From Alteromonas mediterranea DE (GTDB lineage Bacteria > Pseudomonadota > Gammaproteobacteria > Enterobacterales > Alteromonadaceae): a stretch of 64,000 nt of DNA. Below the pieces are notes generated by a model. The model was not told the DNA's origin. It made no database searches and was given only the letters and a program-made list of their open reading frames with translations. Both the position numbers and the translations under genes were made by a program. This document shows positions 1 to 64,000 of this stretch, piece by piece (positions within the stretch are counted from its first letter, which is position 1; each line of letters begins with the position of its first letter). The stretch spans positions 1,297,791 through 1,361,790 of the forward strand of contig NC_011138.3 in assembly GCF_000020585.3 (NCBI RefSeq). The letters run 5' to 3'.

Positions 1-14
1 AAAGGCAAATAATC

Positions 15-218
15 ATGGATAAGAAAAATTACAGCCACGTAGCATTTTGGTTTCTTGCGGCAATAAATATTATTTCTCTCTTTGAGAGTATCATTTCAAA
101 AGAAGGGTTCTCGCTCTTAACAGAACCTGAGTTTCAGAACCTACTTTTACTCGCAATTCTTCAAAAGCTTGTGAAGCTCTCAAGTGTAAGAGTACCCGAT
201 GCAGGCGACATCAATTAA
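15..218 (+). CDS. Small hypothetical protein, 67 aa
   Basis: A 67-residue protein that I do not recognise. The ATG at 15 follows an AAAGG ribosome-binding sequence at the very start of the window with suitable spacing, which supports a real start. The N-terminal half has a hydrophobic run (AFWFLAAINIISLF, about residues 10-23) that could be one membrane segment; the C-terminal half is leucine-rich with an amphipathic look and ends in a polar tail. It is followed by an intrinsic-type hairpin at 267-296, so it is probably the last gene of a unit that begins upstream of the window. Function unknown. Confidence 0.55.
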   Translation: MDKKNYSHVAFWFLAAINIISLFESIISKEGFSLLTEPEFQNLLLLAILQKLVKLSSVRVPDAGDIN

Positions 219-266
219 CGTGTTATATTCCGAACTCTCTGTATTAATGTAGTGTTCGGTGCCGAC

Positions 267-296
267 AGCAAGCCGCTTAATTGAGTGCGGCTTGCT
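267..296. terminator. Hairpin terminator between convergent genes
   Basis: Perfect 10-bp stem AGCAAGCCGC / GCGGCTTGCT around a 10-nt loop, followed on the plus strand by a T-rich stretch (TGGTTTGATTTCT). It lies between the plus-strand small gene and the minus-strand DUF2891 gene, so it can serve both. Confidence 0.65.
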
Positions 297-325
297 TGGT
301 TTGATTTCTCACTTTTACGTCTGAA

Positions 326-1489
326 TTATTTTATACCACGTTGAGTTTCTAGGTAGCTGGCAAAGCTGCCAAGCCAGTGGCTGCCCATGTAGTGCATATC
401 GCCAAACACAGCGTTTAATCCTGCTTCACGGTGTGCTTTTAGCGTTTTCTTCAGTACCGTTAAGCGTGCGTCATTGTCTGGTAAAGCGCTTATAATGCCT
501 TCAATCATCCACGCACGGCTGATATTCAGCCCGTCTAGGTGAGCGAGCTTACCATCCGTTTTGTCCGTCACAGTCGCAGGCGCTAGCCAATTTGATGTGC
601 TAGCTGTGAGGCTAGGAAAGAATGCTGAAAGCCATTGGCTGTATTCATGTTTAGCCATTACTCGGCGCATTAGGTCGGCTTCGGCCAAACACGGTGATAG
701 AAAATCCTGTCCTGAAGGCTCGTAGGCTAGGGGGCATTGCTTATCAGCTTGGTAATATTCTTTTACTCTAGATGTAAGCAGTGCTTCAAACTCTTTATTA
801 CCTGATATTTTCGCCCAGTCTAACATTAGGCCAAAAGCAAAGGCGGTTTGACTGTGTTCACCGGTTCGGATTGGATAAGCCAGTTTGGGTAGCCAGGCAC
901 TTACTCTCGCCACAATTTCTTCTTCAAGCGGTAGTAGCGTGTCCAACCAGATCTTTGCTTCTGGAGTTGATGATTGACGTAGTTCCGCGGTTAATTGTAG
1001 AAACCAAGCAAGACCATAGGGGCGCTCAAACGACGCATTATTCTCACGGTTAAGACTTGCCAATTCACCTTGAATGTTCTCTGTCGTAAAGCTGATATTA
1101 AGTTTTTCAATAATCTCTCCTTTATTCACCGCGTCTTGCGCAGTGTTTAGCATTCTTACTAAAAGCCAATGGCCATGAACTGATGAATGCCAGTCTAAAC
1201 AACCATAAAATGCTGGGTAGAGTTGACTTGGTGCTTTAACGTCGTCGGCGTTATTCATCATGTGTTTCACTACATTTGGAAACTCTTGATGAATACAATG
1301 AAGCGCGAGGTTAGCAAAAACGCTTTCGTAGTTGTTGTTAGAAGTACCTGTGGAGTCACTTGTAACTGTATTGGTACTGCTGGGGTCAACGGCTTCCGCA
1401 GTTGGCGTACTAGCAGCGAAGGCGTTGTGGGTAGCGATTATTGCAGTTAACGCCACACTGCGGCGAATAAAGTTCTTTATTTTCATCAT
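326..1489 (-). CDS. DUF2891 family secreted protein
   Basis: A 387-residue protein with an N-terminal signal peptide (basic MMKIKNFIRR, hydrophobic core, cleavage likely after AFA near residue 25) and a low-complexity Ser/Thr/Asn linker to about residue 52. The body carries the DUF2891 hallmark YPAFYGCLDWHSSVHGHW near residues 91-108, and the later GDMHYMGSHWLGSFA region, both rich in His, Trp and Asp. The family is found in many bacteria; its biochemical role is not established, although the conserved His/Trp pattern and alpha-helical character resemble carbohydrate-active alpha/alpha barrels. The start is one of two adjacent ATGs (1489 or 1486). Monocistronic as far as can be seen. Confidence 0.85.
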   Translation of the reverse strand: MMKIKNFIRRSVALTAIIATHNAFAASTPTAEAVDPSSTNTVTSDSTGTSNNNYESVFANLALHCIHQEFPNVVKHMMNNADDVKAPSQLYPAFYGCLDWHSSVHGHWLLVRMLNTAQDAVNKGEIIEKLNISFTTENIQGELASLNRENNASFERPYGLAWFLQLTAELRQSSTPEAKIWLDTLLPLEEEIVARVSAWLPKLAYPIRTGEHSQTAFAFGLMLDWAKISGNKEFEALLTSRVKEYYQADKQCPLAYEPSGQDFLSPCLAEADLMRRVMAKHEYSQWLSAFFPSLTASTSNWLAPATVTDKTDGKLAHLDGLNISRAWMIEGIISALPDNDARLTVLKKTLKAHREAGLNAVFGDMHYMGSHWLGSFASYLETQRGIK

Positions 1490-1628
1490 GGCTTCGTAAG
1501 CTTTTTTATTACAAATCTAACGCCAATGTATAGTGATAGGTGATTTGAATAAAGAGCTGCGCGACATATAGCGTGCCAGCACTTTAAGTAGCAGCTTATA
1601 GTGTAAACCCAGCTGAGTTAGTTTTAAT

Positions 1629-2672
1629 TCAGCTTTCGATACTTTCTAGTTTGTCAGTAAATACACTTGTACAACCAATATTGTTTAGTACCCACTGTGC
1701 ATTGTAATAAGTGTCGCCATACCTTTCCCCGCTGTCACACATAAGCGTAACTATTGACCCCGTTTCACCCTGTTGCTTCATTCGTTCGGCAATACTTAGC
1801 GCGCCCCATAAGTTGGTACCGGTAGAGGGGCCGGCTTTTATTCCCATGGTACTGTTTAACCAATGCATAGTAGCAATACTGGCCGCATCGGGAACCGCAA
1901 TCATGTCGTCTATAACGTCGTGCTGAAAAGAAGCTTCCACTTTAGGGCGTCCAATCCCCTCTATGCGGCTTCCGCGGGTAGCGGTAAGTGTATGATCCCT
2001 ATTTTTGAAGCTATCAAAAAACACACTGAATTCTGGGTCTACTACAACGAGTTTGGAAGAGAGGCCTTTGTAACGTATGTAGCGGCCTATAGTAGCTGAT
2101 GTTCCGCCTGTTCCTGCACTCATAACCACGGTGTGTGGTACCGGGTGGGGCTCGGCTTTCATCTGCTCAAAAATACTTTCAGCAATATTATTATTGCCGC
2201 GCCAGTCTGTTGCGCGTTCTGCGTAAAGGAACTGATCCATAAAATAGCCGTTAAGTTCTTTCGCTACCTTAGTGGCTTCGCAGTGCATTTGTGTAGGGCA
2301 GTCGACGAAATGACACTGACCACCGTAGCGTTCAATAAGCGCTATTTTACTCTGGGCGGTAGACTTAGGCATAACCGCAACAAACGGCACGCCAATCATT
2401 TTAGCAAAGTAAGCTTCAGACACGGCCGTGCTGCCTGAAGATGCCTCTACCACAGTCGTTCCCTCTACAATTTTTCCATTACACAGGGCGTACAGAAAAA
2501 GGGAGCGGGCCAAGCGGTGTTTTAAGCTGCCCGTAGGGTGGGTGCTTTCATCTTTAAGATAGATGTCGATGCCTTGAAATGCTATTTGCTCAAGTTTTAT
2601 CAAATGGGTGTCTGCAGAGCGCTGATAATCTGCATTGATGGTATTAATCGCTTTTGAAACCCAGCTTTTCAT
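1629..2672 (-). CDS. PLP-dependent cysteine synthase/desulfhydrase family enzyme
   Basis: A 347-residue fold-type II PLP enzyme of the cysteine synthase / cystathionine beta-synthase superfamily. TGSLKHR (about residues 47-53) holds the lysine expected to bind [18 protein letters not shown] is the substrate/PLP asparagine-loop equivalent, and [14 protein letters not shown] is the phosphate-binding glycine loop. The divergent SSGST (in place of SSGNT) and overall pattern fit the Cds1-like L-cysteine desulfhydrase branch, which degrades cysteine to pyruvate, H2S and ammonia, rather than a biosynthetic CysK; this is inference. A GAGAGA ribosome-binding sequence precedes the ATG. Stands alone, with a 409-bp gap upstream that should hold its promoter. 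Confidence 0.8.
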
Positions 2673-3081
2673 AACACATCTCTCTTTCTATTAAATTCTT
2701 GCTCACCCCTTAAAAATACGCGCTGCAGTTAAAGTTCAGGGGAGCTGTACTCTCTAAACGTTAGAAAAAGAATATCAGTACAATACGAGCAATTGATTCT
2801 ATTAATCCACTGTATGGTTGTTTTTGTGCAATTTCATTGCATTAATAGTTTTAATGGTAAAATAATTTTTTAAAATGATGCTAGCGCGAGAGTTTAAGAG
2901 ATTAAAGCTAACTCAAGGTTGTGAAGACAAGGGCAAAAAATAGCCGAAAGGAAGGTAACTTTAGGTAAGGTTTATTGCACCTAACGCTAAACAGACCCTA
3001 GCTATTCTTCAGTACAAAAAAGTTCAGAATCCTCATCTATATTGGTATCGTTAGCAAACGACTTTATTAAAAGGTAACAAC
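2673..3081. other. Intergenic region with divergent promoters
   Basis: AT-rich 409-bp gap between the divergent PLP-enzyme gene and the secreted hydrolase gene. It should carry both promoters, but I see no clear operator, repeat or RNA. An AAAAGGTAAC ribosome-binding sequence precedes the ATG at 3082. A 22-codon ORF at 2875-2943 resembles the first helix of a helix-turn-helix regulator but is too short to call. Confidence 0.5.
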
Positions 3082-4296
3082 ATGAAAATTAGGGCGCTTT
3101 TCTTTGCCACACCTCTTATACCCGCGTTATGGGTATCTACGTTGGCTTATTCGAAAGAAGAGCAAATGCTAAAAGTTGCTACATTTAATGTAAGCATGGA
3201 GGCGACTAACTACAAAGCCTTAGGCATGAAGCCGAGCGACAAAGTACTTCAGCATGTTCTGTCTACAGGTGAGTACCCTCAAGTTAAAAATATTGCTGAA
3301 ATTATTCAGCGTGTTAACCCTGATATTTTATTGCTGAATGAGTTTGATTACATTGCAGATAAACGTATAGGCATAGAGGCTTTTATGGAAAACTACCTGA
3401 ACGTTTCTCAGCAAGGGCTTGAACCGGTTGACTACCCTTACACGTACGTAGCGCCAGTAAACACGGGCGAGCCCACCACCTTCGACTTAGACAATAATGG
3501 CAAAGCAGAAGGTTTTGGTGGCGATGCATACGGCTTTGGGCTTTATCCCGGGCAATATGGCATGGCGCTTTTGTCAAAATACCCTATTGATGTTGATGGT
3601 ATTCGCACCTTTCAGACGTTTAAATGGCATCACATGCCTCATCCACAGGTTCCAATTATTCCCGACGAGAGCGGAAGTACTGATAAGGGCAAGCCATGGT
3701 ACGACGTAGAAGAGTGGGCCGCGCTAAGGTTGAGTTCTAAGTCTCACTGGGATGTGCCGGTGAAAGTAGCGGGTAAAACCGTACACATACTTGCTATGCA
3801 TCCAACACCACCTAATTTTGATGGAAACGAAGACAGAAACGGAAAGCGCAATTTCGATGAAATAAGGCTGATGGCGGATTACCTTTCTCCTGACAAAGGC
3901 GCCTATATCTACGATGACAGGGGTGAGAAAGTCAGTTTAGAAACCAATACGCGCTTTGTACTTTTAGGCGATTTTAATGCTGCCGATATCGGTAACAAAC
4001 ACCGCGAGGGCGTAATAGAACAATTGACCGAACACCCGTTAGTTAATAATGACATCATTCCTACAAGTGCCGGTGGTGCGGGCGCATCTGGCGCTAAATT
4101 CAGTAATCGCTTTACTGCTTACTGGGGAGCAAGAGCTGACTATGTTTTGCCATCTCGATTTGGCTTCGATGTGAACGATGCTGGCGTTTTCTGGCCTGCA
4201 AAAACCAGTGACCTATATCGATTAGTTAGAGACCGTGCTGCCAGCTCAGATCACAGGTTAGTCTGGATTAGCTTGTCGTTGACCGAAGATAACTAA
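3082..4296 (+). CDS. Secreted endonuclease/exonuclease/phosphatase-fold hydrolase
   Basis: A 404-residue protein with a signal peptide (MKIRALFFATPLIPALWVSTLAYS) and the endonuclease/exonuclease/phosphatase (EEP) fold. Visible motifs are VATFNVSM near residue 32, ILLLNEFDY (metal-binding Glu) near residue 80, LAMHPTPP near residue 237, LLGDFNAAD near residue 300 (Asp/Asn of the active site) and the closing SSDHRLVW (catalytic His) near the C-terminus. EEP proteins of this secreted type are usually phosphodiesterases or phosphatases acting on extracellular DNA or phospho-compounds; which substrate applies here cannot be told. An AAGG ribosome-binding sequence precedes the start. The gene ends 75 bp before the diguanylate cyclase gene, so co-transcription is possible. 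Confidence 0.85.
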   Translation: MKIRALFFATPLIPALWVSTLAYSKEEQMLKVATFNVSMEATNYKALGMKPSDKVLQHVLSTGEYPQVKNIAEIIQRVNPDILLLNEFDYIADKRIGIEAFMENYLNVSQQGLEPVDYPYTYVAPVNTGEPTTFDLDNNGKAEGFGGDAYGFGLYPGQYGMALLSKYPIDVDGIRTFQTFKWHHMPHPQVPIIPDESGSTDKGKPWYDVEEWAALRLSSKSHWDVPVKVAGKTVHILAMHPTPPNFDGNEDRNGKRNFDEIRLMADYLSPDKGAYIYDDRGEKVSLETNTRFVLLGDFNAADIGNKHREGVIEQLTEHPLVNNDIIPTSAGGAGASGAKFSNRFTAYWGARADYVLPSRFGFDVNDAGVFWPAKTSDLYRLVRDRAASSDHRLVWISLSLTEDN

Positions 4297-4371
4297 AAAC
4301 CACAATTTTTGTGTTAGTTAATAGATAGAGGTATTATTACACCGTCTATCTAATAACGTACCGAGAAGCCA

Positions 4372-7257
4372 TTGAAGTTTGTGTCTCTCACTTTTGTGAT
4401 GTGTTTGCTGTGGGTGATACCCATAGATGGCTTTTCGGTAGAGTCTTCTCAGCTCATGCCGCTCAACCGGTATTTCCCTCAATCGTGGGGAACGAAAGAC
4501 GGGCTTCCTCACAATAGTATTCACGCATTAGCACAAACGTCCAATGGGTATCTATGGGCGGGTACTTGGGAAGGTGTAGCTCGGTTTAATGGTCAGCAGT
4601 TCACTGTATTTACCCGCGGCGCGCAAACAGGATTACCAGACTCCGGCATTCGAAGCTTGTATTACAACAAGCCCCGCGACGAGCTACTGGTGGCAGGAAA
4701 CCGAGGCGGTGTAACGTCGCTTATTGCAGAGCAGTGGCATGCTCAAGCGCCCCTGCCTGCAATGGTTAATCATGCGTTCAGAGACAGTAATAACGTGTTG
4801 TGGTTTGCGCTGGAAGACACGGGGATTGCAATGAGAACGCCTGATGGCACGCAAAAAGAATACATTGTAAATTCGAGTGCTTACCGCATAATCGAAGACG
4901 GATTTGGAGTAATCTGGTTTGCAACAAATCAAGGCTTATTCAAATACATAAACGATAAATTTCAGCTAGCTGTACCCGACCACAACATACTGTCTGGTCC
5001 ATCATTTACTCTCGCTCTTGATAGCAAAAAACGTGTTTTAGTTGGCACGGAACACGGTGTTTGGCAGCAAAGAAACGGAACCTTCGCGCTACTTCACAGC
5101 TCACTTGCCGACAAATCAGTTAGTAGTATTTTGCTTGATCATCAAAATAGCATTTGGGTAGGCACCATTAATCATGGCCTCTACCGTCTAAGTGGCTTAG
5201 GCCTAGAGAAACTGGATGCGACAACAGGTCTTCCCAACAACCGCGTTTTTTCACTGCTTGAAGATTTGGAAAAAAATATCTGGATTGGCACTAATGGTGG
5301 TTTGTTTAGGCTGCGTCGTGCGCTATTTACCACATTCTCGCAAAGCCAAGGAATGAGTGGAGACTTTTTGCGAACTGTTTTGCAAACGTCTGATGGCCAA
5401 CTTTTAGCAGGTGGAAGTGCTGGATTAGATATATTTTCCAATGATGCGTTTTCCAGCGCATCGCTCACTACGGGTGAAGCCTTTTCTGTACTCAGTTTGG
5501 CAGCGGTAACTGAAGAAGTAACGTTAGTTGGCACCTATACAAAAGGTGTGCTGCGATATGAAAACGACCAACTTACTCCTTACCTCAATAGACATTTAGG
5601 GTTACCGAGTAATGAAGTAAGGGCCATTCTTTTAGCGAGTGATAACAGTGTTTGGTATGCCACTGCGCAAGGTGTAGTTCAACAAACGCCAGATGGAAAG
5701 CTAATCCATTTTAATGAACAAAATGGGCTACCTGCTCATTTTTCAATGGGCTTGGCAGAAGATCGTGAAGGACGAATCTGGATTGCTACAGGGACAGGGC
5801 TCGCCTATATCCAACAGGGTATTGTGCACACAGTGTCGTTTCCTGAACATTCAGATGCGCAGCACGCGTTCAGTTTTAGCGTTGTTGAAAAGGGAACTTG
5901 GATTACAACCGATCGAGGCCTTGCGTATTTTGACAATGCTACTCAGGCACTTAGTGTAATCGAAAAGTCGCAGGGGCTTCCCGTAGATAAACTGTTTTCA
6001 ATCGGTATAGATCACAACAGCGGTGTATGGCTAAGTTCAAATCAAGGGGTCATTCTCACTTCACTATCAAGTCTTAAGGAGTGTCTGACACATCCAAGTG
6101 CTTTATTGGAATTTGAGCATTTTAAAGAAGAAAATGGCCTGGCGAGTATTCAAATCAATGGTGGGTCACAGCCATCTCAGTTTGTCGATGTAGACGGAAA
6201 TGTTTGGCTTCCTACTGCGAAAGGGCTCGCCACAGTAACGCCTGCAAACCTTGCCATGTTGAGTGAATTCCCTATTCCGGTAAGTATAGAGGCGGTACTA
6301 CTGGACGGTGCTGACCAGCAATTTGATACGGATAAAAGGGAAGTAGACGTAACGCCGTTAACCACACGAGTTGCGTTTCAGTATGCAGGGTTGGGATTCG
6401 CTATGCCTTCGCGTATAGAGTATCAGGCTATGTTAGTAGGATATGACCAAGATTGGGTTAACCGTCATCAATTTAGAATGACTGAATACACTAATTTAGC
6501 ACCTGGTCGTTATCAGTTTAAAGTACGTGCTCGTTATATTGGTGGTCCCTGGCAAGAGATTACGTCACCATTTTCTATTCGCGTGCTCCCCAGCATTTAT
6601 CAGACATTTGCTTTTAAATTCTCGGTTTTTCTTTTCTTCTGTTTTGTTATCTATGCACTTTATAAAGTACGTTTTCATCACTTGAAAAAATCAGAAATGA
6701 TTTTAAAACAAAGGGTCGATGAACAAACCAGATCACTAGAATTACAAACCAAGCGGTTCGAGTTCCAAGCAACTCATGATGATCTAACGGGTATTGCAAA
6801 TAGACGAGCATTCGACCGCTGGCTTGTACAATATTTTGAAGAGGCTAAAGCGAAACAAACTCCTCTATGTCTTGCCGTTATCGATATCGACCATTTTAAA
6901 CAGGTAAATGATCAGTACTCTCACTTAGTAGGAGATAAAGTCATAACTGAGGTGGCCCGTATATTAAATCGCGAAGTTCCGCATTATGCTAAATGTGCAA
7001 GGTGGGGCGGCGAAGAGTTTACTGTGTTGTTACCCGAATATGACTTGATAAATGCAAGGGTAGCTATGGATCATGTTCGAAAAATCGTGGCAGCACATGA
7101 TTTCAGTTTTATAGCGCAAACGCTGAAAGTCACAATCAGTATTGGTGTAGCAAGTGCAGATGGCGCGAGAGATCACGACAGAATGTTAACCCATGCCGAC
7201 CAAGCACTTTATACTGCAAAAGAAAATGGCCGCAACCAAGTGACCATTTTCGAATAA
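4372..7257 (+). CDS. Periplasmic propeller-sensor diguanylate cyclase (Reg_prop / Y_Y_Y / GGDEF)
   Basis: A 961-residue membrane-anchored c-di-GMP synthase. An N-terminal signal sequence is followed by about 14 two-component-regulator propeller repeats (recurring patterns such as GLPHNSIHALAQTSNGYLW and GLPSNEVRAILLASDNSVW), forming two predicted periplasmic beta-propellers, then a Y_Y_Y domain (near 650-740, ending ...QFKVRARYIGGPW), one transmembrane helix (about 743-765), a short coiled segment and a GGDEF domain. The signature is GGEEF preceded by RW, so the catalytic site looks intact; the residues where the RxxD inhibitory site would sit read PHYA, so product inhibition is probably absent. 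The start is a TTG at 4372 with a weak ribosome-binding sequence; an ATG at 4399 is the alternative, but would cut the signal peptide. Confidence 0.9.
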   Translation: MKFVSLTFVMCLLWVIPIDGFSVESSQLMPLNRYFPQSWGTKDGLPHNSIHALAQTSNGYLWAGTWEGVARFNGQQFTVFTRGAQTGLPDSGIRSLYYNKPRDELLVAGNRGGVTSLIAEQWHAQAPLPAMVNHAFRDSNNVLWFALEDTGIAMRTPDGTQKEYIVNSSAYRIIEDGFGVIWFATNQGLFKYINDKFQLAVPDHNILSGPSFTLALDSKKRVLVGTEHGVWQQRNGTFALLHSSLADKSVSSILLDHQNSIWVGTINHGLYRLSGLGLEKLDATTGLPNNRVFSLLEDLEKNIWIGTNGGLFRLRRALFTTFSQSQGMSGDFLRTVLQTSDGQLLAGGSAGLDIFSNDAFSSASLTTGEAFSVLSLAAVTEEVTLVGTYTKGVLRYENDQLTPYLNRHLGLPSNEVRAILLASDNSVWYATAQGVVQQTPDGKLIHFNEQNGLPAHFSMGLAEDREGRIWIATGTGLAYIQQGIVHTVSFPEHSDAQHAFSFSVVEKGTWITTDRGLAYFDNATQALSVIEKSQGLPVDKLFSIGIDHNSGVWLSSNQGVILTSLSSLKECLTHPSALLEFEHFKEENGLASIQINGGSQPSQFVDVDGNVWLPTAKGLATVTPANLAMLSEFPIPVSIEAVLLDGADQQFDTDKREVDVTPLTTRVAFQYAGLGFAMPSRIEYQAMLVGYDQDWVNRHQFRMTEYTNLAPGRYQFKVRARYIGGPWQEITSPFSIRVLPSIYQTFAFKFSVFLFFCFVIYALYKVRFHHLKKSEMILKQRVDEQTRSLELQTKRFEFQATHDDLTGIANRRAFDRWLVQYFEEAKAKQTPLCLAVIDIDHFKQVNDQYSHLVGDKVITEVARILNREVPHYAKCARWGGEEFTVLLPEYDLINARVAMDHVRKIVAAHDFSFIAQTLKVTISIGVASADGARDHDRMLTHADQALYTAKENGRNQVTIFE

Positions 7258-7318
7258 ACGATAAGTGAGGTAGTGGTTAATTACTACAACATCTTTAACC
7301 TGACTTTGCCGTAAAGCT

Positions 7319-8197
7319 TTACTGTGGCGATTGACCCAACTGCGCTTCTTCGCGTTCTCGTGAAACTGCCTCGAACAGCGTAAAGTAAGCCACCACAGCA
7401 AGATTAGCGACAAACCAAAGGTCTTTAATAACGAACTGTCCTAGGCGATTGATGATAGTCGTGCTGTTAAAGGTATCCGGTACAGTAAACAAAAACGTTT
7501 GTGTCATTATAAAAGCCGATAAACAAGCCAGTCCGCTCGCAATGATCATCGGCTTGTTCTTAGTAAAGATGCCCGCACCCAATAGCAGTGCAAAGAGGAC
7601 ATCAAACCCACCAATTACATTCGATGCACCCTGTACGCTAAACACAGCATATAGCCACGACATAAACGGTGATGTTTCAACTAGCCCCACAATCGCATTA
7701 GCTTCAAACTCGAAAAACTTCATGCCTCCTATCCATAATAAGACCATGGTTACAGGAGCAAAGTTAAGGTATGTCAGTTGCTTGTGTGAAAATTTTTCGC
7801 GATAAAACAAGAATAGGAAAAGCGGTAATACTGCGAAGTACTTAATGATGCCTTGACCGCTGCCAATAATCGGGAAGCCCCCTAAATCGGCCATCCATCT
7901 CGTTGGTGATAATAACGTCAGCAATGGAATGGCCGTTACAAAAGTGGCATATAGTGTTACTGCTTTTGCTGAAACAAGGTTAAAACGTGCTGCAATGGTC
8001 ATTAACGGTAGCAACAGCAACGCGATACCAGAAAAAGCACCAAGGGCACTCTCGCTCAACACAGAGTCTAACGAGTAGAAATTAAATGTAGCGATAAGTG
8101 CATTGGGGTTTGCACCCAATAAAAATGTTAGGCCAAGAACTGCGAAGCTAAAAGTGAGCAATGCGGTGACCATGTTTTCGGTTTGGTTTAGTGTCAT
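7319..8197 (-). CDS. DUF417 (RclC/YkgB-like) membrane protein
   Basis: A 292-residue multispanning inner-membrane protein. The C-terminal two thirds match the DUF417 family, to which E. coli RclC (hypochlorous-acid resistance) belongs; the clearest segment is GGMKFFEFEANAIVGLVETS followed by PFMSW, with GGFDVLFALLL next. The usual DUF417 protein is about 200 residues, so the first ~95 residues, which hold three hydrophobic segments, are an N-terminal addition. No rclA, rclB or rclR partner lies nearby, so a role in reactive chlorine defence is only suggested by family. Convergent with the diguanylate cyclase gene. Confidence 0.7.
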   Translation of the reverse strand: MTLNQTENMVTALLTFSFAVLGLTFLLGANPNALIATFNFYSLDSVLSESALGAFSGIALLLLPLMTIAARFNLVSAKAVTLYATFVTAIPLLTLLSPTRWMADLGGFPIIGSGQGIIKYFAVLPLFLFLFYREKFSHKQLTYLNFAPVTMVLLWIGGMKFFEFEANAIVGLVETSPFMSWLYAVFSVQGASNVIGGFDVLFALLLGAGIFTKNKPMIIASGLACLSAFIMTQTFLFTVPDTFNSTTIINRLGQFVIKDLWFVANLAVVAYFTLFEAVSREREEAQLGQSPQ

Positions 8198-8341
8198 AAA
8201 GCGTCCGTAAATACTGCTAGTTTTGCGAAGTGTATGTAGAGACCCGTCGAGGTAGCACTAAAATTTCATAGGTTTGATAATTTATTAGGCATAGCGCAAC
8301 AAGCAAATAAGGATTTATCGACAAAATAAGAACTTATCTAA

Positions 8342-8446
8342 TAGCGGTTGTCATAAGTAGCAGCGGTCTTAAATAAATTAGGTCTTAAGTAATGTGGGGC
8401 TTAAATAGTTTGGCTTTTAAATAGTAGTGGTTTAAAAAGTAAAATA
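8342..8446. repeat. Degenerate short tandem repeats upstream of lipoprotein gene
   Basis: About five imperfect units of 15-19 bp with the pattern GG(T/C)(C)TTAAATA: GGTCTTAAATA, GGTCTTAAGTA, GGGCTTAAATAG, GGCTTTTAAATAG and GGTTTAAAAAGTA. They fill the 100 bp immediately before the lipoprotein start. Function unknown; could be slipped duplication of an AT-rich promoter. Confidence 0.45.
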
Positions 8447-8460
8447 AATTGAGAGAAAAA

Positions 8461-8919
8461 ATGAAACAAGCAAGCAGTAGAGCACAGAAGCGTTTTAGGA
8501 TCTGGTTAATAGCAGGCGTGTGTGCAGCCTTGTCTGCTTGTGGCGCTCAGCCCCCAGAACCTATTGATGAGCCAATCGCGAGTGTTGAAGACGTCGAAAG
8601 ATTAGAGCAAGTTGTTGATACCTCATTGCCTTTGGTGCAGCAGGCCTATTCCATTGAGTCTGAAAAAGTGTGCGATAAACACGGTGGTAACTGGAAGAAA
8701 GTAGGCCGACAGCAGGCGCATGCTTGTGTGCTTCCCGCGAACGATGCTGGCAATGCGTGTAATGACAGCAGCGAGTGCGAAGTGGCTTGTGTCACGGAAA
8801 ACAATAAGATGGAAGCTGGGCAAAAAGCCAGTGGGGTGTGTTTAGAAACTACCGACCTATTTGGCTGCAGAGCTTATGTGTCTAATGGTGTGGTGGAGCA
8901 TACCCTGTGTGTTGATTAA
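8461..8919 (+). CDS. Hypothetical cysteine-rich lipoprotein
   Basis: A 152-residue predicted lipoprotein. The ATG at 8461 is chosen over an in-frame TTG at 8449 because GAGAG lies just upstream of the ATG. A basic N-terminus and hydrophobic stretch lead to the lipobox LSAC (cysteine near residue 27). The mature part has an acidic linker and then eight or so cysteines in the C-terminal 90 residues (patterns VCDKHGGNWKKVG, NACNDSSECEVAC, GCRAYVSNG), suggesting a compact disulfide-bonded domain in the periplasm or outer membrane. I do not recognise a characterised family. Confidence 0.65.
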   Translation: MKQASSRAQKRFRIWLIAGVCAALSACGAQPPEPIDEPIASVEDVERLEQVVDTSLPLVQQAYSIESEKVCDKHGGNWKKVGRQQAHACVLPANDAGNACNDSSECEVACVTENNKMEAGQKASGVCLETTDLFGCRAYVSNGVVEHTLCVD

Positions 8920-9033
8920 GCGAGCGTTAAATGAAGCGCGCGCCATCGGCAATGCGCTAATTGTGCAACACTCGCGTATCCATATTTTAAATAACTTACA
9001 TTGGCAATTTGCTCATTTACAGGGATAGGTTTC

Positions 9034-9471
9034 ATGCTTTCCAACATCATTCGTTTTGCGAAAAACATCGTCGCGTCGTTACTGGCAATCTTTGTGTGCT
9101 TTGGCGTGCTCGACTTCATGTGGCTTGGCGTTATTGCGGATGGCTGGTATCAAAGTGAAATGGAACCGCTGCTTAGAAGCCAGTTCATCACGTGGCCTTG
9201 GGTAGTGTTTTACTTAATGTATGGATGCGTGGTGTTTGTACTTGCTGTGGTAGCTAACAGAGACAAATCGCTGCTTTACGCGGGTATTGATGGCGCGCTG
9301 TTAGGGTTGGCCAGTTATGGCGCCTACAATTTAACGGCGTACAGCATAATTGAAGGTTTTACTTTGTTTATCATGTTTATTGATTGGGCGTGGGGCACGT
9401 GCCTAACCAGCGCAAGCGCCATGGCCGGCTGGTTAGGGTTTCAACTGGTTAAGGGAAAGAGTAGCGAATAA
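9034..9471 (+). CDS. DUF2177 family membrane protein
   Basis: A 145-residue protein with four hydrophobic segments. The motif VLDFMWLGVIADGWYQ near residues 21-36, followed by a short polar region and WPWVVFYLMYGCVVFVLAV, is typical of DUF2177, a family of small integral membrane proteins of unknown function found next to varied genes. The ATG at 9034, preceded by AGGGATAGG, is preferred over an in-frame TTG at 9001. The last 23 bp overlap the 3' end of the convergent desaturase gene at 9449-9471, so the two messages are antisense to one another there. Confidence 0.75.
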   Translation: MLSNIIRFAKNIVASLLAIFVCFGVLDFMWLGVIADGWYQSEMEPLLRSQFITWPWVVFYLMYGCVVFVLAVVANRDKSLLYAGIDGALLGLASYGAYNLTAYSIIEGFTLFIMFIDWAWGTCLTSASAMAGWLGFQLVKGKSSE

Positions 9472-10612
9472 TGCGTTTTAACACGCTGGCGTATTGTTTT
9501 AAAAAGCCGCCAGTGTTGTAGTGCATGCCGTGCTGTTTGAATACGGCTTGTACCTTGGGGGCCATTTCTCTGTAGCGTCTTGCTGGGATATCTGGAAACA
9601 GGTGGTGCTCAATTTGAAAGCTTAAATGCCCAGTCAGTACGTGAAACAGGTTACCGCCCTTGATGTTCGATGATCCCAGGGCCTGACGATAGTACCACTG
9701 ACCGCGACTCTCATTTTTGCAATCCTCTTCTTTGAAGGTTTCTACATCGCCAGTGAAATGACCACAGAAGATGATGGTCGACGTCCACAAATTGCGCAGT
9801 AAGTTAGCAATAAGGTTGCCTGCAAATACCCATAAAAATAGGGGGCCAGCTATCAGAGGAAATAGCACATAGTCTTTTACTAATTGACGCGCCCCTTTGC
9901 TGAAAAAGCGTTTCTTAAGTTCATTATGGGTAACTTGGTTCTTACGGTTGTCCTTCTTTTTTCCAAAAAAGACCCGCTCAGCGGCCATTTCGTGGTACGA
10001 CACACCCCACTGAAACAAAACGCTAAGTACGATATAAGTTGCGAACTGCCATAAGTTTTTTACACGCCATCTAAAATCATTAGACAAGCGAAGCAAACCG
10101 TAGCCAAAGTCTCTGTCTTTACCAATAATGTTGGTATAGGTGTGATGCTCGTAATTATGAACGCGATTCCAACTTGCGCCATCGCAGGCAATATCCCACT
10201 CATAGCCTTTTGAATTGATATGTTTATCGTTCATCCAATCGTACTGACCGTGCATCACGTTATGGCCAATTTCCATATTGTCGAGTATTTTAGCCGTCGC
10301 TAGGCTTAATACGCCGGCAACCCAAAGCAGAGGCTGTAAGAAACCCAGCATTAATAATATACGGCCACTCCATTCACAAATACGCTGAATAAAAATGATA
10401 CGTCGAATGTAGGCAGCATCTTCAGCGCCCACTTTCTGTTTAATATCGGCTTTGATTTCATCAAGCTGTGCGGCAAGTATCTCGTAGTTCGGTTTCTTTC
10501 TAGCGCTCGTAGGCTGAGTTGCTAGAGTTTCCTGAGTTTCGTGCATCGGCAAGTTCGCATGCTTGATGGCTTCTTCACGGTGCTGATTGTCTATTGCAAC
10601 GTTAGTGTTCAT
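9449..10612 (-). CDS. Acyl-lipid / acyl-CoA fatty acid desaturase
   Basis: A 387-residue membrane-bound fatty-acid desaturase. The three histidine boxes that bind the di-iron centre are visible: GHNVMH (HxxxH), HNYEHH (HxxHH) and QIEHH (QxxHH), with hydrophobic membrane segments between the first and third. The start is placed at 10612 because that ATG overlaps the upstream reductase stop in an ATGA arrangement, indicating translational coupling; an in-frame ATG 13 codons upstream lies inside the reductase gene. Together with the reductase it makes a two-gene desaturation system of the DesA3/Rv3230c (Mycobacterium) or DesB (Pseudomonas) kind, probably introducing a delta-9 double bond into saturated acyl chains. 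Regio-specificity is inferred, not seen. Confidence 0.88.
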   Translation of the reverse strand: MNTNVAIDNQHREEAIKHANLPMHETQETLATQPTSARKKPNYEILAAQLDEIKADIKQKVGAEDAAYIRRIIFIQRICEWSGRILLMLGFLQPLLWVAGVLSLATAKILDNMEIGHNVMHGQYDWMNDKHINSKGYEWDIACDGASWNRVHNYEHHTYTNIIGKDRDFGYGLLRLSNDFRWRVKNLWQFATYIVLSVLFQWGVSYHEMAAERVFFGKKKDNRKNQVTHNELKKRFFSKGARQLVKDYVLFPLIAGPLFLWVFAGNLIANLLRNLWTSTIIFCGHFTGDVETFKEEDCKNESRGQWYYRQALGSSNIKGGNLFHVLTGHLSFQIEHHLFPDIPARRYREMAPKVQAVFKQHGMHYNTGGFLKQYASVLKRIIRYSFP

Positions 10613-11679
10613 AGTTGAATCTCCACATCGGTAACGGCTTGTGATACACACAACTGAATAAGTTGCTCTGCGCTATCTGAAAGTTCGCCAGTACGGGTAT
10701 CTCTTACCACGCCCCTTTTCTTAACACATTGGCACTGATGACAAATTCCCATTCCACAGCCATAGGTCACAGGTTGTTCTGCTTGTTGAAGCTGCAAAAG
10801 TAGGGTTTGCTGATTGTCGATAGTTAAAGACTGGCCATTGTGAACCAACGAGAAAGTTTCGCTTTCGGTAAGGCTTGTGTGGCTCACCACAGGCAGCGCA
10901 GCGAAATGCTCGCTTGAAACAGGCGCGCTAATCGTCTTTGCATAAGTTTCTACTTGCTCGAACATGGCATGTGGGCCACACACTAACCAGTGTGCATCGG
11001 CAAAGTAAGATAAATGGGCTTCTACATCGCCATCTCTTTGCTTAGTTAAAGTGTCATAGGTGAAGCTTTCACAGCGCTTGCTGAAAGTTGAAAGCTCCTC
11101 AAGCAATACGTGTTCATTGGGCTTTGCAAAATAAAGCAAATGCACCGCTTTTTGATTTACCTGTGCATTGTTAATGGCATCGTCAAGCATGGCAATGAAA
11201 GGGGTAATGCCCGAACCGCCCGCAATCATAAGTAGAGGTTTTTCCGTCTGCGGCCATACAAACTCTCCCATGGGGGCCGAGATATTAACCCATTGATTAG
11301 GCACACAGGTATGAAGGTAAGGTGTTAGCGCGCCTTGGGCTTTTACCTTAGTCACCAAGCGAATCTGCTTGTCTCTTTGGTGGGTATTAGCACCACTTGC
11401 TATAGTAAATACGCGGGTGGTGAGCCTGCCATTAAGCTCTATGGTCAACGCGATATGTTGCCCCGCGGCATGCGTGGGCCACGAACTATCTGGCTCGAGT
11501 ACCACCTCGAGTATATGCGTGTTTAAGTTTTTTACTGTCACAACTCTGGCTCTGAAATATCCATCGCGCCATGCGGGTTTAATTTGCTGCATCAGTACTT
11601 CCCAATAGCCCTTCCAAGAGCCGTGGTGGAATATACGATCAGTAAATTTATCTAGTAATAGTCTCAATGTAGAAATCAC
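10609..11679 (-). CDS. Ferredoxin reductase (flavin + C-terminal 2Fe-2S), desaturase partner
   Basis: A 356-residue electron-transfer protein. After an N-terminal extension there is an FAD domain (RVFTIAS in the place of the RxYS motif), an NAD(P)H-binding domain (MIAGGSGITPFIAML and the CGP motif WLVCGPHAMFE), then a plant-type ferredoxin domain with cysteines in CGMGICHQCQC and a fourth in LIQLCVS. The order FAD-NAD-2Fe-2S matches reductases that feed membrane desaturases. It is the first gene of a coupled pair with the desaturase (ATGA overlap). The GTG at 11679 has an AGG sequence too close for an ideal ribosome-binding site; a TTG 12 bp downstream is an alternative start. Two palindromic operators lie 50-95 bp upstream. 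Confidence 0.85.
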   Translation of the reverse strand: MISTLRLLLDKFTDRIFHHGSWKGYWEVLMQQIKPAWRDGYFRARVVTVKNLNTHILEVVLEPDSSWPTHAAGQHIALTIELNGRLTTRVFTIASGANTHQRDKQIRLVTKVKAQGALTPYLHTCVPNQWVNISAPMGEFVWPQTEKPLLMIAGGSGITPFIAMLDDAINNAQVNQKAVHLLYFAKPNEHVLLEELSTFSKRCESFTYDTLTKQRDGDVEAHLSYFADAHWLVCGPHAMFEQVETYAKTISAPVSSEHFAALPVVSHTSLTESETFSLVHNGQSLTIDNQQTLLLQLQQAEQPVTYGCGMGICHQCQCVKKRGVVRDTRTGELSDSAEQLIQLCVSQAVTDVEIQL

Positions 11680-11730
11680 ACCTATTTATGGTCGGAATAT
11701 CTTTAATACAAAAAATGATCAAAATATTTA

Positions 11731-11748
11731 AGCGTACAGTTGTACGCT
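11731..11748. promoter_or_regulatory. FabR/DesT-like operator 1 (perfect palindrome)
   Basis: AGCGTACAGTTGTACGCT: two perfectly complementary 8-bp arms separated by GT. It matches, by memory of the published sites, the core of E. coli FabR sites at fabA and fabB (GCGTACA..TGTACGC type) and of Pseudomonas DesT sites. TetR-family regulators of this kind sense the saturated/unsaturated acyl balance. Its place upstream of a desaturase operon fits. Confidence 0.75.
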
Positions 11749-11753
11749 GATTC

Positions 11754-11771
11754 AGCGCACAAGTGTAAGCT
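11754..11771. promoter_or_regulatory. FabR/DesT-like operator 2 (imperfect)
   Basis: AGCGCACAAGTGTAAGCT, a second copy whose centre is 23 bp from the first; its arms match at 6 of 8 positions. The right half TGTAAGCT resembles the asymmetric fabB site. Tandem placement suggests cooperative or graded repression. Confidence 0.6.
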
Positions 11772-11986
11772 TAAAATTTTCTGCGTCAAGAGGAGAGGAA
11801 GAAAATTTAGGGTAACGTCGTCGAAATGGGCTAATACTTTTGCGAAAAATGCAAAAGTGATTTGTGGGCGGTGAGAAAGGCTATACGAATTATACGTTTG
11901 CTAAATAGCCGTAAACGTAACAAGGTGAACACTGCTGCGCATAAAGGGGCTCGCCTCCTTTATGCGCTTGAAATATCACAACGCGC
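11772..11986. other. Intergenic region with strong hairpin
   Basis: Between the desaturase operon promoter and the 3' end of a small membrane-protein gene. It holds an 11-bp perfect stem GCGCATAAAGG / CCTTTATGCGC (11937-11947 and 11957-11967) with a 9-nt loop. No T-tract follows on either strand, so it is not a classical intrinsic terminator, although its place just past the stop of the minus-strand gene suggests 3'-end protection or termination. Confidence 0.5.
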
Positions 11987-12205
11987 TTAGAAGTTGCGGT
12001 TTCGAAATAGCCAAGCGGCGATACCACTTCCCGCTATTAGCATTGAAGTGACCAGCCATAGTTTTGAAATAGGTGCGCCGTTGGGGCATTGTAACGACAT
12101 GGTTGCGCCGGCTAAATTTTGACAGTCAACAAGTTGGCCTAATGCCAATACTAAGAGGCCAAGCAGTACTCCGATAACAGCATAAGACAAATTATTTAAC
12201 GACAT
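11987..12205 (-). CDS. Small membrane protein, 72 aa
   Basis: A short protein beginning MSLNNLSYAVIG with two hydrophobic segments (about residues 7-27 and 48-66) separated by a short loop holding two cysteines (VDCQN and LQCPNG), and a basic C-terminus (FRNRNF). The ATG at 12205 is chosen because AGGA stands six bases upstream; an in-frame ATG at 12238 lacks a good site. I do not recognise a family. The two loop cysteines could form a periplasmic disulfide if the loop faces outward. Confidence 0.6.
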   Translation of the reverse strand: MSLNNLSYAVIGVLLGLLVLALGQLVDCQNLAGATMSLQCPNGAPISKLWLVTSMLIAGSGIAAWLFRNRNF

Positions 12206-12540
12206 ACTTTTCCTATTATTTTTCCACTTGTCGTTCATAACGACGGTAAAGTTTGCACTGCACCCTTGAGGAAAGCGAGAATGTGCTAAACCAGTGCACT
12301 ACGTTAAGATGCAACGAAGCGTTAAATGCTTTATAAGTTTATTCTTATGGGCTCTGACCGTTTAACCAATGCGTGTTGTGCGCCACTGAACGGTAAAATT
12401 GTTCACCTCATCGGAAGTGGTCGAAAAATGCACATAGGCTCACGTAAAACAGTGTCGCAATATTTGCGCCAACCCCTATCAAAATTCCTTCAAATTCGGT
12501 ACTATCCGCGGTCTTAAATTTTTAACGAAATAAGCGGACT
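12206..12540. other. Intergenic region upstream of prfB
   Basis: 335 bp between a minus-strand small gene and prfB. It should contain promoters for both. A 63-codon plus-strand ORF at 12326-12517 lacks a ribosome-binding sequence and family resemblance and is not called. No repeat or RNA recognised. Confidence 0.45.
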
Positions 12541-13639
12541 ATGTTTGAAATAAACCCCGTTACGAATGCGATAAAAGATATCCGCGAGCGCACCGACGCG
12601 CTTAGGGGGTATCTTTGACTTTGATGCAAAGTCAGAGCGTTTAGAAGAAGTTAGCCGAGAATTAGAAAGCCCTGATGTTTGGAACGAGCCAGACAGAGCG
12701 CAGGCACTTGGCAAAGAGAAAGTAGCCCTAGAGCAAATCGTTGAAACGATCCATAAACTCGACCAAGGCACAGAAGACGTTGAAGGTCTTGTGGAGTTGG
12801 CGGTAGAGGCTGAAGACGAAGACACCTTCGTTGAGGCCCAAAGTGAACTTGAAGGCTTAATTGAGCAACTAGAAGTGCTTGAGTTTCGCCGTATGTTTTC
12901 TGGCCCGAATGATGAAAACGACTGCTATATTGATATTCAGTCGGGCTCTGGCGGTACAGAGGCGCAAGATTGGGCCAATATGCTGCTACGTATGTATTTG
13001 CGTTGGGGCGAAGCCCATGGCTTTAAAACTGAGCTGATTGAAGTATCAGACGGTGATGTGGCCGGTATAAAAAGTGCGACCCTACGTATTCAGGGGGAGT
13101 ACGCGTTTGGTTGGCTACGCACAGAAACGGGTGTGCACCGTTTGGTTCGTAAGTCACCGTTTGATTCGGGTAACCGCCGTCATACGTCGTTCTCATCGGC
13201 GTTTGTATATCCAGAAATCGACGATGATATTGATATTGATATTAACCCGTCTGATTTGCGTATAGATACTTACCGTGCATCTGGCGCGGGTGGTCAGCAC
13301 GTAAACAGAACGGACTCTGCGGTACGTATTACCCACGAGCCAACGGGCATTGTGGTGCAGTGTCAGAACGATCGCTCGCAGCACAAAAATAAAGATCAGG
13401 CGATGAAGCAGTTGAAAGCCAAACTTTATGAGTTTGAACTGCAAAAACAAAACGCCGAAAAACAAGCGATGGAAGACAGCAAGTCAGATATCGGCTGGGG
13501 AAGTCAGATACGTTCGTATGTATTGGATGACTCTCGCATTAAAGATTTGCGCACCGGCGTGGAAACGCGTAACACTCAAGCCGTGCTAGATGGCGACTTG
13601 GACAAATTTATTGAAGCTAGCCTAAAATCTGGGCTGTAA
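12541..13639 (+). CDS. prfB: Peptide chain release factor 2 (programmed +1 frameshift)
   Basis: RF2, which releases peptides at UGA and UAA. Frame 1 runs from ATG 12541 through 25 codons to an in-frame TGA at 12616-12618; reading resumes in +1 frame at GAC 12617, giving 365 residues, the same length as E. coli RF2. The slip site is the conserved AGGGGGTATCTTTGAC: an internal Shine-Dalgarno-like AGGGGG, then CTT TGA C. Downstream are the stop-recognition tripeptide SPF (in [11 protein letters not shown]) and the catalytic GGQ at residues 250-252. The frameshift makes RF2 autoregulate: scarcity of RF2 favours slippage. lysS follows after 23 bp, as in many Gammaproteobacteria. Confidence 0.98.
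12604..12620 (+). promoter_or_regulatory. prfB programmed +1 frameshift site
   Basis: AGGGGGTATCTTTGAC: internal ribosome-binding-like sequence three bases before the slippery CTT, directly followed by the in-frame TGA and C. Known, conserved autoregulatory recoding signal of RF2. Confidence 0.97.
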
Positions 13640-13662
13640 ACCGAACAACGAAGTGAAAGGTT

Positions 13663-15231
13663 ATGACTGACCAACAAACAGACGATAACAAATTGATTGC
13701 AGAGCGCCGTGCCAAATTGAGCGCTATTCGCGAGCAGTGCCGTGCCAACGGTTTCCCAAACAGCTTCCGTCGTGAAAACTATGCGGATGAGCTGCAAGCT
13801 AAGTTCGGTGAATTCGACAAAGAAACCTTGCAAGAGCAGGGCAACAAGGTAAGCATTGCTGGCCGTATTATGGCAAAGCGTGGTCCTTTCATGTTGCTTC
13901 AAGACATGACAGGCCGTATTCAAGCTTACGCAGACAAAGACACGCAAAAAGCACTTAAAGCAAAATACGGTGCGCTAGATATTGGTGACATCATTGGCGT
14001 AGCGGGCGACCTGCACAAGTCAGGTAAAGGCGACCTTTACGTAAACATGGAGCAATACGAGCTGCTAACAAAAGCACTTCGTCCGTTGCCAGAAAAATTC
14101 CACGGTTTGAGCGACCAGGAAACCAAGTATCGCCAGCGCTATGTTGACTTGATCACAAGCGAACAAACCCGCAAAACCTTTATGATCCGCAGTAAAATTG
14201 TGAATGGTATTCGCAATTACCTGACCGAGCGTGACTACCTAGAAGTAGAAACGCCAATGCTACAGGTTATTCCAGGTGGCGCGACGGCGAAGCCGTTTGT
14301 CACTCACCACAATGCGCTAGATATCGACATGTATCTGCGTATTGCGCCAGAGCTTTACCTTAAGCGTTTGGTTGTTGGTGGCTTTGAGCGTGTGTTCGAA
14401 ATTAACCGAAACTTCCGTAACGAAGGCTTATCAACCCGTCATAACCCTGAGTTTACTATGCTTGAATTCTACCAAGCGTATGCAGACTACAACGACCTGA
14501 TGAACCTTACCGAAGATATGCTGCGCACGTTAGCGGAAGACATTCTTGGTACCAGCATTATCAAGAACACAACGAAAGACGCTGAAGGTAACGTAACGTC
14601 TGAAGTAGAGTATGACTTTGGTAAGCCGTTCGACCGTTTGAGCATGGGCGAGGCGATTCTTAAATACTGGCCTGAAGCTGATGAAGCCGCTATTCGCGAC
14701 CCAGAAGCGAACCTAGATTCGCTTAAAGCGATGGCAAAGCAGCTTCATATCAAAGAGCCTGAAGTTGACGGTATTTGGGGCGCGGGTAAATACCTGTGCG
14801 AAATCTTCGAAGCAACAGCTGAAGAGAAGCTTGAACAACCTACGTTTATCACTGAATACCCTTGGGAAGTATCGCCGCTAGCACGTCGTAATGACAACAA
14901 CCCGTTCATTACCGACCGTTTCGAGTTCTTCGTAGGCGGACGTGAATTAGCCAACGGCTTTAGCGAGCTTAACGACCCAGAAGACCAAGCTGAACGTTTT
15001 GCAAAGCAAGTTGAAGAAAAAGACGCGGGCGATGATGAAGCCATGCACTTTGACGATGACTATATTCGTGCACTTGAGTACGGCTTACCGCCAACAGCGG
15101 GTGAGGGTATTGGTATCGACCGCCTAGCTATGCTATTTACCGATAGCTCAACTATCAAAGACGTTATCTTGTTCCCACATATGAAGCCTCAAGCGCCGAA
15201 AGACGCGCAAGAAGCCGGTGAGCAAGCGTAA
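13663..15231 (+). CDS. lysS: Lysyl-tRNA synthetase, class II
   Basis: A 522-residue class IIb aminoacyl-tRNA synthetase charging tRNA-Lys. An N-terminal OB-fold anticodon-binding domain ([20 protein letters not shown] near residues 62-81) is followed by the catalytic domain with motif 2 ([15 protein letters not shown]) and motif 3 ([12 protein letters not shown]) near the C-terminus. Length and motif order match bacterial LysS. A GAAAGG ribosome-binding sequence precedes the ATG, 23 bp after prfB, and the two are almost certainly one operon. Confidence 0.97.
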
Positions 15232-15331
15232 TAGAAAAAAGGAGCCGCGTGGCCAGTTTTTATATAAGTAGGCCAGCTCTTCGTTTAAAGACTAGTGTTC
15301 TAAGCTCAAATGCTTTTAAGCGCTAGCTCTT

Positions 15332-16273
15332 TTACAAGCGAAGCGCCTTAACACGCTCTACCAAAAGGGTGTTCTCGGGAACGGGGATACCCTTTTTCTT
15401 TGCCATTTCCACAATATACCCATTAATGGCGTCTATTTCTGTCGGCCTGCCGTAAAGCACGTCTTGATGCATACTTGAATAGTTTTCGCCGGTTGCTTTA
15501 GCAACGGCTAATACTTTCTCATGCACATCATCTTCGTTGAAATCATACCCATAGGCGTTCGCCACTGAAGTAAACTCATGGCAAATTGCGTGGCGAGTCT
15601 CGGCAAACGCCGCCTCGGCAATGCGTTTGTTTTGCATATTATTTAGCGCCGTTAGTGGGTTGATGACGGCGTTAATCGATAATTTTGTCCAAAGTGAGGT
15701 AAGGATATTTGCTTGATAATGCACAGGCGGCAGTGCACGTTCTAATAGGGCTATTGCGTTGGCCTGTAGTGGATAAGTCAGGGTCAACGCAGACAATGTG
15801 GCTGGTAATCTGCGTGTTGCTTTGGCTAGCCCAATTTGGGTAGCGCCAAGCCCCGTATGCCTGACCTGTATTTTTCCAGACGACGTCGTTTCTTTTAACG
15901 CACCGTGGCTGGTGGTGGCAAGTAGAATGGGGTAGTCATCAGGCAATAATGAGCGTGCAGTTTCAAGCCCGCCCATGCCATTGTGAAGCAATACAATAGT
16001 TGGAGTGTTTTCAAGATAGGGAAGCCACTGCGTAATGGCTTGTTGCAGTTGATATACCTTAAGAGGAAATACCAATACGTCGCTGCTATCTAGCACCGTT
16101 GGTGTGTTAAAAGGCGGCTGAAGCATAGTACTACCGCCATCTTGCCATAAAGCCTCAGTTGGCATCGCGACTATATTTCGCGGGTAGCAGGCATTACCAA
16201 TACCGTTTTTCTGTGCCCCAGCGGCAACCAAGCTTCCAATAGCGCCACCGCCAACAATATGAAGCTTTTTCAC
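15332..16273 (-). CDS. panE: 2-dehydropantoate 2-reductase family (ketopantoate reductase)
   Basis: A 313-residue NADPH-dependent reductase of the ApbA/PanE family, which makes pantoate for pantothenate and CoA. The N-terminal Rossmann loop reads VGGGAIGSLVA; LHNGMGG is the conserved loop near residue 100; SLWTKLSINAVINPLTAL carries the catalytic lysine and the Asn; SSMHQDVLYGRPTEIDAINGYI is the C-terminal signature. It starts with GTG at 16273, two bases after the stop of the RluA-type synthase, so it is the third gene of a coupled run HPt - synthase - panE. A second gene with a PanE role elsewhere in the genome cannot be excluded. Confidence 0.88.
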   Translation of the reverse strand: MKKLHIVGGGAIGSLVAAGAQKNGIGNACYPRNIVAMPTEALWQDGGSTMLQPPFNTPTVLDSSDVLVFPLKVYQLQQAITQWLPYLENTPTIVLLHNGMGGLETARSLLPDDYPILLATTSHGALKETTSSGKIQVRHTGLGATQIGLAKATRRLPATLSALTLTYPLQANAIALLERALPPVHYQANILTSLWTKLSINAVINPLTALNNMQNKRIAEAAFAETRHAICHEFTSVANAYGYDFNEDDVHEKVLAVAKATGENYSSMHQDVLYGRPTEIDAINGYIVEMAKKKGIPVPENTLLVERVKALRL

Positions 16274-16275
16274 GG

Positions 16276-17115
16276 TTAACCTAACACGTTTAATTTATCA
16301 ATAGGGGGAGTTGAAAACCGGGCTGGCAGCGATGGCCAAGGGTAGCTATCTGGCTGTTGAAGAGCGCTATACCAAGCCTGTACTTCTGATTCATTGACCA
16401 CGCGACCGGTATCGAAAGGCGCAGTGATGGTAAGCTCTCCGGCAGATAAAGGCAGGCGCAAGTGCCATGCGTGAAGGTAAAGTCTGTCGGAGGGCGCACC
16501 ACCGTATAGACTGTCGCCTAAAATGGGGGCGCCAATACTTTTTAATGCCACGCGGATTTGGTGTGTTTTGCCTGAATGGGGTTTGACAATAAAGCCTCGT
16601 GTGCCCGGTTTAGCGGCATGGCTGAAGAACTGGGTAATAGCGGGGTTTTCCTGCGACTTTAACAAGATGCGCTGACCGCCACGACGGTTTTTCATATCGC
16701 CGATGATTGCACCTTGTTTCTTCTTAGGCTTGTGTTCACTTAAGGCCAAATAAAATTTACCGATGCGTCGTGAAGAAAACAGCTCGCCAATTTCAGCCGC
16801 TGTTTTTGCATTCTTCGCCAAACACAAGCAGCCCGATGTTCCCGTATCTAACCGGTGGCATAAATGCAGTTCGCTAAGGCTAAGCTGCTTTTTAAGCTGG
16901 GTGACAATACCATCAGTACGCAGCGTATCTTCGCCTTTGCAAGCTGAGCTTTCTTTTTGTGCAGCATTTTTGTCGGTGTCTTCATGCTCGATAGCTAGCG
17001 CGTTATCTTTCGGGTCACCTGACTTGCTGTCTAGGGCGTCGTGCATCGCAACGCCAACAGGCTTATTTACTACAAGTAAGTTTGCGTCTTCAAAAAGAAT
17101 AGGTATGGGTTGCAC
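16276..17115 (-). CDS. RluA-family pseudouridine synthase
   Basis: A 279-residue RNA pseudouridine synthase. ILFEDANLLVVNKPVGVAMHD opens the fold; CHRLDTGTSGCLCLAK holds the catalytic aspartate; PHSGKTHQIRVALKSIGAPILGD is the conserved RNA-contacting motif near the C-terminus. An acidic low-complexity insert (about residues 29-70, with DSKSGDPKDN and EHEDTDKNAA) sits between the first strand and the catalytic motif and is unusual. There is no S4 domain. Whether the target is rRNA or tRNA is not decidable by eye. The GTG start at 17115 shares one base with the stop of the HPt gene (TAGTG), indicating translational coupling. Confidence 0.87.
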   Translation of the reverse strand: MQPIPILFEDANLLVVNKPVGVAMHDALDSKSGDPKDNALAIEHEDTDKNAAQKESSACKGEDTLRTDGIVTQLKKQLSLSELHLCHRLDTGTSGCLCLAKNAKTAAEIGELFSSRRIGKFYLALSEHKPKKKQGAIIGDMKNRRGGQRILLKSQENPAITQFFSHAAKPGTRGFIVKPHSGKTHQIRVALKSIGAPILGDSLYGGAPSDRLYLHAWHLRLPLSAGELTITAPFDTGRVVNESEVQAWYSALQQPDSYPWPSLPARFSTPPIDKLNVLG

Positions 17116-17675
17116 TAGCTATTTTCTAACTCTGAAATGGCTTCTTCGTAGTCAAGTTCGTCAACGGCATCAACAATGGCAGTTCGCTTATCCTCAGGCA
17201 AAGCAAGGGCATCTAACCACTCATCTAGCTTTTCTTCGGCAATAAATTCGCTGGCCTTCAGTGCAGCCATTAATTGTTTACGTGCTTGCTCAGCCACTGC
17301 GCCGTTAGCCGGCGCTGCGACACTAGGCGCAGGTTCTTGTATAAGCGTATCTACTGCAGCAATCGTTTCATTAAGCACAGTAACAAAAGCGGGATATTCA
17401 TCGGCAATTCGTTTATCGTTTCTAAAGGCACTCTCCACTGGCTTACTGGCATTGTGCAGAGCAAACATGCCCAAATTGCCCGTCACGCCCTTTAAGGTGT
17501 GAGTAAGTGAATAGGCTTCATCGAAGTCACCTTTTGCAACATGCGCTTGTATGTCAGCATCAAGAGAACGATATTCATCCGTAAACTTACCCAGTAGCGT
17601 GAACAATAGCTTTTTATTTCCACTGAGTTGTGACATTCCAAAATCAATATCAAGTACTGTTGTTGACTGATCCAT
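17115..17675 (-). CDS. HPt domain phosphotransfer protein
   Basis: A 186-residue protein whose N-terminal ~110 residues form a histidine phosphotransfer (HPt) domain: AYSLTHTLKGVTGNLGM places the phosphorylated His at residue 59 with the usual LKG and G after it. The C-terminal part is alanine/glutamate rich with no recognised catalytic domain. HPt proteins relay phosphate between hybrid histidine kinases and response regulators; the partners are not in this window. An AAGGAAAG ribosome-binding sequence precedes the ATG. Being coupled to an RNA-modification gene and panE is probably a shared-transcript convenience rather than a functional link. Confidence 0.85.
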   Translation of the reverse strand: MDQSTTVLDIDFGMSQLSGNKKLLFTLLGKFTDEYRSLDADIQAHVAKGDFDEAYSLTHTLKGVTGNLGMFALHNASKPVESAFRNDKRIADEYPAFVTVLNETIAAVDTLIQEPAPSVAAPANGAVAEQARKQLMAALKASEFIAEEKLDEWLDALALPEDKRTAIVDAVDELDYEEAISELENS

Positions 17676-17977
17676 GCAACTTTCCTTTTAACCGCTATTT
17701 TCTATTCCAAATGGAAACCATTTATTCGCTCATTCGTACCACTTACCAATATTAAGCGGTGAAAAAACGCATTTGCAAAGAGCTTTTGCGTACAAGTGTA
17801 TTTCAGAAATACATAAATTAATACAATCATAGCAAAGTCCAGAGAAGTAAAGCGTTAAAAAGTCTGGTAATCTTTCAAAATTCGCTAGTTCATTAAGGTC
17901 GGTGACCCTAACATTGGGCTTGAGCAGTTTGTTACTTAGCGAAGGATGAAGGTGTCGTTATTTTAAAAGGAATCATC
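17676..17977. other. Intergenic region with divergent promoters
   Basis: 302 bp, AT-rich, between the minus-strand HPt operon and the plus-strand M16 protease gene. It should hold both promoters. I see no clear operator. AAAAGGAATC before 17978 is the protease ribosome-binding sequence. Confidence 0.5.
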
Positions 17978-20848
17978 ATGTCAGGAAAACTGGCTCTACG
18001 AACTCTGTGTATGGCCTTAGGGGTCATTGTTGTAACAGCGTGTCAACACGCACCGGTAGATCATGCTCAAAGCCAAGCTGAGGCTGCAACAAATTCATCT
18101 AATACCGTCTCTATTCCCTACGAGAAGTACACGTTAGAAAATGGTCTTACTGTAATACTGCACGAAGATCATTCAGACCCGCTTGTTCACGTTGACGTTA
18201 CTTACCACGTAGGCTCGGCGAGAGAAGATGTAGGTAAATCCGGTTTTGCTCACTTCTTCGAGCACATGATGTTTCAGGGCTCAAAACACGTAGCAGACGA
18301 ACAGCACTTCAAAGTGATTACCGAGTCAGGCGGTAACTTAAACGGTACAACCAATACCGACCGCACGAATTATTTTGAAACGGTTCCCGCCAACCAGCTA
18401 GAAAAAGTGCTGTGGTTAGAGTCAGATCGCATGGGCTATCTTTTAGAAGCAGTGGATCAAACCAAGTTTGAAAATCAAAGAGAGACGGTGAAAAACGAGC
18501 GTGCACAGCGCGTTGATAATCAACCATATGGCTTGCGTTATGAGCTTAACGGCGAAGCCTTATACCCAGAAGGTCACCCTTATTCGTGGATGACTATTGG
18601 CTATGTAGAAGACTTAGACCGGGTTAACGTTAACGACCTAAAAGCTTTTTTTAAACGTTGGTATGGCCCCAACAATGCCGTACTTACTATTGGTGGCGAT
18701 ATCGACGTAGCAAAAACCAAAGCGTGGATAAAAAAGTATTTTGGCGAGATACCGGCTGGGCCTGCTGTAGAAGAGCCTGAGCCGCAACCTGTCACGCTTA
18801 CTGAAACACGCTATATGACATTGGAAGACAAAGTCCATTTGCCATTGCTGCAAATTACCTATCCCACCGTTTACGGTCGCCACGAAGATGAGGCCCCGCT
18901 TGACGTGCTGGCTGATATCTTAGGGGGAGGGAAAACCTCACTTTTCTACAAAAACTTGGTTAAAGAAGGGATGGCGGTTCAAGCAGTCGTTTCTCACCCT
19001 TGTCGTGAGCTTGCCTGTGAATTTCAGCTACTTGCCCTAGCGAACCCGGCAAAAATCACGTCGTTATCAACCTTGCAAGAGGTGCTAAACCAAACACTCA
19101 AAGAATTTGAAACGCGCGGCGTGACGGCAGACGATTTAGCACGCACAAAAGGTCAAATTGAAGCGCGTACCGTGTTTGGGCTTCAAAGTGTATCTGGCAA
19201 AGTATCAGCATTGGCCGCTAACGAAACGTTTTACCAAACCCCAGACTTGATAGCAGAAGACATTGAACGCTATAACGCAGTAACGGCAGACGACGTGATG
19301 CGGGTTTACAACAAGTACATCAAAGATGCCAATAGCGTTGTACTAAGTGTGGTACCAAAAGGGCAAGTACAGTTAGCTGCCGCCGAGCAAACCTTTGAAC
19401 GCCCGGTAAGAAATATTCACGTTGAAACCGTTGACGTTGCCGGTGAGGAAGCGTTTACTAGCGCACCTTCAAGTTTCGATAGAAGCGTGATGCCTAAAGC
19501 CGGTGATGCACCTGTCGTGGAAGTGCCTGACTACTGGGAAGCTGAACTTGCCAACGGCATTAAAATACTGGGGGTAACCAGTACAGAAACGCCAACGGTT
19601 ACCTTAACGTTAGGTATGGACGGCGGCATGTTGCTAGATTCAGAAGGCAAAGCTGGAACGGCCTACCTTACGGCACTATTGATGAACGAAACGACCAAGC
19701 ATTACTCCAATGAAGCGTTGGCCAGTGAACTTGCCAAATTGGGAAGTTCTATTCGATTCAGTACCGCAGGCAGATATTCACAGGTTTATGTGTCTACGTT
19801 AACCAAGTTCCTAGATGAAACCTTAGCGCTTTTAAAAGAAAAGCTTTTTAACCCCGCTTTCACAGAAGAAGATTTCGAGCGCATGAAGGAGCGGGTGGTT
19901 CAAGGTCTGCAGCAGCAGGCGAAAACACCATCGAGCTTAGCACGACGGGCACGAGATCTTATTTTGTTTGGCGAAGACAATCGCGTGAGTTTGCCAGACG
20001 AAGGCACCCTTGAGACTGTGCAAAGTATCACGCTGGACGATGTGAAAACCTTCTATAAAAATTACTATTCGCCAGATAAAGCAAGCATTGTTGCTGTTGG
20101 AAACTTATCGAAGAAGAACATGGTTGAAACGCTTGATTTTATAGGCCAGTGGCAAGGTAACGCCTACGAATTTGCTGATTATAGTGACTTTCCTCAGTAC
20201 AACCAAAATCAAATTTTCCTTATTGATAGCCCTGAAGCAGTTCAGTCGGTTGTCTATATTGTGGACAGAAGTTTACCTTTCGATGCGACGGGCGATCATT
20301 TCAAATCACGTTTAATGAACTTCCCGCTAGGCGGGGCATTTAACAGCCGTATCAACCTAAACTTACGCGAGGATAAAGGTTTTACTTACGGCGCAAATAG
20401 CGGCTTTGTAGGCGGCAAAACGCTGGGCTGGTTCGAAGTGAGTACCGACCTTACCGCCGCTAATACCGGCGAAGGGATAAAAGAAATTTTAGGTGAAATT
20501 GAGCGTTACAGGTCTGAGGGTGTGGAAAAAGCGGAAATTGATTTTATGCGCAATGCTTTTACGCTTAGCGATGCCCTTGAATTTGAGACGCCTACAAGCA
20601 AAGCGCGCTTCTTGCGTCAGTTACTGAGCTACGGTTTAGAAAAAGGTTATCGAGAAGCGCAGCTCGATATTATCAATAACATTGATAAAGAATCGATAGA
20701 CGCGCTTGCAAAGCAATATTTGAATCTTGATAAGATGCAAATTATTGTAGTGGGCGATAAAGCGAAAATTTTGCCTCAGTTGAACGCGCTATCAATGCCA
20801 ATTATCGAGTTATCAGTAGAGGGTAACAGGCGAGAAGCGTTAAACTGA
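17978..20848 (+). CDS. M16 family zinc metallopeptidase lipoprotein
   Basis: A 956-residue pitrilysin-like protease anchored as a lipoprotein (lipobox VTAC, Cys22). The inverted zinc motif HFFEH is at residues 92-96, with the downstream glutamate expected in the following helix (ENQRETVKNER region). Two M16 repeats are present: the first active half to about residue 470, the second, catalytically silent half from about 510 (VEVPDYWEAELANGIKILG) to the end, with the usual linker. Such periplasmic single-chain enzymes degrade short peptides. The gene is followed 73 bp later by gshA. Confidence 0.9.
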   Translation: MSGKLALRTLCMALGVIVVTACQHAPVDHAQSQAEAATNSSNTVSIPYEKYTLENGLTVILHEDHSDPLVHVDVTYHVGSAREDVGKSGFAHFFEHMMFQGSKHVADEQHFKVITESGGNLNGTTNTDRTNYFETVPANQLEKVLWLESDRMGYLLEAVDQTKFENQRETVKNERAQRVDNQPYGLRYELNGEALYPEGHPYSWMTIGYVEDLDRVNVNDLKAFFKRWYGPNNAVLTIGGDIDVAKTKAWIKKYFGEIPAGPAVEEPEPQPVTLTETRYMTLEDKVHLPLLQITYPTVYGRHEDEAPLDVLADILGGGKTSLFYKNLVKEGMAVQAVVSHPCRELACEFQLLALANPAKITSLSTLQEVLNQTLKEFETRGVTADDLARTKGQIEARTVFGLQSVSGKVSALAANETFYQTPDLIAEDIERYNAVTADDVMRVYNKYIKDANSVVLSVVPKGQVQLAAAEQTFERPVRNIHVETVDVAGEEAFTSAPSSFDRSVMPKAGDAPVVEVPDYWEAELANGIKILGVTSTETPTVTLTLGMDGGMLLDSEGKAGTAYLTALLMNETTKHYSNEALASELAKLGSSIRFSTAGRYSQVYVSTLTKFLDETLALLKEKLFNPAFTEEDFERMKERVVQGLQQQAKTPSSLARRARDLILFGEDNRVSLPDEGTLETVQSITLDDVKTFYKNYYSPDKASIVAVGNLSKKNMVETLDFIGQWQGNAYEFADYSDFPQYNQNQIFLIDSPEAVQSVVYIVDRSLPFDATGDHFKSRLMNFPLGGAFNSRINLNLREDKGFTYGANSGFVGGKTLGWFEVSTDLTAANTGEGIKEILGEIERYRSEGVEKAEIDFMRNAFTLSDALEFETPTSKARFLRQLLSYGLEKGYREAQLDIINNIDKESIDALAKQYLNLDKMQIIVVGDKAKILPQLNALSMPIIELSVEGNRREALN

Positions 20849-20921
20849 CAGATTAATTTTTGTTGAATTTACACTATTGCCCCCCATAACAGGGGCAATA
20901 TTGACATAACGGACCACCATT

Positions 20922-22520
20922 TTGACTGTAGACTCATCCCGTTTTGAAGCGCGCATAGCCGCGCTTAAGTCACCCGAGTTCCTAGCTGCGCTAAAAGATA
21001 TTAAGCGTGGAGTAGAGCGCGAAGCCCTTCGTATAAACCCAAATGGCACTTTGGCACAAACGCCACACCCCAAGCCGCTGGGATCAGCGCTGACTCACGA
21101 CTCAATAACTACAGACTTTTCAGAGTCGCTGTTAGAGTTTATAACGCCACCAGAAAATAGCGCGGCAAAAACAATTTCTCAGTTAAAAGATATCCATAAG
21201 TTTGTCATTAATAACATTGGTGAAGAGCAAATTTGGCCGCTTAGTATGCCTTGCTTCATTGAAGATGAAGCCGACATTCCTATTGCCTATTTTGGTGAGT
21301 CGAACGTTGGGAAAATGAAACGGGTTTATCGTATTGGGCTTAAAAACCGTTACGGCAGCATGATGCAGGCCATTGCTGGTGTGCACTTTAATTTCTCACT
21401 ACCTGAAAGCTTTTGGAAGCTGTGGGCAGAGCTGAACGGAAAAGAATATTCGCAAGAACAAGTTTCTGCAGACTATTTTGGATTAATTCGTAATTACCGT
21501 CGTCTTTGCTGGCTTATCCCTTATCTTTATGGCGCGTCTCCGGCACTGTGTGGCTCGTTCTTAAAAGGTAAAAAGCATGCACTGCCATTTAAGAAGGTAG
21601 GCAAAGGCACTGTATATATGCCTTATGCAACCTGTCTACGAATGAGTGATTTAGGCTATACCAGTGCAGAGCAATCTTCACTTAAAATTTGTTATAACCG
21701 GTTAGATAATTACGTTAAGCTGCTGCGCGACGCTATGACAACGCCTTCTTCACGCTTTAGTGAATTCACGGCAGGAGAAGAAGGAAATTATCAACAGTTA
21801 AGTCGCAATATCATTCAAATTGAAAATGAACTGTATTCACCTATACGCCCTAAGCAGCCTACCGAGTCAATGGAAAAACCAACAGACGCTTTGGTTCGTC
21901 GCGGTATCAGTTACATTGAAGTCCGCGCTCTAGACGTAAATCCGTTTACACCCATAGGTATCTCGCAAACGCAGTTTGACTTCTTAGATGTGTTCTTAGT
22001 GGCGTGTTTACTTATGCCAAGTGCAGAGCTAGATGAAGCTCAGCTTAAAGAAGCTAAAGAAAACATGAATAAAGTGGTACTAGAAGGGAGAAATCCTGAC
22101 TTAGTGCTACAGAACAATGGTGTGGATACTACACTGCCACAATGGTGCGCATCGCTGTTTCACGTATTTGAGCAAGCTGCCGAGCTATTGGATTTGGCTA
22201 ACGACACTACGGCTTATTCGCAGGCGGTGAAAGCTGAATTTGAAAAAGTGAAAAATCCAGACATAACGCCGTCAGGCAAACTGCTTGCTATGTTGCTGGA
22301 AGATGACAAAGATAACGGCATACTTGGTCTTGAACTGGCGCAGGCGTATCAGGCGGAAATGAAGTCTTTTGAGTATACCGATACCGATGCTGCGGGTTTT
22401 GCCGCACAAGCTGAAGTGTCATTCTCCGCGCAAAAAGAGATAGAAGCGTCTGACACTAAAGACTTTGATACATTCATTCGTGATTATTTCGCTGAAGCTC
22501 CTGCAAAAAAAAATGCCTGA
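20922..22520 (+). CDS. gshA: Glutamate-cysteine ligase
   Basis: A 532-residue proteobacterial-type gamma-glutamylcysteine synthetase, catalysing the first, rate-limiting step of glutathione synthesis (Glu + Cys + ATP). Recognisable segments are GVEREALRI near residue 28, HDSITTDFSESLLEFITPP near 65, HFNFSLPESFW, and YIEVRALDVNPFTPIGI near 330. The start is a TTG at 20922 (MTVDSSRF); E. coli gshA also begins with TTG. No better start lies nearby. The stop codon is embedded in a hairpin that looks like a terminator for the opposite strand. Glutathione made here serves gloA and grxD, both in this window. Confidence 0.95.
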   Translation: MTVDSSRFEARIAALKSPEFLAALKDIKRGVEREALRINPNGTLAQTPHPKPLGSALTHDSITTDFSESLLEFITPPENSAAKTISQLKDIHKFVINNIGEEQIWPLSMPCFIEDEADIPIAYFGESNVGKMKRVYRIGLKNRYGSMMQAIAGVHFNFSLPESFWKLWAELNGKEYSQEQVSADYFGLIRNYRRLCWLIPYLYGASPALCGSFLKGKKHALPFKKVGKGTVYMPYATCLRMSDLGYTSAEQSSLKICYNRLDNYVKLLRDAMTTPSSRFSEFTAGEEGNYQQLSRNIIQIENELYSPIRPKQPTESMEKPTDALVRRGISYIEVRALDVNPFTPIGISQTQFDFLDVFLVACLLMPSAELDEAQLKEAKENMNKVVLEGRNPDLVLQNNGVDTTLPQWCASLFHVFEQAAELLDLANDTTAYSQAVKAEFEKVKNPDITPSGKLLAMLLEDDKDNGILGLELAQAYQAEMKSFEYTDTDAAGFAAQAEVSFSAQKEIEASDTKDFDTFIRDYFAEAPAKKNA

Positions 22521-22534
22521 CATAAGTCAGGCAT
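22505..22534 (-). terminator. Intrinsic terminator facing the minus strand at gshA 3' end
   Basis: A 9-bp perfect stem ATGCCTGAC / GTCAGGCAT with a 4-nt loop (ATAA). On the minus strand it is followed by eight T residues (22512 to 22505); on the plus strand no T-tract follows. It overlaps the gshA stop codon, and no minus-strand gene ends here, so it would stop antisense transcription before it enters gshA. Confidence 0.7.
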
Positions 22535-22587
22535 CGAAGGGTTCCAGGGAAACACACATTTTACTAGAACATTAATTAAGACAAGCT

Positions 22588-23226
22588 ATGAACCAAAAGT
22601 TCAAAAAACTGGTTGTTTTTTTATCAACGCTCATCGTTCTTTTTCCACTGCTTATCGCTGGGTGTGCAACAACGCCTCCTAAAGACATCAGTAATTTGTG
22701 CGAAATTTTCTACGAAAAGGACGATTGGTATGATGCAGCGGCTGATGCCAGAGACAAATGGGGTGTGCCTATCCATGTTCCTATGGCCATGATGTATCAG
22801 GAAAGTTCGTTTCGACACGATGCGCTTCCCCCACGTGATTATGTTTTCTTTGGGTTAATTCCGTGGGGACGAGTCAGTTCAGCCTATGGGTATTCTCAAG
22901 CTAAAACGCCTACATGGGCAGACTATATGAGAGAAACGGATAACAGTGGCGCAGATAGAGATGACTTCGAAGACGCTATCGACTTCATGGGCTGGTTTAT
23001 CTACAAGTCTCAAAAAGTGAACGGCATTTCAAAATGGGACGCGTATGCCCAATACTTGAATTATCACGAAGGGTGGGGCGGCTATAAGCGAAGAAGTTAC
23101 GACAGAAAGCCTTGGCTCAAAAAAGTGGCGTCAAAAGTAAAAGCACGTTCATTGCGATACGCCACTCAGCTTAAGACCTGCGAAGAAGACCTCCAGAAAG
23201 GGTGGTTTATGAAGCTGTTTAGTTAA
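22588..23226 (+). CDS. SLT-like (lysozyme-fold) lipoprotein
   Basis: A 212-residue lipoprotein (hydrophobic N-terminus, lipobox IAGC with Cys near residue 26). The body resembles the soluble-lytic-transglycosylase fold: VPMAMMYQESSFRHDA supplies the probable catalytic glutamate (YQESSF), AYGYSQAKTPTWADYM the next motif, and AYAQYLNYHEGWGGYKRR the later tyrosine/asparagine helix. It would cleave peptidoglycan from the outer-membrane side. Lies downstream of gshA with a 67-bp gap; a plus-strand terminator follows. The function is inferred from fold motifs. Confidence 0.75.
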   Translation: MNQKFKKLVVFLSTLIVLFPLLIAGCATTPPKDISNLCEIFYEKDDWYDAAADARDKWGVPIHVPMAMMYQESSFRHDALPPRDYVFFGLIPWGRVSSAYGYSQAKTPTWADYMRETDNSGADRDDFEDAIDFMGWFIYKSQKVNGISKWDAYAQYLNYHEGWGGYKRRSYDRKPWLKKVASKVKARSLRYATQLKTCEEDLQKGWFMKLFS

Positions 23227-23264
23227 CGCAGATCGGCTGCTGAAAAGATAAAGAGCACACAAAG

Positions 23265-23288
23265 CGCGACTTCGAAGTCGCGTTTTTT
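23265..23288 (+). terminator. Intrinsic terminator after the SLT-like gene
   Basis: Perfect 18-bp self-complementary stem CGCGACTTCGAAGTCGCG followed by six T residues. Confidence 0.85.
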
Positions 23289-23357
23289 ATGCCACTGATA
23301 AAAAGCATTAACATTAGAACAAGAAAAAGTAAGAGGTAATACGTTGATAGGAATAAG

Positions 23358-23437
23358 AAAAAATGGGGGATAGACGGGCGTCTATCCCCCAGCGACGCTA
23401 AGCCAAGACCGTTTTTTTAACTCACGTCGAACAGGCA
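23358..23437 (-). ncRNA. Candidate Fur-repressed small RNA (RyhB-like role)
   Basis: A predicted ~80-nt RNA on the minus strand in a gene-free gap. Seen directly: a promoter with -35 TTGCAA (23466-23471), 17-bp spacer and -10 TATCTT (23443-23448); a Fur-box-like sequence inside that promoter; and a terminator whose stem TGGGGGATAGACG / CGTCTATCCCCCA (23364-23376 and 23379-23391) is followed by six U. No reading frame with a ribosome-binding sequence lies in it. The predicted 5' half contains GAGUUAAAAAAACGGUCUUG, a single-stranded A-rich stretch with a seed complementary to the sodB start region. It does not contain the RyhB or PrrF core as I remember them. Existence and start site are inference. 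Confidence 0.65.
23364..23391 (-). terminator. Terminator of the candidate small RNA
   Basis: A 13-bp perfect inverted repeat (effective stem of 11 bp with a 6-nt loop), GC-rich at its base, followed on the minus strand by TTTTTT (23363-23358). There is no T-tract on the plus-strand side, so it works only for minus-strand transcripts. Confidence 0.85.
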
Positions 23438-23442
23438 TTTAC

Positions 23443-23471
23443 AAGATAGTGTAAATGAGAATGATTTGCAA
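23443..23471 (-). promoter_or_regulatory. Sigma-70 promoter of the candidate small RNA
   Basis: -35 TTGCAA at 23471-23466 and -10 TATCTT at 23448-23443, spacer exactly 17 bp; predicted start near 23437. Confidence 0.7.
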
Positions 23472-23472
23472 T
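23454..23472. promoter_or_regulatory. Fur-box-like operator overlapping the small-RNA promoter
   Basis: AATGAGAATGATT (23454-23466) matches 11 of 13 core positions of the E. coli Fur consensus AATGATAATCATT, followed by TGCAAT. The same flanks (GTA before, GC after) surround the Fur box of bfd in this window. It lies between -35 and -10, the classical repressing position. Confidence 0.65.
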
Positions 23473-23628
23473 AGCTTTTTGTTTTTATTTTCCTTCTTAC
23501 TTTGCGCTTATTGTATTTAAGGTTTTCTACGACAACTAACAGGCGCAATCTCAATTCCTGCTTTATACTTTAAGCATTGCTGTTGATGATGTTTGATCAG
23601 ATTTAGGAAGCGTAGCGATAGTGAACTT

Positions 23629-24087
23629 ATGGTGAATAAAAAGTTTAGCGCGCATGGTGATGTCCATGCTCACTTTCTCCAAGAGAAGCGGATTCTTTCC
23701 ATCAGCCTTAGCGGGCCTTTTAATTTAGAGTTTATTCTTAAATATCAACGCGTAGTGGGTGCTGAGAGAGAAAAGATCCAAGTGCCTTCTTGGGCCAGCT
23801 TAGTTAACGTTCACGGCTTAGCCTTAGCGCCTATGGAAGCTACAGCAGATGCACAATTGATTGTGGATGAAGCCGTTGATTCAGGACTTGTTGCCACTGC
23901 GGTAGTACTTCATGAGACAGAAGGGCTCGCGTTACAGCAGAAGTTTTGGTCTAAAATTTACGACGCATCTACGCTACCTTTTCAATTCTTTAGCGATAGT
24001 TCAGCGGCATCAGACTGGTTAGTTGAGAAAATTGCTAGTGGTATGCAAAGGCACAACGTCTATCAAAGCAGGAATATTACTAGGTAG
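23629..24087 (+). CDS. Hypothetical protein, 152 aa
   Basis: I do not recognise this family. The ATG at 23629 (MVNKKFSAHG) is preferred over a TTG 12 codons earlier; the ribosome-binding sequence is weak. The protein has alternating beta-strand and helix character: a strand-rich start (ILSISLSGPFNLEFILKYQ), a central LVNVHGLALAPMEATADAQL, and a helix-strand end (FQFFSDSSAASDWLVEKI). This resembles the size and layout of STAS/SpoIIAA-like domains (single 120-residue alpha/beta), but I cannot show the diagnostic residues. It lies just past the candidate small RNA and 95 bp before another orphan of similar size. Confidence 0.6.
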   Translation: MVNKKFSAHGDVHAHFLQEKRILSISLSGPFNLEFILKYQRVVGAEREKIQVPSWASLVNVHGLALAPMEATADAQLIVDEAVDSGLVATAVVLHETEGLALQQKFWSKIYDASTLPFQFFSDSSAASDWLVEKIASGMQRHNVYQSRNITR

Positions 24088-24182
24088 TGGTTACCTTATG
24101 CCACTTCATTGCTTTCCTTTTAAATGATCTAAGTATAAGAACGCTTCTTATCAATTTTATAAAGGCATGACAGGAGGTAGCC

Positions 24183-24602
24183 ATGGTAGGAAGTCAGCAT
24201 CAGTACCGTTTTTTCAACGTCAATAATGTGCTATTTGATATACCCAGTAATGTATATGACGATAGAACAGTTGACGAATGGTTTGATGAGATTGTGAAAG
24301 AGGGAAGAAAGCGGGAGCGTTGGGTCATTTTCTCCATCCCCGACAAAAACCTTACAGTCACCCATACTGCTGCAAAGCAACTCTGCACTCGATTACCTTT
24401 TTTAAAATCTTATGGCTGCCTTGGCTTTTTGCTTCTAGCGACACACACCAACGCCAAAATTTTTCAACACAGTTTAAAAGCCACGCCTTCCAACTTTGAT
24501 ATGAAAGTTAGTGAATCGATGGAAACACTCTGTAGGTCTGCTGAGTTGATGTTAGGAAGCGAAAACGAACTGAATATTTTTAACCGATTCGGGACGCGAT
24601 AA
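24183..24602 (+). CDS. Hypothetical protein, 139 aa
   Basis: No family recognised. The start is firm: ACAGGAGGTAGCC directly precedes the ATG at 24183. The layout is like that of the preceding gene: a strand-rich start, a polar helix, a WVIFSIPDKNLTVTHTAAKQL segment comparable in position with the neighbour's WASLVNVHGLALAPMEATAD, then a hydrophobic strand (CLGFLLLA) and a C-terminal helix. The two may be distant paralogues of a STAS-like fold; this is inference from pattern only. No membrane segment or signal peptide. Confidence 0.65.
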   Translation: MVGSQHQYRFFNVNNVLFDIPSNVYDDRTVDEWFDEIVKEGRKRERWVIFSIPDKNLTVTHTAAKQLCTRLPFLKSYGCLGFLLLATHTNAKIFQHSLKATPSNFDMKVSESMETLCRSAELMLGSENELNIFNRFGTR

Positions 24603-24666
24603 CGTCAATAATTTCATATACCAGCACTCAGGTTGCCTTCATGAGAGCTTAAATGAAAACCTCAAT

Positions 24667-24680
24667 TTGACCTAGATCAA
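24667..24680. promoter_or_regulatory. FNR-like box 1
   Basis: TTGACCTAGATCAA matches the FNR/Anr/EtrA consensus TTGAT-N4-ATCAA at 9 of 10 defined positions. It lies 105 bp before the small membrane peptide start. Confidence 0.6.
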
Positions 24681-24716
24681 GCATTCAAAACGTTGCCGAT
24701 AAGCTAATTTTCACTA

Positions 24717-24730
24717 TTGATCTAGATCAC
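24717..24730. promoter_or_regulatory. FNR-like box 2
   Basis: TTGATCTAGATCAC, also 9 of 10 to TTGAT-N4-ATCAA; the N4 is CTAG in both boxes. Centre-to-centre distance to box 1 is 50 bp, about five helical turns, so both would face the same side of the DNA. Confidence 0.6.
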
Positions 24731-24784
24731 AACCTCTACACCAAGCCTCTTCTATTATTCACTTAGTTAAAGAGGAGACCAATT

Positions 24785-24910
24785 ATGTTGTGGACTATGA
24801 TGAAAGACCCAGTGGTATGGGGCTCACTGCTAGGAATAGGCATTATCGTCGCGATGATGATGTATTACACTTATCTTTTTATGCACAACAGTGCTGATGA
24901 AGACAAATAA
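24785..24910 (+). CDS. 41-residue single-span membrane peptide
   Basis: A tiny protein: MLWTMMKDPVVWGS, then a hydrophobic span (about residues 13-33, with GIGIIVAMMMYYTY) and an acidic tail ending SADEDK. A strong ribosome-binding sequence, AAAGAGGAGACC, precedes the ATG. The pattern DPVVWGSLL followed by one membrane helix resembles DUF3149-type small proteins. It could equally be a small subunit-like peptide of a respiratory complex (as CydX or CcoQ are), an idea prompted only by the two FNR-like boxes upstream. No respiratory genes adjoin it. Function unknown. Confidence 0.7.
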   Translation: MLWTMMKDPVVWGSLLGIGIIVAMMMYYTYLFMHNSADEDK

Positions 24911-24940
24911 ATCGCCACTTTGTGGTTGGGCTAGCGCAAA

Positions 24941-25591
24941 TTAACGTTTATTGTTTTGAAGCGGTATGTCGATAAGCACTAACAGTGCGGCTTTCCCGCC
25001 GTACTCCAGTGGGGCTTGATGAAACGCTCGTACGTGAGGGTGCTGGACTAAGTAATGGGGCAGGGCAGCTTTTAACACGCCCTGACCGAAGCCGTGCATG
25101 ACGCAAACGCAGTCAATCAGTTCTTTTCTTGCCGTATGAATAAGCGCGGCAAGCTCTGCTTTTGCCATTTCGCGCGTAAGGCCGTGTAAATCTAAGGTCA
25201 TCTCTGGCGAGTAGTCGCCGCGGCGCAGTTGCTTTAAGATGTGAGTCGATTCACCCTCTTGGCAAAAGCGCATAGGCCCTTCTTGAGGCAGTGCGGCTTG
25301 ATACATATCGGAAAAGTCGAAGCTCGCCGCTAGTTGCTTGCTGTGTTTTAGGTGTTTACCTTTTACTTGCTGCGACTTCTTAAATAATTCAACTTGCTTA
25401 TCAGGCTCAACTTTATCTTGCGATAAAGGCGTGACTCCCTGCATTGCATCGGCAAATGAGAAGGTCTCTTCCTCGGCACTTATAAAGTCGTTTCGATTAC
25501 TCGCGTGCCCTTGCCTAGCTAGTCCAGTTTGGCGCTTAGGTTCAGAAAGCTGCTTTTTTAATGCTTTGAGTTCTTTTTTAAAGGTTTTCAT
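24941..25591 (-). CDS. smrB: Smr-domain endonuclease SmrB
   Basis: A 216-residue protein with a basic N-terminal region (KTFKKELKALKKQL) and a C-terminal Smr domain: LDLHGLTREMAKAELAALI, the catalytic-loop VMHGFGQGVLK, and HPHVRAFHQAPLEYGGKAAL. These match E. coli SmrB (YfcN), which cuts mRNA between collided ribosomes. The ATG at 25591 is used; two TTG codons precede it in frame. It is divergent from prmB, the same neighbourhood (smrB-prmB-aroC) as in E. coli, which strengthens the identification. Confidence 0.92.
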   Translation of the reverse strand: MKTFKKELKALKKQLSEPKRQTGLARQGHASNRNDFISAEEETFSFADAMQGVTPLSQDKVEPDKQVELFKKSQQVKGKHLKHSKQLAASFDFSDMYQAALPQEGPMRFCQEGESTHILKQLRRGDYSPEMTLDLHGLTREMAKAELAALIHTARKELIDCVCVMHGFGQGVLKAALPHYLVQHPHVRAFHQAPLEYGGKAALLVLIDIPLQNNKR

Positions 25592-25743
25592 CAACAATAG
25601 CTTGGGTAAATAAACTCGAGTTTAATAATTCAAAACGCTTAAATTATAACGAATAGAAAGATTCGCTACGTAGTTAATTATGTGAATCGGTATGAAGTTT
25701 GGGTATGATACCAGCTTTGAAATTTTTGATGTACCCAAACGCT

Positions 25744-26679
25744 ATGACCGATAAGTTTTACCTTGAAGAAGCCATTGAAGATCTGCATACCCTGTTAGAT
25801 ATGACACGATGGGCAACCAGCCGTTTTAACGATGCCGCTTTGTATTTTGGTCATGGTACTGACAATGCGTGGGATGAAGCGACGAGCCTCGTTATGCAGG
25901 CGTTGCATTTACCTCATCCCATTTTTGAGCAGGCGGGTGAAAATGTTCTAAACTCCCGTTTAACGAAAAGTGAACGGGAAAAAATTGCCGAGCTTGTATT
26001 AAAGCGTGTTCAAACCCGCATGCCATTGCCTTATATTACTAACGAAGCATGGTTCTGCGGTATGCCATTTTATGTAGATGAGCGCGTGCTTATACCCCGT
26101 TCGCCATTTGCTGAACTTATTCAAAATGAATTTGCCCCCTTTGTTGAGTCAACACCCGCCAATATTCTAGATATGTGTACGGGCGGTGCGTGTATTGCTA
26201 TCGCGCTTGCTCATGCTTATCCAGAGGCCCAGGTGGATGCCGTAGATATCAGCACGGATGCGTTAGAAGTCGCAGACATCAATATTCAGGAGCATGGGCT
26301 AAGTCACCGCGTGTACCCCATTCAATCAGATTTGTTTTCAAGCTTAGCTGGGCAAAAGTACGACCTCATCGTGACTAACCCGCCTTATGTAGATGCAGAA
26401 GACATGGCTGACTTGCCAGAAGAATATCATCACGAGCCAGAGCTGGCCCTAGCCGCAGGCGATGACGGTTTAGATCTCGTTGATATAATGCTTAAAGAGG
26501 CGCCAACCTATCTTAACGACGGCGGCTGGCTATTTGTAGAGGTAGGCAACAGCGAAGTTCACATGAGTGAAAGGTTCTCGGGTTTGGAAGTCATTTGGCT
26601 TGAGTTTGAAAACGGCGGTTCAGGTATCTTCGCCGTGCGCAAAGACACACTCGTACAGTATTTTAGTAGTAAGGATTGA
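25744..26679 (+). CDS. prmB: 50S ribosomal protein L3 glutamine methyltransferase
   Basis: A 311-residue SAM-dependent methyltransferase that modifies a glutamine of ribosomal protein L3. ILDMCTGGACIAIALAHA is the SAM-binding loop and VTNPPYVDAEDM the NPPY active-site motif. The ATG at 25744 gives a length close to the 310 residues of E. coli PrmB; upstream in-frame starts (ATG 25729, ATG 25705, TTG 25699) would add residues with no family match. It is followed 9 bp later by aroC, forming the conserved prmB-aroC pair. Confidence 0.93.
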   Translation: MTDKFYLEEAIEDLHTLLDMTRWATSRFNDAALYFGHGTDNAWDEATSLVMQALHLPHPIFEQAGENVLNSRLTKSEREKIAELVLKRVQTRMPLPYITNEAWFCGMPFYVDERVLIPRSPFAELIQNEFAPFVESTPANILDMCTGGACIAIALAHAYPEAQVDAVDISTDALEVADINIQEHGLSHRVYPIQSDLFSSLAGQKYDLIVTNPPYVDAEDMADLPEEYHHEPELALAAGDDGLDLVDIMLKEAPTYLNDGGWLFVEVGNSEVHMSERFSGLEVIWLEFENGGSGIFAVRKDTLVQYFSSKD

Positions 26680-26688
26680 TAGTTAATT

Positions 26689-27786
26689 ATGTCAGGTAAC
26701 AGCTTCGGAAAACTTTTCACTGTAACCACGTTTGGCGAAAGCCACGGCATCGCCATTGGTGGCGTGGTAGATGGTTGCCCTCCAGGACTCGAAATTACAG
26801 AAGAAGACTTGCAGGTTGATTTAGACCGACGCAAGCCAGGCACTTCTCGCTATACCACAGCGCGAAGAGAAGACGACGAAGTACAAATTCTATCTGGCGT
26901 ATTTGAAGGCAAGACTACAGGCACTAGTATTGGTTTGTTGATTAAAAATAAAGATCAGCGAAGCCAAGATTACGGCAATATTAAAGACCGCTTTCGCCCA
27001 GGTCATGCTGATTACACCTACGATCAAAAATACGGTAGCCGTGACTATCGCGGTGGTGGTCGCTCGTCAGCCCGCGAAACAGCTATTCGCGTAGCTGCTG
27101 GCGGTATCGCGAAGAAGTACCTGAAAGAAGTGCATGGTATCGAGGTGTTGGGGTATTTGTCTCAGCTTGGTCCTGTTACGGTAGATAAGGTCGATCACAG
27201 CGTTACCAATACCAACCCGTTTTTCTGCCCAGATGAGTCTAAGCTAGATGCGCTGGACGAATACATGCGCGACCTGAAAAAGTCTGGCGACAGTATTGGC
27301 GCAAAAGTTTCAGTTGTGGCGAAGAACGTGCCAGTTGGCCTTGGCGAGCCTGTGTTCGATAGGTTAGATGCTGAAATTGCCCACGCCATGATGGGGATTA
27401 ACGCGGTGAAAGGCGTTGAAATTGGCGATGGTTTTGATGTTATCAATCAAAAAGGCAGTGAACACCGCGATACGCTAACCCCTGAAGGGTTTTCGTCAAA
27501 CCATGCAGGCGGCGTATTAGGCGGCATTTCTACCGGCCAGGATATTGAAGTGCACATGGCACTTAAACCGACCTCGAGCATTTCGGTACCGGGTAAAACT
27601 ATCAATAAAGACAATGAAGAGATTGATATTGTTACCAAAGGTCGTCACGACCCTTGTGTGGGTATTCGCGCTGTACCCATTGCAGAAGCCATGCTTGCGC
27701 TGGTATTAATGGATCACTTGTTACGCCACCGCGCACAAAATACAGGTGTGCTATCGACGACTAAGCCAATTGCGGGTCAGGCATAG
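26689..27786 (+). CDS. aroC: Chorismate synthase
   Basis: A 365-residue FMN-dependent enzyme that converts EPSP to chorismate, the last step of the shikimate pathway. Signatures: [18 protein letters not shown] near the N-terminus, [18 protein letters not shown] near residue 122, and [15 protein letters not shown] near residue 270. Length matches the short (E. coli-type) form. AAGGATTG, in the prmB 3' end, serves as ribosome-binding sequence. A terminator lies at 27883-27915. Confidence 0.97.
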
Positions 27787-27882
27787 CGTTTTTTAATTAC
27801 CACTAAGCTTAATCGTATTATCTACGCGATTTGGTAAAACGCGCAGCATTACCTTCGTGTTGCGCTAAATATTCTCACTATT

Positions 27883-27915
27883 CGCCACTGCCCGTTTTGC
27901 GCTAGTGGCGTTTTT
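27883..27915 (+). terminator. Intrinsic terminator after aroC
   Basis: Stem CGCCACT / AGTGGCG (27883-27889 and 27904-27910) followed by TTTTT. It ends about 20 bp before the MFS transporter start. Confidence 0.75.
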
Positions 27916-27932
27916 GCATATGGAGATGTGAA

Positions 27933-29150
27933 TTGTCACCTAATGGTCAAAACGAAGCAAGAAGCGCTGAGACAGGCGCAGCAAGCAGTAAAACTGCGCT
28001 CTTTATCCTTGCTATTACCTACTGGCTTTATTTCGGGCAACTTGGCGTATTAGTGCCTTACTTGGGGATCTTCCTTGATGGGCGGGGCTTTTCTTCTGCC
28101 GAAATTGGTGAGCTTTTTGCCGTTATTACGCTTGCTCGTATCTTAGGTCCTGGCTTGTGGGCAGGCGTTGCCGACAAAACCGGCAATGCCATAGGCGTTA
28201 TGCGTTTAGGCTGCTTTCTTACAGTACTCACTTTCAGTTCGGTATTTTACTTCACCAGTTTCTGGGGGCTTACCCTAGCTTTTGGCTTAATGATGATGTT
28301 TTGGACCGCGGTATTGCCTCAACTTGAAGTCATTACCATGAACACGGTGGCGAAAACCAAGGCTACCTACGGCCAAATAAGGCTGTGGGGAAGCGTTGGT
28401 TTTATTTGTATGACGGTAGGGGTAGGGAAGGCCCTCGATATTTTTTCTACCGATACCCCCGTACATGCCAGTGTTGGTGTACTCGCACTCTTATTTATAA
28501 GTACTTTGTTTATACGCGCACCGAAAGAGGCTGCGCCTGAAGTCTCTGCCGCGGGCAGCATTTGGAGATACGCTAAGCAGAAGCCTTTCGCCATTTTCAT
28601 TTTTGCTTCTGCGTGTTTGCAAATTAGCTTTGGTGCGTACTACGGCTTTTTTGCGCTTTACATGCGCGACCTTGAATACAGCGGCCAGCAAACCGGTATC
28701 TTCATTGCGCTAGGGGTACTCGCCGAAGTGGGAATATTTCTTATTGCCAGAAGATTGATTAGTCAATTTGGCGTATGGAATCTCTTGTTTGTGAGCATTG
28801 CGCTCACAGGGCTTCGCTGGTACGTGATGGCGGCATTTGCAGATACCTTTATGGTGATTGTGCTAAGTCAGCTCATTCACGCTTTAAGCTTTGGCTTAAC
28901 CCATGCGGTATCGGTGCACTTTATTCACCAGTTCTTGCCGAAGGCGTATCATAGCAGAGGGCAAGCCGTGTATATAAGTGTAGCGTTCGGGCTGGGCGGT
29001 GCGTTTGGCAATTACATGGCTGGGCAACAATGGCAGCAAGGAACAAACGCCTATGAAACCTTTTTCACCGCAGCGGTTTTCGCTATTGTGGGCGCGTTAT
29101 CTCTGTTGCTGTGTTCCAAAAAGGACATGGACGAGTCCAAAGCGGTTTAA
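27933..29150 (+). CDS. MFS transporter (MFS_1-like, HcaT type)
   Basis: A 405-residue major facilitator with about 12 hydrophobic segments. YWLYFGQLGVLVPYLGIFL opens the first helix, and the loop ADKTGNAIGVMRLG between helices 2 and 3 is the MFS signature loop. The sequence is of the MFS_1-like/PPP type that includes E. coli HcaT and nucleoside or sugar symporters; the substrate cannot be told. It begins with TTG at 27933 after GGAGATG. It sits alone between the aroC terminator and the convergent spoVR gene. Confidence 0.82.
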   Translation: MSPNGQNEARSAETGAASSKTALFILAITYWLYFGQLGVLVPYLGIFLDGRGFSSAEIGELFAVITLARILGPGLWAGVADKTGNAIGVMRLGCFLTVLTFSSVFYFTSFWGLTLAFGLMMMFWTAVLPQLEVITMNTVAKTKATYGQIRLWGSVGFICMTVGVGKALDIFSTDTPVHASVGVLALLFISTLFIRAPKEAAPEVSAAGSIWRYAKQKPFAIFIFASACLQISFGAYYGFFALYMRDLEYSGQQTGIFIALGVLAEVGIFLIARRLISQFGVWNLLFVSIALTGLRWYVMAAFADTFMVIVLSQLIHALSFGLTHAVSVHFIHQFLPKAYHSRGQAVYISVAFGLGGAFGNYMAGQQWQQGTNAYETFFTAAVFAIVGALSLLLCSKKDMDESKAV

Positions 29151-29159
29151 CAGCTATTG

Positions 29160-29192
29160 AAAAAAAGTAAACCGCAGGCTCAAGCCTGCGGT
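29160..29192 (-). terminator. Terminator of the prkA-yeaH-spoVR operon
   Basis: 10-bp perfect stem ACCGCAGGCT / AGCCTGCGGT (29171-29180, 29183-29192), followed on the minus strand by TTACTTTTTT. It begins inside the last codons of spoVR. Confidence 0.75.
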
Positions 29193-30727
29193 GTGCGTTT
29201 ACACTCCGATATTACGTCAACGCCGTCATCACCATTGTCTTGTTCAAGACGTACATCGAACTTCCAAAGCCTGTGTAAATGACGCATTACTTCATCTTTC
29301 GAGTCGCCTAGCGGAACACCGCGCTGTGGAATGTAGCGAAGAGTTAGCGACCGGTCGCCTCTAACATCCACATTGTGTACCTGTATATTTGGCTCTAAAT
29401 TGCTCAGGTTGTATTGTGCCGAAAGTTTTTCTTTAATGGTTTGATAGCCTAATTCATCGTGAATAGCACTTACGCTGATAAAGGGTTGGGAGGTGTCGTC
29501 TTCCAGTGAAAAAAGCTTGAAATCACGAATCACTTTTGGCGATAAAAACTGGCTGATAAAGCTTTCGTCTTTAAAGTTTTCCATGGCGAAATGCACGGTT
29601 TCCAGCCAGTCTTTACCCGCAATACTCGGTAGATATTTATAATCTTCTTCCGTGGGTGACTGACATACGCGCTTGATATCCATAAACATCGAGAAACCAA
29701 GGGCGTAAGGGTTGATGCCTGAATAATAAGGGCTATTGTATTCAGGCTGCATAACCACACTGGAATGGCTGTGTAAAAACTCCATCATAAAGCGGTCGCT
29801 TACTAAACCTTCATCATACATCTGGTTTAAAATATGATAGTGCCAAAAACAGGCCCAGCCTTCGTTCATTACCTGGGTTTGTTTCTGCGGATAAAAATAC
29901 TGTGAAACTTTGCGCACAATACGCACAATTTCACGCTGCCAAGGCTCTAGAAGTGGCGCGTTTTTTTCAATGAAATAAAGCAGGTTTTCTTGCGGCTCTT
30001 GAGGAAAACGAATTTTTTCTTTGTGTTGACTGTGCGGGCTATTAGGCAGTGTGCGCCATAGTTCGTTCACCTGGGATTGAAGGTAGGCTTCGCGTTCTTC
30101 CTGCCTGTTCTTCTCTTCTTGCAATGAAATCTTTTGCGGGCGTTTGTAGCGGTCAACGCCGTAATTCATCAGTGCATGGCAGGAGTCGAGCATATTTTCT
30201 ACGTCTTCATAGCCGTACTTTTGCTCGCATTTAGCAATATAGTTTTTAGCAAATACTAAGTAATCGATAATAGAGCTGGCGTCAGTCCATGTCTCAAATA
30301 GATAGTTGCCTTTGAAAAACGAATTGTGTCCATAGCATGCGTGGGCCATGACTAAGGCTTGCATGGTAATGGTGTTCTCTTCCATTAAATAGGCAATGCA
30401 GGGGTCAGAGTTAATGACTATTTCGTATGCAAGCCCCATCTGCCCGCGACGGTATTGCTGCTCGGTTTGAATAAACTTTTTACCAAAGCTCCAGTGGGTA
30501 TAGTTAAGCGGCATGCCTATGCTGGCGTAGGCATCCATCATTTGCTCGGCGGTAATGACCTCAATTTGATTGGGGTAGGTATCAAGCTTGAACTTTTTAG
30601 CGATGCGATCGATGTGTTCCTCATATTCTTCGATAAGCGGAAATGTCCAGTCGGGGCCGTCGCTCAACAAATGTCGTTGTGATGATTCAGGTTTGCCATT
30701 TTCTTTTGCAATTGCATCTGCGGTCAT
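29180..30727 (-). CDS. spoVR: SpoVR family protein (YcgB-like)
   Basis: A 515-residue SpoVR/YcgB family protein. The start MTADAIAKENG at 30727 is chosen because AAGGAG stands eight bases upstream and because E. coli YcgB has about the same length; a longer in-frame reading overlaps yeaH. Recognisable parts: WSFGKKFIQTEQQYRRGQMGLAYEIVINSDPCIAYLMEEN and YGHNSFFKGNYLF. The family accompanies PrkA kinase and YeaH in stress and stationary-phase operons; the biochemical activity is not known. Third gene of the operon, one base after the yeaH stop. Confidence 0.93.
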   Translation of the reverse strand: MTADAIAKENGKPESSQRHLLSDGPDWTFPLIEEYEEHIDRIAKKFKLDTYPNQIEVITAEQMMDAYASIGMPLNYTHWSFGKKFIQTEQQYRRGQMGLAYEIVINSDPCIAYLMEENTITMQALVMAHACYGHNSFFKGNYLFETWTDASSIIDYLVFAKNYIAKCEQKYGYEDVENMLDSCHALMNYGVDRYKRPQKISLQEEKNRQEEREAYLQSQVNELWRTLPNSPHSQHKEKIRFPQEPQENLLYFIEKNAPLLEPWQREIVRIVRKVSQYFYPQKQTQVMNEGWACFWHYHILNQMYDEGLVSDRFMMEFLHSHSSVVMQPEYNSPYYSGINPYALGFSMFMDIKRVCQSPTEEDYKYLPSIAGKDWLETVHFAMENFKDESFISQFLSPKVIRDFKLFSLEDDTSQPFISVSAIHDELGYQTIKEKLSAQYNLSNLEPNIQVHNVDVRGDRSLTLRYIPQRGVPLGDSKDEVMRHLHRLWKFDVRLEQDNGDDGVDVISECKRTPQA

Positions 30728-30728
30728 A

Positions 30729-32015
30729 TTAGGCTCCTTGCAGCGCATCTTGTTCCGAGCGTTTGAATAGCTCTCTGAACACAGGGTAGATGTCAGCCTG
30801 CGATTGTATGTGCTTACATACAAAGTTGTCGTGAGTAGCGGCAACTTTTTCGTATTCACGCCACAAACTTTGGTGCTGCCTTTCGGTTATTTCGATATAA
30901 GCGTAATAGCGAGTGGCAGGTAATAGTTTGGCGGTAAGTAAATCGCGACACTGGGGCGAGTCATCAGACCAGTTATCACCGTCAGACGCCTGTGCTGCGT
31001 AAATATTCCAATTTCCATCGCTGTAGCGCTCACGAACCACTTCGTCCATCAGTTTCAACGCACTTGAAACAATGGTGCCGCCGGTTTCTTGCGAGTAGAA
31101 AAACTCTTGTTCATCTACCTCCTTCGCTTGCGTGTGGTGGCGGATATAGACCACATCTACGTTTTCATAAGTACGGGTTAAAAATAAATACAGCAGAATG
31201 TAGAACCGCTTTGCCATTTCTTTAGTGGCTTGGTCCATAGAGCCCGAGACATCCATTAAACAAAACATCACAGCTTTACTAGAGGGAAGTGGGCGTTTGT
31301 CATAGTTTTTGAAGCGTAGATCAAAGGTGTCGATGAAGGACACCTGCGCAATTTTTGCTTTTAATACATCAATTTCTTCTTCTAGCGCTTTTATCGCTAA
31401 CGTATTGTCGTGCTTATCATCAATAAGTTGCGCCAGTTTTTCTTCAAGCTCTCTAAGCTTTCTTTTATCGCTGCCGCTAAGCGCAATGCGTCTTGCCACT
31501 GAACCTTTGAGCGAGCGTACAATATCTAAATTACTTGGCACGCCATCAGTTTGATAACCCGCGCGGTAGGTTTCATACTGCGTGACTTTATCAAATTGGT
31601 TTTTCTTCAAATTAGGTAGCGCTAAGTCTTCAAAAAGAAGATCTAAATATTCATCTTTAGAAATGGAAAAAACAAACTCGTCCTGACCTTCTTCTTCGTT
31701 ACTGGCATCGCCTTCACCACCACCTTGCCCTTTGCCACCAGGCGGCCTGTCAATTTTATCCCCAGCAATAAACTGGTCATTGCCAGGGTGTACAATATCT
31801 CTGCTGCCACCGCGGCCGGTATGGAAAATAGGCTCAGAAATATCCCTGGCTGGAATGCTAATCTTTTCGCCAGAATCTAGATCGGTTACAGAACGTTTAC
31901 CCACAGCATCAGATACCGCGCGTTTTATCTGCTGTTTATAGCGTTTAATAAAACGTTGGCGGTTTACCGTGCTCTTGCCTTTGCTATTAAGCCTTCGGTC
32001 AATAAAATGCGCCAT
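30729..32015 (-). CDS. yeaH: DUF444 family protein (YeaH-like)
   Basis: A 428-residue protein, matching E. coli YeaH (427). The start [15 protein letters not shown] at 32015 follows AGGTG and removes a 32-residue stretch that would overlap prkA. A basic N-terminus is followed by a glycine-rich linker ([14 protein letters not shown]) and a von Willebrand A-like domain with the MIDAS motif DVSGSM near residue 262. Its partner is the kinase PrkA: in E. coli and sporulating bacteria the two genes are always adjacent. Likely a stress-signalling adaptor; mechanism unknown. Confidence 0.93.
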
Positions 32016-32076
32016 ACACACCTGCTTGTCTTGTTGTGAACTACAAATACCAGTGCTGAAGCGCGTACGTCTAGCG

Positions 32077-33999
32077 CTAAGACGCTTTACGTACGCGAAG
32101 GTACCATTCACAAAGCAGTCGAACTTGCTTTTGCGTATAGCCTTTTTCGGTCATACGGTTTACGAAGTCGTCATGCTTTTTCTGCTCTTCTGCAGAACCT
32201 TTGGTGTTAAACGAAATCACCGGCAATAAGTCTTCCGTATTTGAGAACATTTTTTTCTCAATGACGGTGCGCAGTTTTTCATAACTTGTCCACGCAGGGT
32301 TTTTGCCTGCATTATTCGCACGTGCCCGAAGCACAAAGTTTACTATTTCGTTACGGAAGTCTTTGGGGTTGCTAATACCGGCGGGCTTCTCGGTTTTCTC
32401 TAACTCTGCATTTAGCGATGCTCTGTCAAACAGCTGCCCGGTTTCGGGGTCGCGATACTCTTGGTCCTGAATCCAGAAATCGGCATACGTCACATAGCGG
32501 TCAAACAGATTTTGCCCATATTCAGAATACGACTCTAAATAAGCCGTTTGAATTTCTTTGCCAATGAATTCCACGTAGCGGGGAATTAGGTAGCCTTTCA
32601 AGAACTCTAAATACTTATCCGCGGTTTCTTGAGGGAACTGTTCCCGCTCAATTTGGCGCTCCAACACATAGAACAGATGAACCGGATTCGCTGCTACTTC
32701 TTGATGATCGAAGTTAAACACGCGAGATAGAATCTTAAAGGCAAAGCGGGTGGATAACCCTTCCATGCCTTCATCAACACCGGCGTAATCGCGGTATTCT
32801 TGATAAGACTTGGCTTTTGGGTCGGTGTCTTTCAGGCTCTCGCCATCGTATACCCGCATTTTTGAGAACAAACTGGAGTTCTCTGGCTCTTTCAAGCGAG
32901 ATAACACGGTAAACTGTGCTAAGCACTCTAGCGTGTCAGGGGCGCAGGGCGCGCCATTAAGCTCACTGCTATCAAGGAGCTTTTTGTAAATATGAATTTC
33001 TTCACTTACCCGCAGGCAGTATGGCACTTTTACAATGTAAACCCGGTCAAGAAATGCCTCGTTATTCTTATTATTCCTAAACGCTTGCCACTCCGACTCA
33101 TTTGAATGGGCAAGAATTAGTCCATCGAAGGGAAGGGCAGAGAAGCCTTCCGTTGGGTTGTAGTTACCTTCTTGTGTGGCGGTTAATAGTGGATGCAGCA
33201 CCTTAATCGGCGCTTTAAACATTTCGACAAATTCCATTAACCCCTGATTGGCTTTACACAAAGAACCAGAGTAGCTATAGGCGTCAGGGTCATTTTGTGC
33301 ATACTGCTCTAAGCGGCGAATGTCCACCTTACCCACTAGCGCCGAAATATCTTGATTGTTCTCGTCCCCAGGCTCGGTTTTCGCTATGCCCACTTGGTCG
33401 AGTACTGAAGGATAAACCCGAACAACTTTAAATTGAGTAATATCGCCATTAAATTCATGCAGGCGCTTACGCGCCCACGGTGACATGATGGTTTTTAAAT
33501 AGCGCTTAGGAATGCCGTATTCTTTTTCTAGAATGTCGCCGTCTTCTTTGACATCAAATAAACAGAAAGGATGGTCGTTTACTGGCGAGCCTTTTAGCAT
33601 GTAAATAGGTACATGCTGCATCAGTTCTTTTAGTCTCTCGGCTAGCGAGGACTTACCGCCGCCCACAGGGCCGAGTAAATAAAGAATTTGTTTCTTCTCT
33701 TCAAGTCCCTGTGCGGCGTGCTTAAGATAAGAAACGATTTGCTCTATGGCTTCTTCCATACCATAAAATTCTGAGAAAGCTGGATAACGAGAAATAACGC
33801 GGTTTGAGAAAATGCGGCTTAGTGCCGGGTCGTTGGCAGTGTCTACTAGTTCTGGCTCACCGATAGCCTTTAGCAAACGTTCTGCAGCGTTGGCATAAGC
33901 GCTTTGATCTTCCTTACAAATTTCAAGGAACTCCCCAATGGTGAACTCTTCCTGTTTTCGCTCTTCATAGCGACTTTGATAGTGTTCAAAAATACCCAT
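32077..33999 (-). CDS. prkA: PrkA family serine protein kinase (YeaG-like)
   Basis: A 640-residue AAA+-like kinase, close in length to E. coli YeaG (644). The P-loop [14 protein letters not shown] lies near residue 110; [16 protein letters not shown] and [12 protein letters not shown] are family motifs. The C-terminal third holds the kinase-like domain. First gene of the operon prkA-yeaH-spoVR; the strong AAGGGG sequence precedes the ATG. In E. coli this unit is induced by nitrogen starvation and acid stress; any regulation here is not visible. Confidence 0.95.
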
Positions 34000-34155
34000 G
34001 AATACCCCTTAAATACGGAACCCCGTAATTTCAGCTTAGTCGGTATTTGGGAAAACGATAGTAATTAATGTGTATAGTTTTTAATCTTTTCGTCTAATGA
34101 AAATTGCAACTTTAATAAGAATTTAGTGTCACTTAAAAGAATGAACACAACAAAA

Positions 34156-34181
34156 AAAGCCCCGCTGATATGCGGGGCTTT
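34156..34181 (-). terminator. Intrinsic terminator after sodB
   Basis: 10-bp stem AAAGCCCCGC / GCGGGGCTTT with a 6-nt loop; on the minus strand it runs into seven T (34158-34152). Confidence 0.85.
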
Positions 34182-34238
34182 CGTTCGTATTTTAAACGCG
34201 TTATAGAACCTATTAAGTTCTATACTGGGGCGTGAGGC

Positions 34239-34820
34239 TTACGCAAAATTTTTGCTTGCGAATTCCCAGTTAACCAGTGCCCAGAAGTTTTCTAGGTACT
34301 TAGGACGCGCGTTACGGTAATCGATGTAATAAGCGTGTTCCCATAGATCAACAGTAAGTACTGGTGTTAGATCATCGCCAGAAATAGGCGTTTCAGCGTT
34401 GCTGGTATTAACGATGTCTAGGCTGCCGTCAGCAGTTTTAACTAGCCATGTCCAGCTTGAACCAAAGTTATTAACTGCTTTGTCGTTAAACGCAGCTTGG
34501 AAGTCTGCAAATGAGCCCCATTTCGCGTTAATTGCGTCAGCGAGTTCACCTGTAGGTTCGCCGCCGCCATTCGGGCTTAGGCAATTCCAGTAGAACGTGT
34601 GGTTCCACACTTGCGCTGCGTTGTTGAAAACACCGCCTTCAGAAGATTTGATGATTTCTTCTAGGCTTTTGTTTTCCATGTCAGTACCTTCAACTAGGCC
34701 GTTTAGCTTAGTTACATAAGTAGCGTGGTGCTTGCCGTAGTGATACTCAAGCGTTTCAGCAGAAATATGTGGTTCTAGTGCATTTTGTTCGTATGGTAAT
34801 GCTGGTAGTTCAAAAGCCAT
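34239..34820 (-). CDS. sodB: Iron superoxide dismutase
   Basis: A 193-residue Fe-SOD, the same length as E. coli SodB. Metal ligands are visible as His27 (EYHYGKHH), His in WNHTFYW near residue 74, and Asp/His in [13 protein letters not shown] near residue 157-161. The start [10 protein letters not shown] at 34820 follows GGAGA; an in-frame ATG four codons upstream lacks a site. It removes superoxide in the cytoplasm. The start region (34807-34842) is complementary to the candidate Fur-repressed RNA at 23358-23437. It is divergent from grxD; the promoters share a 348-bp gap. Confidence 0.96.
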
Positions 34821-35168
34821 GACGGTCTCCATGTTGGTTTAGTATTGTAATCTAAAGCACACTTATCTTCGCCTGTTCAATAAGTGCATATCAACCCTTG
34901 ATTGAATATACCGCTTTAGACGCTAAAGCATATCTTAAATGTGGGGATAAAGTTATATAACTCAATGACAAAAATGTGAATTTTTTTTCAAAACCTATTT
35001 TGTCTTGGTAAATAGCCATCCAATGTATTGGTAGATAGCGTTGCAGAGAATGAAAAGATCAATCCGCTGTTCGGTTATTAAATATAAATTTATGATACCC
35101 TTCGCCTTGATAAATCATTCATGCATTCCCATCTACTGGGAATACACTTTTGTGCTCAGAGGAATCAA
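34821..35168. other. Divergent promoter region sodB / grxD
   Basis: 348 bp, AT-rich. A possible minus-strand -10 TACAAT for sodB lies at 34844-34849, which would give a short leader beginning near the CUAAACCA block. AGAGGA at 35158-35163 is the grxD ribosome-binding sequence. No operator is clear. Confidence 0.45.
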
Positions 35169-35519
35169 ATGGATAATACTGAAAATCAATCAACGCTGGA
35201 TAGAATCAAGCAGCAAATCGAAGAAAACCCAATTTTGTTGTACATGAAAGGTTCTCCTAAACTACCTAGCTGTGGTTTTTCTTCACAAGCATCACAAGCG
35301 TTGATGTCGTGTGGCGAACCCTTTGCGTATGTAGATATTCTTCAAAACCCTGATATTCGCGCTGAACTTCCTAAATACGCGAATTGGCCAACATTCCCAC
35401 AATTGTGGGTTGAAGGTGAGCTTGTTGGTGGTTGCGATATCATTATTGAAATGTTTCAGCAAAACGAGCTACAGCCGCTTATTAAAGAGACCGCTGAGAA
35501 GTTCAAAGAAGAAGAGTAA
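35169..35519 (+). CDS. grxD: Monothiol glutaredoxin (CGFS type)
   Basis: A 116-residue CGFS glutaredoxin; the active-site CGFS is at residues 35-38 in GSPKLPSCGFSSQ, with WPTFPQLWVEGELVGGCDI providing the glutathione-binding cis-Pro and GG motifs. Such proteins carry a glutathione-ligated 2Fe-2S cluster and transfer it to apo-proteins. The ATG at 35169 follows AGAGGAATCAA. The pair sodB/grxD is also neighbouring in E. coli. A terminator follows. Confidence 0.95.
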   Translation: MDNTENQSTLDRIKQQIEENPILLYMKGSPKLPSCGFSSQASQALMSCGEPFAYVDILQNPDIRAELPKYANWPTFPQLWVEGELVGGCDIIIEMFQQNELQPLIKETAEKFKEEE

Positions 35520-35565
35520 ATCTTCTCGACCTTGCCCGATTTTGGGGATTGTAAATGACGATTAG

Positions 35566-35590
35566 AAAGCCGGCCTTGTGCCGGTTTTTT
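35566..35590 (+). terminator. Intrinsic terminator after grxD
   Basis: Stem AAGCCGGC / GCCGGTTT (core CCGGC/GCCGG) with a short loop, followed by TTTTTTT. Confidence 0.75.
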
Positions 35591-35877
35591 TCATTAAAAA
35601 CCGCGTAAAACCCGCCACATTTATTCCCGTAAAACTATATAGACAGGTCAGAAATCAAAATCCTCTACGGCCTGAAAAAATATATTTATTTTGTAGAAAA
35701 AGGTTTGTTTTTTAATATCTTGCGTTCTATAAAAAGGTTCATCTGACCGCAAGTAAGTCAGTGTTGAAGGTATAAAATAACAACTACTCTGAGTACTTTT
35801 CTTGTTTGTGAAAAACGCTAAAGGCTTATGTGTGAAACACGCAAAAGGTACTCATAGAGAAACTCCGGGAAACCACC
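35591..35877. other. Promoter region of the first TonB receptor
   Basis: AT-rich gap with the promoter of the receptor. I looked for a Fur box and did not see one. AAACTCCGGGAAACC precedes the ATG at 35878. Confidence 0.4.
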
Positions 35878-38448
35878 ATGAATACAACCTTGTCTTTATT
35901 GACTAAAAACGTGCGCGGCGTTCTAGCTGCATCTGCTGCGTTTTCAGTAATGGCTACAGCACCTGTTTATGCGCAAGAAGCAGAAGAAAGTGCAAAAGCT
36001 GAAGATTACGAACAAATTGCCGTCGTTGGCTCACGCGCAGCGCCTCGCTCTGTAGCTGACTCAGCGGTTCCAATTGATATTATTTCAGACGAAGAGTTTA
36101 AGCAGCAGGGTGCCACCGATATGGTATCTATGATGCAAACTGTTGTGCCGTCTTTTAACGTAAACGACCAGCCAATCAACGATGCATCGACGTTAGTTCG
36201 CCCAGCTAATCTTCGCGGTATGGCATCTGATCACACCCTAGTGTTGGTTAACGGTAAGCGTCGTCACCGTTCTGCGGTAATCACTTTCCTAGGTGGTGGT
36301 CTTTCTGACGGTGCACAAGGCCCAGATATCTCTGTTATTCCGGCAGCGGCACTTAAGCAGGTAGAAGTTCTTCGTGATGGCGCAGCAGCGCAGTACGGTT
36401 CAGATGCCATTGCAGGTGTAATTAACTTCGTACTTAATGACGCGTCAGAAGGCGGCTCCTTTGAAGCCCGTTATGGCTCATACTATGAAGGCGACGGCGA
36501 CATGATTCAACTTTCTGGTAACGTGGGTCTTCCACTATCAGAAAATGGGTTTATTAACCTATCAGCCGAATACCGTACTGCCGACGATACCTCTCGTAGC
36601 ATTCAGCGTGACGATGCAGCTGCGCTTATAGCGGCGGGCAACACCTTTGTTGCAGACCCTGCACAAATTTGGGGTTCGCCTGAAATAAAACACGACATTA
36701 AGCTTTTTGCTAACGCGGGTGTCGAGCTATCTGATACGTCTGAAGCCTATATTTTCGGTAACTTCGCTGAGCGTGAAGTTGAAGGCGGTTTCTATTATCG
36801 TAACCCACACAATCGTGGTGGTGTAAACGACGGCGGTACGAATGAAGATGGCGAGCAGCTACTTCTAGTTGGTGATTTAACTGGCGATATGTCAGGTAAT
36901 TGTCCAACCGATATCGTAGTAGGCGACAACGTTTTAGAAAATCCTACGTACATAAACCAAGTTGCAAATAACCCAGACTGTTTTGCATTTAACGAAATGC
37001 TTCCAGGTGGTTTCACCCCTCGTTTCGGCGGTACGGTTACCGATATGTCTCTTGTTTTTGGTACTAAAGGCGAATTAGAGAACGATATCACGTATGACGT
37101 GAGTCTAAACCTTGGTCAAAACGAAGTTGATTTCGCGATTAGCAACACAATCAACCCGTCTTTAGGCCCAGAAACACCGTTCGAGTTTAGCCCTGGTCGT
37201 TATACACAATCTGAGCAAACCCTTGATATTGATTTTACCAAACCTTTCGATGTTGGTTTGTATGAGCCGCTATTCGTAGCGACTGGTTTCCAATACCGCA
37301 ACGAAAGTTATGAGAGTTTTGCAGGTGATACTGCCTCTTATGAAATAGGTCCGCTGGCGACACAAGGCTTTGGCATTGGCTCAAATGGTTTCCCTGGCTT
37401 GGCGGCCAATAGCCAAGGTCGTGTGTCCCGCAACAACATCGCGCTTTACATTGATGCAGAAGCCTATATCACAGAAAACTTCATGCTAGCCGGTGCGCTA
37501 CGTTACGAAGACTTCTCTGATTTTGGCGATACCACGAAAGGTAAAATTGCTTTCCGTTGGCAAGCGCTTGAGAACATCGCGTTCCGCGGTGCGTTCTCAA
37601 CTGGCTTTAAAGCACCTACGCTTGGTCAAAGTAACGTACGTAACGTAACCACAGCGTTTGGTACGGATGGACAGCTAATCGACCGTGCAACACTACCACC
37701 CACTGATCCAGTATCACAGCTTAAAGGTGGTGAGCAGTTAACGCCTGAAGAGTCAGAAAGCATTACGTTTGGTGTGGTAGCAGACTTTGAAAATGGTTTA
37801 TTCATTACTGCAGATTACTACAACATTGAACTTACTGACCGTATCAGTACTGCATCGGGTATTGCGCTAACTGAAGAAGATATTGCGACGCTTCTCGCGC
37901 AAGGTATCAACGATGCGTCTAGCTTCTCTGAGATTAGCTTCTTTACTAACGATTTCGACACCACTACTGAAGGTGTTGACGTTGTAGCGAACTATGCGAT
38001 GGAAATGATGGGTGGTGAAACTAAGTTCTCACTTGCTTATAACTGGACGTCGACAGAAGTAGACCGTGCGTCGGAGAATATCTCTGACTTCCGTATTCGC
38101 ATGCTAGAAGATAACCTTCCAGCGGTGCGTTACAGTGCGACGGCGAACCACACAAATGGTGATTGGCGCTTCCTTGCACGCTTGAACTATTACGGTAGCA
38201 TCTTTGAAGACCACTTAGATTCTGCGCTTCCTATTGATAAAGTAGGTTCAGAATTTACTGTGGACTTAGAAGTGGCTTACAACTTCACTGAAGAGCTCAC
38301 TGTAACCGTAGGTGCGAAAAACGCCTTTGATGAATACCCAGATGAGAATACACAGTACGCCGGTATTGCAGGTTCGTTGTATCCAACAACCTCACCAATC
38401 GGTATCAACGGTGGCTTTTATTATCTAAGAGGTGTTTACACTTTTTAA
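35878..38448 (+). CDS. TonB-dependent receptor (no STN domain)
   Basis: An 856-residue outer-membrane receptor with a signal peptide cleaved after VYAQ (near residue 33), a TonB-box-like YEQIAVVGSRA, a plug domain (VLVNGKRRHRSAVITFLGGG and QVEVLRDGAAAQYGSDAIAG near residues 120-185), and a beta-barrel ending in a terminal aromatic (GVYTF). It is a close paralogue of the receptor at 40443-43379, but lacks that protein's N-terminal STN signalling domain. Ligand unknown. A strong terminator follows, separating it from the sigma factor gene. Confidence 0.9.
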   Translation: MNTTLSLLTKNVRGVLAASAAFSVMATAPVYAQEAEESAKAEDYEQIAVVGSRAAPRSVADSAVPIDIISDEEFKQQGATDMVSMMQTVVPSFNVNDQPINDASTLVRPANLRGMASDHTLVLVNGKRRHRSAVITFLGGGLSDGAQGPDISVIPAAALKQVEVLRDGAAAQYGSDAIAGVINFVLNDASEGGSFEARYGSYYEGDGDMIQLSGNVGLPLSENGFINLSAEYRTADDTSRSIQRDDAAALIAAGNTFVADPAQIWGSPEIKHDIKLFANAGVELSDTSEAYIFGNFAEREVEGGFYYRNPHNRGGVNDGGTNEDGEQLLLVGDLTGDMSGNCPTDIVVGDNVLENPTYINQVANNPDCFAFNEMLPGGFTPRFGGTVTDMSLVFGTKGELENDITYDVSLNLGQNEVDFAISNTINPSLGPETPFEFSPGRYTQSEQTLDIDFTKPFDVGLYEPLFVATGFQYRNESYESFAGDTASYEIGPLATQGFGIGSNGFPGLAANSQGRVSRNNIALYIDAEAYITENFMLAGALRYEDFSDFGDTTKGKIAFRWQALENIAFRGAFSTGFKAPTLGQSNVRNVTTAFGTDGQLIDRATLPPTDPVSQLKGGEQLTPEESESITFGVVADFENGLFITADYYNIELTDRISTASGIALTEEDIATLLAQGINDASSFSEISFFTNDFDTTTEGVDVVANYAMEMMGGETKFSLAYNWTSTEVDRASENISDFRIRMLEDNLPAVRYSATANHTNGDWRFLARLNYYGSIFEDHLDSALPIDKVGSEFTVDLEVAYNFTEELTVTVGAKNAFDEYPDENTQYAGIAGSLYPTTSPIGINGGFYYLRGVYTF

Positions 38449-38493
38449 TCGCTAGCACTAGCGAAAAACAACTTTCACAAATGTTTCGAAGTG

Positions 38494-38522
38494 AAGGGGA
38501 GCATTAGCTCCCCTTTTATTTT
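38494..38522 (+). terminator. Intrinsic terminator after TonB receptor 1
   Basis: 9-bp perfect stem AAGGGGAGC / GCTCCCCTT with loop ATTA, followed by TTATTTTC. Confidence 0.85.
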
Positions 38523-38614
38523 CTTATTCGAGTATCATTTGCGTGAAAAATGATAAAGAAACAGGCATTATTGATGCCAATGTAAGCAAATCGAAACACA
38601 CAACTTTTATTATT

Positions 38615-39175
38615 ATGACAAGAAAGTCGACAGTAGCTGAAACCTTTTTAAAATACCGCTCTAAGCTAATGCGCGCGGTAGGTTCTATTGTTGGCGCCGA
38701 CGACATTGAAGATATAGTCCAAGAAGCTTTTATAAAAAGCTACGAAGCAGAATTAAAACAAGAAATACAATACGAACGGACATATATGCTTAAAACAGCG
38801 CGTAACCTAGCGCTGAACCATGTTGCTAAAGCTGAAAATAAAAACAAGCAGCAACTCGATGACATGGATATTTTGCCTTATGAGCTTGTAGGGCACAGTT
38901 TAGAAAAAAACGTAGAAAGCAAAGAGCGCTTTATTCATTTTTGCCGAGCGACAGACACGCTGTCAGCTGATGTAAAACGCGTATTTTTGTTGAAAAAAGT
39001 ATATGGCATGCGACAAAAAGAGATTGCAGAGCTTGTGGGGCTAAGCGAAAGCACCGTAGAGAAGCATGTCGCCAAAGGTTTAATGATGTGCTCTAGATAT
39101 TTAGCTGAGCTTTCAAAGGACAGTGCATCCCCCCGTGCCACTGCTACCGCGACTAAGGACATAAGCCGTAGTTAA
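38615..39175 (+). CDS. ECF sigma factor, FecI-like
   Basis: A 186-residue extracytoplasmic-function sigma factor. Region 2 is at the N-terminus (DDIEDIVQEAFIKSYEAE), region 4 near the C-terminus (VFLLKKVYGMRQKEIAELVGLSESTVEKHVAKGLMMC, the -35-binding helix-turn-helix). The ATG at 38615 gives the usual length of this group; an in-frame GTG at 38543 would add 24 residues with no family match, and neither start has a good ribosome-binding sequence. The FecR-like gene begins one base after the stop. It presumably directs transcription of the adjoining receptor gene(s) when the STN receptor signals. Confidence 0.85.
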   Translation: MTRKSTVAETFLKYRSKLMRAVGSIVGADDIEDIVQEAFIKSYEAELKQEIQYERTYMLKTARNLALNHVAKAENKNKQQLDDMDILPYELVGHSLEKNVESKERFIHFCRATDTLSADVKRVFLLKKVYGMRQKEIAELVGLSESTVEKHVAKGLMMCSRYLAELSKDSASPRATATATKDISRS

Positions 39176-39176
39176 C

Positions 39177-40232
39177 ATGAACAATATTCGCCAGTTTTCA
39201 AGCAAAGAAGATATCCAAGAGCAAGCTTGCCTTTGGATAAGCCGTCTCGATCGCGGCTTAAAAAGTGAAGAAAAAACAGAATTAGACGCGTGGTTATCCG
39301 AAAGTAACGCACACCGGCAGGCGCTGCTTGAAGCCGCAAGCTTGTGGGATGATATGTCGGTGCTGAATGAACTAAGTGGTCTATTCCCTCAACCGACGTC
39401 CCGTCAATCAGCGAAAAAACACAGCGTTTCTAAAAGCGCAATGTGGGGGATAGCGGCGACGTTTTTAGTAATGGCAATCGCCGTAGGCGTTGTGGTTCAA
39501 CGCACATGGTTAGACGCTACTCCTGAGTTTGCAGCGGTAAGTCAAAAAGTACAAACCGGTGTGGGTGAACAGAAAAATGTCACTCTTGCCGATGGTTCAA
39601 AAATGCACCTAAATACTAACTCAGTGGTTACAGTGGACTTTTCGTCAGCGGTGAGAAACATTGTGCTGCTTAAGGGCGAGGCGCATTTTGAAGTCGCCCA
39701 CGATAAAACGCGGCCTTTTTCTGTTACTGCCGGCAACAATACCGTTACTGCAGTGGGTACAGCGTTTAATATGCAGTATGTAGATGATAACGCTTTTGAA
39801 CTCGTAGTGACCGACGGAAAAGTATTAGTTAAAGATCGTTTTAAAGCTTCAGCATCTAATCAATCGCTGTTCACAAAGCGCCCTGTTGCCGATGAAGGTT
39901 TACTTATGTTTGCGGGTGAAAAGGCTAAGGTACAAGGCAAAGTTGAAGCCCGTGAAAGTTTGTCTCAAAACGACATCGATGATGATTTAGCTTGGCAACA
40001 AGGCATGATCGTATTTAAAGGAGAGCCTTTAGACGCGGTTCTCGCTGAAATAGGCCGCTATACGCCGGTACGCTTTCATATTTCTGATGAGAGCTTACGC
40101 AAACGCCGCGTAGCCGGTTATTTTAAAGTAGGTGACATTGACGGCCTACTATCGGCGTTAAAAAGTAGCTTTAACATCAACTACGAGAAAGTCACCGACA
40201 CGAGTATTGAGCTTAAACTAGCGGAGAGTTAA
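39177..40232 (+). CDS. FecR-type anti-sigma/sigma regulator
   Basis: A 351-residue inner-membrane regulator. The N-terminal cytoplasmic DUF4880 region (ACLWISRLDRGLKSEEKTELDAWL...HRQAL) is followed by one membrane helix (GIAATFLVMAIAVGVVV, about residues 92-108), the periplasmic FecR domain (VTLADGSKMHLNTNS, VVLLKGEAHFEVAHD, AVGTAFNMQ), and a C-terminal STN-contact domain (VLAEIGRYTPVRFHI). It passes the signal from the receptor STN domain to the sigma factor. Translation is likely coupled to the sigma gene (TAAC ATG). Confidence 0.9.
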   Translation: MNNIRQFSSKEDIQEQACLWISRLDRGLKSEEKTELDAWLSESNAHRQALLEAASLWDDMSVLNELSGLFPQPTSRQSAKKHSVSKSAMWGIAATFLVMAIAVGVVVQRTWLDATPEFAAVSQKVQTGVGEQKNVTLADGSKMHLNTNSVVTVDFSSAVRNIVLLKGEAHFEVAHDKTRPFSVTAGNNTVTAVGTAFNMQYVDDNAFELVVTDGKVLVKDRFKASASNQSLFTKRPVADEGLLMFAGEKAKVQGKVEARESLSQNDIDDDLAWQQGMIVFKGEPLDAVLAEIGRYTPVRFHISDESLRKRRVAGYFKVGDIDGLLSALKSSFNINYEKVTDTSIELKLAES

Positions 40233-40442
40233 AAACTTCTGAAACTTAGGGGCTTTCTCCTATTCCTAGTTGGCATCAAATTATTTAATGTGACAATATA
40301 ATCAGAATAATAAGCACATCGAATTTAAATCGTGCAACAGAGCAACATTGCAACAAACAGGCAACCTAATAAAGCAATAGAAAAGCTGCATGCTTTTGCA
40401 TGGCTGGCTTGGTGCTTTTCGCAAAATAGAGGCAAAATAGTG

Positions 40443-43379
40443 ATGTTTCGCTTAGTAAAAGCGCCTCTGCACATTGCGCCTACTTTGTTTTTGCTTCTTA
40501 CACATGCCCCTCTTGTGTACGCACAAACCACTCAAGTTACAGCCACACAACCACAAACATCAATTAACGAGTTTAGTTTTTCGATTCCTGCGCAAAATGC
40601 CAACGAGGCCCTTACGGAGCTTGCAAAACAGGCCAATACCACTTTGTTATTTCCGTTTGATTTAGCTAAAAAAGTGAAAACGAATGCACTTGAAGGCACG
40701 TTTACGCTTAACGAAGCCTTGTCTCAACTTTTAAAAGATACGGAACTTGCCGTTGTTGTGGATGAAGCGGGTATGCTGAGTATTCGCTCCCGCTCGTCGT
40801 TACTAGCGAAGGCTAACCAGGCGAACAAGGAAGAAAAAGCGTCAGAAGAGGGCAATAATGGCTTGGAAAAAATTGCGGTAGTTGGCACCAGAAATGCGCC
40901 GCGAAGTGCAGTAGACTCTCCGGTTCCCCTTGATGTTATTGGTTCGAAGGCGCTGCGTTCGCAAGGGAATAGTGACGTGCTTTCTATGCTTAGCGTGATG
41001 GTGCCGTCATTAAATGTTAATGACCAGCCGATTAACGATGCCAGTAGCCTTGTAAGACCTGCGAATTTAAGAGGCATGTCGTCAGATCACACGTTGTTAT
41101 TACTTAACGGGAAGCGTAGACACCGATCTGCGGTTATTACCTTTCTCGGCGGTGGCCTGTCTGACGGTGCACAAGGGCCTGATATATCAATTATACCTGC
41201 TTATGCGTTAAAGCAAGTTGAGGTGCTGCGAGATGGTGCATCCGCACAATATGGTTCCGATGCTATCGCAGGCGTTATTAACTTTGTGCTAAAAGATGCG
41301 CGAGAAGGGGGGAGCGTTGCCCTTAAGTTAGGTGGGTACAGTGAAGGTGATGGCGAGCTTTTTCAAATACAGCTTAACAATGGGTTTGCCATAGGCGATA
41401 AAGGCTTTTTAAATGCGACGGCTGAGTACAGGCAGCAAAACGGCACCTCTCGTTCTGTACAACGCAGTGATGCACAAGCGCTTATCGAACAAGGTAATAC
41501 ATTTATCCAAACGCCGTCTCAAGTTTGGGGCGCATTAGACGTTAACGAAGATATCAAACTAGCCTTAAATGCCGGCACTGCTATTTCTCAATTAACAGAA
41601 TTTTATAGTTTTGCTACAGCAGCTAGACGGAAAATAACCGGTGGTTTCTATTTCCGAAACCCGCAAACTCGAGAAGGCGTGTTTAGCCGAACTGACCCCA
41701 ACACGGGGGAAAGCCGTTTAATTGTGGCGGATTTAGATGGATTGGAAAACGGCATAGCGTGCCCGTCTATTACGCTTTCTACTAACAACGTATTGCAAGA
41801 CCCTGATTATCAGCGAATAGCTGATAACACCACCGAACTTGGGGCAAATTGTTTTGCTTTTAATGAGTGGTTTCCAGGCGGTTTCACGCCAAAATTTGGC
41901 GGCACCATTACCGATGCCTCGCTGGCCATGGGAATAAGACATGAATTGCCCAAAGGCTGGGCGATGGATGCGAGTGCCACTTTAGGTTACAGTGATATCG
42001 AGTACACCATATCGAATACGGTAAACCCGTCGTTAGGGCCCCGGACACCCACTTCCTTTTCGCCAGGCGGTGTATCACAAATAGAGCGAACCCTTAACCT
42101 CGATTTTAGCAAGCTTATTCAATCCATTTTTGAAGACCCAATTAGCATAGGCCTCGGTGCTGAATGGCGCAAAGAAACCTATTTCCAGAAAGCCGGTGAT
42201 GAAGCGTCCTACATTGCTGGGCCTTTTGCCCTTGAGCCTCCGTTGGGGTTAAGCGAAGGGTTTTCGATTGGGTCGAACGGTTTTCCAGGGTATCAGCCTC
42301 AGTCAGCTGGGCATTGGAGCCGCAATAACTGGGCATTGTACGCCGACGTAGAGCTGTTCCTAACTGAAGCGATGCAGGTTGGACTGGCTGCTAGAGTTGA
42401 GCATTTTAGTGACTTTGGCTCTACCTTTGACGGCAAATTGAGCATGCGTTATAAACTTAACGACACCTTTGCATTGCGAGGGTCAGTTAATACAGGCTTC
42501 AAAGCCCCGACAGTGGGCCAGAGCAACGTGATTAATGTAACAACTGCTTATGGCGTTAATGGGCTTGAAGACCAAGCCACCTTGCCGCCAACGGACCTCA
42601 TTTCATTACAGCTCGGCGCGACACCACTTACACCAGAAGAATCGGTCAATTTCAGTCTGGGCATGGTCATGCAGGCAAGCGACAACTTTTTCGCAACGCT
42701 CGACTATTTCAATATTCGCCTCTCAGATCGCATCAGTACCACCTCAGCGATTCCGTTGACTGAACAAGATATTAGCGCGCTGGTTGCACAGGGAAGGCCA
42801 GATGCAGTTAAGTACAATGCAGCAAAATACTTTACTAATGATTTTGATACTAAGACCCAGGGCGTAGATTTAGTTGTAAACTACAGTTTTTCATACAATG
42901 ACTGGGCTAACGCGTTATTACTCGCTTACAACTGGACAGATACGCAGGTGGAACGCCTTACGCTTTATCCTGCACTAGTTAACGATGAAATGCAGCTTTT
43001 GCCTAACTTAACGCCGTCGCGCATTCGTATGCTAGAAGATAACCTCCCGGCTCACAGGGGAAGCGTTACCCTTGAGCAAGTCAAAGATAACTGGGCGCTA
43101 ACATGGCGATTAAACTACTATGGTGAGTTTTACGAAGACCACCTCGATGCATCGGCGGGAATGGATATATACGGCAGTGCATTAACGACGTTTGACGCGC
43201 AACTCGCTTGGAAAGTACAACCACACATTCAGCTTACGTTAGGCGCGCAAAACTTGTTCGATGCACTGCCTGACGAAAACCCGTTTCAAGGCGAGGTTGG
43301 CGCGCTTTATCCACCTACATCTCCAGGCGGCATTAACGGCGCTTTTTATTACGCAGGCATCGAATACACCTTTAATTAA
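40443..43379 (+). CDS. TonB-dependent receptor with STN signalling domain
   Basis: A 978-residue outer-membrane transducer. Signal peptide MFRLVKAPLHIAPTLFLLL...VYAQ; STN domain from about residue 43 to 115 (FSIPAQNANEALTELAKQANTTLLF, LEGTFTLNEALSQLL); TonB-box-like LEKIAVVGTRNAPRS; plug (LLLNGKRRHRSAVITFLGGG, QVEVLRDGASAQYGSDAIAG); barrel ending in IEYTF plus Asn. The ATG at 40443 gives a proper signal peptide; a GTG at 40332 would place 37 extra residues before it. It is a paralogue of the receptor at 35878-38448; with the FecI/FecR pair it forms a cell-surface signalling locus. No Fur box recognised. Confidence 0.9.
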   Translation: MFRLVKAPLHIAPTLFLLLTHAPLVYAQTTQVTATQPQTSINEFSFSIPAQNANEALTELAKQANTTLLFPFDLAKKVKTNALEGTFTLNEALSQLLKDTELAVVVDEAGMLSIRSRSSLLAKANQANKEEKASEEGNNGLEKIAVVGTRNAPRSAVDSPVPLDVIGSKALRSQGNSDVLSMLSVMVPSLNVNDQPINDASSLVRPANLRGMSSDHTLLLLNGKRRHRSAVITFLGGGLSDGAQGPDISIIPAYALKQVEVLRDGASAQYGSDAIAGVINFVLKDAREGGSVALKLGGYSEGDGELFQIQLNNGFAIGDKGFLNATAEYRQQNGTSRSVQRSDAQALIEQGNTFIQTPSQVWGALDVNEDIKLALNAGTAISQLTEFYSFATAARRKITGGFYFRNPQTREGVFSRTDPNTGESRLIVADLDGLENGIACPSITLSTNNVLQDPDYQRIADNTTELGANCFAFNEWFPGGFTPKFGGTITDASLAMGIRHELPKGWAMDASATLGYSDIEYTISNTVNPSLGPRTPTSFSPGGVSQIERTLNLDFSKLIQSIFEDPISIGLGAEWRKETYFQKAGDEASYIAGPFALEPPLGLSEGFSIGSNGFPGYQPQSAGHWSRNNWALYADVELFLTEAMQVGLAARVEHFSDFGSTFDGKLSMRYKLNDTFALRGSVNTGFKAPTVGQSNVINVTTAYGVNGLEDQATLPPTDLISLQLGATPLTPEESVNFSLGMVMQASDNFFATLDYFNIRLSDRISTTSAIPLTEQDISALVAQGRPDAVKYNAAKYFTNDFDTKTQGVDLVVNYSFSYNDWANALLLAYNWTDTQVERLTLYPALVNDEMQLLPNLTPSRIRMLEDNLPAHRGSVTLEQVKDNWALTWRLNYYGEFYEDHLDASAGMDIYGSALTTFDAQLAWKVQPHIQLTLGAQNLFDALPDENPFQGEVGALYPPTSPGGINGAFYYAGIEYTFN

Positions 43380-43496
43380 CACTGCGGTAATGGCCGGTGC
43401 TTTTGGTGTCAATATATATGCTGAATGTGTCGTAGCAAAGAAACGCGTTACAAGAGGGAGAAGGGACCGGAAAGGTTAAGTATTAGGTTGCTGACC

Positions 43497-43691
43497 TTAA
43501 CCTACGTCTTTAAATAATGATTCATCAATGATGGTTTGGTCAATAATTTGTTGAGCCATAGTAATGCACTTACCGCACTGCGAGCCAAGCTCTAAATGTT
43601 GACGTAACTCACGCATATTTCCCACGCCGTTTTCTTCAACCGCCGCGCGAATGCTTTTATCTGTTACCCCATAGCACATGCAAACAAACAT
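43497..43691 (-). CDS. bfd: Bacterioferritin-associated ferredoxin
   Basis: A 64-residue [2Fe-2S] protein, MFVCMCYGVTDKSI, with cysteines CMC near residues 4-6 and CGKC near residues 39-42: the C-x-C ... C-x2-C pattern of Bfd. Bfd reduces the bacterioferritin core to release stored iron during iron starvation. GGAG stands nine bases before the ATG. The promoter carries a near-perfect Fur box. No bacterioferritin gene adjoins it in this window. Confidence 0.93.
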   Translation of the reverse strand: MFVCMCYGVTDKSIRAAVEENGVGNMRELRQHLELGSQCGKCITMAQQIIDQTIIDESLFKDVG

Positions 43692-43713
43692 TAAACGTAC
43701 TCCAAATGAATCT

Positions 43714-43732
43714 GTAAATGATAATAATTGCT
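43714..43732. promoter_or_regulatory. Fur box upstream of bfd
   Basis: AATGATAATAATT (43717-43729) matches the E. coli Fur core AATGATAATCATT at 12 of 13 positions, framed by GTA and GCT. It is 23-41 bp before the bfd start on the minus strand, in a promoter position. Confidence 0.8.
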
Positions 43733-43966
43733 ATTCATTAATTTGGCAAGTAGATATTGGCAAATTTAATAAAGGGTAAATGATGAAAATCTGTGCTTAA
43801 AGTTTAGCGAATGAACCCCTATTGGTAGGATCAGTGAAAAAACACATTGTTTAATATTGTTATTTTAGTAATCGTACCTATCTCCCAAGCTAGCAATATC
43901 TATTTTAAGTGGTCGCGCAACGCAATCACTTCTATTATTACAATCCACATATAAATGGAGAGACTC

Positions 43967-44572
43967 ATGAGTGTATTAGTTGGCCGTCCGGCACCTGATT
44001 TTACAGCTGCAGCGGTACTAGGTAGCGGTGAAATTGTTGATTCTTTTACGTTAAGCGAAGCAATCAAAGGTAAAAAAGCGGTTGTGTTCTTCTATCCGCT
44101 AGACTTCACTTTCGTTTGCCCTTCTGAACTGATCGCTTTTGACAAGCGTTTTGACGAGTTCAAAAAACGTGGTGTTGAAGTGATCGGTGTTTCTATCGAC
44201 TCTCAATTCTCACACAATGCCTGGAGAAATACCCCAGTAAATCAAGGTGGTATTGGCCCAGTTAAGTACACTCTCGTGGCTGATGTTAAACACGATATCT
44301 GTCAAGCTTACGATGTTGAGCATCCGGAAGATGGTGTTGCATTCCGCGGTTCATTTTTAATCGACGAGGCAGGTATGGTGCGTCACCAAGTGGTTAACGA
44401 TCTTCCTCTTGGCCGTAACGTTGATGAAATGCTTCGTATGGTTGATGCACTGGCGTTCCACGAAGAGCACGGTGAAGTTTGCCCTGCAGGCTGGACTGAA
44501 GGTAAATCTGGTATGGACGCCTCACCTGAAGGTGTAGCTAAGTACCTATCTGAAGAAGCAGACAAGCTGTAA
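43967..44572 (+). CDS. Typical 2-Cys peroxiredoxin (AhpC/Prx1 type)
   Basis: A 201-residue peroxiredoxin. The peroxidatic cysteine is Cys51 in FYPLDFTFVCPSE and the resolving cysteine Cys172 in EVCPAGW; a C-terminal extension (VAKYLSEEADKL) and the GG...(GGIGPVK) insert resemble eukaryote-like sensitive 2-Cys enzymes. It reduces H2O2 and alkyl peroxides with thioredoxin or AhpF. The ATG at 43967 follows GGAGAGACTC; an ATG four codons upstream lacks a site. Confidence 0.93.
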   Translation: MSVLVGRPAPDFTAAAVLGSGEIVDSFTLSEAIKGKKAVVFFYPLDFTFVCPSELIAFDKRFDEFKKRGVEVIGVSIDSQFSHNAWRNTPVNQGGIGPVKYTLVADVKHDICQAYDVEHPEDGVAFRGSFLIDEAGMVRHQVVNDLPLGRNVDEMLRMVDALAFHEEHGEVCPAGWTEGKSGMDASPEGVAKYLSEEADKL

Positions 44573-44593
44573 GCTAGCTACTTGAAGAGTAGA

Positions 44594-44621
44594 AAAAACA
44601 GCGCTTTTAGGCGCTGTTTTT
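44594..44621. terminator. Bidirectional terminator after peroxiredoxin
   Basis: Stem AAAAACAGCGC / GCGCTGTTTTT with a 6-nt TTTTAG loop; A-run before and T-run after make it usable from both strands (peroxiredoxin and, from the other side, rnt). Confidence 0.8.
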
Positions 44622-44693
44622 GTTTGAGCTTATAAATAAAAACGTGTTGGGTGAGCCCAGTATGAATACCAGTATCTCAAATACCTTGTTCAG

Positions 44694-45326
44694 TTAATCA
44701 TTTTCTACCGGCCATCCGCCTAATGCTTTGTACCGGTTAACCATAAAGCAAAATAGTTCGGTTGTTTTTTGGGCATCGTATAGTGCGCTGTGCGCTTCAC
44801 TTTGATCAAAAGCGATTCCCGCTGCGCGGCAGGCTTTAACCAACACCGTTTGCCCTAACGCAAGGCCGGCAAGGCTGGTGGTATCAAACGAGACGAACGG
44901 GTGAAACGGCGTGCGTTTGATGTTACAACGCTCTATTGCCGCATTTACAAAGCTCTGGTCGAAAGTGGCGTTGTGGGCAACAATCACCGAGCGCTGACAA
45001 CCAGCGTTTTTTTGCGCCTTTCGGATACCTTTGCATAAGTCCTTCATGGCTTCACTTTCTTCAATTGCCCCGCGCAAGGCGCAATTCGGATCGATGCCAT
45101 TAAATTCCAACGCTGCGGGTTCTAGATTAGCGCCCTCAAACGGATCTATATGGTAGTGAAAGGTTTCATCGGGATGGAGAATGCCGTCGTCATCCATTTT
45201 TACCGTAACTGCCGCGAGCTCCAGCAAGGCGTCGGTTCCCGCATTAAAGCCCGCAGTTTCAACATCAATAACTACAGGGAAATAACCTCTAAAGCGCTGG
45301 GAAAGAAGGGGCGGGTTGGCAGACAT
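44694..45326 (-). CDS. rnt: Ribonuclease T
   Basis: A 210-residue DEDDh exoribonuclease that trims the 3' ends of tRNA and other stable RNAs. Motif I is [10 protein letters not shown] (Asp, Glu), motif [12 protein letters not shown] (Asp), motif [13 protein letters not shown] (His, Asp). [22 protein letters not shown] is typical of RNase T. The ATG at 45326 is preferred to a GTG two codons upstream. It is divergent from motY, an arrangement also found in Vibrio and relatives. Confidence 0.95.
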
Positions 45327-45436
45327 AAACACTCTTGTAGACTAGATTGAGAAAACTGGCTGGTGGCGTTAATGCGCACCAACATGCGAAATGTATGTAA
45401 TAGCTGAATTATCGCAAGGATGCCACCGAGTTGCCA

Positions 45437-45450
45437 GTTTCAATTGAAAC
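45437..45450. promoter_or_regulatory. 14-bp perfect palindrome GTTTCAATTGAAAC
   Basis: Perfectly self-complementary sequence in the divergent rnt/motY promoter region, 110 bp before rnt. Its symmetry suggests a dimeric regulator site; I do not recognise the regulator. Confidence 0.4.
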
Positions 45451-45509
45451 ACTATTGTTTATAAATCAGGATAGTAGCAAAAACCTGAAACGCGAATGGT
45501 ATTAAACGC

Positions 45510-45536
45510 TAAACTTTTCTACACTTTGGACGATAG
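45510..45536 (+). promoter_or_regulatory. FliA (sigma-28) promoter of motY
   Basis: TAAACTTT - 11 bp - GACGATAG, matching the sigma-28 consensus TAAAGTTT-N11-GCCGATAA at 7 of 8 and 6 of 8 positions with the exact spacing. It would give a leader of about 170 nt before motY. Confidence 0.7.
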
Positions 45537-45715
45537 TTATGTAGAGCGTCTTAACGTGCGTCGCTATTTCTTGTTCTTTTAGTACCTGTCTTGAAATAGA
45601 TATGCCGACGAATGCTCACTTGCTTGTGTGCGCTCTCGCAAGTTGTTGAAAACGTGGTTGACGGTTAACGTAACCCATACCCGTGTTAGTCTGATTTTCG
45701 TTATGGTGTCGAAGT

Positions 45716-46588
45716 ATGGTGTCTAAATTAAAATATATCGCTTTGATGGGGATTGTGGGGTCGCTATCTTCCCACGCTGCTATGCGACAATATTCTGCGA
45801 CCATTGAAAGCTCCAACTGGCGCATCGATTCCGACACACGTCTTCAGTGTACACTGAACCACGAATTACCAGGTTATGGCGAGGCTATGTTTACCAGCAC
45901 GGCGTCAAAGCAATTGAATATGGAATTTGAGCTAGACATGCATTTACTACCGAGTAAATTCGATATGGCTGCTGTTTATTCCGTTCCACCAAAGTGGATG
46001 CCGGGCGTAGCGCCAAAACCTATAGCCGATATGTCTATCCGCAAGCAGTACAACGGTGACTTACCGCAGGACGCCGCTTGGACAATGCTGTCTGAACTTG
46101 AAAAAGGTTTCTGGCCCACTATTTATTACCAAGATTGGTACAACAAGTACGATCAGGTGAGTGTTGCATTAAATGCGAGTAACTTTTCTGGGGTATACCA
46201 AGAATTTGTAAAGTGTGTGTCTAACTTACTGCCATTCAATTTCGACGACATTGCTTATACCGTACTGTCATATCAAAACAACAGTACAGAACTGACCAAA
46301 TACTCGCAAAAACGCTTAACCATGATAGGTGAGTATTTGAAAGAAGACAGTGAGCTAGAACTTGTACTATTAGACGGCTATACCGATAGCTATGGTGGCC
46401 GATGGAACAATGAGCAGCTTTCTATACGTCGGGCTAACGAAGTGAAGAGCTACTTGACCACGCTAGGTGTGCCAGAAGACAGAATTCAGTTGACCGGACA
46501 TGGCGAAAAACGTCACATCGCGCCTAACGATACACGTGAAAGCCGTGCCCAAAACCGTCGCGTAGTGGTTAGGCTTTCTAAGTCGTAG
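45716..46588 (+). CDS. motY: Sodium-driven flagellar motor T-ring protein MotY
   Basis: A 290-residue secreted protein, close to Vibrio MotY (293). The signal peptide ends in SSHA (about residue 21). The N-terminal MotY domain has the pattern WRIDSDTRLQCTLNHELPGYGEA and ASKQLNMEFEL, and SELEKGFWPTIYYQDW matches Vibrio (SELEKGRYPTFSYQDW as I recall it). The C-terminal OmpA-like peptidoglycan-binding domain (LLDGYTDSYGG, RRANEVKSYL, GHGEKRHIAPN, NRRVVVRL) completes the protein. With MotX it forms the T-ring for the PomAB stator. Implies a Na+-driven polar flagellum. Confidence 0.92.
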   Translation: MVSKLKYIALMGIVGSLSSHAAMRQYSATIESSNWRIDSDTRLQCTLNHELPGYGEAMFTSTASKQLNMEFELDMHLLPSKFDMAAVYSVPPKWMPGVAPKPIADMSIRKQYNGDLPQDAAWTMLSELEKGFWPTIYYQDWYNKYDQVSVALNASNFSGVYQEFVKCVSNLLPFNFDDIAYTVLSYQNNSTELTKYSQKRLTMIGEYLKEDSELELVLLDGYTDSYGGRWNNEQLSIRRANEVKSYLTTLGVPEDRIQLTGHGEKRHIAPNDTRESRAQNRRVVVRLSKS

Positions 46589-46681
46589 CTTTTTAAGTTA
46601 CAGTGCCTAACCGCCAGACGCTTTAACTCAATATGCGCATACACACTGCATTTGAATATAAAGCGCCCATACCTTTAATAC

Positions 46682-47842
46682 TTAGTCCTTTTGTGCACGC
46701 CACCTGGTAACCGGTACAACATGGTCGGTGAACACGCCGTCGACGTTAGCTACATTCTCTAACGCTTCTAACAGCTGTGTCCCTGTCATGCCTGCAGGCA
46801 AAGCGTCTTCGCGATAGGTGTAAGGATGAATGGTCAGCGAATTATCATGGGCGTATTCAAGCCATTTTGCCGCTTCTAATTTTCCTTCTGCCATTGCTTT
46901 CTTGTTCAGTAAGTGGCCTAGCCATGGGCCAATGCCATCAGCATAAGAAGCTACCTCGCCCATACCCTCTTTAGTGCGAAGCCAGTCATAGTCGGTGTCG
47001 CTTTCGCCCCAATCATTTTCGCCAATAAGCATAACCACTTTGCCTTTATAGCCTAGTGTTTCGCGAATGCGTTTCACCTCTTTGAAGTCGAAACACTGAA
47101 GATAGCTGTTGCCACTTTCTCCACCAAAGCCATAGGTATTCAGCATATCGATAACAATTTTGCTAGCGTCGACCCCTTCGTTACTATGAAAAGCAGGCGA
47201 TTTGACTTCGGGGTAAACGCCTACTGAAGTACCAAATTGGCGATTTAGTTCGCTGATTAATTCAAAGTGCTCTGCTAATGTAGCAAGGGTAAACTGAGCC
47301 TGTTGGCCGCGATAACGATTTTCAAATACTTGTTTCCCATCGCTGTTTGCTCGCTCGTGAACCCGTAGGTTTCGTAACTCTTCTAAGGTAAAGTCTCGCG
47401 CGTAATACCTGCCATCGGCTCTGTGGCGCTTAGGGTAGACAGCTTCAACGTTCGTCACGGTTTCTAAATGAATATCGTGAAGTACCACGGGAACATTATC
47501 TTTGCTAATAACTACATCTTGCTCAATAAAGTCAGGTTTCAAAGAAAAGGCGAGGGTAGCGGCTTCAAGAGTATGCTCAGGTAGGTAGCCAGAAGCACCG
47601 CGGTGAGCGATGACTGAGAAGCGTTGAGCACTAGTCAGTTCGTGAGTGTCGGCATGCAAAGTTGGAGCTGCTATGTAGCTTGAAACAGCCAGTGCAATTG
47701 CGGGCATTATGTTACGCGCTTTAGCGCTAACACAATAAATACAGCGCCCAAGCCAATCACCATGTGTTTGCTGTGTTGAATTTACGTGTGACGTGGCAAT
47801 TGCCGTCGTGCTCTTAAAAAAGCCTAAGCGTTTGCGTAGCAT
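46682..47842 (-). CDS. glpQ: Glycerophosphodiester phosphodiesterase (GlpQ-like)
   Basis: A 386-residue GDPD-family enzyme hydrolysing deacylated phospholipids to glycerol-3-phosphate and an alcohol. VIAHRGASGYLPEHTLEA (His, Arg, Glu of the active site) and IEQDVVISKDNVPVVLHDIHLE (catalytic His and Asp) are clear; VYPEVKSP and VDGVFTDHV finish the barrel. A hydrophobic segment (MPAIALAVSSYIAAPTLHA) is the probable signal, giving a periplasmic enzyme. The N-terminus is uncertain: the ATG at 47842 (after GGAG) or 47866 would leave an unusually long signal region of some 70 residues. Symbol by resemblance only. Confidence 0.88.
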   Translation of the reverse strand: MLRKRLGFFKSTTAIATSHVNSTQQTHGDWLGRCIYCVSAKARNIMPAIALAVSSYIAAPTLHADTHELTSAQRFSVIAHRGASGYLPEHTLEAATLAFSLKPDFIEQDVVISKDNVPVVLHDIHLETVTNVEAVYPKRHRADGRYYARDFTLEELRNLRVHERANSDGKQVFENRYRGQQAQFTLATLAEHFELISELNRQFGTSVGVYPEVKSPAFHSNEGVDASKIVIDMLNTYGFGGESGNSYLQCFDFKEVKRIRETLGYKGKVVMLIGENDWGESDTDYDWLRTKEGMGEVASYADGIGPWLGHLLNKKAMAEGKLEAAKWLEYAHDNSLTIHPYTYREDALPAGMTGTQLLEALENVANVDGVFTDHVVPVTRWRAQKD

Positions 47843-47922
47843 GACAATATCGCTCCATGTTGTCATTTATCTCTGCCGTGTAACCTATGAACTTACATTG
47901 TGCCCATAAATCCGAAGCCATA

Positions 47923-47968
47923 ATTCGTGCCTGAAAAAATGCTTTCAATGCAAGCCACAGGCACGAAT
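47923..47968 (-). terminator. Nested hairpins after gloA
   Basis: An outer perfect 11-bp stem ATTCGTGCCTG / CAGGCACGAAT with a 24-nt loop. On the minus strand a smaller hairpin inside it (GCTT...AAGC) is followed by ATTTTTT, the likely intrinsic terminator of gloA; the outer stem could form afterwards or compete. Confidence 0.6.
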
Positions 47969-47970
47969 AA

Positions 47971-48378
47971 TTAGTGCGACTGTTCTAGCGAGATTGATTT
48001 GTTTTGAATAAGCTCTATGGCGTAACCATCGGGGTCGCGCACAAAGGCTATAACAGTGGAACCGCCTTTTACCGGCCCTGGTTTTCGATAAACATCGGCG
48101 CCGTTTGCTTCGAGGTTCTCACAGAAGCGATAGATATCATCAACTTCAATGGCGATATGGCCATAAGCGTCGCCTTTTTCGTAAGTATTGTCGCCCCAGT
48201 TGTAGGTAAGCTCTAACACTGTGCTATCAGACTCATCACCGTAGCCTACAAACGCCAGCGTGTATTCGTACTCTTTGTTCTCAGACTGGCGCAATAGGCG
48301 CATCCCCATAAGTGAGGTATAAAAGTGTAAAGACGCTTCCAAGTTTTCAACTCGAAGCATGGTGTGAAGCATTCGCAT
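47971..48378 (-). CDS. gloA: Lactoylglutathione lyase (glyoxalase I)
   Basis: A 135-residue glyoxalase I that turns the methylglyoxal-glutathione hemithioacetal into S-lactoylglutathione. All four metal ligands of the E. coli Ni2+-type enzyme are present at the same numbers: His5, Glu56, His74, Glu122. Two betaalphabetabetabeta modules are visible ([32 protein letters not shown]). AGGAG precedes the ATG at 48378. Works with the glutathione made by gshA. Confidence 0.96.
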
Positions 48379-48850
48379 AACAAACTCCTATTTGTGACGA
48401 AAGTAAAAGCTAAGGACATAATACAATATTAGCGCGTGTTGAATGTTGCTTACGTCAAGAAACCGTATTAGAAACAGCTTTTTAGTATAATCACCGAGTT
48501 AGCTAAAGACACCACGTGCTTATATTAAGAGATGAATGTTAACGCTTTAAGACAGCATTACAATTTTTCCTAGCCTGTTAAAAAGTACGTGTATCGATGA
48601 ATAAAATACGTTAACAAGCGCCGTGACTAAAAATAATCGAGAAAAGGTTGGACATCGCGTTGGTTTACCTGTACCTTCAATCCCGCTCTAGATATGTTTT
48701 ATGCTTTACCTAATACTGCGCTGTACCTTTCTTTATTCCTTCAAATTGAAGTTCTATTTAGATATACAACTGCTTTACTAGCTTGGTTATGTCTATTGCT
48801 ATTCGGTGACTTTCACCACAACATCAATTTTTTTAAAAAAGGTTTTTATT
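48379..48850. other. Divergent promoter region gloA / cold-shock gene
   Basis: 472 bp without a gene. A possible promoter for the cold-shock gene is TTCAAA (48740-48745), 17 bp, TATACA (48763-48768), giving a leader of about 75 nt; csp leaders are often structured thermosensors, but I see no recognisable cold-box. Nothing else stands out. Confidence 0.4.
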
Positions 48851-49063
48851 ATGTCTAATTCAGTAAACGGCACAGTTAAATGGTTCAACGAAGAAAAAGG
48901 TTTTGGTTTCCTAACACCTGAAGCTGGCGGCAAAGATGTATTCGTACACTTCCGTTCAATTGCTTCTGACGGTTTCAAAACTCTTGCTGAAGGCCAAGAA
49001 GTTAGCTTTGAAGTTGAACAAGGCCAAAAAGGTCCACAAGCTGCTAACGTAGTTGTTCGATAA
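48851..49063 (+). CDS. Cold-shock domain protein (CspA family)
   Basis: A 70-residue nucleic-acid chaperone with both RNP motifs, KGFGFLTPE and DVFVHFRSI, in a single OB-fold. Start [19 protein letters not shown] at the ATG 48851 preceded by AAAAAAGG. It melts RNA secondary structure at low temperature. Paralogue identity (CspA, C, E...) cannot be settled. Confidence 0.95.
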
Positions 49064-49201
49064 GACCATAAAGCTTATCTAATAAAGATGGGCTCTTTTT
49101 ATCGCTAAGCGATGTTAAAGGGCCTAATTTTCGTTTTAAAATTTCTTAACACAACCTGCGAGGAATTCAAAACAAACAATATCAATAAAGAAGTACTTAA
49201 T

Positions 49202-49381
49202 ATGCAATTTCAAAATTCTATTTCTACCACCATTGACGCAATACCTCCTGCGTTAATTTCAAATATCTCCACAAATAAAACCACCGTTGCCTTTAAACAA
49301 GCAAATACTTATCGACACGTAGTCTTGTCATCGCGTGAAGAAGTTAGGCGATTTGTTGACGAGTTAGTTCAAGCATCTTAA
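49202..49381 (+). CDS. Small hypothetical protein, 59 aa
   Basis: MQFQNSISTTIDAIPPALISN..., with AAAGAAG upstream of the ATG at 49202. The C-terminal part (TYRHVVLSSREEVRRFVDELVQAS) looks like a strand followed by a helix. It lies 138 bp after the cold-shock gene. No family recognised; coding is plausible but not certain. Confidence 0.45.
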   Translation: MQFQNSISTTIDAIPPALISNISTNKTTVAFKQANTYRHVVLSSREEVRRFVDELVQAS

Positions 49382-49664
49382 ACGTCCGTCAGCCTTGTAT
49401 TTGAGTGGAAAAATTATCAATTATCACGCGCTTATATAAGAGCAATAATCTTCGCTCCTAGTCGCATTGTCAGATTATTCTTAATGCTGTTGGCAGTGGC
49501 GGTAAAAATACGTTTTTAAAGCCCATTGGAAAAAGCTTAGTGCGTTCAAGCAACAAACATAAATAAGAAAAAGTCGTGGGTTAAAACGCTTAGGTCAGCA
49601 CACCGATTAGCATGCTGACCGAAAAATAGCGTCTCTTGTTAAAACAACGTATAGCGACGAACCA
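49382..49664. other. Intergenic region with hairpin
   Basis: 283 bp between convergent genes. It holds an 8-bp stem GGTCAGCA / TGCTGACC (49593-49600 and 49613-49620) near the end of the M28 gene, without a T-tract. Probably a transcription end, not certain. Confidence 0.4.
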
Positions 49665-51080
49665 CTATTTGGTTTTTAACTTTACGTCTGAATCTGCAAG
49701 TAAATAGATACTAGCTGCATAAGCCGCAATATTCTGTGCAAGTTCATCCGGGTTAATTTTGTCGAGGGTATCATCTGGCGTGTGGTGCAAATCGAAGTAA
49801 TCTCTACCGTTTTGATTTAGTCTAATAGTGGGTACGCCTTTAGCTGCCAGTGGAATGATATCAGGGCCGCCACCAGCGACGTCTGAACCACCGCGAATTA
49901 TGCCCAGTGGTGATAAGATTTTGGCGATTTCATCGACCAACACCGTAGCTTCAGGGTTAACATTAGACACAAGTTGCCAAATAGTTTGCGCGCCAAAATC
50001 AGACTCAGTCGCCAAAACGTGATTGCTTAGATTTTTCTCATGCTGCTTTGCATAAGCAAAAGCACCTAATAAACCGACTTCCTCTGCGCCAAACATAACC
50101 ACGCGAATAGTGCGTTTTGGGCGCTCAGGTAAAGAAGCGATTAACGCTGCCGCCGCGGTAGTTATGGCTATGCCTGCACCGTCATCAACCGCACCTGTAC
50201 CTAAGTCCCAGCTGTCTAAGTGGCCGCCTATAAGTACGATTTCTTCAGGCTTTTCACTGCCCACTAGATCTAAAATTACGTTGCCGCTGCTTACTTCGCC
50301 TTTCCACTTTGATTCAGAATGTAGTGACAGAGACAATGGTTTACCTAAGTTGTGTAGGCGGCGCAGGTGATCAGCATCTGGGTTTGAAATTGCTACCACT
50401 GGAATATCGGCCCAGCTATCACCGTCTGAACTCATCATGCCTGAATGAGGAAAACGGTGTGAATCTGAACCTACCGAACGTACCACTAACGCCTCAGCAC
50501 CACCGCGCTGGGCATGCTGCCAGCCGATGCGTCGACGCTGATTTGCTTGTCCGTAGCCCGCGCCAGTTTGACTTTTTACCATGGCATCGCCATCTATAAA
50601 CGCGATCTTACCGTTAAGTGCGCCGCCTTTAACCGCAGTTAACGCATGAATGTCTCTAAAGTAAACAATATCAGCATTAATTTCACTTTCAGATGGCGCA
50701 GCACCACCTAATGCTGTGCCATAAAGGGGTTGTGCATAGGGGGCGGTAAGCGCAATGTGTAAATGACCTCTATCCCAAAAGGGCATAGTGAATTCTTCTA
50801 TACTGACTTTATCAAAACCTAAACGTTTACCAACTTCTACACCCCACTCTCTAGCGCGTTTTTCCGCTTCAGAGCCACCTAAACGAGGGCCAATCTCAGT
50901 AGTTAGCGACTCTACAATGCTATAGCCTAAGTCACTATTAAGTGCCTTTTGTATAAGTGTTTCAGCATTTTTCTTTTGCTGCGGCGTAATTGGCGAGGTT
51001 TCAGCAAATACGCCTAAACTGCATGCAGTTACTAAGGCACCAACCGCTAAACGTTTAGCGATAGTATTTAATCGAGACAT
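49665..51080 (-). CDS. Secreted M28 family aminopeptidase
   Basis: A 471-residue zinc peptidase with a signal peptide ending in GVFA (about residue 26). A PA-domain insert (about residues 115-245, INADIVYFRDIHAL ... HRFPHSGMMSSDG) precedes the catalytic core: GGHLDSWDLGTGAVDDGAG (metal His and bridging Asp), FGAEEVGLLGA (catalytic and metal Glu), and YFDLHHTPDDT (metal His). It removes N-terminal residues from peptides outside the cytoplasm. GGAG precedes the ATG. It lies downstream of the rsx-nth operon with a 33-bp gap and may be read from it. Confidence 0.92.
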   Translation of the reverse strand: MSRLNTIAKRLAVGALVTACSLGVFAETSPITPQQKKNAETLIQKALNSDLGYSIVESLTTEIGPRLGGSEAEKRAREWGVEVGKRLGFDKVSIEEFTMPFWDRGHLHIALTAPYAQPLYGTALGGAAPSESEINADIVYFRDIHALTAVKGGALNGKIAFIDGDAMVKSQTGAGYGQANQRRRIGWQHAQRGGAEALVVRSVGSDSHRFPHSGMMSSDGDSWADIPVVAISNPDADHLRRLHNLGKPLSLSLHSESKWKGEVSSGNVILDLVGSEKPEEIVLIGGHLDSWDLGTGAVDDGAGIAITTAAAALIASLPERPKRTIRVVMFGAEEVGLLGAFAYAKQHEKNLSNHVLATESDFGAQTIWQLVSNVNPEATVLVDEIAKILSPLGIIRGGSDVAGGGPDIIPLAAKGVPTIRLNQNGRDYFDLHHTPDDTLDKINPDELAQNIAAYAASIYLLADSDVKLKTK

Positions 51081-51113
51081 GTGTTCTCCGTGGTTTATTT
51101 TTATATTTCTAAA

Positions 51114-51827
51114 TTATTTTCGCTTTTTCTTAAGCGCTATTTTTTGCTTTTTTTCTTGTTCTTTTAGCACTTCGTTTATAAAACGCTTTCTGCCGAATTC
51201 GCGCGTAATAATACATTTATTTAGATCGAAACCGCGAGCAGGGCAGTACTCTCTTCCGTACAGGATTATTTGGAGATGGAGGTCGTTCCATCTTTCTTTT
51301 GGGAACAAGCGTTTCGCGTCTCGCTCGGTTTGCTCTACACTTTTTCCGTTTGACAGCCCCCAACGATACATTAGGCGATGGATATGGGTATCTACAGGAA
51401 ATGCTGGGATGCCAAAGCCTTGAGACATAACTACCGCAGCGGTTTTGTGGCCCACCGCAGGCATGGCTTCTAGCGCTTCAAAACTGGCGGGAACTTCACC
51501 ATTATGCTGCTTGATTATCATATCAGACAGATGCCAGATGCCTTTAGATTTCATCGGCGATAAACCACAAGGGCGAATAATGTCTTGAATTTCTTCAATA
51601 GTCATCATCACCATATCGTAAGGATTATCTGCGCGAGCAAATAGCTTTGGTGTAATTTGGTTTACGCGTTCGTCGGTACATTGAGCGGATAAAAGCACGG
51701 CAATAAGCAAGGTATAAGGATCTTTATGATCGAGAAAAATTGGAACTTCTGGATAGAGTTCATCTAGAATACGCATGATTTCACGTACTTTTTCTTGCTT
51801 AGAAATGGGCTTCACTACGTCAGTCAT
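51114..51827 (-). CDS. Endonuclease III-like DNA glycosylase lacking a canonical 4Fe-4S site
   Basis: A 237-residue HhH-GPD protein. LLSAQCTDERVNQITPKLF, the hairpin with catalytic lysine AVGHKTAAVV (Lys in VGHKT) and VDTHIHRLMYRWGL with the catalytic Asp match endonuclease III (Nth). The C-terminal loop, where Nth normally has C-x6-C-x2-C-x5-C, reads YCPARGFDLNKCIITREFG: only two cysteines remain, Leu and Phe taking the other places. E. coli Nth is 211 residues; here a lysine-rich tail (KKQKIALKKKRK) is added. It sits directly behind rsxE, the place of nth in E. coli. Probably excises oxidised pyrimidines, but cluster-free. Confidence 0.85.
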   Translation of the reverse strand: MTDVVKPISKQEKVREIMRILDELYPEVPIFLDHKDPYTLLIAVLLSAQCTDERVNQITPKLFARADNPYDMVMMTIEEIQDIIRPCGLSPMKSKGIWHLSDMIIKQHNGEVPASFEALEAMPAVGHKTAAVVMSQGFGIPAFPVDTHIHRLMYRWGLSNGKSVEQTERDAKRLFPKERWNDLHLQIILYGREYCPARGFDLNKCIITREFGRKRFINEVLKEQEKKQKIALKKKRK

Positions 51828-51872
51828 TAATGCTGTCTCTTACTTTGTTCTTGCTTTATTAATACGAGCTAG

Positions 51873-52565
51873 TTAGCTTTCCGCTGTAACCCGAACACGC
51901 GCTGCTTTTTCTGTCGGGGCAGTCTGCTGCGCCGCTATTTTGGCATCGATACTATTTTTTATTGCAATTAACAGGCCCATGCCTAAAAAGGCGCCAGGGG
52001 GTAATACGGCAAGTAAGAATGGATTTTCTGTATTAAATAGCACAATGGTCCAGTTTTCAGCAATCGGGCCAAATAAACGATCTGCGCCAGTTAACAGTGT
52101 GCCAGCGCCCAATATTTCGCGCATGCCGCCGAGAATAACCAGTACTGCGGTAAAGCCTAGCCCCATCATTAGACCGTCATACGCCGATGCAAGCGGGCCA
52201 TTTTTCGAGGCGAACGCTTCTGCCCGACCTATAATGGCACAGTTAGTCACAATCAAAGGGATGAATATACCTAATGCCAGGTAAAGTTCGTAGGTGAACG
52301 CGTTCATTAACAACTGAACAATAGTGACAAACGCAGCTATGATCATCACGAAAACGGGAATACGAATTTCATTTCGTACCACGTTTCGCACTAACGATAC
52401 CGTTACGTTGCTGCCAATTAAAACCAGCATAGTGGCAAGGCCTAACCCTAAGCCATTGATAAACGTAGCCGTAACCGCTAAGAGGGGGCATAGGCCTAAT
52501 AACTGAACGAGGGCAGGGTTGTTTTTCCAAAGCCCCTGTAGTGATAAATCGCGAAAATCAGTCAC
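51873..52565 (-). CDS. rsxE: Electron transport complex subunit RsxE (RnfE)
   Basis: A 230-residue integral membrane subunit with six hydrophobic segments. [27 protein letters not shown] and [20 protein letters not shown] are RnfE/RsxE signatures and include the cysteines thought to hold a membrane iron-sulfur cluster. It pairs with RsxA. Start GTG at 52565, after AGGAG and two bases past the rsxG stop. Sixth gene of the operon. The Rnf/Rsx complex couples electron flow from NADH or a reduced ferredoxin to an ion gradient. Confidence 0.95.
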
Positions 52566-52567
52566 GT

Positions 52568-53341
52568 TTAAAGCTCCTCTACACGTTGAGGGTGCGCCTC
52601 GTTAATATCAGTAGGTTCGGTTGTGTTAACGTTATCTTTGCTTTCACAAGTATTTGGCGCGGAGAATAAGGCCGACTTATTCGTGTGTGCATAAAGCAAT
52701 GCTTCACGCACAGCACCCACCACTGCTCTTGGAGTAATGGTTGCACCGGTGAATTGATCAAACTCACCGCCGTCTTTTTTAACTTGCCACGGGGCTAAAT
52801 TGTCTTTTGAAAAGGATTTACCGTTAAACGAAGTAATCCAGTTACTTACCGCAAGCTCAATTTTATCGCCCAACCCTGGGGTTTCTTTGTGCTCAATAAC
52901 CCTTACGCCAAGTACAGTCATATCAGCGTTCACACTACTCGTGTTGTCAATTGCGGTAACGTCATCGCTGTTTTTCGCAGCTGAAAAAGCGGTGGCCTTA
53001 ACATTCACCCCCACAACAATATCGATATCACCGCTGTAGCCATCGGGCGCTGTAGCTTCAAGCACTAAGGCGCTGGGGCTGCCATTTAACGTAGCGCGAT
53101 AAACCTTATGACTTTTTTTGCCACCTAATTCAACGGCATTCACTTGGGTACAATTTGCATATAAGGCGTTATCGTGAAACTCACTGGGAACGACTTCGTT
53201 TAATACGCTTAGCAGTTTTTGCTGCTTTTGCTGTTCTATCTTATCGCTGGTGCCATAAAACGTTAGCGCAATCAGCGCCGTGGTAACCACGGCAAATGCG
53301 CCTAACATCAGGCCGTTTTTGGTTAAGCTTTCTTTCATCAT
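52568..53341 (-). CDS. rsxG: Electron transport complex subunit RsxG (RnfG)
   Basis: A 257-residue subunit with one N-terminal membrane helix and a periplasmic flavin domain. [18 protein letters not shown] contains the flavinylation motif in which the second Thr of TGATIT bears FMN by a phosphoester bond. The C-terminal tail (about 30 residues, [18 protein letters not shown]) is longer than usual. Start overlaps rsxD in ATGA. Fifth gene of the operon. Confidence 0.95.
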
Positions 53342-54426
53342 TGCGGCTTACCTCGACCTTTGCTCACATTTTTCCCGTATACCCGCGGGCGGGTGTAATA
53401 ATCGATAAGAGGTACGGCCATATTCATAATAATAACCGCAAAGGCCACAGCGTCGGGATACCCGCCAAAAGTACGAATAATCACAACCCAAAAACCAATG
53501 GCGGCTCCAAAGATGATTCTGCCTTTCGGTGTGGTCGATGCTGATACAGGGTCGGTTGCAATAAAAAATGCACCAACCATCACTGCGCCATTGAATAAAT
53601 GAAACAAGGGCGAGGCATAGTAATCGGCGTTAACTAAATGAAGTAATGATGCGCACACAGCTACGCTTATAAGCATGCCGCCTGGAATATGCCAGCTAAT
53701 TACGCGGGTTTTCCACAAATACAGTCCACCTAATAGATAGGCAATGCTAACGATTCCCCACCCTGCGCCAGCAGCGTCAAAAAATCCGCCGTTAAAAATT
53801 GGCTTGCTCAATGACTCTGTATAGGTAACGCCTTGTGTTAAATCTGTCTTTAATGTGTCTAGCGGCGTCGCCATCGTAACCCCATCTGCGATGGTTTTAA
53901 GCTGAGTAACATCGTAGCCGCTGGTGGTAAAACCGGTGAAAATAAGCGATACCGAATCGAGGAAGCTTGGCGTTATGCCCGCATGTGTCGCCGGTGGCAG
54001 CCATAAACTCATAGCGGCTGGGAAAGAAATGAGTAAGACGACGTAAGCAATCATCGCAGGGTTAAAAATATTAAACCCGAGTCCGCCATAAACTTGCTTA
54101 GCCACAGCGATGGCAAAGAATACGCCAGTTACCGTCATCCACCAAGGCAGGGTAGGTGGGATACTGATGGCTATTAGTAGCCCAGTTAATACTGCGCTGT
54201 AATCTGTTAGCGTGCGCTCAATAGGACGTTTTCTTAAAAATAATATAACGCCCTCGATTAATAATGCGCTCACTACAGCAATAAATGCTTGTATCAGCAT
54301 GCCCCAGCCGAAGAAGAAGGATTGCGCAATCATGCCTGGTAGCATGGCGTATATCACCATGCGCATGACTTGACCGGTATCGCGTCTAACCCTTTGGTGT
54401 GGTGAGCTCGATAAACTTAACTTCAT
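53338..54426 (-). CDS. rsxD: Electron transport complex subunit RsxD (RnfD)
   Basis: A 362-residue membrane protein with about nine hydrophobic segments. [13 protein letters not shown] holds the Thr carrying covalent FMN (S/G-x-T-x-A-T-P-L pattern), [20 protein letters not shown] and [21 protein letters not shown] are RnfD/NqrB-family signatures. Start overlaps the end of rsxC by ATGA. Fourth gene of the operon. Confidence 0.95.
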
Positions 54427-56981
54427 TGTGATTCTTTCTCTTTGTCAGCGGCAGCTTTTTTCACTTTCGCTTTAGCAATAGCGGCAGCAATTCGCGCTTT
54501 TTTTTCATCTTTTTCATCGCGCTGTTGTTCTTGCGCTGGTTCAGCCCTTGATGTGTCTGGTGCCTGTGAATCAGATGAAACAACGTGGGTTGACGCACCT
54601 TTCAATGAAGCGTCTTCAGGCTCGACCTCAGTATTTTGTGCCGCTTTTTTGGCTTTGGCTTTCGCTACGGCAGCCGCAATGCGTGCTTTTTTCTCGTCAG
54701 CCTGATTTACAGGTGGCATAGATTCTTCCGTTGCTTCTTCTGCATTTTGTGCCGCTTTTTTGGCTTTCGCTACGGCAGCCGCAATGCGTGCTTTTTTCTC
54801 GTCAGCCTGGTTTGCAGGTGGCGCAGGTTCTTTCGTTGTTTCTTCTGCATTTTGTGCCGCTTTTTTGGCCTTCGCTTTTGCAACGGCAGCCGCAATGCGG
54901 GCTTTCTTTTCGTCAGCCTGATTGGCAGGTGGCGCAGGTTCTTTCGTTGTTTCTTCTGCATTTTGTGCCGCTTTTTTGGCCTTCGCTTTCGCAACAGCAG
55001 CCGCAATGCGGGCTTTCTTTTCGTCAGCTGGGTTCAATGCTGGCTTTTCATCGACCTGCGAGGGCGGCTCTTCGCTGTCTTCAGTATTTTGTTCTGCTTT
55101 TTTCGCTTTAACTTTCGCTACGGCAGCAGCAATTCGCGCTTTCTTTTCATCGGCAGCGGATTGTGCGCCTACCTCAGTTGCTGGCTGTTCATTTTGTGAC
55201 GACTGGCTTGATTGACCTGCTTGAGCGGCCTTCTTTGCTTTTGCTCTCGCTATGGCGGCAGCGACCTGGGCCTTTTTATCGTCTGGTGATGGCGTATTCT
55301 CAAGTGATGTAGAGGTTTCATTAACATCATCGCGCTGAGGCTGTACGTGCGACTCGCCATTAGCACTGGTTTGCATAGCCGCTTTTTTCGCTTTAGCGCG
55401 AGCTAAGGCGGCGGCGACCTTGTCTTTTGCTTGTGAGGCACCCTCATTGGCGCTATTAGTATTATCTACTGATGCCGCGCTTTGCTCTTTTGCTTTATTC
55501 GCCGCCAATCGCGCTTCTTTGGCTTTCCTATGCTTCTCTTCACGCTCGCGCTTTTCTCGTTCTAACCGCTCTTTACGCGCTTCAAAGCGCTGCTTTGCTT
55601 TCTCTGCTTTATTCTTTTCATCGCGCTGCAAACGTATTTCAGCTTTAGCTTGACGATAATAATGCACTAGCGGTATTTCACTTGGGCAAACGTACGCACA
55701 TGCCCCGCATTCAATACAGTCGAAAAGGTCATACTCTTCGGCTTTGTCGTATTCTTTCGCTTTGGCATGCCAAAACATTTGTTGGGGCAAGAGCGAAGCC
55801 GGGCAGGCATCAGCGCAAGCGCTACAACGTATACACGGTCGCTCGGCATTGTCGTCTACTAACTCTTTTTTTGCAGGAACTAATAAACAGTTAGTGGTTT
55901 TTATTACTGGAATAGTGGCGTCAGATAGCGTAAAGCCCATCATAGGGCCACCCATGACGACTTTTGGTTTTTTTTGTTTTTTCGGGTTGTACTTAGCTTC
56001 ATCTAACAAATGTGAAACCGGCGTACCGATTAACGCTCTAAAGTTACTGGGAGATTCAACCGCTTCACCGGTAACGGTCACAATGCGTTCTATGAGCGGT
56101 TTGCCATGCAGGATTGCATCTGCAATTGCAAAGCAAGTACCTACATTAAACATCATGACGCCGATATCTGCAGGTAGGCCGTTTCTTGGCACTTCGCGAC
56201 CCGTAATAACTTGAATAAGCTGCTTTTCTCCGCCAGCAGGGTATTTGGTTTCAACGTTTACTACGCGGTATTCTTTTTTATCTTGGCAGGCAATACTCAA
56301 CGCTTCAAACGCTTCTGGTTTGTTGTCCTCGACAGCCACTATGATGGCTTTAGGGCCAATAAGATGCGTAAGAATGTCTAGCCCTTGGCGTATTTGCCAC
56401 GCATGCTCACGCATCAGGCGATCATCAGAAGTGATATAGGGCTCACACTCAATGCCATTTAATATAAGGAACTCAACAGGCTTAGATGTTGATGTTTTTA
56501 TATGAGTGGGGAAGCCCGCGCCTCCCATGCCCGAAATGCCCGCCTGGCAAATGGCTTCTATCAGCTCATTACTATGAACGTCGCTGTAATTAGCAATAGG
56601 AGACAGCTCGCACCACGTATCTTTACCGTCTGGACGTATCGAAATACACATTTCTGTCAGGCCACTTGGGTGGGCTACCACATGAGGCGCAATAGCGACA
56701 ATTTCACCTGAAGTAGGCGCGTGTACAGGGACTGAGAATGGCGATGAACTCTGGGATAACACCTGCCCTTTTAATACGGTATCACCAACCTGAACGCAAC
56801 ATATGCCATCTGAGCCTATGTGCTGCCTAAGAGGAACCACCAACAGCTCGGGCATGGAGGGTTTTTTAATAACAGATGTATTAGAAAGCGACTTCTTATC
56901 GTCTGGGTGCACGCCACCTGGGAACGAGAACGTCTTTCCCGCATTGAGGGTTTCTATAATTGAATCAAAACTGGGGTACAT
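54423..56981 (-). CDS. rsxC: Electron transport complex subunit RsxC (RnfC) with long repeat tail
   Basis: An 852-residue subunit. The N-terminal 450 residues are the conserved part: [23 protein letters not shown] (NADH-binding region), then two 4Fe-4S motifs, [14 protein letters not shown] and [14 protein letters not shown]. After a basic coiled stretch (about 460-510) comes a 340-residue tail of eight repeats of the form [20 protein letters not shown] joined by acidic/proline linkers. E. coli RsxC also has such a tail (fewer repeats, as I recall). The start is ATG 56981, a GTG three bases upstream being equally possible. Third gene of the operon. Confidence 0.93.
54440..55430 (-). repeat. 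Repeat array encoding the RsxC tail
   Basis: Eight copies of an alanine/lysine helix unit. Two consecutive units (about 54811-54921 and 54922-55032) are 111-bp (37-codon) near-identical direct repeats, the third (about 54706-54810) lacks six bases (one AK pair), and outer copies are more diverged. Such DNA is prone to unequal recombination. It also produces long, meaningless open frames on the opposite strand. Confidence 0.85.
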
Positions 56982-56986
56982 CACAA

Positions 56987-57568
56987 TTACGACACCATTT
57001 TTATGGGGATATCACCCTTTGGAGATGAAGAGAAGTCCCACTTCCACGTAGAAGTTGTTTGAGTAATAGGTACCATGTCAATACAGTCAACGGGGCAGGG
57101 GTCTACGCATAAATCACACCCGGTACATTCATCAGTTATCACGGTATGCATATGTTTTGCAGCACCTAGGATGGCATCTACCGGACATGCTTGAATACAC
57201 TTAGTGCATCCAATACATTCATCTTCGCGGATAAACGCCACTTTTTTTACGTCTTCCTCGCCGTGAGCGGCATCAAGCGGTTTAGGCTCTACGCCCATTA
57301 AATCAGCAAGCTTTTTAATAGTGCTTTCACCGCCTGGAGGGCACTTATTTATATCATCACCCTCAGCAATAGCTTCTGCATAAGGTTTACACCCTGGGTA
57401 GCCGCACTGGCCACATTGGGTTTGTGGAAGCACCGCGTCTATTTGCTCTACAAGCGGATCACCTTCTACTTTAAAGCGAATGCTGGCGTAGCCTAAAACA
57501 AGGCCGAAAATCAGGGCAAGTGCCCCGATAGCGATAACGGCAAAAATAATAGCAGTAGATATCGTCAT
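56987..57568 (-). CDS. rsxB: Electron transport complex subunit RsxB (RnfB)
   Basis: A 193-residue ferredoxin-like subunit: an N-terminal membrane helix, a Fe-S motif of the [12 protein letters not shown] type (first cluster), then two ferredoxin 4Fe-4S motifs, [16 protein letters not shown] and [16 protein letters not shown]. It takes electrons from RsxC to the membrane subunits. The ATG at 57568 shares one base with the rsxA stop (TAATG). Second gene of the operon. Confidence 0.96.
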
Positions 57569-58149
57569 TACACTTTCACCAACCCGCTAAAGCCCATGAA
57601 TGCAAGAGACATGAGACCGGCGGTAATCATCGCAATGGATGCTCCTTTAAAAGCCACTGGTACGTCGGCCGCCGCTAAACGTTCGCGCATTGCTGCAAAT
57701 AAAACCAACACAAGGGAAAAGCCAACCGCTGCACCGAAACCGTATATAAGACTTTGCATAAAGTTGTGTTGCTCAGTGAGGTTTAGTAATGCGACACCGA
57801 GCACGGCACAGTTTGTAGTAATAAGGGGAAGAAAAATGCCTAGCAGTCTATATAAGGTAGGGCTGGTTTTATGCACCACCATTTCTGTAAATTGTACAAC
57901 CACCGCGATAACCAGGATAAAAGCAAGGGTTCTTAAGTAGCCAATACCTAATGGGGCCAGCAAATAGGTTTCAACTAGATAGCTTGACGCAGAGGCAAGG
58001 GTAAGCACAAAAGTGGTTGCCATAGACATACCCATAGCGGTCTCTAATTTGCCTGAAACACCCATAAATGGGCAAAGGCCAAGAAACTTAACCAACACAA
58101 AGTTGTTAACCAGTACTGTACCAATCAATAGCAGTAAAAATTCAGTCAT
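57568..58149 (-). CDS. rsxA: Electron transport complex subunit RsxA (RnfA)
   Basis: A 193-residue integral membrane subunit with six hydrophobic segments. [24 protein letters not shown] and [18 protein letters not shown] are RnfA signatures and carry the two cysteines that, with those of RsxE, can hold a cluster in the membrane. First gene of rsxABCDGE, whose order equals that of E. coli. The promoter must lie between 58150 and the tRNA genes. Confidence 0.96.
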
Positions 58150-58343
58150 GAATATCGCTATTCCTTCGAGGAATTTTGACGGACATCGCCCGTGATTTAA
58201 AAAGAAAAACAGATTGCGTCTATTATCCCTTTTTAGAACGGGTTTAACAACTTGATTGAATTAGGGTTATTTAATGTCTAAACGCGCTGTTTTAGGAATT
58301 AAAATAGAATGATGAGGGTGAGGCGATTTAAGAGCCAACTAAG

Positions 58344-58420
58344 TGGCTCCCCCTCCCCGACTCGAACGGGGGACCTGCGGATTAACAGTCCGTCGCTCTA
58401 ACCAACTGAGCTAAGGGGGA
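58344..58420 (-). tRNA. tRNA-Asn (anticodon GTT), copy 1
   Basis: 77 nt with encoded CCA. The 7-bp acceptor stem TCCCCCT / AGGGGGA, D arm, anticodon loop CTGTTAA with anticodon GTT, variable region AGGTC and the T arm CCCCG-TTCGAGT-CGGGG are all present on the minus strand. Confidence 0.95.
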
Positions 58421-58447
58421 ATCGACACCTAAGTTGTTTGCTGAAGT

Positions 58448-58525
58448 TGGCTCCCCCTCCCCGACTCGAACGGGGGGACCTGCGGATTAACAGTCCGTCG
58501 CTCTAACCAACTGAGCTAAGGGGGA
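58448..58525 (-). tRNA. tRNA-Asn (anticodon GTT), copy 2 with one extra base
   Basis: Identical to copy 1 except that the run before the T arm has six C (GGTCCCCCCG) instead of five, giving 78 nt: either a 6-nt variable region or a shifted T stem. It is 27 bp from copy 1, so both are likely one transcript, copy 2 first. The extra base is in a homopolymer, so a sequencing slip is possible. Confidence 0.85.
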
Positions 58526-59558
58526 CCTGTGCTTCAACGGAGGCGAATATTAAAGACGTACTTAGGAACTGTCAACAATATAAATGAAATATTTGTACTG
58601 ACTGCGCAAAAAATAGCTTTTTAGGGCTTTTGTGTTTAATTTGTCATCAATGAGACGAAAGTAATGGTTAATTAGTGTGCATTATTACTCAAACACCGGT
58701 GTGATGAGGATGTTTACGTTATACGTTGTCTATAATCTTCTTATTGGTAACGATATCTCTTTAAACCTATTTTCTATAACTAAATAGAATAAAAAATATC
58801 TTTCACACTGTTATTATGTACAGTGTTTAATAAATCTGTAACCTGTACCTGAGGACTAAAAGGTTAGTCATCACTTACGTGCTGAGAATTTAAACGAGCA
58901 CGAAATCCCGCCGAATATGGTCTGGCGTTAGTTATCCACTAAATCTGTGGATAACTATGTTGATAGCTTAGATTTAACGAGTTGCATGGCGAGATCGGGG
59001 GTAGAGTGATCTTAGTCTTAAGTCGTAAGTTTAATAACTTTTATCTTTTATAACATAGCGTTAAGTTGTTTTCTTGGATCGTATTTGGTGATCGAATAAG
59101 ATCTCTTGAACAAAAAGTAGCTTGTGTGTTAATTCAACGAATGCCTAAATGCTATTCAAGGTAATCCACTATATTTCTCAATGTTTTACAATTTTTTAAC
59201 GCTGATGCTGGTTTTGTTTACGATTACTGACACTATTTAAATAGCGCACAATATGCAAGTGGGTAATTATTTAGTGGCTTCACTGTTTGTATATAAACTG
59301 AAACGTAACGGAAACCAAACTGTCATCAAAAAGCGGTGATGTGAGTAAGGGCATATAAAACTATAAACGTTGATAAAGTACAGTTTTCACTGGGTTTCGA
59401 AAAATAACAAGGGTTCATGTACTTTTTTTAAAAGAAGAGGCCTATTCTCAGCCCTCTCACGCAATGTTTTGTTTATCGAATACGCATAGCTAAATACACC
59501 TTACTCTTTTACACTAGCGCGCTATAAATAAGGGGATTTTTAGTTTGCCGGAGCTCAA
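58526..59558. other. 1-kb gene-free region with DnaA boxes and GATC cluster
   Basis: No gene, RNA or repeat of known type is visible in this AT-rich kilobase between the tRNA-Asn pair and a MATE gene. It should hold the promoters of both. The distinctive elements are an inverted pair of DnaA-box-like 9-mers at 58931-58955 and five GATC sites within about 120 bp at 58990-59105. Confidence 0.55.
58931..58955. promoter_or_regulatory. Inverted pair of DnaA-box-like sites
   Basis: GTTATCCAC-TAAATCT-GTGGATAAC. The right half contains TGTGGATAA, the exact complement of the DnaA consensus TTATCCACA; the left half, TTATCCACT, has one mismatch. The 9-bp arms also form a perfect inverted repeat. Confidence 0.6.
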
Positions 59559-60941
59559 GTGATAAAAAGTAACGCTAAACAACGTACTTCCGACTTATTG
59601 GAAGGAGAAATTGGTGCTACGTTAAAGCGTATAACCATTCCAATGATATTGGGGATGGTTATGATGATGAGCTTTGGGCTTATCGATACTTTCTTTGTAA
59701 GTTTGTTGGGTACCGACCCACTAGCCGCAATTAGTTTTACCTTTCCTGTTACGTTTACCGTTATAAGCCTGAACATAGGGCTAGGTATTGGTACGTCTGC
59801 CATTATAGGTAAACTACAAGGCAGCAAAGCGCTCACCAAGTCACAGCACTATGCCACAGGCTCGATAATGCTGTCTGTTTTATTGGTAGGCGCATTGGCG
59901 CTAATTGGTTTTTTTACCATAGAGCCTGTGTTCAAAATGCTCAATGCAACAGAGAACTTGATGCCTTATATCTTCGATTATATGGGGCTTTGGTATTTAT
60001 CGAGCATTTTTTTGGCAATGCCCATGGTAGGAAACAGCGTGCTGCGCGCGTGTGGTGATACGCGCACGCCTAGTATAGTGATGGCGGCAGGAGGTGGGTT
60101 GAATGCATTGCTAGACCCTATTTTTATTTTTGGGCTAGGCCCTGTTCCTGCGATGGGAATAAAAGGGGCCGCATTAGCAACCTTTATTGCATGGATAGTG
60201 GGTGCTTTATGGATTCTATACATATTGGCAGTGCGCCGGAAGTTAATGCTGCCTCGACTACTCTCGCTTAGTGAATTGCGCGAAAGTAGCCGCGAGATCC
60301 TTAAAATAGGTTTACCTGCCGCTGGGGCAAATATGCTAACTCCGGTTGCCGGCGGAATCATGACTGCGGTAGTCGCAAGCTACGGCGCCGAAGCCGTCGC
60401 CGCGTGGGGAGTGGGTAACCGAATGGAGTCCATTGCCAGTATTGTCGTGTTAGCACTGTCTATGACGCTTCCGCCTTTTATCAGTCAAAACGTGGGTGCT
60501 GGGCAGGTCAGTCGGGTTAAGGAAGCCTATTCACTGACGTTAAAGTTTGTGCTGATTTGGCAATTTCTTATTTTTCTCGTTATGTGGGGGCTCTCTAGCT
60601 GGATTGCGGTAGCGTTTGCAAACGAAGTTGAAGTGAGTGTGCTGATACAACTGTTTTTAATGATAGTGCCGCTTGGATATGGCATGCAGGGTATTATTAT
60701 CCTCACTAATTCATCGTTAAATGCGATGCACCGTCCTATGACAGCGCTCACATTAAGTGTCATCCGCTTATTTGTTTTCTTCGTACCCATCAGTGTCGCC
60801 GGAAGCTTTTTCTTTGAACTTAAGGGATTATTCGCAGGTACTGTCATTGCCAATGTTGCAATGGCATGTGTTTCTTTGTTTGTCTTTAAACGCGCTATCG
60901 CTGACTTTGAGAACGATACGTCACCTGTCAGTGAGCAATAA
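59559..60941 (+). CDS. MATE family efflux transporter
   Basis: A 460-residue multidrug and toxin extrusion protein with 12 hydrophobic segments. LLEGEIGATLKRITIPMILGMVMMMSFGLIDTFFVSLLGTDPLAAI is a typical first MatE repeat, and PAAGANMLTPVAGGIMTAVVASYGAEAVAAWG the second. It exports cationic compounds using a Na+ or H+ gradient; substrate unknown. GTG start at 59559 with GGAG six bases upstream. Confidence 0.92.
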   Translation: MIKSNAKQRTSDLLEGEIGATLKRITIPMILGMVMMMSFGLIDTFFVSLLGTDPLAAISFTFPVTFTVISLNIGLGIGTSAIIGKLQGSKALTKSQHYATGSIMLSVLLVGALALIGFFTIEPVFKMLNATENLMPYIFDYMGLWYLSSIFLAMPMVGNSVLRACGDTRTPSIVMAAGGGLNALLDPIFIFGLGPVPAMGIKGAALATFIAWIVGALWILYILAVRRKLMLPRLLSLSELRESSREILKIGLPAAGANMLTPVAGGIMTAVVASYGAEAVAAWGVGNRMESIASIVVLALSMTLPPFISQNVGAGQVSRVKEAYSLTLKFVLIWQFLIFLVMWGLSSWIAVAFANEVEVSVLIQLFLMIVPLGYGMQGIIILTNSSLNAMHRPMTALTLSVIRLFVFFVPISVAGSFFFELKGLFAGTVIANVAMACVSLFVFKRAIADFENDTSPVSEQ

Positions 60942-61048
60942 CGCAGTGTGACAGTGAAATGCAAAGCGTAGTGCAAAGTCAGTTCAGTAGACTTGCACAA
61001 TCAATTGGATGCTAGGTTAGTCAACGAGCTATATAAAAGGTTATATAA

Positions 61049-63064
61049 ATGAGTAGAGGGTTTGAGCTTCATTCTAAATACAAGCCAGCGGGCGACCAGC
61101 CTAAGGCGATAGAAGCTTTAGTGGACGGTTTAGAAAGCGGGTTGGCGGGTCAAACACTCTTAGGGGTGACGGGGTCGGGTAAAACCTTCACCATGGCGAA
61201 TGTTATTAAAGAAGTTCAGCGCCCCACGCTTATTCTTGCGCACAACAAAACCCTGGCAGCACAGCTATATGGGGAAATGAAGGAATTCTTTCCTAATAAT
61301 GCGGTGGAGTACTTTGTTTCTTACTATGACTATTACCAGCCCGAAGCTTATGTACCAAGTACAGATACCTTTATAGAGAAAGACGCGTCTATTAATGACC
61401 ACATTGAACAAATGCGACTATCGGCCACCAAAGCGCTGATGGAGCGCAGAGACGTTGTTATTGTGGCAAGTGTGTCTGCCATTTATGGTTTGGGCGACCC
61501 TGAATCTTACATGAAAATGTTGTTGCACCTACGTCAGGGCGACACCATGGACCAGCGTGATATCTTACGTCGCCTTGCAGAGTTACAGTACAAACGCAAC
61601 GATTTAGCCTTTGAGCGAGGCACGTTTCGAGTTCGAGGCGATGTGATAGATATCTTCCCCGCTGACTCAGAGAAGCAAGCGGTAAGGGTGGAATTGTTTG
61701 ACGACGAAATTGATAAGATTAGTTTATTCGACCCTTTAACTGGGGCGGTAGATAAGTCAGTGATCCGCGCCACCGTTTTTCCGAAAACTCACTACGTAAC
61801 ACCACGAGAAAAAATATTAAATGCCATTGAGCATATTAAGGATGAACTCGGAGGGCGCAAAAAGCAGCTTCAAGAGGCAAATAAACTTATTGAAGAGCAG
61901 CGCATTTCTCAGCGAACTCAGTTCGATATCGAGATGATGATGGAACTAGGCTACTGCTCGGGCATAGAAAACTATTCTCGTTATCTTTCTGGCCGCGCTC
62001 CGGGCGAGCCGCCACCTACATTATTGGACTATTTTCCGGCTGATGGTTTGATGTTTATCGACGAGTCTCACGTTACGGTTTCTCAAGTCGGTGCTATGTA
62101 TCGAGGTGACCGGTCGAGAAAAGAAACGCTAGTGGAGTTTGGGTTTCGACTGCCGTCTGCCCTAGATAATAGGCCGTTAAAGTTTGAAGAGTTTGAGCAA
62201 ATTTGCCCTCAAACGATTTATGTGTCGGCGACACCGGGTGATTACGAACTAAGGAAAACAGAGGGCGAGATTGTCGAGCAGGTCGTACGCCCAACAGGCT
62301 TACTCGACCCCATTATTGAAGTTCGCCCCGTTGCTACGCAAGTTGACGATGTACTGTCTGAAATTAAAAAACGTGTTGAGCTAGATGAACGGGTACTCAT
62401 CACTACGCTCACTAAGCGCATGGCCGAAGATTTAAGTGAATATTTAAATGAACACGGCGTTAAAGTGCGTTATCTGCACTCGGACATAGATACCGTTGAA
62501 CGTATTGAGATCATTCGCGATCTACGCTTAGGTAAATTCGATGTGCTGGTGGGGATTAACCTGTTGCGTGAAGGTTTGGACATGCCCGAGGTATCATTGG
62601 TTGCTATTTTAGATGCAGACAAAGAAGGCTTTTTGCGTGCAGAGCGCTCTCTTATTCAAACCATAGGTCGTGCCGCGCGACACATAAACGGTCGTGCCAT
62701 ACTGTATGCAGACACGATTACCAAGTCGATGAAAAAAGCGATGGACGAAACCGAACGTCGTCGTGAAAAGCAAATGGCTCACAACGAAGCAAATAACATT
62801 ACCCCCATGCGACTTAATAAACCTATTACCGATATCATGGATTTAGGGGAAAGTGCGCATCCTGCATCAGGTAAGGTAAGGCTTAGAAAAGTTGAAGAGA
62901 AGAAGAGTAAACAAAAAGCAGCGAGTGCGACTGAGTTGATGGATCAAATTACCGAACTTGAAAAGCAAATGTTCGAATATGCCCGCGAGTTAGAGTTTGA
63001 AAAGGCTGCATCGCTACGCGACGATATTGAAGCACTACGCAAGCAAGTTGTCGCGCTCTCCTAA
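61049..63064 (+). CDS. uvrB: Excinuclease ABC subunit B
   Basis: A 671-residue helicase-like component of nucleotide excision repair. Walker [15 protein letters not shown] near residue 40; the beta-hairpin region [21 protein letters not shown]; helicase motifs [12 protein letters not shown] (Walker B) and [19 protein letters not shown] (motif VI); and a C-terminal UvrC-binding UVR domain ([31 protein letters not shown]). It loads damage from UvrA and positions UvrC. AAAAGG precedes the ATG. No SOS box (CTGT-N8-ACAG) was seen in the 107 bp upstream. Confidence 0.98.
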
Positions 63065-63091
63065 ACGCTTAAAATAATAGTATCGCCCTGT

Positions 63092-63127
63092 ATGTGGGCT
63101 ATCCGTATATAAACGGATAACCCACAT
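63092..63127. terminator. Long hairpin after uvrB
   Basis: Stem ATGTGGG-c-TATCCGT / ACGGATA-a-CCCACAT (14 of 15 pairs) with a 6-nt loop. No T-tract follows; probably a transcript end of uvrB or an RNA-protecting structure. Confidence 0.5.
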
Positions 63128-63329
63128 CAGCACTACCTTTTACCCTGTATTAAATTCAGTTTTTCCCTAAGGTAAATGCCTAACAAACAAAATATTTTCG
63201 GTAGCATAATAATCAGCTTTTTTAATAAAATTGAGACGAAAAGCCGCAAAATGTCGTTGTAATAACACAATTAGTTTCATATAGTTCTAAATTGAGTATC
63301 GATAACTATACCTATAAACAGGTGCTAAT

Positions 63330-64000
63330 ATGCTTAATCGTCTTCAGGAGTCAGATATAAAGCTACTTCGTGTATTTTACGCTGTAGCGAGCTGCAACGG
63401 ATTTACTGCGGCAGAACCCGTGTTGCGCATGCAACGCCCTAATATCAGTGCAGCGATCAAGAAACTGGAAGAGCGTCTAGATTTGGTGCTATGTCATCGC
63501 GGTCGTGGTGGCTTTCAGATGACAAAAGAAGGTGAAGTCGTTTTTCAGGAAACAAAACGCATCTTCAATGCCTTCGATAACTTTGTATTCAATCTCAAGT
63601 CGCTTCACGATGATTATTCTGGCCATATAACGCTTGTGTTAATGGCAGGTCTTCCGCTATCAATGCACCTTGCTGTAAGTAAAGCAGTGAAAAGCACCAT
63701 GAAGAAGTTTGATGATATTCACGTCAATATCCAAACCCGTCTCTATAATGAAGTTGAACATGTGGCGTTGTCTGGTGAATGTCACCTTGTGGTTTCAACG
63801 TATGACATGGTTAAACCCGAATCAGTGACCTTCCACCCAATAGGTATTGAAACTGAAGGGCGCCTTTACTGTGCACCGACCCATCCACTGGCGAAATATC
63901 GTGATACAGACTTGCCAGAAGGGGTAAAAATAGGCGATTACCCAGCGATTGGTATTGCCGGGCTCTCTTCGGCTAACTATATTGAAGACGAAACTCGATT
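63330..64000 (+). CDS. LysR family transcriptional regulator (partial, runs off the window)
   Basis: The first 223 residues are present. The N-terminal winged helix-turn-helix is typical of LysR: LLRVFYAVASCNGFTAAEPVLRMQRPNISAAIKKLEERLDLVLCHRGRGG, then QMTKEGEVVFQET and the start of the effector domain (ITLVLMAG, VSTYDMVKPESVTFHPIGIE). ATG at 63330 follows AGGTG. Target unknown; divergent or downstream partner lies beyond the window. Confidence 0.88.
   Translation, partial: MLNRLQESDIKLLRVFYAVASCNGFTAAEPVLRMQRPNISAAIKKLEERLDLVLCHRGRGGFQMTKEGEVVFQETKRIFNAFDNFVFNLKSLHDDYSGHITLVLMAGLPLSMHLAVSKAVKSTMKKFDDIHVNIQTRLYNEVEHVALSGECHLVVSTYDMVKPESVTFHPIGIETEGRLYCAPTHPLAKYRDTDLPEGVKIGDYPAIGIAGLSSANYIEDETR

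Follow-up and report, generated by a model that had tools for sequence, protein, structure and literature searches.

The PrrF sRNAs of Pseudomonas have an iron-sparing role and form a tandem pair in P. aeruginosa. A Fur site lies directly upstream of PrrF1 and PrrF2 (PMC7377471). RyhB (RF00057) occurs in enteric bacteria, Vibrio and Shewanella; its targets are sodAB, fumA and sdhABCD in Escherichia coli and sodB, sdhC, gltB1 and fumA in V. cholerae (PMC5511505), and a review lists it for Shewanella oneidensis (PMC8891985). BrrF of Burkholderia is confined to one lineage. Under iron depletion, acnA, fumA, sdhA, sdhC and sodB showed a BrrF-dependent decrease; brrF itself lacks a Fur box immediately upstream, its expression is probably coupled to that of hemP, and it has been reported only from Burkholderiales (PMC7377471). 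NrrF of Neisseria, which represses sdhCDAB (PMC5586341), and HrrF of Pasteurellaceae are Fur-repressed sRNAs that are likewise each restricted to a single lineage.

We analysed a 64-kb window (the whole stretch of DNA under study) of the Alteromonas mediterranea DE genome. A locus on its minus strand is very probably the gene of a trans-acting, Fur-repressed iron-sparing sRNA of ~80 nt, with two seeds that would target the sdhC, acnB, AcnB-like, fumA and sodB mRNAs. It resembles RyhB in having a Fur-type site (recognised by motif only) over a stand-alone promoter, a short RNA and a terminator, and in its predicted iron-enzyme targets, here by complementarity only; however, its core and seeds are unlike those of RyhB, and the RyhB model does not match. 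The directly upstream Fur-type site is shared with PrrF1 and PrrF2, but there is one locus in the 4.48-Mb genome and no match to the PrrF model. BrrF, compared by description, is closest in predicted targets and in its confinement to one lineage; it differs in its promoter context, as described above, and the neighbours of the Alteromonas locus are SLT and DUF3149-like genes rather than an upstream hemP. NrrF and HrrF are similar as Fur-repressed, lineage-confined sRNAs; HrrF is set apart, by description, by its other targets (PMC4144887).

The window contained two Rfam matches above gathering score, both tRNAs. A comparison of the locus with the 4227 families of Rfam, admitting E values up to 10, gave no match to RyhB or PrrF, and none to NrrF, a model of which Rfam should include. 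The best weak match, tfoR (RF02100), scored 19.2 bits against a gathering score of 70; it and the other weak matches were rejected as chance. A RyhB model search of 118 relatives with the stricter filters, in which the E. coli control was positive, gave no match in the DE genome; nine relatives had matches above the cut-off, and each of the nine belongs to another family of the order. A weak RyhB match in one congener (G053; 34.3 of 55 bits) was read as terminator-like. Among the matches listed in the open-licence literature, a scope that leaves subscription journals mostly outside, there was no Alteromonas iron sRNA. The locus is best read as a new sRNA family working like RyhB, PrrF or BrrF, and it could have arisen either independently or as an unrecognisably changed RyhB. 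According to the sequence-only reading, the locus encodes an sRNA under Fur repression that either has no kinship with RyhB and PrrF or has diverged strongly from them; this proposal is supported by the conservation, compensatory changes and predicted target sites described below.

Promoter, fold and conservation of the locus

On the minus strand, a promoter with a Fur-type palindrome is followed by GCCTGTTCGACGTGAGTTAAAAAAACGGTCTTGGCTTAGCGTCGC, a 12-pair stem and a T6 tract ending at 23358 (Table 1). The -35 and -10 elements, the 17-bp spacer, the Fur-like site, the terminator and U6 were all where the sequence-only reading had placed them. From the spacing to the -10 element and the first conserved base, transcription would start near 23436-23438. 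The promoter is weak: with 8 of 12 consensus bases it fell below the cut-off of our promoter scan and is absent from its list. Main-form relatives have TTGCAA, TTGAAA or TTGCTA as the -35 element and the second clade, described below, has TTGATA; the -10 element varies among relatives (TATCTT, TACATT, TATATT and poorer ones).

Table 1. Positions in the window of the predicted sRNA gene, its neighbours and the predicted sodB target
Feature	Position	Strand	Basis and remarks
Predicted sRNA, about 80 nt	23358..23437	-	conserved in 57/58 congeners; fold z-scores -4.1, -4.6
Fur-type palindrome AATGAGAATGATTTGCAAT over promoter	23454..23472		sequence motif; 14/16 of Vibrio-type Fur consensus
-35 TTGCAA	23466..23471	-	sequence; 4/6 consensus bases
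-10 TATCTT, spacer to -35 of 17 bp	23443..23448	-	sequence; 4/6 consensus bases
Seed 1, unpaired 5' end GCCUGUU	23430..23436	-	invariant in 32 distinct main-form copies and 10 second-clade copies
Hairpin 1, seed 2 in its loop	23393..23429	-	covariation; stem swapped yet paired in second clade
Seed 2, loop ACGGUCUUGG	23403..23412	-	ACGGUCUU invariant in both alignments
Terminator stem-loop, 12 pairs, strong	23364..23391	-	terminator scan; 10/10 modelled stem pairs change on both sides among copies
Terminator U6 tract	23358..23363	-	sequence
SLT-type transglycosylase gene, convergent neighbour (context only)	22588..23226	+	Pfam SLT_4, E 9e-79
Two genes between sRNA and DUF3149-like gene	23629..24087, 24183..24602	+	no Pfam match
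41-aa DUF3149-like membrane protein gene, usual divergent neighbour (context only)	24785..24910	+	Pfam DUF3149, 19.3 vs 23.2 bits, below cut-off
sodB, iron superoxide dismutase, predicted target	34239..34820	-	Pfam Sod_Fe_N and Sod_Fe_C; closest solved chains are Superoxide dismutase [Fe]
AACAGGC in sodB leader, seed 1 complement	34871..34877	-	within GAACAGGC at 34878-34871
GAGACCGU overlapping sodB ribosome-binding site, seed 2 complement with one G-U	34822..34829	-	

The Fur consensus TGATAATNATTATCA, allowing up to three mismatches, occurred three times in the window, against 3.97 expected. By the Vibrio-type consensus AATGANAATNATTNTCATT, the sRNA site and a site at 43717-43735, belonging to the bfd gene (Pfam Fer2_BFD match), both scored 14 of 16 and no other site in the window reached 14. 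The two sites also have the flank TCATTTACA in common, which bears out an earlier remark on their shared flanking bases. Over 1.26 Mb, the Vibrio-type scan gave six sites at 14 or above (1.6 in block shuffles) and 13 sites at exactly 13 (11.4 in block shuffles). The promoter and the Fur box were rejected as significant from the window alone, neither being above chance there; the locus rises above chance because 57 of 58 congeners conserve it at this position. A profile derived from the Fur-type sites of the sRNA copies was too narrow for finding other Fur sites, and a scan with an E. coli-type 19-mer gave 315 mostly chance-looking matches; both were set aside.

A palindrome of this kind was present in all 46 main-form copies listed, the DE copy included. 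Among the 45 from congeners, 42 fit one expression, two are inverted and one deviates. The inverted form, TTGCAAATGAGAATGATTTGCAA, lies over the same promoter in L037 and L041 (genomes G005 and G046). Upstream of the sRNA in L016, L018-L022 and L024-L027 we also saw TTGATCNNNATCAA, which we take to be an FNR/CRP-like site.

The predicted sRNA folded better than 200 of 200 shuffles (z-scores in Table 1). RNAalifold returned two hairpins, and 14 of their 20 pairs had compensatory changes. In a 19-pair structure, 97.3% of the alignment cells were paired and the covariation score was 0.519. Shuffling the 3' letters gave 0.272, and none of 500 shuffles equalled the observed score, although this control may be inflated by the relatedness of the copies. 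Sliding the structure gave 0.083-0.144; this second control retains relatedness, but it is biased towards any structure that, like this one, was obtained from the alignment being tested. In the 46 main-form copies the T run after the last stem was at least five long in 41, four in four and three in one (L034).

Copies of the sRNA that resemble the DE copy in promoter, box, core and terminator were found in 57 of 58 Alteromonas congeners: 45 by DNA search of 146 genomes with scripted extraction, 11 by the covariance model and one (G022) by reading its SLT locus. Loss of the promoter, box and terminator in close relatives had been named beforehand as the result that would count against an sRNA; instead, all three were kept in these 57. 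The covariance model was built from 32 distinct copies and run on 25 genomes, including 13 congeners not yet positive, 11 of which it added. In the remaining congener, G006, no sRNA lies beside the SLT gene and the model found none either. Distant absences are not absolute, because the first-look filter of the model search missed G022.

In a model search of 295 family genomes, congeners included, the matches outside the genus all had E values of 2e-6 or worse. Loci were available for 15 of these and for three such matches from the 25-genome run; the 18 had at most 10 of 16 Fur bases upstream and both constant stretches in none, and they were rejected as copies. The core pattern GCCTGTT...ACGGTCTTGG occurred in 29 of 32 genus genomes (DE included), whereas only two of the 363 remaining family genomes had it and a reversed control pattern gave four matches; of the two non-genus matches, the one that was read (L433) had no Fur box. 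Named genomes accounted for 44 pattern matches; 31 of these had a Fur-type site upstream, all in Alteromonas, Salinimonas, Aestuariibacter or Alteromonadaceae. DNA-search matches in G048, G083, G093 and G145 spanned the promoter/Fur-type stretch only and were discarded; G048 carries the sRNA elsewhere. By these comparisons the sRNA gene is kept across the genus Alteromonas, and no genome beyond this genus and its nearest relatives was seen to carry it.

The strongest structural evidence for an sRNA in these alignments comes from a second clade, in which the first stem has been replaced. It is formed by GGGTATCTG and CAGATACCC, or by GGGTTTCCG and CGGAATCCC with one mismatch, and has little in common with the main-form stem (CGACGTTGG/...AGCGTCG), yet the place of pairing is identical. 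Despite the swapped stem, the 5' GCCTGTT and the loop ACGGTCTTGG are unchanged. The canonical 7-1-7 Fur box TGATAATNATTATCA is present in 12 of 12 second-clade copies, perfect in six and with one change in six (13 or 14 of 14).

Complementarity to the leaders of iron-enzyme genes

The two unpaired stretches of the predicted RNA are nearly free of change (Table 1); seed 2 has one G -> A in 2 of 32 alignment rows (L026 and L042) and also in L025 and L027. The complement of seed 1, AACAGGC, occurs in the sdhC and sodB leaders, and that of seed 2 in the leaders of acnB, the AcnB-like gene, fumA and sodB. The acnB leader was met unchosen, through an exact CCAAGACCGT in several congeners, and the 941-aa AcnB-like gene came with the acnB search. 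We chose sdhC, fumA and sodB as classic RyhB targets, although sodB surfaced in an unbiased scan of 1059 leaders ahead of its own search. The sample of targets comprised 27% of the DE genome plus the chosen families.

In the predicted pairing with sdhC, the leader ...AAACAGGCAUACAUU-GUG binds AUGCCUGUU over the ribosome-binding site. The DE acnB leader has ACAAGACCGUUU, beginning 48 nt upstream, and the DE fumA leader has AGCUAAGACC; GGAGACCGUC stands directly before the sodB ATG at 34820.

These words are largely specific to the genus. AACAGGC was present in 18 of 18 sdhC leaders in the genus vs 0 of 5 outside, and AAGACCG in 11 of 13 vs 0 of 6 acnB leaders and 4 of 4 vs 0 of 1 AcnB-like leaders (the AcnB-like genes of four more congeners are excluded from these counts). 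For fumA, AAGACC was present in 9 of 17 genus leaders vs 0 of 5 outside. The sodB leaders had AACAGGC in 8 of 18 vs 0 of 8, and RAGACCG anywhere in 10 of 18 vs 0 of 8. Within the genus, 8 of 17 fumA leaders lacked AAGACC, 2 of 13 acnB leaders lacked AAGACCG and 4 of 18 sodB leaders (G002, G006, G011 and G015) had neither seed word. AAGACC in the early codons of sdhC was not counted as evidence, because it is kept outside the genus as well (5 of 5) and is dictated by the protein sequence. Leaders whose start was not placed by pattern were dropped (acnB, 5 of 24; AcnB-like, 1 of 6; sdhC, 3 of 26; fumA, 6 of 28); all 26 sodB leaders were placed, a G002 paralogue, L356, L357 and L359 having been left out beforehand.

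Three observations on single genomes may be added. In G006, the acnB, sodB and fumA leaders are without exact seed words and the sdhC leader retains AACAGGC (L388, L210, L248, L340 and L373). DE has two Aconitase_B_N genes (G000:C1:842336 and 848371), and the leader of the 941-aa form has AAGACCG twice. In G001, G005, G007 and G017, only the 941-aa form of Aconitase_B_N was found.

Over 70 genus leaders, the seeds paired with a mean energy of -21.9 kcal/mol vs -14.9 (sd 0.95) for shuffled seeds, none of 200 being as good. Over 25 leaders outside the genus there was no excess (-15.1 vs -14.4 shuffled; 22 of 100 as good). Control leaders from the genus gave 7 of 100 shuffles as good for both seeds at 45 SLT leaders, with a mild excess for seed 1 alone (3 of 100), and 25 of 100 at 48 DUF3149-like leaders. 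Among 1059 DE leaders, sdhC ranked first for both seeds together in the interval -60 to +40 and second in -100 to +40. The five targets averaged -28.6 vs -21.3 for the 1059 leaders, a value that random sets of five reached at a frequency of 1.5e-5, with the reservation that sdhC and sodB are part of the background and that the five were picked by function. DE fumA did not stand out when the two seeds were combined (percentile 0.30), and the loop by itself gave a percentile of 0.047. The seed 7-mers were weak taken by themselves: AACAGGC was found in the leaders of 10 genes vs 3.4 for permuted 7-mers (3 of the 10 being copies of one gene resembling transposase), and AAGACCG in 3 vs 5.0.

A real Fur-controlled sRNA might have its main targets elsewhere, for example among membrane or uptake genes, the enzyme-leader matches being minor. 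The targets of HrrF are modABC, asnA, asnC and nrdB (PMC4144887), and our unbiased leader scan also gave high ranks to non-iron genes. We nevertheless regard this as unlikely, since acnB, sdhC, fumA and sodB, four of four families examined, have seed words in the genus, whereas the leaders examined from outside it have none, except for the sdhC match fixed by its codons and an AAGACC in one sodB leader.

Further top matches to seed 1 fell in the start regions of L291:10060-10578, L305:5691-6845 and L322:14248-15942, which are candidate extra targets; we take them to encode a cytochrome c'-like protein, an iron-type alcohol dehydrogenase and a PhoD-like phosphatase, respectively. The exact 10-mer CCAAGACCGT also occurs within the coding sequences of genes presumed to be prs-, ahpF- and sucA-like, where it was rejected as a codon coincidence. 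Another exact copy, 5' of a gene that we assume to be sufB, lies within the palindrome AAATTACC...GGTAATTT. This palindrome with the seed-2 complement, AAATTACCAAGACCGTGGGGTAATTT, stands 75-82 nt before sufB in L179, L188 and L196; instead of pairing with the sRNA, it may serve as a protein operator, possibly for a regulator of Fe-S metabolism or assembly.

Neighbouring genes and other readings of the locus

The SLT gene lay within 900 bp of the sRNA in 48 of 58 loci rows and the gene at 23629 in 11 of 58 (the rows represent 57 genomes, G048 twice). Because both neighbours vary while the sRNA stays, the sRNA is independent of them. The genes 23629-24087 and 24183-24602 look like an insertion in a subclade, since the first was found in only 11 of the rows.

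The Fur box could instead serve a divergent + strand gene (23629 in the window or, in relatives, the DUF3149-like gene), the minus-strand hairpins then being upstream sequence of that gene or the terminator of the SLT gene. The distances would allow it: a + strand gene starts ~157 bp from the Fur site, and in many congeners the divergent DUF3149-like gene is some 150-310 bp away. This reading is very unlikely, however, as in the listed copies it is the minus-strand promoter that the box overlies, conservation is highest between promoter and terminator, where the changes covary as in an RNA, and the varying neighbours noted above do not carry the sRNA with them. As for the SLT gene, it has a palindrome of its own (23265-23282) followed by T6 on the + strand, whereas the T tract of the sRNA stem is on the minus strand.

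That the locus is a small protein gene and not a regulatory RNA is hardly credible: an ATG overlaps the first base of the conserved GCCTGTT in 37 of 58 rows and opens a short frame (MPVRRELKK... in one group), but the other rows have different codons there (10 CTG, 7 TTG, 2 GTG, 1 AAG and 1 TCG), the frames range from 3 codons to at least 40, an ATG at this position leaves almost no leader for a ribosome-binding site, and the changes track base pairing.

Proposed role in iron sparing

The iron-sparing sRNA would work as follows. When iron is plentiful, Fe-Fur would cover the -35/-10 region and the sRNA gene would be off. When iron is scarce, transcription would begin near 23437 and end at the terminator. 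Seed 1 (GCCUGUU) would then pair over or upstream of ribosome-binding sites, in the sdhC start region and the sodB leader, and the seed 2 loop ACGGUCUUGG in the acnB, AcnB-like and fumA leaders and at the sodB start. Pairing would make these iron-enzyme mRNAs less stable or less well translated, which would save iron; the acnB sites, far upstream in the leader, might act through mRNA stability or a standby site. The RNA would presumably need Hfq; a word pattern for hfq gave no match among 1059 sampled DE genes.

In A. macleodii under iron limitation, transcripts for the majority of the citric-acid-cycle enzymes and for bacterioferritin went down, and the iron-free fumarase C was up 20-fold (PMC7190382). 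The proposed mechanism fits the portion of this published transcriptome cited here. In that portion, the genes tallied are coding genes, no sRNA is given an iron-sparing role, and the one passage on 'small RNA' concerns CsrA (PMC7190382).

Alteromonas may have lost RyhB, or never had it, and have independently evolved an iron-sparing RNA of its own, modular in construction, with two fixed seeds and a replaceable stem, the sites in sdhC, acnB, the AcnB-like gene, fumA and sodB being gained only in this genus; we consider the chances of this evenly balanced. If it is true, the co-evolution of an sRNA and its regulon could be watched down to single genomes that lost a site, some leaders having two. 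Alteromonas is an abundant marine heterotroph linking iron and carbon cycling, and the sRNA is a concrete candidate regulator for the drop in citric-acid-cycle and bacterioferritin transcripts, for which the cited part of the A. macleodii study names no regulator (PMC7190382). It would add another case, apparently of separate origin, in which this regulatory solution was reached, and its copies and their predicted sites would provide a genus-wide data set on the joint evolution of an sRNA and its target sites.
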